A stretch of 34,873 nt of DNA from Thermodesulfobacteriota bacterium (lineage in GTDB: Bacteria; Desulfobacterota; DSM-4660; Desulfatiglandales; Desulfatiglandaceae). The notes beneath the pieces are model-generated. The model was not told the DNA's origin and searched no databases. It was given only the letters and a program-made list of their open reading frames with translations. The stretch spans positions 1 through 34,873 of the forward strand of contig JAUPKI010000100.1 of the NCBI GenBank assembly GCA_030837545.1. The letters are read 5' to 3'. Positions 1 to 34,873 of this stretch are shown here, piece after piece (position 1 is the first letter of the stretch; the number at the start of each line of letters is the position of its first letter). A program made the position numbers and the translations under genes.

Positions 1-81
1 AGACAATTCAAGGATATCAAGGAGTTCATGTCAGAATTGGAAGAAATACTTAAGGCAAAGCAGGAGAAGTCGAATCCCTGA
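1..81 (+). CDS. nrdR: NrdR C-terminus (partial): ribonucleotide reductase regulator
   Basis: The window opens inside an open frame that ends in TGA at 79-81. The 26 visible residues include RQFKDIKEFMSELEEILKAK, which matches the end of NrdR, where the family pattern is YRxFKDIxEFxxEL after the ATP-cone domain. NrdR is a zinc-ribbon/ATP-cone repressor of ribonucleotide reductase genes. The next gene downstream is ribD, and nrdR-ribD is a common order in Desulfobacterota and other bacteria, which supports the call. The zinc ribbon and most of the ATP cone lie outside the window, so the assignment rests on this short tail and on context. Confidence 0.72.
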   Translation, partial: RQFKDIKEFMSELEEILKAKQEKSNP

Positions 82-137
82 GCCAATTTTATTGGTGGAC
101 CCATCGTCAATTCAGCGTGTTACACGACCTCCCAGTG

Positions 138-1262
138 ATGAATAAACACCCATGTCATGATCTGGACGCCACATTGATGCGGCTGGCCCTGCGAGAGGCC
201 CGGAAAGGGTTGGGTCGGACCTCGCCCAATCCTGCGGTGGGGGCGGTCATTGTCATCAACGGGGAGGTCGCGGCAAGGGGGTATCACCGGCGGGCAGGTC
301 TCCCCCATGCAGAGGTGGAGGCCTTGAGCCGGTTGGGGAACCATTGTCCCGAAGGCACCCTATACGTCACCCTCGAACCCTGCAATCATGTGGGAAAAAC
401 GCCGCCCTGCACTCAGGCGATTCTGAAGAGCGGCATTCGAAAAGTGGTGGTGGGGATGAAAGATCCCAATCCACGGGTGACCGGGGGCGGTTGTGCTTTC
501 CTGGAGGCCCACGGCATTGATGTGACAGTGGGCGTCCTGGAGGCCGAATGCCGGCGACTCAATGAAGACTTCCTGGTATCTGTCAGAGAAGGACGTCCCT
601 TTGTCATTGCCAAGTCGGCCATGACCCTGGATGGATGGACCGCAACATCCGCCGGGCACTCAAAATGGATCTCCAACGAGGAATCAAGGGCCTTTGTTAA
701 CCGCCTGAGGAACAGGGTGGATGCCGTGATGGTGGGGATCGGAACGGTCCTTGCGGATAACCCCTCGCTGACCACGCGACTGAAAAAGGGGAAGGGGAGA
801 GATCCCCTCCGCATCGTTGTGGATACCCATCTCAGGATTCCACGCGATGCAAAGGTGGTGACCCAGCATTCATCCGCACCTACGCTGATTGTTACCGGTG
901 AAGGCATGGCAGCACCGGATTGCCAGCCCTTCCGGGGAGGCGGCGTCTCCACACTGGCCTGCCCGCTCCGGGAAGGGAAAATCGATCTCAAGGCGTTGAT
1001 GAAGCGGTTGGGAGAGATGTCGGTCATGAGCGTTCTGCTGGAAGGGGGCGCGGCCATTATGGGCTCCATGCTGAGGGAAAGACTGATCGATAAATTTTAC
1101 CTCTTCAAGGCGCCCAGGCTCCTTTGCGGGGATGACGGTGTTCCCATGGCAGGAGGGCCGGGACCCGAAAAAATGGACAACGCCATGCTCTTGAAAGATA
1201 TTCGGGTGAGACGATTTGGAGATGACACCCTAATAAGAGGATATCCGTCATATAGGACTTGA
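138..1262 (+). CDS. ribD: RibD: bifunctional pyrimidine deaminase/reductase of riboflavin synthesis
   Basis: RibD deaminates 2,5-diamino-6-ribosylamino-pyrimidinone 5'-phosphate and then reduces the ribosyl side chain with NADPH, the second and third steps of riboflavin synthesis. Counting from ATG 138, the zinc deaminase domain shows H57-A-E59 and the C82/C91 pair in PCNHVGKTPPC. The C-terminal half is a DHFR-like reductase with KSAMTLDGW and a glycine-rich LLEGGAAIMGS segment near the end. The full length of about 374 residues is normal. The frame is open from GTG 117, but ATG 138 places the start close to the conserved MRLALREA helix, as in other RibD proteins. It follows nrdR by about 55 bases. 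The ribE-ribBA-ribH genes expected next to it are about 27 kb away on the other strand. Confidence 0.96.
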   Translation: MNKHPCHDLDATLMRLALREARKGLGRTSPNPAVGAVIVINGEVAARGYHRRAGLPHAEVEALSRLGNHCPEGTLYVTLEPCNHVGKTPPCTQAILKSGIRKVVVGMKDPNPRVTGGGCAFLEAHGIDVTVGVLEAECRRLNEDFLVSVREGRPFVIAKSAMTLDGWTATSAGHSKWISNEESRAFVNRLRNRVDAVMVGIGTVLADNPSLTTRLKKGKGRDPLRIVVDTHLRIPRDAKVVTQHSSAPTLIVTGEGMAAPDCQPFRGGGVSTLACPLREGKIDLKALMKRLGEMSVMSVLLEGGAAIMGSMLRERLIDKFYLFKAPRLLCGDDGVPMAGGPGPEKMDNAMLLKDIRVRRFGDDTLIRGYPSYRT

Positions 1263-1412
1263 TACTGGATGCTTGACAGTAGATGCCCGATGCTGGATAT
1301 CTCCATTATGTTCAATCGTTAGCACTCGCATTCCAATGCGGCATAACCGCAACCAAAAATATCTCACACAGAGACGCGAAGACAAAGAGAGACAAAGGGA
1401 ATTTCTGTCCGA
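1263..1412. repeat. Intergenic dispersed repeat, copy A (core 1330-1379)
   Basis: This gap between the convergent ribD and PNP genes holds no credible gene. The core contains GCGGCATAACCGCAACC followed by AAAATATCTCACACA and a GACGCGAAGACAAAG tail. The same string appears in reverse complement at 9174-9233, and a more diverged same-strand relative lies at 28604-28670. Positions 1261-1305 carry a separate low-complexity run of short near-repeats around GATGCTGGAT. I see no transposase or clear terminal inverted repeats, so this looks like a small non-autonomous or recombination-spread intergenic element. Confidence 0.55.
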
Positions 1413-2234
1413 TTACTGGCCCGGCAGCCTGGCGATAATTCGTTCCCAGAGATCGGAGAGGACTCCCGAGGCCTTTCGGGAAGCCTCAATGACATCTTCT
1501 ACCGAGGTCCGCTCCATGCAATCAGGGAGATTGACGTTGGTAATGACGGCGATGGCCAAGACCCTGAGGCCGCAGTGGACCGCGACAATCGTCTGCGAGA
1601 CCGTGGACATGCCTACCGCGTCTGCGCCGATCATCCGCAAAAAGCGTGTTTCCGCCGGCGTTTCAAGGGAAGGTCCAAGGACGCCCACATAGACGCCCTG
1701 TCGGATCATCATCCCGGACTGAACAGCTTCCTCTTTCGCGATCCGAATAAGATCCTTTGGATAAGCCTGGCTCATATCAGGAAATCGGGGGCCGAACCGG
1801 TCCAGATTGGGGCCTGTCAATGGATTCGACCCCTTCAGATTGATGTGGTCGGTCACGATCATCAGGTCTCCTCTATCAAACTGCGGGTTGAGCCCTCCGG
1901 CGGCACTCGACATCAGGAGATACCGTACGCCGAGACCGGCCATCACTCGGACAGGAAAGGTGACCTCCTGAGGCGAATACCCCTCGTAGAGATGTACACG
2001 GCCTTCCATGGCAATGATCGGCCTGCCAGCAATGTTGCCGAATGCCAGGTTCCCCTTGTGACCTTCAACCGTGGACCTGGGAAAATGGGGAATCTCTTCA
2101 AAGGGGATCCGCACCTCACCGGTGATCCTTTCTGTGAGCGCCCCTAAGCCTGTTCCGGTGATCATCCCGATCTCAGGTTTTGCATTCAATCTGGCCCGCA
2201 AAAACGCCAATGTTTCTGATAGGTTATCTTCCAC
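1413..2234 (-). CDS. punA: Purine nucleoside phosphorylase, trimeric (PNP-I) type
   Basis: It splits purine ribonucleosides with phosphate into free base and ribose-1-phosphate, a salvage reaction in the cytosol. At 273 residues it has the normal size for the trimeric inosine/guanosine-type family. Visible motifs are MITGTGLGAL (phosphate-binding loop), AMEGRVHLYEGY, SSAAGGLN, GPSLETPAETRFLR and GADAVGMSTV, followed by the TNVNLP base-site region. The start is GTG at 2234, preceded by AAAGGAGA at six bases spacing. It converges on ribD and is divergent from the lytic transglycosylase. The specific symbol is chosen by family; substrate preference (hypoxanthine/guanine versus methylthioadenosine) cannot be fixed by eye, although the sequence looks closer to PNP than to MTA phosphorylase. 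Confidence 0.9.
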   Translation of the reverse strand: MEDNLSETLAFLRARLNAKPEIGMITGTGLGALTERITGEVRIPFEEIPHFPRSTVEGHKGNLAFGNIAGRPIIAMEGRVHLYEGYSPQEVTFPVRVMAGLGVRYLLMSSAAGGLNPQFDRGDLMIVTDHINLKGSNPLTGPNLDRFGPRFPDMSQAYPKDLIRIAKEEAVQSGMMIRQGVYVGVLGPSLETPAETRFLRMIGADAVGMSTVSQTIVAVHCGLRVLAIAVITNVNLPDCMERTSVEDVIEASRKASGVLSDLWERIIARLPGQ

Positions 2235-2286
2235 TTAGAGTCTCCTTTCCATGTTCAAGCGTGCAACGATCTGGAAGTCCCCTTTC

Positions 2287-2315
2287 TAATTAGGCCTGCA
2301 AGGCCAAAATGTCAA
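2287..2315 (-). promoter_or_regulatory. Possible punA promoter with palindromic operator
   Basis: On the minus strand a perfect -35 hexamer TTGACA (2310-2315) lies about 75 bases upstream of the PNP start. The spacer contains an exact inverted repeat, GGCCT-TGC-AGGCC (2293-2305), which could bind a repressor. The -10 element is poor: TAATTA or AATTAG at 17-18 bases. That weakness would fit an activated promoter or simply no promoter at all. Confidence 0.3.
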
Positions 2316-2466
2316 TAGATTGCAACGGGCCTTGATCCAGGATGCCAAAGAGAGGAGAAATTGGGGCGTCAACGCCACACTTTAGCGAGCTGATCACCTG
2401 TGTTTCATACGTATTTATATTGCGTAACAATTATAATTCAATGAGTTAGATGATATTCTGGTTTTC

Positions 2467-2483
2467 TGGCATAAAAACTGCAT
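2467..2483 (+). promoter_or_regulatory. Candidate sigma-54 promoter before the lytic transglycosylase
   Basis: TGGCATAAAAACTGCAT has the invariant GG (2468-2469) and GC (2480-2481) exactly ten bases apart, as in -24/-12 promoters (consensus TGGCAC-N5-TTGCA). It lies about 120 bases before the ATG at 2605. An AT-rich tract (2410-2455) sits directly upstream, where an IHF-type bend or activator site would be expected. No activator gene is adjacent. Confidence 0.5.
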
Positions 2484-2604
2484 GCCATGGTAAAACAAAG
2501 AAAAAATCTTGTCGCCGCACCGCGTTCGATGGATCAGGCAACGAAGTCCGACTGATATTGAGCACAACACAATTTAGATAATAGACTATATAAGGAAATA
2601 AGAT

Positions 2605-3369
2605 ATGAATGAAAATCTAATTTTAAGATCGGTTTCATTGAAAAAGGTTGTTTTGGTATTTTATTTTTTATTGATTGCTGTTTTTTTTCACTTGAGTTTT
2701 TCGGCGAGAGAGGATTCGGCCAGCTTTTTGGTGTCTGATCCCTTAGAACCTTGTCACCCAAAACAAGAAACTCCTTGCGGCGTTCTGGCCTTGCATGAGC
2801 CCTTATTTATTTGTGGCTATGCCTTCTTGGGAGAAGGATATCCCACCGATTTTTCAAGAGGGGAGAATCTCGTGTCCCTCCCTCAAGATAAACAGGTGGA
2901 AGAACAGTCTGAAGTGGACATCCAGGTCGAGATACCGGCAGCCCTGGGGAAAATGTCTAAGCCCTATTATCCGATAATTATTAGGGCTGCAAATCGTTAT
3001 AAGGTGGACCCGTCCCTTGTCAAGGCAATTATTATGGCTGAATCAGGGTATGATCCTCAGGCCGTCTCCACTGAGGGCGCCGCAGGCCTCATGCAGTTGA
3101 TGCCAAGAACGGCCGAGGCATTGGGCGTGGAGGACGCATTTAAACCGGAGCATAATGTGGACGCGGGCGTCAAATATCTCAAACAACTTCTGGAAGAGCT
3201 TGACCACGATGTCGAACTGGCCTTAGCGGCCTACAACGTTGGAATTGGCATGGTCAGACGGCACCAAGGCATCCCCCCCATCAAGGCAACCCAGTATTAC
3301 ATCAAAAAGGTCTTTGCCTACTACCATTACTACAAGAACGAAGCCATCGGCAAAACCGACAGTGTATGA
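2605..3369 (+). CDS. Membrane-anchored SLT-type lytic transglycosylase
   Basis: This is predicted to cleave the MurNAc-GlcNAc bond of peptidoglycan in the periplasm, forming 1,6-anhydro ends. Residues 12-33 form one hydrophobic segment after a lysine pair, which is an uncleaved anchor or signal peptide. Residues 35-115 are a variable linker containing a few cysteines. Residues about 120-240 are an SLT/Slt70-like catalytic domain: IIRAANRYKVDPSLVKAIIM leads into AESGYDPQA with catalytic E146, followed by GAAGLMQLMP and ALAAYNVG. Length (254 residues) is normal for small LysM-free MltC/E-like enzymes. ATG 2605 has a ribosome-binding site at 2592. It stands alone, with its own candidate sigma-54 promoter. 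The AT-rich 5' end contrasts with the GC-richer catalytic part. Confidence 0.88.
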   Translation: MNENLILRSVSLKKVVLVFYFLLIAVFFHLSFSAREDSASFLVSDPLEPCHPKQETPCGVLALHEPLFICGYAFLGEGYPTDFSRGENLVSLPQDKQVEEQSEVDIQVEIPAALGKMSKPYYPIIIRAANRYKVDPSLVKAIIMAESGYDPQAVSTEGAAGLMQLMPRTAEALGVEDAFKPEHNVDAGVKYLKQLLEELDHDVELALAAYNVGIGMVRRHQGIPPIKATQYYIKKVFAYYHYYKNEAIGKTDSV

Positions 3370-3674
3370 ACCCGACGTATGGGTATCGCTTCTCTCTCCC
3401 TCTTATTCATCTTTTTCCCCTTTTCACCTTGACCTGTCTCTACCCTCTGATATAAGTATACGCCGATGTGACTTGGGGACCTGGTCGAATCGCTGACATA
3501 CGCGATCCATGTGGGAAAGTCGAGAAATGATGCCATCGTACCGGCCTCTATGGTGCATCCCGAAACGAGAAACGCTGGTGTGTTTTATGATGTGATAAGA
3601 GGCTGTTAGGTATCGAATCCTTTTGGCACATCGGGGGATTCGTCAACATCGACTCAAAGAGAAGGCAGCAAGAG
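3370..3674. other. Intergenic region upstream of the FrhB-iorAB operon
   Basis: This gap of about 300 bases holds a pyrimidine-rich tract just after the transglycosylase stop (3390-3430), the possible promoter at 3429-3456 and a weak AGAGAAGG ribosome-binding site near 3658. I see no reading frame with family resemblance, no tRNA and no repeat. Confidence 0.45.
3429..3456 (+). promoter_or_regulatory. Possible sigma-70 promoter for the FrhB-iorAB operon
   Basis: TTGACC (3429-3434), a 16-base spacer and TATAAG (3451-3456) lie about 220 bases upstream of the ATG at 3675. It is the best match in this gap and would give a long leader of about 210 bases. No terminator-like hairpin or known riboswitch is obvious in that leader. 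Confidence 0.35.
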
Positions 3675-4734
3675 ATGGAACTTCCGAACCCAGAAGGGCA
3701 GGGGAGATTAATCGCCCAGGTGATCACCCAAGGCCTTTGTGTCCGATGCGGCGCCTGCGTTGGAATATGCCCTTATTTTAGATACTTTGATGGCAAAGTG
3801 GTGATGATGGACCCCTGCCCTGCCGGGGAGACATTTCGATGCCTTCAGGTATGTCCCAGGGCCGGTTATGAGGGGACTTCCTCATTCCAACAGGAATACC
3901 CAGGCGATATCGGCGCCTGTCAGGAGATCCTGACGGCCCGGGCAACCGATGAAACGATCCGGATGAAATCCCAGTATGGCGGCGTCGTATCTGCGCTTCT
4001 CATCTATGCCCTTGAAAAGGAGATGATATCCTCGGCCGTTCTGACAGACGCAGGAGACCTCTTCGCGCCGAAGGGCAGACTTGTGCACACGAGGTCCGAT
4101 GTCGTGGATTGCGCCGGTTCCCGGTTCCAGGTATTCGGCCTCCGGGAGTTTATCGGTGATGAACGCGGCCATCAAGGAGGGCTATTCCCGATTGGGAGTG
4201 GTGGGTCTCCCCTGTCAGATGGAGTCCCTTGCCCGAATGCGCCTGGCGCAGCCGGATGGAGAGGAGAGGGCCAGGGCCGTGTCGCTCAAGATTGGGCTTT
4301 TCTGCACATGGGCTATTGACTATGCACGGCTGGAGGCCTACCTGGTCCGGCAGGATGTGAAAGGCCCTGTACTGAAATCGGATATTCCGCCCCCCCCGTC
4401 TGAGACATTCAAGGTGCAGACCCCAACCGGCTGGATGGATTTTCCCCTCTCAGATATCCGGCCGATGGTTCAGAAAGGCTGTTCCCTGTGTGAGGACATG
4501 ACGGGTGAGCAGTCTGACATTTCAGTGGGGACGGCGGAAGGACGCGACGGGTGGAATACGGTGATTGCAAGGACAGATACGGGATTACAGCTTCTAAAGA
4601 GTGCTATTAAGGATGGCTGGCTTGAAACAGATGATCTGCCCGGCGCAAACTTCGATCATCTGAAGGAGGCTGCACGCAATAAGCGAAAAAGGGCCAGGCA
4701 GGCGGAACTTGACCGATCAAGGCAAAACGAGTGA
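3675..4734 (+). pseudogene. F420 hydrogenase/dehydrogenase beta-subunit (FrhB-like) gene, frameshifted by a 7-bp duplication
   Basis: Two overlapping frames make one FrhB-family protein. The first (from ATG 3675) carries a 4Fe-4S motif CVRCGACVGICP, more cysteines in CPAGETFRCLQVCP, and QYGGVVSALLIYALE. The second carries GVVGLPCQMESL, a KGCSLCEDMTGEQSDISVGT motif and the C-terminus. The frame breaks at a perfect tandem duplication of CGGTTCC (4115-4121 and 4122-4128). Removing one copy gives AGSRYSASGSLSVMNAAI and a continuous 350-residue protein, the usual family size. The family moves electrons between ferredoxin, flavin and F420 or other carriers, and here it directly precedes iorAB, so it may be an electron-transfer partner. 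As written the gene would be truncated; sequencing or assembly error is possible, and a programmed shift is less likely. Confidence 0.8.
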
Positions 4735-4737
4735 TCT

Positions 4738-6642
4738 ATGAATAAAATCAGTGAAAAGGGTGGGAGTGAGGAACTCCTCCTTCAGGGAAACGAGGCTATT
4801 GCCCGGGGGGCCCTGGAGGGGGGCGTGAGGTTCTGTGCAGGGTATCCGGGCAACCCCTCATCAGAGATCATCGAGACATTGATCCAGGCATCCCATGACC
4901 TCCCGATCTACGTGGAATGGTCGGTCAACGAGAAGGTCGCACTTGAGGCCGCCGCAGCCGCTTCATTTGCCGGATGCCGGGCCCTGACCAGCATGAAGCA
5001 AAACGGCGTCAACGTGGTCTCTGACTTTCTGACCAACCTGGCCCTCTCCGGGACAAAGGGGGGGCTGGTCCTGGTGACCTGCGATGATCCGGGGGGCATA
5101 TCGAGCACCAATGAGGAGGATGCCCGGCACTTTGCCCGGCTCGCGCAGATCCCGCTGCTCGAACCGGCTACACCCCAGGAGGCCCTGGAGATGACCCGGT
5201 GGGCCTTTGAGCTGTCCGAGATCATCGGAAATATTGTGCTGCTTCGAAGCGTGTCCCGCCTCTCCCATACCCGCAGCAATGTCCGGACAGGGGCGATTCC
5301 CGACAACGACACAAGACCTTGCTTTGACACGCGTATCCCCTTCCACACATTTCCTGTGGTCGTCAAGGACAGGGCGAGGTATGAGAAACTGAGACAGGCG
5401 GCCGAACGCTATGAGGCGTCTCCCTTTAACCGCTATGATGGCCCGGACAGACCGGAGACCCTCATCATATCATCCGGATGCGCGTGGAGTTACGCCGTGG
5501 AAGCGGTTGAGATCCTGGGCCTGCGCGAAAGGGTGGGGATACTGAAACTGGGGACCACCTGGCCCCTTCCGAAGAGGCTCATAGAGAGGCATTTGAGCCA
5601 TTGTGATCGAATTCTTTTCGTGGAGGAGATCGATTCATTCCTGGAAGACAACGTCAAGTCCCTCGCGGCGGACCTCGGTGAAAAAATCGGTCTCAAGGGA
5701 TATATGGGGAGGGCTTCAGGCCACATACCCCTGTGCGGTGAACTGGCGCCTTCGAACATCCTCCATGTCCTGGGAGACCTGTTCGACATATCTTGGGAGG
5801 ATCGCGGATACCGGGACAATATCTCAGATCTTACGGGGGGCGTCCTTGCTCCAAGGGAATTTGGATTCTGCCCGGGATGCCCCCATCGCGGATCATACTA
5901 TGCCATTAAGACCGCTTTGGCCTGGGACAACCGGGACGGCTTTGTCTCTGGGGATATCGGTTGTTACAGCCTGGGATTGTTTCCCACCGGATTCAGCCAG
6001 GTGAAATCCGTGCATGCGATGGGTTCCGGGCTGGGCATTGCCTCCGGCTATGGAAAACTCGATAGATTCGGTTTTGATCAGCCCGTGATCACCGTGGTCG
6101 GAGATTCCACCTTTTTTCATGCAGGCCTCCCCGGACTGATCAACGCCCTGTTCAATCAGTCCGACATCCTGCTCCTGATCCTCGACAACAGCGCAACGGC
6201 CATGACCGGATTTCAGCCCCACCCCGGAAGTGGCAGAACTGCTATGGGCGTCCCGACCGTTCCGGTGGATCTCGAAGGTCTCTGTCGGGTATTGGGGACC
6301 CATGTGGAGGTGGCTGACCCCTACGATATGGAGAACACGGCCCAAACCATCTACCGTCTGATGCGAATGACCGGTCCCAGGGTCCTTGTCATGCGACGCA
6401 AATGCGCGCTGGTGCAGGGAAGGGAAGGGGGGTTTCCTTACCGGATGCGCGTCAAGCCGGAGCAGTGTCTGGGAGAGAGATGCGGGTGCGGACGGTATTG
6501 CAACCGGGTCTTTCGATGCCCCGGCCTGATATGGGACCAGCAGGCGGGTAAGGCCCGGATCGATGACGTGATCTGTGTAGGTTGCGGCATTTGCGCGGAT
6601 ATATGTCCCCAGGGGGCCATTGAGCGAGAGAAGAAATCATGA
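4738..6642 (+). CDS. iorA: IorA: indolepyruvate ferredoxin oxidoreductase alpha subunit
   Basis: This is the thiamine-pyrophosphate subunit that oxidatively decarboxylates aryl-2-oxoacids (indolepyruvate, phenylpyruvate) to acyl-CoA and reduces ferredoxin. The N-terminal pyrimidine-binding part begins with LLLQGNEAIARGALEGGV and GYPGNPSSEI. The TPP domain shows GDIGCYSLG (from G405) and GDSTFFHAGLPGL (from G455), with Mg-binding LDNSATAMTG. The last 60 residues form a ferredoxin-like tail: a cysteine-rich first cluster with unusual spacing (CLGERCGCGRYC) and a canonical second one, CVGCGICADICP. At 634 residues it is full length. ATG 4738 is three bases after the FrhB-like stop, and its own stop overlaps iorB. 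Branched-chain or arylacetate specificity cannot be told from sequence alone. Confidence 0.93.
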   Translation: MNKISEKGGSEELLLQGNEAIARGALEGGVRFCAGYPGNPSSEIIETLIQASHDLPIYVEWSVNEKVALEAAAAASFAGCRALTSMKQNGVNVVSDFLTNLALSGTKGGLVLVTCDDPGGISSTNEEDARHFARLAQIPLLEPATPQEALEMTRWAFELSEIIGNIVLLRSVSRLSHTRSNVRTGAIPDNDTRPCFDTRIPFHTFPVVVKDRARYEKLRQAAERYEASPFNRYDGPDRPETLIISSGCAWSYAVEAVEILGLRERVGILKLGTTWPLPKRLIERHLSHCDRILFVEEIDSFLEDNVKSLAADLGEKIGLKGYMGRASGHIPLCGELAPSNILHVLGDLFDISWEDRGYRDNISDLTGGVLAPREFGFCPGCPHRGSYYAIKTALAWDNRDGFVSGDIGCYSLGLFPTGFSQVKSVHAMGSGLGIASGYGKLDRFGFDQPVITVVGDSTFFHAGLPGLINALFNQSDILLLILDNSATAMTGFQPHPGSGRTAMGVPTVPVDLEGLCRVLGTHVEVADPYDMENTAQTIYRLMRMTGPRVLVMRRKCALVQGREGGFPYRMRVKPEQCLGERCGCGRYCNRVFRCPGLIWDQQAGKARIDDVICVGCGICADICPQGAIEREKKS

Positions 6643-7250
6643 TGAACCTGTTGAATCTGATCATCACCGGGGTCGGCGGGCAGGGGAATGTCTTGGCTTC
6701 CCAGATACTGGGCCAGGCTGCGGTCAAAAGGGGGTTGTGCGTCACCATCGGCGAGACCTTCGGACTGTCACAGCGAGGCGGGGCCGTGATGAGTCATATC
6801 CGGCTGTGCGAGAGGGGGAATTACGGTCCGCTGATACCGCCCAACATGGCCGATGTCATTGTCGGGCTGGAACCGCTGGAAACCCTGAGGACCGTTCTGG
6901 AATACGGAAATGAAGAGACGGTCTTTATTGCCAATTCAAGGCCGATCCATCCCTTGAATGTGATCGCGGGCGATGTGGAGTATCCTGATCCTGAATGGAT
7001 TCGGAACATCCTAAAAAAGGCCGGCCGAAGGCTTTACTGGCTGAATGCAACAGAAAAAGCCCTGGATCTGGGAGGACCCATCATGCTCAATATGATCATG
7101 CTGGGCGCACTCTGCGCATTGGATCATTTTCCCTTAACAGCCGAGGATATCCAGGGCATTATTCAGACTGTTTTTCCTGCCTCCAAGCTGTCCGCAAACG
7201 TGAAGGCACTGGAAATCGGTGGAAATCTGATTCGAAGCGATGAAAATTGA
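6639..7250 (+). CDS. iorB: IorB: indolepyruvate ferredoxin oxidoreductase beta subunit
   Basis: This is the small gamma-type subunit of the 2-oxoacid:ferredoxin oxidoreductase and pairs with IorA. The hallmark GVGGQGNVLASQIL (residues 11-24), GLSQRGGAVMSHIR and the MLGAL segment near the C-terminus are present. Its 203 residues match the usual size. ATG 6639 overlaps the iorA stop by four bases (ATGA), indicating translational coupling; a second ATG follows immediately and could be used. Together with iorA and the FrhB-like gene it suggests amino-acid (aromatic) fermentation or an aryl-acid CoA-forming step coupled to low-potential electrons. Confidence 0.93.
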   Translation: MMNLLNLIITGVGGQGNVLASQILGQAAVKRGLCVTIGETFGLSQRGGAVMSHIRLCERGNYGPLIPPNMADVIVGLEPLETLRTVLEYGNEETVFIANSRPIHPLNVIAGDVEYPDPEWIRNILKKAGRRLYWLNATEKALDLGGPIMLNMIMLGALCALDHFPLTAEDIQGIIQTVFPASKLSANVKALEIGGNLIRSDEN

Positions 7251-8133
7251 TCTGCATATACACTCCAGAGGTTGTTCGGACGGTAAATTGACCCTCCCCG
7301 AGATATTCAAGGAGGCCCATTCGAGGGATATTGGACTGATTTCCATCACCGATCACGACAATATTGCCTGCCAGGTGATAGCAGAAGCCCTCGCCTCCGA
7401 ATACGGCATACGCTATCTGTCCGGTGTGGAACTGAACATCTCTTTTTCGCATCCTCGATACAGGGATGGAAAAGCGATCTCTCTGGACGTTCTGGGATAT
7501 CAATATGAAAGCGACAATCCTGCGCTGACTATCAAGATAGGGGAATTGATCGCGTATCGTCGGCATCGCGCCGAAGAGATTCTCGATAACATCAACCGGG
7601 AATTTAAAAAGAGGGGACTGGCGCCCTTTACGCGGAAAGACCTCGAGGCCATTGAGGAGACGGTGGACGGCGCCTTTGGAAGGCCCCATATCGCCAACTA
7701 TATGGTCAGGAAGGGGATTGTCGCCAGCCGGCAAGAGGCCTTTGACCGTTATCTGGTGGCCTGCAATGTGCCCAAGATGCCCCTTTCTCTTGAGGAGGCC
7801 TCCAGCCTGATTCGCGGGGCAGGCGGCAAGCTGATGCTCGCCCACGGCAATGACCCCAACGGGACCTCCCTGGCAGCCTACACCACATCCCTCGAGGAAC
7901 AATGCCGGATCATTCGGGAGGCCATGCTCCCTTTCCTGGACGGGATCGAGTGCTGGCATTCCAGGCTGAGCCCTGAGACCACATCGGCCTATATTTCACT
8001 GGCCAGGGAAAATGGTCTGATGGTCTCGGGCGGGTCTGACTGTCATCAAGACCCGATTATCATGGGCACGGTCGATGTGCCGGCCTCTGTGGCCGGACAG
8101 TTCGGCATCGGCGAGGCGGAGAGGAGACCATGA
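7240..8133 (+). CDS. PHP-domain phosphoesterase
   Basis: This is a metal-dependent phosphoesterase of the polymerase-and-histidinol-phosphatase superfamily. Metal ligands are visible in order: DLHIHS (H6, H8), D15, ITDHDN (D38, H39), GVELN (E64), GRPHIA around residue 150, and GSDCH (D267, H269). The 297-residue layout with an inserted helical segment at about 90-150 is that of the TrpH/YciV (RNase AM, 3',5'-nucleoside bisphosphate phosphatase) group, but the exact substrate is not fixed by sequence. ATG 7240 overlaps the iorB stop by 11 bases, so it is part of the same transcript. A functional link to IorAB is not evident and may be only co-transcription. Confidence 0.87.
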   Translation: MKIDLHIHSRGCSDGKLTLPEIFKEAHSRDIGLISITDHDNIACQVIAEALASEYGIRYLSGVELNISFSHPRYRDGKAISLDVLGYQYESDNPALTIKIGELIAYRRHRAEEILDNINREFKKRGLAPFTRKDLEAIEETVDGAFGRPHIANYMVRKGIVASRQEAFDRYLVACNVPKMPLSLEEASSLIRGAGGKLMLAHGNDPNGTSLAAYTTSLEEQCRIIREAMLPFLDGIECWHSRLSPETTSAYISLARENGLMVSGGSDCHQDPIIMGTVDVPASVAGQFGIGEAERRP

Positions 8134-9131
8134 AGGATATGATCATGGACCTTCAAGATCCTGCCGCCCTCCCGGATCCGACAGGGCGCGTCACGGTGGT
8201 CCAGACCCACATCTCCATCGTTTTTGTGGCTGATGCGTTTGTGTATAAGATCAAAAAGCCAGTGAATTTCGGTTTCCTTGACTTCTCCACCCTTGAAAAG
8301 CGGAGGTATTACTGCCATCGGGAGATCGAACTGAACCGACGGCTCAGCAGGGATCTGTATTTAGACGTCCTTCCGGTCACCCTTCAGGGGACAACTCACA
8401 CCCTGAGAAAGACCGGCGGGGAGGCAGTGGAGTACGCTGTCTGGATGAAGCGGATCCCGGATGACAGGCTCATGAAATCGGTGTTTGCCCGGGATGAAAT
8501 TACAGAAAATCATCTCAGGCAGATCGCAGAGGTCGTTGCCGGGTTTCACGCAGAGGCCGCCATGACCCCGGAGATCACGGCCTTTGGGTCCCCTCAACGG
8601 TTCAAGATCAATACGGATGAGAACTTCGAACAGATCAGCAGATATATCGGGATAACGGTTTCGAAGAAGCAGTTCCAGGGCCTGAAGGGCTGGACGGAGG
8701 ATTTCTACCGATCGAACCAGTCGCTTTTTATGGAGAGGATAGCGCATGGTCGGATCAGGGACTGCCATGGCGACCTTCACATGGAGCATATCTGCCTGAC
8801 CAAAGACCTCCCCATCTTTGACTGTATTGAATTCAATGACCGGTTCCGTTACAGCGATACCATCGCAGATATCGCCTTCCTCTTGATGGACCTGGAATAC
8901 CGGGGGGCGGCGGACCTTGCCAGGACCCTCTGGGATTACTACAACGACCTGGCCCGGGAAGAAGAGATGGATGCCCTCTTGACGTTCGACAAGGTCTACC
9001 GGGCAGTTGTGCGGGGAAAAGTGAACGGATTTCAAGTGGATGATGCGTCTATTGGCGAGGAGGAAAAGGAGATGGCAGTCTTGACGGCCAAAAAATACTT
9101 TGAACTCGCAAGCTCGTATATAGGGATTTAA
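8130..9131 (+). CDS. APH-fold kinase-like protein (COG2187 type)
   Basis: This is a phosphotransferase of the aminoglycoside-kinase fold with unknown substrate. The N-lobe has VYKIKKPVNFGFLDFST, whose lysines match the COG2187 family. The catalytic loop reads CHGDLHMEHI (D215 as the likely base), and FDCIEFND (D231-D237) supplies the metal-binding segment. Length is 333 residues. ATG 8130 overlaps the PHP stop by four bases and has an AGGAG site. In many bacteria this domain is fused to a P-loop kinase domain (COG0645). Here the second domain seems to be the separate gene at 9265, 133 bases downstream with a repeat-filled gap. True aminoglycoside resistance is unlikely from this family. Confidence 0.82.
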   Translation: MKDMIMDLQDPAALPDPTGRVTVVQTHISIVFVADAFVYKIKKPVNFGFLDFSTLEKRRYYCHREIELNRRLSRDLYLDVLPVTLQGTTHTLRKTGGEAVEYAVWMKRIPDDRLMKSVFARDEITENHLRQIAEVVAGFHAEAAMTPEITAFGSPQRFKINTDENFEQISRYIGITVSKKQFQGLKGWTEDFYRSNQSLFMERIAHGRIRDCHGDLHMEHICLTKDLPIFDCIEFNDRFRYSDTIADIAFLLMDLEYRGAADLARTLWDYYNDLAREEEMDALLTFDKVYRAVVRGKVNGFQVDDASIGEEEKEMAVLTAKKYFELASSYIGI

Positions 9132-9264
9132 GAATTCAGGGATTTAGGAATTGTGGGATTAAAGGAAAAAAATCTTTGTGGCTTCGTGTCGTTGTGTGAG
9201 ATATTTTGGGTTGCAGTTATGCCGCGTTAGGAATTGAGGGAGTGCGGATTAAAGGAGTGTTGTC
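9132..9264. repeat. Dispersed repeat copy B plus 8-base-rhythm repeat
   Basis: The gap between the two kinase-like genes is made of two repeat kinds. At 9121-9165 and 9226-9255 there are runs of GGGATTTAGGAATT-like units about eight bases apart, the first extending back into the stop codon of the upstream gene. Between them, 9174-9233 is the reverse complement of the core at 1330-1379. The downstream ribosome-binding site AAAGGAG (9252-9258) sits at the right edge of the repeat. Confidence 0.6.
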
Positions 9265-9867
9265 ATGAGGGAACCGTTTGTGGAGTTTATGAAACATGAG
9301 TTGGGGCCAAAGACCGTCCTCATTGCCTGCGGTCTGCCCGCATCGTATAAAACCGAAACGACAGAGGTCATAGCGGATCTCAAGGGATACACCATTCTGA
9401 GATCCGACCTGATCCGGCTCGAGGTGCTCAAGAACGAGGATATTTTTGATGAAAAGGTCGCCTCCAATATGAATAAGCGGACCCTCGTGTATGACGAGAT
9501 GTTCCGGATGGCGGATGCCCTGGCGGCCACAGGCGCATCCATGATCCTGGACGCCACATTCGTTACCCAGGCCCTGAGGCAGCGGGCCGCAGAGGTAGCG
9601 GCCCGACATCACATGATGCTGATTATTCAGCAGACCCAATGTCCCAAGGAGGTTTCCCTCAGGCGCATCTCAGAACGGACCAAGGAAAAATACGAATCCA
9701 ACGCCCTGACCGAGCAGGCTTATACCAATAATGTCAAAAAATTCGAGCCGGTGGACTTGGATGACCTGAAAGGCCTCCACCCCGACTTAAAGATCACCCA
9801 TCTTCTGGTGGATACCGCATCGGATTTGACAGAGGAATGGTTCGTCATCGGAAAGGTGACGCGGTAG
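9265..9867 (+). CDS. P-loop kinase-like protein (COG0645/AAA_33 type) with altered Walker A
   Basis: A 200-residue protein resembling small predicted kinases that are often fused to APH-fold domains. The N-terminal nucleotide-binding loop reads GLPASYKTE (residues 23-31): the lysine and threonine are present, but tyrosine replaces the glycine usually found before lysine (GLPxSGKST). Further family features are the RSDLIRLEVL segment (about residues 49-58), ILDATFVTQALRQRA and a lysine/arginine-rich lid (RRISERTKEKYESNA). ATG 9265 has AAAGGAG at seven bases. The preceding gene supplies the partner APH-like domain, suggesting a split version of the fusion. Whether it still binds ATP is open because of the loop change. 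Confidence 0.78.
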   Translation: MREPFVEFMKHELGPKTVLIACGLPASYKTETTEVIADLKGYTILRSDLIRLEVLKNEDIFDEKVASNMNKRTLVYDEMFRMADALAATGASMILDATFVTQALRQRAAEVAARHHMMLIIQQTQCPKEVSLRRISERTKEKYESNALTEQAYTNNVKKFEPVDLDDLKGLHPDLKITHLLVDTASDLTEEWFVIGKVTR

Positions 9868-9871
9868 GGAA

Positions 9872-11617
9872 ATGAATACCAGGATGAAAGTTGCGATAGA
9901 GTCCCTCAAGCAAAGAATCCTGGCTTCCAGGGGAGAGATCCCGGCTGATCGGGTCCTGAAAGGGGGCCGTGTGGTCAACCTTTTTTCCGGCGACATCCAG
10001 AAAGGGGATGTGGCCGTATGGGATGGCGTCATAGTGGGTCTGGGCCTTGCTTATCATGGGAAAGAGGAGATTGACGTCAGCGACCAGTGGATTGTGCCAG
10101 GACTTATTGACGGACATCTGCACATCGAGAGCAGCATGCTCTCCCCTTCCCGCATTGCGGCCGCGCTCCTGGTTCACGGGACCACCGCCATTGTGGCAGA
10201 CCCCCATGAAATCGCCAATGTCATGGGCCTGGACGGGATCCGGTATATGCTCGATGAGAGCGCCGGCATCCCGTTTGATATCTTTTTCATGGCCCCCTCC
10301 TGTGTGCCGGCCACCCACCTCGAGACCTCGGGCGCAATCCTGGCCGCCTCCGATCTGAAGGAGCTCTTGAAAGAGCCGCGCATCCTCGGACTGGCGGAGA
10401 TGATGAATTTCCCCGGTGTTCTCATGGGAGACCCCCAGGTCCTCGAAAAGATCGTCCTATTCCAGGACCGGGTGGTGGATGGTCACTCCCCCATGGTGAC
10501 AGGATATGATCTTCAGGCATACCTGAGCGTGGGCATCGGTTCAGATCATGAATCGACCCTTCGACAGGAGGCACTTGAAAAGATGGAGAACGGGATGATG
10601 GTCATGATCCGTGAGGGGACCTCGGCCAGAAATCTCGAGGAGTTGCTCCCGCTGGTCACGGAGAGGAATTCGCACCGGTTCTGTTTTGTCTCAGACGATC
10701 TTCACGCAGAGGATATCCAGGATCGGGGGCACCTCGATTTTGTTGTAAAAAAAGCGATCCGATCCGGTCTCGAGCCGATAACGGCCATCCGGTTGGCCAC
10801 GCTCAATCCCGCCGCCTACTTTGGGCTCCGCAGACGGGGCGCCATAGCCCCCGGGTATCGGGCGGACATGGTCGTTTTAAATGATCTCAACGAGTTCGAT
10901 GTCGCGGCCGTGTACAAGGACGGCAGGCAGGTGGTTAAGGATGGCGAACTGACTGATTCTCAGTGGGATTCTTTCGGTGTGTCGTTCAAACCACGCGGGC
11001 CCTTGTCTGTTGCCCCGCTCCAGGCGGATGACTTCGGCATTCCATACCCCGGAGGAAGGGCACGGATTATTGAGCTTGTGCCGGGACAGATCTTTACCCG
11101 CGGTTGCATGGAAGGCGTCCCGTCGGTAAATGGGTTCGTCAAGACAGACCCTGAAAACGACTTGTTGAAATTGGCGGTGGTGGAACGACATCACGCGACC
11201 GGCAATATTGGACTGGGCCTTGTCCGCGGTTTCGGGCTTCAGAAAGGCGCCATCGCCTCATCCGTTGCCCATGATTCTCACAATGTGATCGTCGCCGGAG
11301 TCACGGACGAAGAGATCTGCATGGCCGTCGAGGTGGTGAGGGACATGGGGGGAGGTCTTGCTGTGGTGCAGGGACATGAGACGCTTTCGAAGGTTCGCTT
11401 GGAAATCGGCGGACTGATGTCCGCACAGTCCATCGAAATTCTGGTCCCACAGCTCAAGGCCGTCAAGAGGGCCGCTGCCGAGATAGGTTGCCGATTGGAC
11501 GAACCATTTATGGCCCTCTCTTTTCTGGCCCTCCCGGTCATCCCCGAACTCAAGCTGACCGATAGGGGGCTGGTGGATGTCAACCGCTTTGAATTCGTTC
11601 CCCTTTTTGCGGTGTAA
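9872..11617 (+). CDS. ade: Adenine deaminase
   Basis: This amidohydrolase-superfamily metalloenzyme converts adenine to hypoxanthine and ammonia in purine salvage. From the N-terminus it has the amidohydrolase beta-sandwich start (ADRVLKGGRVVNLFSG), WIVPGLIDGHLHIESSML with metal ligands H82 and H84, DPHEIANV with E113, VDGHSP and FVSDDLHAED, and then the C-terminal adenine-deaminase domain with GLGLVRGFGL, SSVAHDSHNVI and DMGGGL. At 581 residues it has the normal length. ATG 9872 is four bases after the previous stop, so it probably shares that transcript; a second ATG lies four codons in. It complements the PNP gene at 1413 in purine reuse. Confidence 0.96.
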   Translation: MNTRMKVAIESLKQRILASRGEIPADRVLKGGRVVNLFSGDIQKGDVAVWDGVIVGLGLAYHGKEEIDVSDQWIVPGLIDGHLHIESSMLSPSRIAAALLVHGTTAIVADPHEIANVMGLDGIRYMLDESAGIPFDIFFMAPSCVPATHLETSGAILAASDLKELLKEPRILGLAEMMNFPGVLMGDPQVLEKIVLFQDRVVDGHSPMVTGYDLQAYLSVGIGSDHESTLRQEALEKMENGMMVMIREGTSARNLEELLPLVTERNSHRFCFVSDDLHAEDIQDRGHLDFVVKKAIRSGLEPITAIRLATLNPAAYFGLRRRGAIAPGYRADMVVLNDLNEFDVAAVYKDGRQVVKDGELTDSQWDSFGVSFKPRGPLSVAPLQADDFGIPYPGGRARIIELVPGQIFTRGCMEGVPSVNGFVKTDPENDLLKLAVVERHHATGNIGLGLVRGFGLQKGAIASSVAHDSHNVIVAGVTDEEICMAVEVVRDMGGGLAVVQGHETLSKVRLEIGGLMSAQSIEILVPQLKAVKRAAAEIGCRLDEPFMALSFLALPVIPELKLTDRGLVDVNRFEFVPLFAV

Positions 11618-11629
11618 CGGAGCGTCCCA

Positions 11630-12535
11630 ATGGCTTCTCAATCGGTGGGAATCATCTATAAGCATCATCACGATCCGGCAAAAGAAGAGGCCGAAAGGCT
11701 CAGCGCATGGTTTAGAACGCGAGGCATCCGGGTCTTTTCAGAGGAGATGGACGCCAAAGGCCCTGCGAACGGAACCTTTAAAGAATCCTCCGCCATCCCG
11801 AACGATGTGAACTGGGTGGTTGTCCTGGGCGGGGACGGAACCCTTCTCGGCGCGGCGCGTCGGGTGGGTCGCTATGGGGTTCCTATCCTGGGGGTTAACT
11901 TGGGGGGGCTGGGGTTCCTGACCTGCATCCCGTTGGTCCGGATGTATCCTGTCGTCGAGACCATGATCCGGGACGGTCTTGATGTGGAAACGCGGGTGAT
12001 GCTGGAGGCCCGCGTCATGCGGAATGCGATGGAAGCCATCCGTTTTCAGGTGCTCAATGATGTCGTGCTCAACAAGAGTACCCTGGCCAGGATCATCGAC
12101 CTCGACGTCACGATTAACGACGATTTTCTTACGACATTCAGGGCTGATGGGCTCATCATATCCACCGCGACCGGGTCGACCGCCTACAACCTGTCGGCAG
12201 GGGGTCCGATCATCTACCCCACGTCCGAGAGTTTGGTCCTGACCCCGATTTGTCCCTTTACACTGACGAATCGGCCGATTATTGTCCCGGACAAGGCGGT
12301 GATTGAGATTGCCCTGGGGAAAGAGAGCGAAGAAACCGTTATCCTCACCTTTGATGGACAGGTGGGATTTGATCTGCTTCACGAGGATGTAGTGACCATT
12401 CGAAAATCAAATGAAAAGATCACCCTGTTTAAGTCCCCGGATCAAAGTTACTTCGAGATTCTCAGAACCAAGCTCATGTGGGGTGGACTACCCAAAGGAT
12501 CAATGATGGATGATGGGCGATCGAGGGCGCGGTGA
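11630..12535 (+). CDS. nadK: NAD kinase
   Basis: It phosphorylates NAD+ to NADP+ with ATP or polyphosphate. Visible motifs are GGDGT (67-71), LGVNLGGLGFLT (87-98), LNDVVLNK with N143-D144, DGLIISTATGSTAYNLSAGG and a C-terminal TFDGQ. It lies 12 bases after the adenine deaminase stop and continues the same run. The last residues (about 285-301, rich in Gly, Met, Asp and Arg) are encoded by a low-complexity stretch of short repeats (TGATGGATGATGG) and look like an extension read out of an intergenic repeat, not family sequence. The core is intact, so activity is expected. Confidence 0.95.
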   Translation: MASQSVGIIYKHHHDPAKEEAERLSAWFRTRGIRVFSEEMDAKGPANGTFKESSAIPNDVNWVVVLGGDGTLLGAARRVGRYGVPILGVNLGGLGFLTCIPLVRMYPVVETMIRDGLDVETRVMLEARVMRNAMEAIRFQVLNDVVLNKSTLARIIDLDVTINDDFLTTFRADGLIISTATGSTAYNLSAGGPIIYPTSESLVLTPICPFTLTNRPIIVPDKAVIEIALGKESEETVILTFDGQVGFDLLHEDVVTIRKSNEKITLFKSPDQSYFEILRTKLMWGGLPKGSMMDDGRSRAR

Positions 12536-12566
12536 TTTGAACCCGATATTCAACACGGCGGGAAGT

Positions 12567-12818
12567 ATGGCATCTCAATTGAGAATCGCCAATCCTCAAT
12601 CCTCGCTGATAAGCCAGATTTTTCGCGTGGATCGTGAGACGATAGGATATCTCCGGTTCACCCTTGAGTCGTACGACGGCATGGCCATGGTGACGACACG
12701 GGATCCCTACGCGGCGCTCATCGAGGTCTTCATGTCGCCTGGATGCGTGGAAACGGTCCTGCAACTTCTGGAGGCACTGAGACAGGAAGAAGGCCTTCAC
12801 ATTGAAACACTTGAATGA
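12567..12818 (+). CDS. Small DUF4911-like protein
   Basis: An approximately 83-residue protein of unknown function. The conserved-looking core is IFRVDRETIGYLRFTLESYD followed by GMAMVTTRDP and a V-F-M-S-P-G-C-V-E-T-V-L-Q-L-L-E-A-L run, which resembles the DUF4911 family seen beside miaB in Desulfobacterota. The frame is open from 12510, overlapping nadK, but the first 19 codons look repeat-derived, so I prefer ATG 12567. Even the next 12 residues come from an AATCCTCAATCC-type repeat, so translation could begin later. It is followed by an AT-rich 92-base spacer and miaB. Confidence 0.65.
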   Translation: MASQLRIANPQSSLISQIFRVDRETIGYLRFTLESYDGMAMVTTRDPYAALIEVFMSPGCVETVLQLLEALRQEEGLHIETLE

Positions 12819-12910
12819 ATGTATAACATTATATATATCTATCATCCATATGATATTAAATATATAATAGACACAATGATATCGTGCATCGTGTATCTTG
12901 AGCGGCGCTG

Positions 12911-14296
12911 GTGAAGGGGTGCCTTTTGTCAAGGGGCTTTTATATTGAGACCATGGGTTGCCAGATGAATGCCCATGATTCTGATTTTATGGCCCAGTCT
13001 CTGATCGACAGCGGATTTGTTCCGGTAAGCAGTCCCGAACAGGCTGACGTGATCCTGGTCAACACGTGCGTGGTGCGGGCCAAGCCTGAGCAGAAGGCCT
13101 ACAGCTTTCTGGGCCGCGCATCGGGCATCAAGGCTGAAAATCCGTTGAAATTCCTGGGAATCATTGGATGTCTCGCCCAGATGAAGGGCGCTGACCTCCT
13201 CAAACGCTTTCCGCAACTGGACCTGATCATGGGTCCGAGGGAGCTATCCCGCTTTCCAGAGATCGTGAAAACAATCGATCGTCCATCGGTAAAAATCGTG
13301 GCTACCCATCTGGATCCCGCGCCCCCTTGTCACATCCCCGGCCACGGGTGCCTTCGCAAGAAGGTGACTGGTTATGTCTCCATTATGGAGGGGTGCAACA
13401 ACTTCTGCAGCTATTGCATTGTCCCTTATGTTCGAGGGCGCGAGACATCGAGATCCCCCAAAGAGATCATGGCCGAGGCAGTCCATCTCCTCTCACATGG
13501 AGTGAAAGAAATTACCCTGCTGGGACAAAACGTCAACTCCTACCTCTGGAAGGGGAGGGGCGGACGTCAGAGACGGAATTTTCCGGACCTCCTGAGCGAG
13601 CTGAGCACATTGGATGGTCTGCTGCGGCTCCGCTTTGTCACCTCGCATCCAAAGGACCTCTCCGATGAGCTGATTTCCTGTTTCGGCGGGATCCACAACC
13701 TTTGCCCGCATATTCATCTCCCGTTTCAGGCCGGCTCAAACCGAATTCTTAAGCTCATGCGTCGAGGCTATACGCGGGAGGACTACATGACGCTGATTCA
13801 GAAGTTGAGAGCGGTCAAACCGGATATTGCCATTACCAGCGATGTGATGGTAGGGTTCCCAGGTGAAAGCGACCAAGATTTTGAAGACACCCTCGGTCTA
13901 ATCCGTTACGTTAGGTTTGATTCCCTGTTTTCATTCACCTATTCCGACCGAAGGGGAACTGCAGCCGAGCAAATGGGAGACAAGATTGATGACCTGACAA
14001 AGGCTGCCCGACTGAATACCCTGCAAAACGTCCAAAAAGGCATAACGCTTGAAAAAAACAAGGAACTTGAAGGGAAGCCTGCCGTCATACTGGTGGAAGG
14101 CGGTAGCAAGAAAGGGCACCAGCTCTCCGGAAGAACAGATACTTATAAAATCGTTAATTTCATCGCAAATGACCGTCTGATAGGAAGCTTAGTTAATGTT
14201 AAAATTAAACGTTCTTTCCTGAATTCACTATGGGGAGAATGGATCTCTTCGGTTCTCCCTAACAGTCAGGATCTTCGCGACTTCGGGGTGATGTGA
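12911..14296 (+). CDS. miaB: MiaB: tRNA-2-methylthio-N6-dimethylallyladenosine synthase
   Basis: This radical SAM methylthiotransferase adds the 2-methylthio group to i6A37 of tRNAs that read UNN codons. The N-terminal UPF0004 domain shows ETMGCQMNAHDS (C17), NTCVV (C53) and GCLAQ (C87), which ligate the auxiliary 4Fe-4S cluster. The radical SAM motif CNNFCSYC gives C162, C166 and C169, followed by VPYVRGRETSR. A TRAM domain closes the protein (from about residue 390, with LSGRTDTYKIVNF). The start is uncertain: GTG 12911 is the longest, but TTG 12926 has AAGGGG seven bases upstream and would also leave the first cysteine intact. The AT-rich spacer before it contains a TATAAT at 12863 without a good -35. 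Confidence 0.94.
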   Translation: MKGCLLSRGFYIETMGCQMNAHDSDFMAQSLIDSGFVPVSSPEQADVILVNTCVVRAKPEQKAYSFLGRASGIKAENPLKFLGIIGCLAQMKGADLLKRFPQLDLIMGPRELSRFPEIVKTIDRPSVKIVATHLDPAPPCHIPGHGCLRKKVTGYVSIMEGCNNFCSYCIVPYVRGRETSRSPKEIMAEAVHLLSHGVKEITLLGQNVNSYLWKGRGGRQRRNFPDLLSELSTLDGLLRLRFVTSHPKDLSDELISCFGGIHNLCPHIHLPFQAGSNRILKLMRRGYTREDYMTLIQKLRAVKPDIAITSDVMVGFPGESDQDFEDTLGLIRYVRFDSLFSFTYSDRRGTAAEQMGDKIDDLTKAARLNTLQNVQKGITLEKNKELEGKPAVILVEGGSKKGHQLSGRTDTYKIVNFIANDRLIGSLVNVKIKRSFLNSLWGEWISSVLPNSQDLRDFGVM

Positions 14297-14298
14297 GC

Positions 14299-15222
14299 AT
14301 GGGAACAGAAGATATCCGTTATAGCGATGAGTCGATACTGGTGGTGGACGACGAGGAGTTTGTAAGGGAACCGATTGTCGCCATGTTGGAGCGCCTTGGC
14401 TTTAAGGCCGAGGCCGCGGGATCTGGAGAGGAGGCGCTGGAAAGACTTGGCAATGCAGGTGCCACGTTCCTGCTGACAGATATCCGTATGCCCGGGCGTG
14501 TGGACGGGCTTGAACTGATCCGTGAGACGAAGCGCCAATACCCGAATGTCTTCGCTATTGCAATGACCGGCCATTCAAAAGAATTCAATTATGTCGAAGT
14601 GATCAATGCGGGGGCCACAGACTTCGTGAACAAGCCGTTCGGGATTGAGGAACTCGAGGCCAAGATAAAGCGGGCTATGATTGAGCGAAACACCCGTAAG
14701 GAACTCAACAGACTGTCCATTACCGATGCCCTGACTGGGCTCTACAACCAGCGCCATTTCTATGCCCGACTCAAGGAGGAGATGGCCAGGTCCAAGAGGC
14801 AGAAGCATAACCTGGCATTAGTTCTCTTTGATCTGGACGGTTTCAAGGAGTATAATGATCATTTTGGGCATCTCGCCGGCGACAAACTCCTTCAGAGGGT
14901 TGGAGAGGTCATCAGCAGCAGGGTCAGGCAGGATGTGGATTCAGGATACCGCTACGGCGGGGATGAATTTGCCGTCATACTCATAGACGCAGATGCTGCG
15001 GTTGCAGAAATGATGTCCGCCCGCATTAGAGAAGGTATTGAGAAGACATGCGGGCTGACGGCCAGTGCAGGGTATGCGATTTTTTCCGAAGGTCTGACGG
15101 CTGACGAACTGGTTGCCGAGGCCGACAAACGGCTGTACGCATGTAAAGAACAGCAGAAGAAAGGCATACGCCGGGAGCCCTTTGGCGCTTTCCAAAATGG
15201 AGATAGCCATCCGGAGCCGTAA
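14299..15222 (+). CDS. Response regulator with GGDEF output (diguanylate cyclase)
   Basis: Residues 10-125 form a receiver domain: acidic pair D17-D18, phosphoacceptor D61 in TDIRMPG, T90 and K112 in NKPF. Residues about 138-300 form a GGDEF domain with ITDALTGLYNQRHF, DLDGFKEYND and the exact motif GGDEF at 220-224, so c-di-GMP synthesis is predicted after phosphorylation of the receiver. The allosteric I-site RxxD that usually precedes the motif is replaced by QDVD, so product inhibition may be lost. GTG 14293 overlaps the miaB stop; ATG 14299 has GGGGTGA at a better distance and is preferred. No sensor kinase is adjacent. Confidence 0.9.
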   Translation: MGTEDIRYSDESILVVDDEEFVREPIVAMLERLGFKAEAAGSGEEALERLGNAGATFLLTDIRMPGRVDGLELIRETKRQYPNVFAIAMTGHSKEFNYVEVINAGATDFVNKPFGIEELEAKIKRAMIERNTRKELNRLSITDALTGLYNQRHFYARLKEEMARSKRQKHNLALVLFDLDGFKEYNDHFGHLAGDKLLQRVGEVISSRVRQDVDSGYRYGGDEFAVILIDADAAVAEMMSARIREGIEKTCGLTASAGYAIFSEGLTADELVAEADKRLYACKEQQKKGIRREPFGAFQNGDSHPEP

Positions 15223-15444
15223 ATATCGCGCAATCAAAAGTGTCCGATAATGTATATTATGTAAACTTAATGAACGAAGGTCTAAATCTCAGGAGAACTT
15301 CACACCCTCTATAGCCGGTTTGAAAATATACGTTGACATATCCCCTTGACATTTGGTAGAGACGGTCTCACTGCAATGAGCGATCGATCCTGAATACAAA
15401 TCAAATCCCTTTCCTCGTAACTTATCGAACGGAGGTTGTATCGA
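15223..15444. other. Leader/intergenic region before the bS22-like gene
   Basis: There is no gene here. Two exact TTGACA hexamers occur 13 bases apart (15333-15338 and 15346-15351), but neither has a good -10 at the normal distance. An 11-base palindrome GAGACGGTCTC (15359-15369) sits where a -10 would be expected. This could be an activator- or repressor-controlled promoter or chance. A strong GGAGG at 15431-15435 belongs to the next gene. Confidence 0.35.
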
Positions 15445-15534
15445 ATGGGTAGTGTGGTCAAGAAGCGGCGGAAGAAAATTACAAAGCACAAATACCGAAA
15501 GCTCCGCAAGAAAATGCGTCATAAGAACAAATAA
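15445..15534 (+). CDS. bS22/AURKAIP1-COX24-like small basic protein
   Basis: A 29-residue open frame starts at ATG 15445 with GGAGG nine bases upstream and stops at TAA 15532. Its N-terminal part MGSVVKKRRKKITKHKYRKL closely matches the MGSVIKKRRKxMxKHKxRKL pattern of the COX24/AURKAIP1 family, which includes the tiny ribosomal protein bS22 of mycobacteria and mitoribosomal mS38. Fifteen of 29 residues are Lys or Arg, as expected for an rRNA-binding peptide. An intrinsic terminator follows 21 bases after the stop, marking a single-gene transcript. Automatic annotation would miss it because of its size. A role in the small ribosomal subunit is an inference from the family. Confidence 0.82.
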   Translation: MGSVVKKRRKKITKHKYRKLRKKMRHKNK

Positions 15535-15555
15535 TATTCTCTGTTAACAGAAGCG

Positions 15556-15586
15556 AAAAAGGCAGCTCGGGTCGAGCTGCCTTTTT
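15556..15586 (+). terminator. Intrinsic terminator after the bS22-like gene
   Basis: A nine-base perfect stem GGCAGCTCG/CGAGCTGCC (15561-15569 and 15573-15581) with a three-base loop is followed by five T and preceded by five A. The A-tract makes it potentially bidirectional, so it could also end the leftward hbd transcript, whose stop lies about 30 bases to the right. Confidence 0.9.
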
Positions 15587-15616
15587 CATGCCGAATCAAT
15601 GGGAGGTCAGTAATCG

Positions 15617-16477
15617 CTACTTGCCGTATTCGTACCAGCCCCCCCCTGTTTTTCTGCCCAGTCTATTTGCCCGGATCATGGTCTTGAGGAGGTTGGGAGA
15701 AGCCCATTTGGACTCCTTATTGAGTTCCTTGTAAAAATATTCAGCAACAAAGTAACAGACATCAATCCCCGTCAGGTCCATCAATTCAAACGGCCCCATG
15801 GGGTAATTAAGGCCGTTCTTGACCGCCGTGTCAACATCCTTCGGCGTAGCGATCCCTTCCTCAACGATCTTAATGGCCTCTATCATGTGAGGAATCATAA
15901 TCCGGTTGACAATAAATCCGGGAGAATCTTTTTTGACCTCTACGGTTATCTTTCCCATCTTCTGCGCGACCGCCGTGGTCGTTGCCACGGTTTCGTCGCT
16001 CGTCGAATACCCCCTGATAATCTCAACGAGCTTCATTAATGGGACGGGATTGAAGAAGTGCATTCCGCAGACCTTTTCCGGACGTTGGGTGGCTGCGGCG
16101 ATCTCGGTCAGGGACATGGACGAGGTATTGGATGCCAGGATCACCTCGGGGGGACACAGATCATCAAGTTCCTTGAAAACGCTTTTCTTTAAATTCAGGT
16201 CTTCAATAACCGCCTCAATCACCAAATCCACACCCTTCATGAGTGCCAGATCTGTGGTGCCCTGAATTCGGCCCATGACCGCTTTTTTTTGAGCCGCATC
16301 CATCTTCCCTTTTTCAACACTCTTCGAGAGAAAGCGGTCGATGCTTTTCATCCCTCGATCGACAAATTCATCCTTGACATCTCTCATCACAACGTCACAC
16401 CCGATCTGGGCTGCGATCTGCGCAATGCCGTTTCCCATCGTGCCCGCGCCGACGACGCCAATCTTTTTGATCTCCAT
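15617..16477 (-). CDS. hbd: 3-hydroxybutyryl-CoA (3-hydroxyacyl-CoA) dehydrogenase
   Basis: It interconverts (S)-3-hydroxyacyl-CoA and 3-oxoacyl-CoA with NAD(H), in beta-oxidation or butyrate-type metabolism. The Rossmann motif is VVGAGTMGNGIAQ (GAGTMG at 10-15). The catalytic dyad is visible as H140 in GMHFFNP and E152 in KLVE, with ASNTSS before it. The C-terminal dimerisation domain has DSPGFIVNRI, LNYPMGPFELMDLTG and GRKTGGGWYEY. The 286-residue length fits the stand-alone Hbd class (no crotonase domain). ATG 16477 has AAAGGAG seven bases upstream. No thiolase, crotonase or acyl-CoA dehydrogenase gene is nearby, so the pathway cannot be assigned from context. Confidence 0.95.
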   Translation of the reverse strand: MEIKKIGVVGAGTMGNGIAQIAAQIGCDVVMRDVKDEFVDRGMKSIDRFLSKSVEKGKMDAAQKKAVMGRIQGTTDLALMKGVDLVIEAVIEDLNLKKSVFKELDDLCPPEVILASNTSSMSLTEIAAATQRPEKVCGMHFFNPVPLMKLVEIIRGYSTSDETVATTTAVAQKMGKITVEVKKDSPGFIVNRIMIPHMIEAIKIVEEGIATPKDVDTAVKNGLNYPMGPFELMDLTGIDVCYFVAEYFYKELNKESKWASPNLLKTMIRANRLGRKTGGGWYEYGK

Positions 16478-16696
16478 AACTGCTCCTTTACATGGTTATC
16501 TGGTCCAACAACTGATGCACCCGCATATCATCAGGGTCATCGTATCTGCCATGGGTCCGGGGCCTGACCTTCAATCACGCGTTGAGAGCGACGGATGTTG
16601 GATTGCCAGGCACGAAAGACCGACCGCATGACACCCCTTAACGCAGCAGCAGTTCCGATTCATGCCCCTACTTGAGGACCTGACCTGAATTGCTCC

Positions 16697-16924
16697 TTAT
16701 ACGGACTCCACGCCTGTTACTTCAGGAATGTTCTGTTTCAAGATCTTCTCGATTCCCATCTTGAGGGTCATCTGGGCCATCGGACATCCTCCGCACGCAC
16801 CCATCAGTTTCACCTTGACCATTCCATCTTGTTCCACATCAACCAATTGAACATCGCCCCCGTCCGCTTGGAGCGAAGGCCGAACCTTTTGAAGGGCGCT
16901 CTCAACCTTTTCCTTTAGCGTCAT
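16697..16924 (-). CDS. NifU C-terminal-domain (Nfu-type) iron-sulfur scaffold protein
   Basis: A 75-residue stand-alone Nfu domain that can carry a 4Fe-4S cluster for delivery to apoproteins. The family start ([18 protein letters not shown]) and the cluster motif [12 protein letters not shown] with C44 and C47 are clear. Length matches single-domain Nfu proteins of anaerobes. ATG 16924 has AAGGAG about eleven bases upstream and a second purine run immediately before it. It lies between the SPL-type gene and hbd, with gaps of about 170 and 220 bases, so it may have its own promoter. The neighbouring radical SAM protein and the FrhB/IorA enzymes are plausible clients, but nothing in the sequence proves it. 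Confidence 0.92.
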
Positions 16925-17091
16925 ATCCTTTTCATCTCCTTAGGTTATCTGGTGGTTTATCTTAGTTCCGCACACCCATGTGCCCTCTCTGGGTAGAGAA
17001 AGATTAATACTTAGCACAGATATCGGCAGATTGCCACCCAAAAATGCCGACCTCCTCCTCCGCGAGCGCTGAAACTTCTCGACGGCAGGCG

Positions 17092-18213
17092 TTATGCAGG
17101 TTGCCCAGTGCCATTGAAGAATTTCACGACCCGTTGATCCAGATATTCGCGGAGACCTGAAGAGGTTTTCGGACTCCACCCCATACTGGACCGCCATACC
17201 TCATCCGACTCCATGCAGAGGTAGAGGCCGAGATCAGGATGCCACGCTTCCAGGAGGTGTCGGATAACGTGGTAAAGTTCAATTCGAATGGGCTTGAAGT
17301 AACGCATTTTACCATCCAGACCGATGATAAATTCGCCATTGAGAACACCGGATGTCGGGTGGCGCCTACGAATAATCGGTTTAAGGGCCGGCATAAATCG
17401 GAAAGAACCCATACTGATCCAGATAATGCGCCCGGGGTCAATCCGCCTGTCCAACAACTCGACGGTTCGGGCATAGTCATCCCGCCAACCCGGATACGGG
17501 ACCAGGGGATCGAAGTGAAACCCGAGGATAAACCCCTCTGATTGACATTGTCTTGCCGCCTCAACCCTCTTCTCGATGCTTGCCGCCCCTTTTTCTTCCT
17601 TGGCTGAGATCCAGGGACCATTGAGGGACCACGACAGGATAATCCGGTCTCTGTACCCTGAGGCCAGTACCCTGCTGATCCGGGTCGTCTTTGTCTTAAG
17701 TTCCAGGATCGCGTTTTTTCGGCGGGAAAATTGAGGCAGCAGCATGTCGCTCCAGTGGGTCATCGGGTCAAGGGCGAGGCTATCTGTAAATTCTCCCGTC
17801 CCCACCCTGAATATCCGCCCAGGCTGGCTGTCAATGACCTGCAATACATCCGGGAGCTGTTCCTCCAGGTTCACAAAGACCCTCAAGGAGGGCTGATTGA
17901 CGAAATAGGATTGAAGGATGCAATAACTGCAGTCAAGGGGACAATTGGCCGCAAGATTGAGGATTTGATACCCGCAGCAGATATATTCCCGGGTACCGGG
18001 ACAGGGTTTCAGGAAATCGCCCTTATAGTGCTGCAAATGGAGCGTTTCCTTGCCGGGCTCACCATCAAAGAGGTGTGGATCCAGTCCCGAAGAATGCACA
18101 GGCACGCCGGGAAGACCAGCCAGTATTTGCCGGGTGAGGGCATAGGATGAGGCATCTTTGTCGAGGACCACCCGCCTTATGTGAAGTCCGTTCATCAAGA
18201 GGTTCCATCCCAT
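17092..18213 (-). CDS. SPL-family radical SAM protein (spore photoproduct lyase-like)
   Basis: A 373-residue protein resembling SplB, which repairs the UV lesion spore photoproduct (thymine dimer) by a radical SAM reaction. The cluster motif ANCPLDCSYCILQSYF gives C91, C95 and C98 with the CxxxCxxC spacing. Upstream there is KPCPGTREYICCGYQILN, as in SPL proteins, and later GTGEFTDSLALDP, ELKTKT, LSWSLNGP and GFHFDPLVPYPGW. The organism shows no sign of sporulation genes here, so the substrate may be another DNA or thymine lesion; non-spore SPL relatives are widespread. ATG 18213 is 11 bases after the ParB-like stop; a second ATG six codons in is possible. The two genes look co-transcribed behind murJ. 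Confidence 0.85.
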   Translation of the reverse strand: MGWNLLMNGLHIRRVVLDKDASSYALTRQILAGLPGVPVHSSGLDPHLFDGEPGKETLHLQHYKGDFLKPCPGTREYICCGYQILNLAANCPLDCSYCILQSYFVNQPSLRVFVNLEEQLPDVLQVIDSQPGRIFRVGTGEFTDSLALDPMTHWSDMLLPQFSRRKNAILELKTKTTRISRVLASGYRDRIILSWSLNGPWISAKEEKGAASIEKRVEAARQCQSEGFILGFHFDPLVPYPGWRDDYARTVELLDRRIDPGRIIWISMGSFRFMPALKPIIRRRHPTSGVLNGEFIIGLDGKMRYFKPIRIELYHVIRHLLEAWHPDLGLYLCMESDEVWRSSMGWSPKTSSGLREYLDQRVVKFFNGTGQPA

Positions 18214-18224
18214 GGATTTCTCAG

Positions 18225-19187
18225 CTAGTCCAGCCCCTGTATTCGAAGGAGTTCCTGAAGCCTGTTTTTGAGGTCCTCCCCTTCCCTGAAAAGGATTTCT
18301 AATCGGTAATGCTCTCCCTCAAAAAAGGGTGGAGCGCTTATCAGGATCCCATCCGGCAGGTTCAGGTTAATCACGGCCCGGCTGAATTTCTTTTCGGCCT
18401 TGACGATGGAGGGGTTGCGTCGCGTTTTGATGCGGTTGAGCACCGCCTTTGCCTGCTGGGGCCTGTTCGTGTTCTTATCCAAATGGTTGCGGTCGAGATC
18501 CAATTCGCTCAATATCCAAGGGATGGGATTTTTTTCAATAAAAGATAAATCAACTATATAATCAATAAATTGTAATTGTTGATTAATGTTAAGCATTAAT
18601 TCTGAAATGACCCTTAGCAGGCCAGCTCTGGATGCGGCATCAATGTCTGAAAGCATCTTCACGGCCCGCCATGAGAGTCTCCCTTCTGAGACAAACGTCT
18701 TTATCTTCACATCAAAATGTGTCTCCATTTCCAAAAAGAAAAGGAGGCCTTTCTCGTTGGGGCTAAGCCCCAAAAGCGGCATATATTGGGTTACAATTTC
18801 TTGTCTCGGCACAAAGGCGGAAAGCCGACTCAGAACCATCCCCTTCTCCACGTCATTCAGTCTTCTTGTGGACAGATTGTCATGGAGATTCAAGAGGAGA
18901 CATTCCAGAGGAGGCATATCATCATGCCTCTCGATGAGCCGACAGGGCGTGCTGACTGCGTTCAATGACTTTAGTGCCTTGATCCTGCGGTACCCGGCAA
19001 CGACCGCAATCTTCTGACCCGGATCGCTTCTCAATATGGGGGGATTGATGAGGCCGACCGTTTTGATGGAGGAGATCAGGGGTTCAAGATCGAACCCGAA
19101 ACTCATGCAGAAGGGCCCCGGCGCGTCGCCGATGTCGTCCAACGCCACCTCCTGGAGCGGTATCTCACTCACCCTATAAGGATTCAT
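18225..19187 (-). CDS. ParB/Spo0J-like nuclease-fold protein (no parA partner)
   Basis: Residues 8-110 resemble the ParB N-terminal CTPase domain: PLISSIKTVGLINPPIL, then AVVAGYRRIKALKSL (the GERR-like box with G65-R68) and LLNLHDNLSTRRLNDVEKG in place of the usual ENLQRxDL box. A helical middle follows that may hold the HTH (about 110-200), and the C-terminal 120 residues, which include a lysine/arginine-rich tract, have no match I recognise. There is no parA, no parS-like palindrome and no origin gene nearby, so a chromosome-segregation role is doubtful. It sits between murJ (22 bases upstream) and the SPL-like gene (11 bases downstream). A strikingly AT-rich patch at 18535-18606 encodes residues about 195-218. 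Confidence 0.75.
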   Translation of the reverse strand: MNPYRVSEIPLQEVALDDIGDAPGPFCMSFGFDLEPLISSIKTVGLINPPILRSDPGQKIAVVAGYRRIKALKSLNAVSTPCRLIERHDDMPPLECLLLNLHDNLSTRRLNDVEKGMVLSRLSAFVPRQEIVTQYMPLLGLSPNEKGLLFFLEMETHFDVKIKTFVSEGRLSWRAVKMLSDIDAASRAGLLRVISELMLNINQQLQFIDYIVDLSFIEKNPIPWILSELDLDRNHLDKNTNRPQQAKAVLNRIKTRRNPSIVKAEKKFSRAVINLNLPDGILISAPPFFEGEHYRLEILFREGEDLKNRLQELLRIQGLD

Positions 19188-19209
19188 AATCTCCCCAGTG
19201 TCTCATACC

Positions 19210-20829
19210 TCACCTGCTCCGGCGTTTTCTTTGGGTTCTTGGCCGCAGTATGGCCCGGATCGATGTGATCTCTTGGCAGCCCAGTAAACGGGCAGCGCCA
19301 AAGTAGATGATTATGCCGATCCCGATAAGGGCGATCAGGTGGATACCCATCCCGGAAAGCCCTGCTCCAGGATCGGCGGTCAGCCATCTGGAGAAACAGG
19401 CGTACACGCCCAGGGCCATGAGGCCGGCGGCCAGGGCAGACTTGGCTAAAGATATAAAAACTGGCTTTATATTTATAACGGAACCTTTTCTTTTTAAATA
19501 AACAATCAGAAGACAAAATTGAACAGATGACGCAATGGAAAGGGCAAGGGCCAGCCCCCCATGTTTCAAGGGCCCCATCAGCCACAGGCTTAACCCGAAA
19601 TTGATCGCCAGGGCGATCACCGCCACTTTTACAGGCGTCTTTGTGTCCTGGAGGGCATAAAAGGCGGAAACCATCACCCTGATCCCGGAAAAAGCCCAGA
19701 GGCCCAGGGCGTAATAGAAAAGGGCGCGTTCTGTCATTATCGATGCGTGTGCATCAAAGGCGCCCCTTTCAAAGAAAATCTGAACGATCGGTTTGCCTAA
19801 GACGATCAGTCCCGCCATGGACGGCAGGGTGATAAAAAACACGAGGCAGAGGGCATGGTTCAGGGTACTCTGAAACTGGACAAGATCCTTTCTGGCCGCT
19901 TGTGTGGAGAGGGAGGGAAGCGCGGCCGTACTGATGGCGATGGCAAAGATCCCTAAGGGAAATTCAACCAATCGATCTGCATAATAGAGCCATGAAACGC
20001 TCCCTTCCGGCAAAAATGTCGCCAAGAGTGTTCCTATGAACTGGTTGACCTGATACACGGCAGAACCAAAAACCGCCGGGAGCATGAGGAGGCCAATCCG
20101 TTTGAGCGCAGGGTGGCCGGGGTCCCATTTGGGAAATGGGGTGAAGCCCTCTCTGATGGCATATGGAACCTGCAACCCCACCTGGAGTGCCCCCCCGATC
20201 AGGACCCCGATGGCAATGCCCACAATGGGGGCCGCACAATGGGGAGAGATCAGATATGCGGCGGCGATGATGCCGACATTCAGAAAAATAGGGGCGGCAG
20301 CCGGGGCGGCAAAACGCCTGAGAGAATTGAGGACCCCCATGAAGAAGGCCACAATGCTGATAAAAAAGATGTAGGGGAACATGATCCGGGTCAGGAGAAC
20401 CGTCAGGTCATATTTGATGCCGCCCCCTCCGAAACCAAATGCCTGCACACGCACGATCCACGGAGAAAACAGGATGCCCAAAAGGGTCACCGCTACCAGA
20501 ATGATGGATAGAATGGTCAGTACGACCCTTGCCAGGTCAAAGGCATCTTTCTTTGTCTTGAGGGTGAGATACTCGGTAAATACCGGGATGAAGGCGACGG
20601 TGAGAGACCCCTCTGCAAGGAGACGTCTCAGGAGATTGGGGATGCGGAATGCAACAAAAAACGCATCAGCGGCCAAACCGGAACCGAAGAGTCCTGCAAT
20701 GACCATATCACGGACCAGTCCGAGGATACGGCTCAGAAAGGTGAAGAAGCTGACCACCCCGGCGGCATATCCAAGCCTTCTGTTTTCGTGGCGGGTCTGC
20801 TGTGTGAATGCGGAAAAACTTCTTGACAT
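19210..20829 (-). CDS. murJ: MurJ: lipid II flippase
   Basis: MurJ (MviN) moves undecaprenyl-linked lipid II across the inner membrane for peptidoglycan synthesis. The family start is clear: FFTFLSRILGLVRDMVIAG, then ADAFFVAFRIPNLLRRLLAE and GSLTVAFIPVF. The rest is a series of hydrophobic segments consistent with 14 membrane helices, including YYADRLVEFPLGIFAIAIST and FYALQDTKTPVK. The length of 539 residues is typical, with a short basic C-terminal tail (RPRTQRKRRS). Its start codon overlaps the -35 element of the divergent rpsT promoter. It heads an apparent leftward operon with the ParB-like and SPL-like genes. Confidence 0.96.
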   Translation of the reverse strand: MSRSFSAFTQQTRHENRRLGYAAGVVSFFTFLSRILGLVRDMVIAGLFGSGLAADAFFVAFRIPNLLRRLLAEGSLTVAFIPVFTEYLTLKTKKDAFDLARVVLTILSIILVAVTLLGILFSPWIVRVQAFGFGGGGIKYDLTVLLTRIMFPYIFFISIVAFFMGVLNSLRRFAAPAAAPIFLNVGIIAAAYLISPHCAAPIVGIAIGVLIGGALQVGLQVPYAIREGFTPFPKWDPGHPALKRIGLLMLPAVFGSAVYQVNQFIGTLLATFLPEGSVSWLYYADRLVEFPLGIFAIAISTAALPSLSTQAARKDLVQFQSTLNHALCLVFFITLPSMAGLIVLGKPIVQIFFERGAFDAHASIMTERALFYYALGLWAFSGIRVMVSAFYALQDTKTPVKVAVIALAINFGLSLWLMGPLKHGGLALALSIASSVQFCLLIVYLKRKGSVINIKPVFISLAKSALAAGLMALGVYACFSRWLTADPGAGLSGMGIHLIALIGIGIIIYFGAARLLGCQEITSIRAILRPRTQRKRRSR

Positions 20830-20851
20830 CGCAGTGAATTTTATCTATATT
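20823..20851 (+). promoter_or_regulatory. Strong sigma-70 promoter of rpsT
   Basis: TTGACA (20823-20828), a 17-base spacer and TATATT (20846-20851) form a near-consensus promoter about 85 bases upstream of rpsT. The -35 box overlaps the start codon of murJ (20827-20829) on the other strand, so polymerase bound here could affect murJ translation-start-region transcription. Confidence 0.75.
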
Positions 20852-20935
20852 ATCTAATTTAGCTGCGAAAGCGAATCAGCAGCGTGAACAGCCGGTTAGA
20901 AACAACCACCCATTGTCCTACAAGGAGATCCGGAT

Positions 20936-21211
20936 TTGGCAAACCATCCATCAGCCCTGAAAAGGGCGAAACAGAATGAGGTCAAGAGAGTCAGAAACAA
21001 GAGTTCCAAGACAAGGGTCAAAAAGGCGGTCAAGGAAGTCAGGGCCGCCATTGCTGCCAATTCAGCAGAACAGGCCCAACAGGGCTTCAAGGAGGCTGTC
21101 TCCATCATTCAGAAGAGCGCTTCCAAGGGGGTTATTCATAAAAACCAGGCATCCCGAAAAATCTCCCGCCTGGCTCGCGGCATCAACCGGCTGACAGCCT
21201 CCGAAGGGTGA
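20936..21211 (+). CDS. rpsT: Ribosomal protein S20
   Basis: Small-subunit protein bS20, which binds 16S rRNA helices 9 and 44. The 91-residue sequence starts with ANHPSALKRAKQNEVKRVRN after the initiator, continues with SKTRVKKAVKEVRAAI and ends in the conserved KGVIHKNQASRKISRLARGI. The start codon is TTG at 20936, with AAGGAG eight bases upstream (20922-20927); a non-ATG start is a known feature of rpsT in several bacteria and is linked to its autoregulation. It has a near-consensus promoter and converges on holA, whose stop is only 27 bases beyond. Confidence 0.97.
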   Translation: MANHPSALKRAKQNEVKRVRNKSSKTRVKKAVKEVRAAIAANSAEQAQQGFKEAVSIIQKSASKGVIHKNQASRKISRLARGINRLTASEG

Positions 21212-21238
21212 TTCGCCCAGCGGCCAGCGCGGATTCGC

Positions 21239-22237
21239 CTATAATGACAGGAGCAGATGCTCAAGGATAAGTCGGGGCTGCGCCCCTGACTTTAGATGCC
21301 TGTCGGCCCCGTAAAGCATGTGGAGGGCATGTTCCAGATCACTGATGCGCCAGTTCCGCGCTTGTTCGAACAGCTTGTTCGCCAGAAAGGGTTGGACTTG
21401 AAGTTTTCTGACCATATCAGCGGATCTTCCGCCCTTATCAGCGATGGATTTGGCCTGGATAATCAGCCGGATCTGCCGGTTCAGCATCCCGATAAACCCG
21501 AACGCTGCATCGCGCCCCTCCTCTTCCAGGTATCGATTCAAGACCGAGAGGGAAGCCGCGTGCCGCCTGAGCGATATCTGATCCATTAGCTCGAAAATCG
21601 TGTAGATACGGCTGTTGATGGCGAGTTCCTTGACCTCCGCTTCCCCCACCGTCTTGCTCCCGTAGCGGAGATGGAGTTTTTCCATCTCGGTGTACAGGTC
21701 CCGCAATCGGTTTCCCACCAAAGTCTGCAGATAGACGCACGCCTTCCCTGTCATGTTCAGCCCTAACTCTGCGGCAAATCGTTTTAACCAGGGCATTACC
21801 TGCTTGTCATAGAGTGGCTTGAAATGAACAGCGCCGCCGGCGTCCCTGATCCTTTTATAGAACGCCTTTCTGAAGTCAGCCTTGCCGGATACAAATATGA
21901 GGCAGGTGGACGGGACGGGGTTGCCTATGTACGGAATAAAGGACTCAAGGGCCGATGCCGGGATGTTTTCAGTACGCCTGACAATGATGAGGCGGTTTGT
22001 CGACAAAAAGGGGAGAGAACAAGCTGCATCGGAAATATCAGCGGGATTTACGGCCTCGCCGCCATAGAAGATCTGGAGGTTGAAATCTCTGGCAGACTCG
22101 GGAATGAGGGTTTCGCGAATCTCGTTCAACACTTTTTCGATTTGAAATTCTCCGGGACCGTAGAAGAGATAAATCCTCCCTAACCGGCCGCGTTTGAGCA
22201 GGTCCAGGATGTCTTCAGATGAGAGATCGACTGGCAT
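21239..22237 (-). CDS. holA: HolA: DNA polymerase III delta subunit
   Basis: The delta subunit of the clamp loader opens the beta sliding clamp. The N-terminal part reads GRIYLFYGPGEFQIEKVLNE, a non-Walker AAA+ start typical of delta; LPFLSTNRLIIVRR and later RLRDLYTEMEKLHLRYG fit the family, and the C-terminal collar domain has FGFIGMLNRQIRLIIQAK. The length of 332 residues is normal. Its ATG overlaps the lptE stop by one base (TGATG), which implies coupled translation. lptE-holA behind leuS is a common order in proteobacteria. Confidence 0.94.
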   Translation of the reverse strand: MPVDLSSEDILDLLKRGRLGRIYLFYGPGEFQIEKVLNEIRETLIPESARDFNLQIFYGGEAVNPADISDAACSLPFLSTNRLIIVRRTENIPASALESFIPYIGNPVPSTCLIFVSGKADFRKAFYKRIRDAGGAVHFKPLYDKQVMPWLKRFAAELGLNMTGKACVYLQTLVGNRLRDLYTEMEKLHLRYGSKTVGEAEVKELAINSRIYTIFELMDQISLRRHAASLSVLNRYLEEEGRDAAFGFIGMLNRQIRLIIQAKSIADKGGRSADMVRKLQVQPFLANKLFEQARNWRISDLEHALHMLYGADRHLKSGAQPRLILEHLLLSL

Positions 22238-22791
22238 CAGAATCGTTCCATGGTCCGGAGATAGATCCTTTCGGCCAGTAACTGGGCGATCCTTCTGGCC
22301 GCCTTTCTCTGGTTATATCGCGTCTTCAGGGGATCGGAATCAACCGTAAAAGGGGCCTTTTCCTCCATCGCCTCGTCATCCCATACGACCTCTCCGGTGG
22401 TCCTGTTCATCAGCTTGGCCGCCAGTCTGATCTTGAGCCATCGTGAACTGGTTACCTCAAACGTATCGTTGGTTACCTTATAGCTGAGGGGCTCGGTCTT
22501 GATCTCCCGCACATTCCCAATCAGGAGAAATGCCGCCTCTTCCTTTGAAACCAGGGGGATCTGGGAGTGGCTGACAAATTCCTTGCGGATCATCATGGTG
22601 AAATCGCCCTCAAAGCCCAAAGAGGATGAGGGGCTTGGAATCAGGGGGATGGCCAGGCTCGGAATGTCGATCCCTTTGGGCTCATTGGTAGCCTGGAGTT
22701 GATACCCGCATCCGGATATCCACAGGAACACCACAAAGATGGCCATCCGAACCGTGAGACGTGAAATGTGAATCGATTTACTCCTCAACAC
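22237..22791 (-). CDS. lptE: LptE: LPS-assembly lipoprotein
   Basis: LptE plugs the LptD barrel in the outer membrane and helps insert lipopolysaccharide. A hydrophobic signal (residues 14-25) ends in a lipobox ISGC with lipidated C28, followed by GYQLQATNEPKGI, the usual GYxL start of mature LptE. The rest has low conservation, as is typical: NVREIKTEPLSYKVTNDT, then ARRIAQLLAERIY near the end. At 184 residues it is full length. The start could also be the ATG at residue 16. The gene lies between leuS and holA; the 64-base gap from leuS is filled by an AATTCC/AATCCC repeat. Presence of LptE supports an LPS-bearing outer membrane. Confidence 0.88.
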   Translation of the reverse strand: MLRSKSIHISRLTVRMAIFVVFLWISGCGYQLQATNEPKGIDIPSLAIPLIPSPSSSLGFEGDFTMMIRKEFVSHSQIPLVSKEEAAFLLIGNVREIKTEPLSYKVTNDTFEVTSSRWLKIRLAAKLMNRTTGEVVWDDEAMEEKAPFTVDSDPLKTRYNQRKAARRIAQLLAERIYLRTMERF

Positions 22792-22855
22792 TCCCTGAAT
22801 TCCTCAATCCCGAATCCCTCAATTCCTAAATCCCCCAATTCCTGAACTCATCATC
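22792..22855. repeat. Short-period intergenic repeat (AATTCCT/AATCCC units)
   Basis: The leuS-lptE gap consists of alternating AATTCCT and AATCCC-type words every eight or nine bases. The same word family occurs on the same strand at 25928-25985 and in reverse complement at 9121-9165 and 9226-9250. It encodes nothing and shows no stable hairpin. Confidence 0.6.
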
Positions 22856-25432
22856 CTACGCCACCACATTCACCAGCTTTTTCTGGACCACGATCACCTT
22901 TTTGATAGGTTTCGCGCCCACAAATTGCTGAACCCTTTCGTCCGCCAGGGCCGCCTCTTCGATGGCCCTCTCATCGTAGGAGGCGGGCACCTCGATCCGG
23001 TTGCGAACCTTTCCGTTGACCTGAAGCACGATCTGTCGCGTTTCAACCTGTAGTGCAGCCGCCTTATAGGTGGGCCAGGAGACCTCAATCAACGGTCTGT
23101 CGTGGCCAAGCATCTGCCACAGTTCTTCGGTGATGTGCGGCGCTACCGGGGAAAGGAGCACCACGGTCGTCTCCACTGCCTCCCTGACGACCGACCAGGC
23201 CGCATCATCCTTGTGTTCGCTGGTGTTCAGGAACTGATTCACGTCATTCACCAGTTCCATGACAGCGGAGATGGCCGTGTTGAAATGGAACCGATTTTCG
23301 ATGTCGGCTGTCACCCTTTTTATGGTCTCGTGGGTTTTTCGATGCAACGCCCGGATTCCCCCTTCAAGCGCTTCATCGCCCCCATATACCGACACTCCCA
23401 TGATGCTGCCAAGATTCAGGGTCACCAACCGCCAGATTCGATTGAGAAACCGGTACGACCCATCGACGCCCTGGTCGCTCCACTCCAGGTCCTTGTCCGG
23501 GGGCGAGGCGAAGAGGCAAAACATCCGGACCGTATCGGCCCCATATTGGTCAATCAGCTCCTGTGGATCAACCACATTCTTTTTGGACTTGGACATCTTC
23601 ACCGTGTTGCCCCGGATGACCTCGGCCTGGCAGTGGACGCATCTGCTGTCCTTGACCTCTGTGGGATACAGATATCCATGCTCCGGGCATTCCTCGGTCT
23701 CCTTGCAGACCATTCCCTGGGTCAACAGGTTGGTAAACGGCTCGCTGATCTTGAGAAAGCCAAAATCCCTCAGGACCCTGGTATAGAAACGGGAATACAG
23801 AAGGTGGAGGATGGCATGCTCAATCCCGCCGATATATTGGTCCACGGGCATCCAGTAATCCACCTTTTCCGGATCAAGGGGACCCTTATCGTAGCCTGGA
23901 CACGTGTATCGGTCAAAATACCAGGAAGACTCCACAAAGGTATCCATGGTGTCTGTTTCGCGCCGTGCCTTTCCCTTGCATTTCGGGCAGGTCGTCTCGA
24001 AAAAGGAGGGCTCAAACGGGAGGGGAGACCCACCGTTGGGCCGCATATCCAGTTCCAGGGGAAGAACCACCGGCAGGTCCTCTTCAGGGACCGGGACTGT
24101 TCCGCATGTATCGCAATAGATGATCGGAATGGGTGCCCCCCAGTATCGTTGTCGGGATATTCCCCAGTCTCTCAACCTGAAATTGACGGTTTTGTGTCCC
24201 CTGTCGATCGATTCCAGATAATCGGCAATGCTGTTGAGGGCGTCCAGGTTCGGCTGACCATTGAAAGGCCCAGAGTTGACCAGGATGCCCTCGCCCACAT
24301 AGGCCTCGGTCATGGTGGCCTCATCTATCTCTGCGTCCGGTGGTTGGATGACCACCCTGAGCCTTAGCCCGTATTTCTTCGCAAACTCGAAATCCCTCTG
24401 ATCATGGGTCGGGACAGCCATGATGGCGCCAGTGCCATAATCGAAGAGGACGAAGTTGGCCACGAAGATCGGAATCTCCTCGCCAGTCGCCGGATTGATG
24501 CAATGCCTTCCTGTAAAAGCGCCCTCTTTGACAGTAAACTCTGCCGTTCTCAGGAATCTATCCATCTTCAGCGTGCGCTCAACAAATTCCAAGACTTCCC
24601 GTTCCTGTGAGCAACCCTTTATGATCTCCTTTACGAGCGGATGTTCCGGCGCCAGGCACATGAAGGTGGCGCCGAACACTGTATCCTGCCGTGTGGTAAA
24701 GACCTCGACGACCTCGTCGGAACCGACCATGGGAAACCGAATAATAGCGCCGTAGCTCTTTCCGATCCAGTTTCGCTGCATGGTGAGCACCCGGTCTGGC
24801 CACCCCGGAAGCTTTTCACAATATTCGAGGATCTCATCTGCATAGTGCGTGATCTTGAGAAACCAGCTATCCATCTCCTTGATGATGACCTCTACGTCGG
24901 GATGGCGCCAGCAGCATCCGTCTTCAACCTGTTCGTTGGCAAGGACGGTCTGGCACTTGTCGCACCAGTTGACAAACGTCTTCTTTTTATAGGCCAGTCC
25001 CTTCTGGTACATCTTCAGGAATACCAACTGTTCCCATCGATAATATTCAGGATTGCAAGTGGCCAGTTCCCGGTCCCAGTCATAGCTGAACCCCATGCGC
25101 TTGAGCTGCGCCTTCATCGCAGCAATGTTATCATAGGTCCATCGGGCTGCATGGGTTTTGTTTTCTATGGCGGCGTTTTCTGCGGGCATGCCGAATGCAT
25201 CCCATCCCATGGGGTGGAGGACATTTTTGCCGCACATCCGCTTGTATCTGGCCACCACATCGCCGATGGTATAATTGCGCACATGGCCGATATGGATTTT
25301 ACCGGAAGGGTACGGAAACATCTCTAAAAGATAATACTTTTGTTTAGATATATCCTCTCTGCATTTGAAAAGATTGTTCTTTTCCCAATATGACTGCCAT
25401 TTAAGCTCTAATTCCTGCGGGTTATATTTCAT
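22856..25432 (-). CDS. leuS: Leucyl-tRNA synthetase
   Basis: A class I synthetase that charges tRNA-Leu. It shows the HIGH motif as HIGH at residues 47-50 in [15 protein letters not shown], zinc-like cysteine clusters ([20 protein letters not shown] and a second set near the C..C of [11 protein letters not shown]), a CP1 editing domain with [19 protein letters not shown] and [20 protein letters not shown] at about residues 611-615, and a C-terminal anticodon-binding domain. The length of 858 residues is standard for bacteria. Its ATG overlaps the end of nusB by 11 bases, so the two are translated in tandem. Long open frames on the opposite strand (for example 23102-24367) are codon-bias shadows. 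Confidence 0.98.
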
Positions 25433-25880
25433 GCTCTATCGCACCTTCTGTCAGTTCAGCTCCCTCGGATTGTTCTTTTATTATCGTGTTATATATGTGA
25501 TCCAACACGCCGTTGATGTATCTGCCCGAATCCTCGCTCCCGAATATTTTCCCGATTTCCACGGCCTCATCGAGCGAGACCTTTGGCGGGACATCCGGAA
25601 CGAACATCATTTCAAAGACTGCCAGTCTCAGGATGGACCTGTCGAGGCGCGTCATTCGATCAATGCGCCAGTTTTTCGACGACTGGCTGATAGCCCAGTC
25701 CAGGCGATCCTTTTTATTACAGACGCCCAAGACAAGCATCTTTGAGAACTCGCGAATGGATTCCGGCGCCTCGAAGTTCTCGCAGATCAGATCAAAAACC
25801 TCAGATGGATCATCAGGACTGAACTCGAGGTGAAACAGGACCTGTACAGCCAATTCCCTGGCCCGCCTTCTCTTCCCCAT
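25422..25880 (-). CDS. nusB: NusB: transcription antitermination factor
   Basis: NusB binds boxA RNA together with S10 and supports antitermination of rRNA operons. The protein of 152 residues begins [20 protein letters not shown] and contains [30 protein letters not shown], then [20 protein letters not shown] and YINGVLDHI, all characteristic. ATG 25880 is preceded by a GGTGGGG purine run. It follows ribH, as in the widespread ribH-nusB arrangement, and overlaps leuS downstream. Confidence 0.96.
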
Positions 25881-25969
25881 ACCCCACCATCAAACAGCGG
25901 ATCTATCCAACTCCGATCATCGGACCCCTTGTAATTCCTCAATTCCCCAATCCCTGAATCCCTTAATTA
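25881..25969. repeat. Short-period intergenic repeat between ribH and nusB
   Basis: From about 25930 the gap repeats the words AATTCC, AATCCC and close variants at intervals of roughly eight bases, and the pattern runs a few bases into the 3' end of ribH. It is the same family as 22792-22855. No promoter or hairpin is clear. Confidence 0.55.
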
Positions 25970-26440
25970 TCAACCCTGCAATTCCTTAAAGAGATTGACC
26001 ATCTCGATGGCGGCCATGGCTGCCTCGTACCCCTTGTTCCCGGATTTGGATCCCGCCCTCTCGATGGCCTGCTCCAGGTTGTCTGTGGTCAAGACGCCAA
26101 AGGTAACAGGGAGTTCACTCTCCAGGGCCACACTGGCGATGCCCTTGGAAACCTCGGCCGCCACGTAATCAAAATGAGGCGTCGCCCCCCTGATCACCGC
26201 GCCAAGGCATATGACGGCGTCATATTTTCCAGTCCGGGCCATCTTCATCGCCGCCAGGGGCATTTCAAAGGCCCCTGGGACCCTGATGATCACCATGTTT
26301 TCCTCTTCGCAGCCATGTCTTGTCAGGGCGTCCACGGCCCCTTCCATCAACCTGGAGCAGATAAAATCATTAAAGCGGCTCACGATAATGGCAAACCGAA
26401 AACCCTGGGCCGATAGACGACCTTCTACTATATTCGGCAT
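25970..26440 (-). CDS. ribH: RibH: 6,7-dimethyl-8-ribityllumazine synthase
   Basis: It condenses the ribitylamino-pyrimidine with dihydroxybutanone phosphate in the penultimate step of riboflavin synthesis and typically forms a 60-subunit shell. Motifs visible: [44 protein letters not shown] with the catalytic histidine, [11 protein letters not shown] and [11 protein letters not shown]. Length from ATG 26440 is 156 residues. The frame is open from an ATG four codons upstream (26452), but the GGGGGGC run just before the second ATG favours MPNIVEG as the start. It lies between ribBA and nusB. Confidence 0.96.
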
Positions 26441-26554
26441 AACGCCCCCCATGTAAATTGATTACTGAAGAGTGAAGAATCAAGAACGACCATTATTGAG
26501 AAAAAACCCTGACCTCTGACCTCATTTCTTCATTGAGCCACAGTATAAATCCAC

Positions 26555-27760
26555 CTATTCAATTCTCTTGAGCAGATGACCTAACTTGTGGCACTTGGTG
26601 GACAGGTACCGTATGTTTTCAGGCCTCGGGACACACTCGATGGGCACCCGTCCGGTGACCTGCAGTCCATACCCCTCGAGTCCGATAATCTTTTTGGGGT
26701 TATTGGTAAGAAGCCTCATCTTTTTCACTCCGATGGCAACCAGGATCTGGGCCCCCACCCCGTAATCCCTCAGGTCTGCGGCAAAACCGAGTTCCTCATT
26801 GGCCTCGACCGTATCGAATCCCTGATCCTGAAGGGCATAGGCCCTTAATTTATTGGCAAGGCCGATGCCCCGTCCCTCCTGCTGGAGATAAAGTATCACG
26901 CCGAGACCTTCTTTCTGGATCATGGACATGGCGGCTTCCAATTGCTCGCCGCAGTCGCAGCGATAGGAACTGAAGACATCCCCGGTCAGACATCCGGAAT
27001 GGACCCTGACCATCACGTCCGTATCCGGATCGATGGCGCCTTTTACCAGGGCCAGATGTTCATAATCGTCAATATCATTGACGAAGGCCATGGCCTTCCA
27101 TTCGCCGAAGGGTGTGGGTAACACCGTTTCCGCCGCCTTGTGGACAAAGGATTCGTTTCGCATCCGGTAGGAGATGATATCAGCGACGGTTGCGATCTTC
27201 AGACCGTGCTCTTTGGCAAATATCTCGAGGTCCGGCAACCGGGCCATACACCCGTCATCCTTCATAACTTCACAGATCACTGCGGCCGGCTTCAGACCGG
27301 CAAGTCGCGCAAGGTCGACGGAGCCTTCTGTCTGCCCGGTCCTGAACAACACCCCTCCCCGTCTGGCCCTGAGGGGGAAAACATGTCCGGGTTGAACAAG
27401 GTCTTCGGGTTTTGCATCATCCGATATGGCAGTCAAGATCGTATGGGCCCTGTCAGCAGCCGATATGCCGGTCGTGACGCCTCGAGCGGCCTCCACAGAT
27501 ACCGTAAAGGCCGTCTGGAAAGGGGATCGATTGTCACGAACCATCTGGTCAAGCTGCAATTTCTCTACGATCTCGGGTTCCAGGGCAAGGCAGATAAGGC
27601 CGCGACCGTATTTGGCCATAAAGTTGATCGCCTCCGGCGTCACCTTTTCCGCGGCTATGGTCAGGTCCCCTTCATTCTCCCTCCCCTCATCGTCCACCAG
27701 GATGATCATTTTTCCTTGTTGCAAATCCGGTAACACGTCTTCTATGTTGGAGATCGGCAT
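26555..27760 (-). CDS. ribBA: RibBA: DHBP synthase / GTP cyclohydrolase II
   Basis: This bifunctional enzyme supplies both riboflavin precursors: dihydroxybutanone phosphate from ribulose-5-phosphate (N-terminal half) and the first pyrimidine from GTP (C-terminal half). The N-terminal half shows [17 protein letters not shown] and [20 protein letters not shown]; the C-terminal half shows [20 protein letters not shown] with the zinc cysteines, [12 protein letters not shown] and LLTNNPKKI. Of the possible starts, ATG 27760 has AAAAGGA eight bases upstream and gives the usual MPISNIE beginning; ATG 27778 is six codons earlier. It is flanked by ribE and ribH. A tandem 13-base repeat lies just upstream. 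Confidence 0.97.
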
Positions 27761-27796
27761 GTTCAAGATCCTTTTCATCTCACTTCATTGTCATTA

Positions 27797-27822
27797 ATAC
27801 TATACCGAAATACTATACCGAA
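27797..27822. repeat. Tandem 13-bp repeat upstream of ribBA
   Basis: ATACTATACCGAA occurs twice, head to tail, without mismatch (27797-27809 and 27810-27822). It lies about 40 bases upstream of the ribBA start, within the 104-base ribE-ribBA gap. The minus strand reads TTCGGTATAGTAT twice, which includes TATAGT, so it could form promoter-like or operator sites, or be a simple slippage product. Confidence 0.6.
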
Positions 27823-27882
27823 ACCGCACACAGCCCATTTAACGTATCAAAACCAACATGCGATCACCTTAGACTCAATGCG

Positions 27883-28548
27883 TTACCTAACGAATCCCTG
27901 TTTGACGAGGGTCTCGAGGTTAATTCCCGAGGCATCTTTCTGACCGCGGGTCAATGGACCCTTCCTGAAAAACAGCTTCTCCACATATTTGCCGATGAGG
28001 TCCGTCTCGATATTGACTGGAGCCCCTACCGTTTTTTCCAGAAGCGTCGTCGCCACGCCGGTTTGAGGGATGATATTTACCTCAAAGGAATCATTTTCAC
28101 AAGCATTAATCGTCAGGCTGACCCCGTCCACTGCAATGGAGCCTTTCTCGATGATGTAGCGTGAGAGTGCCTCTTCAACCCTGATCCGTATGACCCACGA
28201 CCGGCCGGATGCGTTCTTCCTGACGATGGTGCCGATTCCATCCACATGTCCCAAAACCAGATGCCCCCCCAGGCGATCCGTCAGCCGGAGGGCCCGCTCA
28301 AGATTGACCGCGTCCCCTCCCCTCAACAGCCGTAGGGTAGAACGGGAAAGGGTCTCCCCGGAGACATCCATACTTAGAGAACCCTCACGGATCTCTGTCA
28401 CCGTGAGGCATACGCCATTGACAGAAATGCTCTCCCCGAGCCGGCAGTCAGCGGTATCGAACGGGGGCAGGATGGAGAGTTTCATGTCGTTGCGGGAATG
28501 TCGAATCCCGCTGACCTTGCCTACCCCTTCGATCAGGCCGGTAAACAT
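27883..28548 (-). CDS. ribE: RibE: riboflavin synthase alpha chain
   Basis: It dismutates two molecules of dimethyl-ribityllumazine to riboflavin and the pyrimidine precursor. The protein of 221 residues starts with the hallmark MFTGLIEGVGKV and contains the two-fold repeated barrel: ISVNGVCLTV in the first half and IAVDGVSLTIN in the second, with GGHLVLGHVDGIG between them. It is the most upstream of the ribE-ribBA-ribH run on this strand. I searched its upstream gap for the conserved core of an FMN riboswitch and did not find one. Confidence 0.96.
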   Translation of the reverse strand: MFTGLIEGVGKVSGIRHSRNDMKLSILPPFDTADCRLGESISVNGVCLTVTEIREGSLSMDVSGETLSRSTLRLLRGGDAVNLERALRLTDRLGGHLVLGHVDGIGTIVRKNASGRSWVIRIRVEEALSRYIIEKGSIAVDGVSLTINACENDSFEVNIIPQTGVATTLLEKTVGAPVNIETDLIGKYVEKLFFRKGPLTRGQKDASGINLETLVKQGFVR

Positions 28549-28822
28549 GGAATGAACCTCACCCGAACAAACCCCAAAAGTGGTTGACGCGCTAACTGCC
28601 CAGGCGGCCTAACAGCCGCAACCAATCCCGCCAGGCGGGACCCACAGAACGGCACGGAGACACAGAGAGATTTTATTTTTTGCTGACAACGCGTTAATGA
28701 AATATGGCACAGGAACTTATATGCAAGTTGCATAGAAATTACAAACAAAGACGCTAAACCGGACAAGCCGTAATACCCCCATTTTGCATAACCAGATGCC
28801 GTTGAAATCAAAACGGCCATCT
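28549..28822. repeat. Repeat-rich gap between alcohol dehydrogenase and ribE (copy C)
   Basis: Positions 28604-28670 resemble the dispersed element at 1330-1379 on the same strand: GCGGCCTAACAGCCGCAACC at one end and CACGGAGACACAGAGAG at the other. Inserted between them is a perfect palindrome TCCCGCC-A-GGCGGGA (28626-28640). The rest has no family resemblance. An open frame on the minus strand (28533-28820) translates this repeat and overlaps ribE; I do not regard it as a gene. Confidence 0.5.
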
Positions 28823-29803
28823 TTATCCCTTTTCAGCGATGTCAATCAACACCTTTAGCGTGTCCGGCTGCACAGCCATCTCAAATGCCGCTGATGCCTC
28901 CTCAATGGGGTATTCGGCTGAGATAAGTCGTTCTATCGGCATATCCGGATACGATTCCAGCATGCGCAAGCCTGTCTCGAAACGGCCGCACCTCGATCCG
29001 ACCAGCGTCAATTCATTGACCACCACGGGCGACAGATCCACGCTGATCTCAGAGGCCACCGTTGATTTCAGCACGACCGTTCCTCGAGGTCGGCAGAGGG
29101 CCACAGCATCTCCCAATCCTCTTGTGGAACCGGCGGCTTCTACGACAATATCGACATTCCCTTCCATTCCGGCTGGGAATTCCAACTGCGTTTTGACGCC
29201 ACGCCATCTGGCCTTTTCGAGTTTTTCTCTATGGTGACCGATGAGCGTCACGTCTGAAAGGGCCGTCAACAAGGTCCATGCACAGAGGATGCCGAGCCGT
29301 CCGTCGCCCAATACGACCGCCCGTTCAAATCCTGTCAACTCTACCTGTTCCAATATCTCAAGGGCTGCCGAGAGGGGCTCCACAAAGACCGCAATGTTGT
29401 CCGGCATTGAGGCAGGAATAAGATGGAGGTTGGATACAGGCAGTACACAGTAATCGGCCATACACCCGTCTAAATCGAGAATGCCCAAGGCCTTCCGCTG
29501 GGGACAATGACGTTGAAGACCATGGGCGCAGTATTCACAAACGCCGCACCCGACATTGATCTCACCCACAACGCGCTTGCCGGTCCAGTCAGGGTCGCCC
29601 CCCTTTGGACAATGGCAGTCGACGACCCCGACAAATTCGTGCCCCAGGACCCCTTTGAATCCCTTATACCCCCTGATGATCTCGATATCAGTTGTGCAGA
29701 TTCCCGCCTTGAGAACCCTGATTCGCGCCCAACCAGAGGTCGCTTTCGGGTCGGGGTAAGCCCCCACATAGTGGAGATGGCCGTCATATACGATCGCACG
29801 CAT
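28823..29803 (-). CDS. Zinc-dependent alcohol dehydrogenase family (MDR) protein
   Basis: A medium-chain dehydrogenase/reductase of 326 residues with unknown substrate. The catalytic zinc site is suggested by C36 in AGICTTDIEI and by GHEFVGVV; the structural zinc loop has the four cysteines of CGVCEYCAHGLQRHC. The nucleotide-binding part shows VVLGDGRLGILCAWTL, a GxGxxG variant with aspartate in the second position. Overall it is closest to threonine/sorbitol dehydrogenase-like proteins. ATG 29803 lies ten bases after the stop of the diguanylate cyclase gene, so the two are probably co-transcribed, although no functional link is apparent. Confidence 0.85.
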   Translation of the reverse strand: MRAIVYDGHLHYVGAYPDPKATSGWARIRVLKAGICTTDIEIIRGYKGFKGVLGHEFVGVVDCHCPKGGDPDWTGKRVVGEINVGCGVCEYCAHGLQRHCPQRKALGILDLDGCMADYCVLPVSNLHLIPASMPDNIAVFVEPLSAALEILEQVELTGFERAVVLGDGRLGILCAWTLLTALSDVTLIGHHREKLEKARWRGVKTQLEFPAGMEGNVDIVVEAAGSTRGLGDAVALCRPRGTVVLKSTVASEISVDLSPVVVNELTLVGSRCGRFETGLRMLESYPDMPIERLISAEYPIEEASAAFEMAVQPDTLKVLIDIAEKG

Positions 29804-29813
29804 GAGTCATCTC

Positions 29814-30770
29814 TCAGCAGTCCTCTCCTACAGATGTTGCCGCGACCCTGTTCCGGCCTTCCTGCTTCGCCCTATACAGGCACTTGTCTGCGACACGGAT
29901 CATGGCCTCGTGGGAGAGGGCCTCCAGCAACCCCATCACGCCCCGGTCTGATGAAAGGCCTGTAACACCGAAACTGGCCGTGATCCGAATGTCCTTTCCG
30001 TTGTATGAAATGATCTGCTCCGATACTGTCGTACGCAGTCTCTCGGCCAGCAGTTGGGCGCTTTCAAAATCCGTTTCAGGAAGAACCACAATAAATTCCT
30101 CTCCCCCATAACGGGCGATCCAATCCACTTTTGATCGGATCGACCGGCCCATGGTTTCAACCAAGACCTTCAATACCTGATCGCCTGCCTGGTGCCCGTA
30201 TGTGTCATTGACCTCCTTAAAGTGATCGATATCCACCATAACGATGGAAATTGCGTGACCATAACGTACTGCCCGTTGCAGCTCCTTGGAAAGATGCTCG
30301 TCCATATAGGTGCGGTTGTAGCACCCTGTCATGGTGTCGGTTATGGACAGCACGCGGATGGCTTCATTGGCTTCCTTTAACGATTTCTCCAGATTCAGGA
30401 TACGGACAGCCGTCTTAAGGCGGGCAAAGAGTTCTGCCCGGTCGAAGGGTTTTGTCAGATAATCGTCAGCTCCGGCCTCCAGGCCGGCGATCATGTCAGC
30501 CCTGGAGTCTCTGGCCGTCAACAAAAATATAAAGACATAACCGGCTGAGACATTCTCTCGAATACTTCGACATAGCTGCAATCCGTCCACATCCGGCATC
30601 ATCCAATCGGTAAACACAATGGGGAAGAACCGCTCATTGAAGCATGCCAGAGCCTCACGTCCATCCTTCGCGCACACCACGTCATACCCGGCCTTCCTCA
30701 GCGTCATTTCCAGAAGCATCCGCGAAACCGGATCATCTTCGACAACGAGAACAGAAAAGTGATTTTCCAA
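29814..30770 (-). CDS. Response regulator with GGEEF output (PleD-like diguanylate cyclase)
   Basis: The receiver domain occupies residues 5-125: acidic E13-D14-D15, phosphoacceptor D57 in TDWMMPD, T87 in LLTARD and K109 in LTKPF (numbering from TTG 30776). After a coiled linker (NLEKSLKEANEAIRVL) comes the cyclase domain with ITDTMTGCYNRTYMDEHL, VDIDHFKEVND and GGEEF at 224-228. The RxxD inhibition site is absent (SKVD in its place). TTG 30776 opens the frame, but TTG 30770 has GGGGAG at seven bases spacing and is preferred. It is the second REC-GGDEF protein in the window and also lacks an adjacent kinase. Confidence 0.9.
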   Translation of the reverse strand: MENHFSVLVVEDDPVSRMLLEMTLRKAGYDVVCAKDGREALACFNERFFPIVFTDWMMPDVDGLQLCRSIRENVSAGYVFIFLLTARDSRADMIAGLEAGADDYLTKPFDRAELFARLKTAVRILNLEKSLKEANEAIRVLSITDTMTGCYNRTYMDEHLSKELQRAVRYGHAISIVMVDIDHFKEVNDTYGHQAGDQVLKVLVETMGRSIRSKVDWIARYGGEEFIVVLPETDFESAQLLAERLRTTVSEQIISYNGKDIRITASFGVTGLSSDRGVMGLLEALSHEAMIRVADKCLYRAKQEGRNRVAATSVGEDC

Positions 30771-31004
30771 GGACAAACTCCCCTCGCCTCAAACACCGGC
30801 CTTTGACCTTGTTGCTCGAACACAGCTCGTTTCATACCACGTTTTTGCATCAGAGTGAACAATAATCTGGAGGGATTCTGCGCCTTGACTCTCATGGGTT
30901 ACATCACTATATTCCTCTAAATTGAGGTGTTGGCGGCGGATCATCAGCAAACCGGTTATCGGGTTGCCAAGCTTCCACACCCGAGGCTCAACAGGTACAA
31001 GCAT

Positions 31005-31886
31005 ATGAATGACCGGCTCATCGAGATCAGGCAGGATAGGCCTGGGTTTAACCCGTTTTTCGGATCCTGGGTCTGCCAGAACGATCTCAATCTTATCGTG
31101 GATGTGGGTCCTGCCAACACCGCTGACCGGTTGATCCAGTCTCTCTCGCTGCTCCATTTAACCCGGGTCGATTATATCCTCATCACTCATATCCATCTTG
31201 ACCATGCCGGCGCACTGGCCCGGATACTGGAAGAATATCCGACGGCCCGGGCCGTATGCCACTCAGACGCGATTCGGCATCTGGTCAACCCGGAAAGGCT
31301 CTGGGCCGACAGCCTGAAGGTCCTGGGGGATGTTGCCAGGGCCTACGGCCCGCCGAGGCCGGTTCCCAGGGAAAGACTGATTCCGCACACAGAGACGAAC
31401 ATTAAGGATCTCCAGGTCATTCAGACACCCGGCCATGCCCTGCACCACCTGAGCTACAGCTATCAAGAGAAGCTTTATGCCGGAGAGGCGGCAGGCAACT
31501 ATCTCAACCTCGACGGCCCTGACTATATGCGTCCGGCCACCCCCCCGAAGTTTTTTCTCGATGTGTTTTTGAAGAGTATTGAGCTCCTGTCAGACCTGAA
31601 GGATCAGCCGATACGGTATGCCCACTTTGGCGAGGCTCGAAGTTCCCATGAGATGCTGGGCCGATTCCGGAATCAGCTTTCCCATTGGGAGGAAATCATC
31701 GGTGAATCTGTCCGCGAGGGAGGGAGCATGGACGCCATCATCAAGAGATCTATTGATTTCCTGATCGACAAGGACCCCAATCTGGCCGCGATTAACAGCA
31801 TGAAGGCAGATGTCCAGGCCAGAGAGCGCATATTTATGGCTAATAGTATTAAAGGGTTCTTAGAATTTATTAAACAAAAATATTAA
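31005..31886 (+). CDS. MBL-fold metallo-hydrolase
   Basis: A metallo-beta-lactamase-fold protein of about 293 residues with unknown substrate. The metal motif THIHLDHAGAL gives H62, H64, D66 and H67; later ligands are likely the histidines in TPGHALHHLSY and the aspartate/glutamate region of LYAGEAAG, and a C-terminal histidine in YAHFGEA. The C-terminal 100 residues are helical, as in the glyoxalase-II-like and YtnP-type hydrolases. The frame is open from GTG 30927, but the residues before ATG 31005 show no family similarity. It is divergent from the diguanylate cyclase and 42 bases upstream of the Fur-FeoA gene. Confidence 0.86.
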   Translation: MNDRLIEIRQDRPGFNPFFGSWVCQNDLNLIVDVGPANTADRLIQSLSLLHLTRVDYILITHIHLDHAGALARILEEYPTARAVCHSDAIRHLVNPERLWADSLKVLGDVARAYGPPRPVPRERLIPHTETNIKDLQVIQTPGHALHHLSYSYQEKLYAGEAAGNYLNLDGPDYMRPATPPKFFLDVFLKSIELLSDLKDQPIRYAHFGEARSSHEMLGRFRNQLSHWEEIIGESVREGGSMDAIIKRSIDFLIDKDPNLAAINSMKADVQARERIFMANSIKGFLEFIKQKY

Positions 31887-31928
31887 TAAAAAGATCTTCC
31901 AAAAAGGGCGTTTTAAGGAAGTGCACGC

Positions 31929-32618
31929 ATGACACATAACAACGATTTGGAAAAGGCCAATTTCAAGGTCCTCATGGAGGGAGACGGCACGGACCGAATG
32001 CAGGAACGGCTCGACGTCATTGACGTCTTTCTGGGAACTGAGGAGCATATTACCCTTGAGCAGATGTTAGACCTCTTGAAAGAAAGGGGCCATGATTTCG
32101 AGACGGTGTTTGTCGCGCAATGTATGAACCGGATGGTTGAATTAGGATTTGCCCAGAAAAAGCAGTTCGAGGGACAGCCGATCCGGTATGAGCACCGTCA
32201 CCTCGGCAGGCATCACGATCACCTGATTTGCACCAAGTGCGGCAAGATCGTCGAATTCGCAGACGAAGAGATCGAAAGACGCCAGTTGGAGGTGGCGGCG
32301 AGATATGGGTTTCATATGCTTCAGCACCGGATGGACGTCTACGGCTTATGTTCTGAGTGCCTCTCCAAGCGGCAACGATTCTTGCCTCTGGCAGCGGTCA
32401 AGCCGGGAGAGAGAGTGGCCATCAGGGAGATAACCGGCGGCAGGACGCGAAGGGCCCGCCTTGCCTCCATGGGATTACGTCCCGGCAGTATCATAGAGGT
32501 TATCGCCAACAGCGGACAGGGGAGAATCATACTGGGTCATGAGCATACACGGCTGGCCATCGGCAGGGGTGTCGCAGAGGTCATTATGGTCGCCCTGGAC
32601 CAGGAGGACCAGGTCTAA
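31929..32618 (+). CDS. Fur-family repressor fused to a FeoA domain
   Basis: Residues 1-148 form a ferric-uptake-regulator protein: a winged helix (ITLEQMLDLLKERGHDFETV, then VAQCMNRMVELGFAQKKQF), metal-site histidines HHDH (95-98), and two structural zinc pairs, CTKC (101/104) and CSEC (141/144). Residues 152-223 form an SH3-like FeoA domain: AAVKPGERVAIREITGG, ARLASMGLRPGSIIEV and a final GRGVAEVIMV. FeoA normally assists the ferrous-iron permease FeoB. Carrying it on the repressor suggests direct coupling of iron sensing and uptake, or a second ligand-binding module as in DtxR/IdeR proteins, which also end in an SH3 domain. No feoB is in the window. Ribosome-binding site AAGGAAG lies about eight bases before ATG 31929. 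Confidence 0.9.
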   Translation: MTHNNDLEKANFKVLMEGDGTDRMQERLDVIDVFLGTEEHITLEQMLDLLKERGHDFETVFVAQCMNRMVELGFAQKKQFEGQPIRYEHRHLGRHHDHLICTKCGKIVEFADEEIERRQLEVAARYGFHMLQHRMDVYGLCSECLSKRQRFLPLAAVKPGERVAIREITGGRTRRARLASMGLRPGSIIEVIANSGQGRIILGHEHTRLAIGRGVAEVIMVALDQEDQV

Positions 32619-32637
32619 GACGCTCCTCCATGGGAAT

Positions 32638-33312
32638 CTATGCGACGTTCTGCAAGATCTCTCTTAGTCTGTCCCGAATGCCTCGTATCAGCTTTTCGCC
32701 GCTGGTTCGATAGGCGTAACGCGCCCTCTCTTCAAGGGACACCGTTTCAGGACTGTGCCGTAACTTGAGTTTGATGACGGCCATTTGATCGTCTAATAGA
32801 AATCTTCGGTAGATGAGGCGCAGGGGAGGAAACCGGAACTCTGTCTCGCTAATGGATGCGGCCCAGTCTACAATGTAGGGACGCCCATCGTCCCCCAAAA
32901 GGGTGTTGGCCGCCCGTTTCAGATCACAGTGTGCCAACCCTCTCATGTGAAAGTGGGTCACCAGTTCCTTTAGCTCGTCAAAAAAGGCCTCTGGAAGTTT
33001 CATCTCCCGCTCGAGGTTCTCCAGACTCCTTCCAGGGATTTCTTGCACCACCAAGGCGATCCCATCCACTACCCGATACCAGGCCGGCACCCCCTCTGTG
33101 CCCTTCAATTTTCTGTAGGCCTTCGCCTCCCGCCACACGAGGAAGCGGCCGACGGTATTCCTGAAGAGGAACCGATTGCCGCTGAAGTCCTTGACCACGG
33201 CCCTTAGCCCCTCCTCATCAACCGTCCAGATCGCAGGGCGTGTGCTGGAAGGCGGCCTTAGCATGCTGCCGGATTTCTCTCGGAGATTCGAGAGTCTGAG
33301 GGTCTCAAACAC
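32638..33312 (-). CDS. Uncharacterised protein-kinase-fold (RIO/Kdo-kinase-like) protein
   Basis: A 224-residue protein with a small kinase fold and unknown substrate. Kinase landmarks are in order: K41 in AVVKDF, E62 in REAKAY, the hinge region VVQEIPGRSLENL, the catalytic loop AHCDLKRAANTLL with D130, K132 and N136, and metal-binding D149 in YIVDWAAS. The glycine loop is short, as in RIO and LPS (Kdo/Waa) kinases. The start is GTG 33312, seven bases after the hypD stop, with GAGG five bases before it; ATG 33264 is an alternative. The tight spacing to hypD suggests one transcript. It converges on the Fur-FeoA gene. Confidence 0.72.
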   Translation of the reverse strand: MFETLRLSNLREKSGSMLRPPSSTRPAIWTVDEEGLRAVVKDFSGNRFLFRNTVGRFLVWREAKAYRKLKGTEGVPAWYRVVDGIALVVQEIPGRSLENLEREMKLPEAFFDELKELVTHFHMRGLAHCDLKRAANTLLGDDGRPYIVDWAASISETEFRFPPLRLIYRRFLLDDQMAVIKLKLRHSPETVSLEERARYAYRTSGEKLIRGIRDRLREILQNVA

Positions 33313-33319
33313 GTTTGCC

Positions 33320-34414
33320 TCAATCCCCTTCCTCGTGATGATACTTGAAATACGCCGCGCATGTGCCCTCGCTCGATACCATACATGGACCGACCGGCGT
33401 ACGGGGGGTGCAGACCCTTCGAAAGAGACTGCATTCCGGGGGTCGGGCCGCCCCTCTCAGGATCTCCGCACACCGACATCCAGCCGGTTCTCTGGTTGAG
33501 GGCACATCGATGTCGAATCGGGTCCGGGCATCGTGGCCTGAATAGGCCTCCCGAATCGCCAGACCGCTTCGAGGGATGATGCCCAGGCCCCGCCATGGGG
33601 AATCACACGGTTCAAAAACCTCATTCATCAGGTGCAGGGCGGCCCGATTTCCTTCCGGGCTCGCCCCGCGGGCGTACTGGATCTGGACCGCCGCCCTCCC
33701 CTCCTCCGCCTGTTCCGCCAGCATGAGGACACCCTCTAAGATGTCCACCGGTTCAAAGCCGGTCACCACGCACGGGGTATGATAGCGATCAACCACCTTC
33801 TCATAAGAGGAGGTGCCAATGATGGTGGTGACGTGTCCCGGACAGATAAATCCATCGATAGCAAGCTCGCCGGCCGAGAGAAGCGCGTCCATGGCCGGAG
33901 GGAGGAGTTTGTGGGCGGAAAGCACCGAGAAATTCTGATGCCCCTTTTCATGGGCTATCTTGATAGCAGCGGCAACCGTGGGGGCCGTGGTCTCAAAGCC
34001 GATTCCCAGAAAAACCACCTCGCGATCGGGCCTGTCAGCCGCAAGCTTTAGAGCATCGACCGTGGAGTAGACCATTTTAACCATTGCCCCTTTGGCCTGT
34101 TCGTTTTTTAGAGAGGACGAACTGCCCGGAACCCTGAGCATGTCCCCGAAGGTCGTCACGATGACGCCGGGCATCTGCGCCAGCTTCACCGCCCTGTCGA
34201 TTTCTTCCATGGCCGTCACGCAGACCGGACATCCGGGCCCTGAAACCAATTCGATGTTCTCTGGGAGGAGGCTGCGGATGCCGTGCCTGAAGATGGCCAT
34301 GGTATGGGTCCCACAGATCTCCATAAATCGGACCCGTCGACGTGAAACCGCCCGGATTTTTTCGGAAAGGGCACTTGCCACATCCCTGTCCCGGTATTCA
34401 TCGATGTATTTCAT
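33320..34414 (-). CDS. hypD: HypD: [NiFe]-hydrogenase maturation protein
   Basis: HypD holds the 4Fe-4S scaffold on which the Fe(CN)2CO group of [NiFe]-hydrogenase is built with HypC and HypE. The three conserved substrate-site motifs are visible: MEICGTHTMAI with C34, SGPGCPVCV with C62 and C65, and VFLGIGFETTAP. GFICPGHVTTIIG and VVTGFEPVDIL follow, and the C-terminal cluster cysteines lie in GCRCAEILRGA, ECSLFRRVC and GPCMVSSEGTCAA. The 364-residue length is normal. The region upstream has no hypC and only a poor ribosome-binding site (GTTACGATAC before the ATG), so the usual hypC-hypD-hypE order is broken here. The downstream gene is a kinase-fold protein. Confidence 0.96.
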   Translation of the reverse strand: MKYIDEYRDRDVASALSEKIRAVSRRRVRFMEICGTHTMAIFRHGIRSLLPENIELVSGPGCPVCVTAMEEIDRAVKLAQMPGVIVTTFGDMLRVPGSSSSLKNEQAKGAMVKMVYSTVDALKLAADRPDREVVFLGIGFETTAPTVAAAIKIAHEKGHQNFSVLSAHKLLPPAMDALLSAGELAIDGFICPGHVTTIIGTSSYEKVVDRYHTPCVVTGFEPVDILEGVLMLAEQAEEGRAAVQIQYARGASPEGNRAALHLMNEVFEPCDSPWRGLGIIPRSGLAIREAYSGHDARTRFDIDVPSTREPAGCRCAEILRGAARPPECSLFRRVCTPRTPVGPCMVSSEGTCAAYFKYHHEEGD

Positions 34415-34873
34415 GTATCGTAACCGTTCACGGGTTCAAAGGTTCAGAGGTTCAGGGTTGCATTTCTGCCGCCCGACTTCCACGTTGGAGGCGGACTGTC
34501 TTATGAAAACCCCGTACTTTCCGTTGCCCCCCGAAAACCAGTGGCCCGTTGGAACCTATTTAGGGAAGACAGCCTGCTTCGGCAGGTTTTCGGGTCGTCA
34601 ATTCTGTCTTTGTCCCCAACCTTGAATCCCGCTGTAGCGGGAAACCCATAACCTGTGAACCCTTACCATGTATCCATCCCAAGGTTATAAGAGACCCGTA
34701 TCGAGCATCGAGGATCCGGCAATAAACTGTAGAGTGTAAAGGCGATAGGAACTCGCCGGCGCTCTTCCAGATCATCTCGTGGCATCCCCCAGCTTGATGG
34801 AATTGACCTCATAAAACTGACGCATACACATGTTTCTGTGGTTACTGGCATCGGTTGAAATTTCTGTGGCAAA
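34415..34873. other. Gene-free right end with hairpins and short repeats
   Basis: I recognise no gene in these 459 bases. Near the hypD start there are GGTTCAAAGGTTCAGAGGTTC-like words at eight-to-nine base intervals (34436-34460). Two small hairpins follow: CCTGC-TTCG-GCAGG (34573-34586, then TTTT, a weak terminator on the plus strand) and TCCCGC-TGTA-GCGGGA (34627-34642). A minus-strand frame from 34872 has no family resemblance and may be part of a gene outside the window or random. Confidence 0.45.

Follow-up and report, generated by a model that had tools for sequence, protein, structure and literature searches.

Identification of a bS22 gene in the terminus region

The window, by which we mean the whole 34,873-nucleotide stretch of Thermodesulfobacteriota DNA that was analysed, very probably contains an independently expressed, functional bS22 gene at positions 15445-15534, the counterpart of mitochondrial mS38 (AURKAIP1/COX24); this assignment was reached by sequence comparison. 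The coding region runs from 15445 to 15531 on the plus strand, with the TAA stop extending to 15534, and translates to the 29-residue peptide MGSVVKKRRKKITKHKYRKLRKKMRHKNK. Lysine or arginine accounts for 16 of the 29 residues and acidic residues are lacking, giving a pI of 12 and an average mass of 3692.6 Da. The earlier note had likened the peptide to the pattern MGSVIKKRRKxM; the family resemblance holds, but the actual peptide starts MGSVVKKRRKKI. An in-frame TTG at 15436 was rejected as the start codon, being neither conserved nor separated by any spacing from the GGAGG motif that it abuts.

A profile was built solely from bS22-like peptides, with the near lineage excluded. It scored the bS22 ORF at 53.6 bits and the next-best frame in the window at 4.2 bits; when the whole window was dinucleotide-shuffled 100 times, the highest score reached was 12.5 bits. 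Comparison of the first 27 codons of 29 related loci with the window as reference revealed 88, 59 and 415 differences at codon positions 1, 2 and 3, respectively, and selection on this ORF therefore acts at the level of the peptide. Six relatives with the same peptide through residue 27 differed from it by 7-15 bases, nearly all of them at third positions. The translation, the outside-lineage profile score and the codon-position bias thus agree that the 29-residue ORF is real.

The bS22/COX24-like identity was also borne out. Pfam COX24_C (PF08213) matched over positions 1-27 of 33 with 35.1 bits against a gathering cut-off of 23. The NCBIfam equivalog model NF047430 (ribo_bS22) matched over model positions 1-27 of 31 with 33.7 bits (E = 2.8e-8), missing its cut-off of 34 by 0.3, and all 22 aligned relatives matched this model at E ≤ 0.01. 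The NF047430 result is borderline, and the peptide is a homologue by the other tests rather than by an automatic equivalog call. When the single sequence was searched with phmmer against solved chains, bS22 of Cutibacterium and Mycobacterium and plant mS38 were recovered at E-values of 0.0012-0.05. A 24-member profile matched the solved bS22 chains at 4.6e-10 to 3e-8 and also matched animal and yeast mS38, showing that the peptide is homologous to the bS22 chains of solved 30S structures. An eL32 chain was among the phmmer matches at E = 2.2. Such a highly basic 29-mer would easily align with other basic helices; the profile scores and shuffles nevertheless separate bS22 clearly.

Eight residues (M1, S3, V4, K6, R8, K11, K16 and K19) were invariant in 24 members from several phyla. 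A subtype with tryptophan at position 7 (MGSV[LI]KWR...) was observed at loci L030, L042, L047, L056, L072, L087 and L088, and is borne by some members of the order, by Syntrophorhabdaceae and by Sumerlaeota.

Comparison with known bS22 and mS38 proteins

The bS22 proteins of Mycobacterium and Cutibacterium (PF08213, NF047430; PDB 5O61, 8CRX) are likewise short, basic, free-standing peptides, and their MGSVxKKRRK core aligns with the window peptide without gaps over positions 1-26. They differ in length (33 residues compared to 29) and in the C-terminal third, where the window peptide carries KMRHKNK instead of the actinobacterial tail; the window genome also encodes bS21. The C-terminal domain of mitochondrial mS38 (AURKAIP1/Cox24) aligns over ~25 residues, the aligned plant segment being SVKKKRKKKMNKHKYRKLRKQLGRK, but mS38 has a long N-terminal extension that the window peptide does not share. 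Yeast mS38 additionally affects mRNA-specific translation (PMC6582356).

In Borrelia burgdorferi, bS22 has been identified by cryo-EM (PMC10618245), and the same holds for Flavobacterium johnsoniae (cited in PMC10618245 and PMC10085706). The Borrelia gene has a GUG start and was previously unannotated, mass spectrometry itself failed to detect its product, and the authors predicted that there are more unannotated bS22 genes (PMC10618245). These proteins are also short, highly basic and free-standing, in species that carry bS21 too (PMC10618245); the likeness drawn here is one of description, as neither the F. johnsoniae nor the B. burgdorferi bS22 was recovered in our profile search of the PDB at E ≤ 1. 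The proteins eL41 and aL41 have been reported in the same pocket as bS22 (PMC10618245, PMC10085706). They gave no sequence match with the window bS22, and the two are possibly convergent.

Distribution of bS22

Within the family of the window, 23 of 27 genomes were bS22-positive by profile, as were 15 of the 17 cleanest. The frame is kept in relatives, as seen both from the Pfam search (46/61 positive) and from the codon-position bias in the 29 loci. We inspected several of the absences individually. Three genomes (G025, G028 and G039) reach a contig edge beside the expected place, in G015 the contig stops within the gene, just after MGSVVKKRR, and in G052 the first half of the gene falls in an N-gap. 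G055 and G059 were negative by Pfam and positive by profile. Only in G026, whose assembly is 83% complete, is dif followed by a different gene, and bS22 was not found in this genome.

In the wider phylum, about a quarter of the clean genomes (101/375) were positive, and a similar share (47 of 201 sampled genomes) was obtained for Chloroflexota, the phylum of a Dehalococcoidia genome. The E-values of nearly all hits were far below the threshold and a gap separated them from it, so the presence/absence pattern looks real. Divergent bS22 could be missed, because a Bacteroides control matched bS21 and not PF08213. The named hits comprised Desulfobacteraceae-type MAGs, Syntrophales, Syntrophorhabdaceae, Anaerolineae, Dehalococcoidia, Sumerlaeota, Methylomirabilota and an Actinomycetes MAG. 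Two genomes carried two copies each (G253 on C174 and C201, G362 on C61 and C129), which may reflect genuine paralogy or contamination during binning. Neither a tblastn search against phages nor a search of viral contigs returned bS22 copies.

The earlier note had proposed that a homologue in this lineage would bear on ribosome composition beyond actinobacteria and mitochondria. That claim has been overtaken: bS22 has already been reported from Flavobacterium and Borrelia, NCBI maintains a family model for it, and the window gene adds a member to a known family rather than a new kind of protein. What is added here is the distribution across its own phylum, Chloroflexota, Sumerlaeota and Methylomirabilota, a lineage-wide gene set in a group for which we found no solved ribosome, and the dif neighbour described below. 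The strong variation of bS22 presence within phyla makes it a good case for studying the function of an optional decoding-centre protein. It is conceivable, though in our view rather doubtful, that bS22 is an ancient and perhaps ancestral bacterial ribosomal protein, orthologous to mS38, and that repeated losses, among them those in the model organisms from which the canonical list was drawn, have left its distribution patchy. If so, the Desulfobacterota-type, Chloroflexota, Sumerlaeota, Methylomirabilota and Actinomycetota genes found here would be its remnants, together with those of Bacteroidota and Spirochaetota in the literature.

Proposed role on the ribosome

The most likely role of the peptide is that of bS22/mS38. 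By homology with published structures of relatives, the extremely basic ~3.7-kDa peptide would fold as a bent helix upon binding rRNA. It would occupy a pocket of 16S rRNA formed by h27, h44 and h45 (and h2), under or beside the decoding centre, and reach over to H67/H68 of 23S rRNA, where it may steady upper h44 together with the decoding region and the joint between the subunits. The contacts reported for relatives are h2, h27, h44, h45 and H68 (PMC10618245) and h27/h44/h45 and H67 (PMC10085706); a structural role is also described in PMC5876184, and the relation of mS38 to h44 in PMC6582356. Binding to the ribosome, the site occupied and the effect on decoding are all inferred from these relatives. 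Because the genome encodes bS21 as well, and bS20 (rpsT) lies within the window, bS22 is an addition and not a substitute for either protein; replacement of bS21 by bS22 was rejected for this genome on the same ground. The prediction is testable in the cultured strain NaphS2, since its peptide is identical to that of the window.

A bS22-derived peptide could instead act off the ribosome, for example as a free cationic peptide with antimicrobial or translation-inhibiting activity. In its free form, C. acnes bS22 blocks growth and cell-free translation (PMC10085706), and the window peptide is equally basic (K/R 16/29). However, no recognisable export or immunity gene lies beside bS22, and the residues common to solved bS22 and mS38 are retained. 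The gene is also near-universal, single-copy and slow-evolving in the family, as fits a housekeeping part rather than a free peptide. We therefore consider an off-ribosome peptide very unlikely.

bS22 lies beside the predicted dif site

The gene preceding bS22 encodes a response regulator with a GGDEF domain (14293-15222, plus strand), and the gene following it is a convergent 3-hydroxyacyl-CoA dehydrogenase gene (15617-16477, minus strand). Both neighbours are syntenic across the order; bS22 is a protein-coding ORF that the clade has kept, along with its gene order. Immediately downstream of the GGDEF gene, at 15240-15267 on the plus strand, lies a predicted dif site (GTGTCCGATAATGTATATTATGTAAACT), a 28-mer comprising an 11-bp XerC arm, a 6-bp centre and an 11-bp XerD arm. 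It shares 21-24 of its 28 positions with published proteobacterial dif sites and is the sole copy in the genome at ≤ 3 mismatches in the 21-base core. At 15-16 kb the GC skew of the window changes sign, being positive before and negative after except for a smaller positive stretch at 18-22 kb, and most large genes on both sides point towards dif. In the single-contig relative G034, dif is located at 0.475 of the genome from dnaA. The distance is just 0.11 of the genome in single-contig G058, whose contig order is doubtful because G052, a single-contig MAG of the same genus, holds N-gaps. Collectively, the two Xer arms, the single copy and the skew switch opposite the origin suggest that 15240-15267 is dif and that the window represents the region where replication terminates.

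Of the 30 loci from the order, 28 have bS22 located 102-303 bp downstream of dif, which would suit a basic nucleic-acid-binding peptide acting at dif or the terminus instead of on the ribosome. Against this, three genomes that belong to other families of the phylum (G404, G299 and G072) have bS22 and dif separated by about 394 kb, 1.84 Mb and 1.64 Mb, respectively, and in other phyla its neighbours differ while the protein family stays the same everywhere. The adjacency is therefore a lineage-specific conserved gene order. Its absence from the three genomes outside the order weakens a functional link between bS22 and dif, and we regard a peptide acting at dif as extremely unlikely; we infer that the ribosomal protein gene sits there through an old conserved gene order of the terminus and not through any action of bS22 at the site. 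The dif site by bS22 provides a second, independent landmark of the chromosome terminus for the order.

Several other features of the region were observed. A second response-regulator/GGDEF protein, similar in architecture to that at 14293-15222 (plus strand), is encoded on the opposite side of dif (29814-30776, minus strand), and the two are possibly paralogues. On the left of dif is ribD (117-1262, plus strand), and on the right are ribBA (26555-27778, minus strand) and leuS (22856-25432, minus strand); an inversion around the terminus may have separated the members of this riboflavin gene group (ribD, ribBA). The bS20 gene rpsT (20936-21211) is on the plus strand, in a part of the window, to the right of dif, where the minus strand carries most large genes.

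Expression signals around bS22

The strong GGAGG site described in the earlier note is present at 15431-15435 (plus strand), 9 nt before the bS22 ATG, and a core Shine-Dalgarno sequence precedes bS22 in all 30 related loci. Although 29 codons could arise by chance, an accidental basic ORF without a product has a negligible probability given this Shine-Dalgarno conservation and the profile score of 53.6 bits against at most 12.5 in the shuffles, and it is in effect refuted by the codon-position pattern.

A candidate sigma-70-type promoter for bS22 was identified by consensus match at 15333-15361 on the plus strand. It comprises TTGACA (15333-15338), a spacer of ~17 nt and a weak -10 element, GTAGAG. 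The TTGACA, which lies ~107-112 bp 5' of the ATG in the window, was invariant in 7/7 close relatives, and the -10-like element of the close relatives is GATAAN, compared to which the window version is weaker. A search of the window with Rfam gave no match to a structured RNA upstream, and a tRNA search found none. With its own candidate promoter, strong Shine-Dalgarno site and terminator, bS22 would be expressed from a short monocistronic mRNA.

A hairpin at 15555-15587, 20 nt past the bS22 stop, consists of a 15-bp stem and a GGT loop, with a minimum free energy of -25.5 kcal/mol compared to -11.5 +/- 2.5 for shuffles (z = -5.6). By our own scoring, 26 of the 30 loci have a strong hairpin and a T-run downstream of bS22. 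The earlier note had credited the gene with its own nine-base terminator. This attribution holds, but the nine bases are the GC-rich core (15561-15569 paired with 15573-15581) of the longer stem. A consensus terminator scan placed the hairpin on the minus strand; since the stem is A-rich and T-rich on opposite sides and the next gene is convergent, the terminator is probably bidirectional and shared between bS22 and the dehydrogenase gene.
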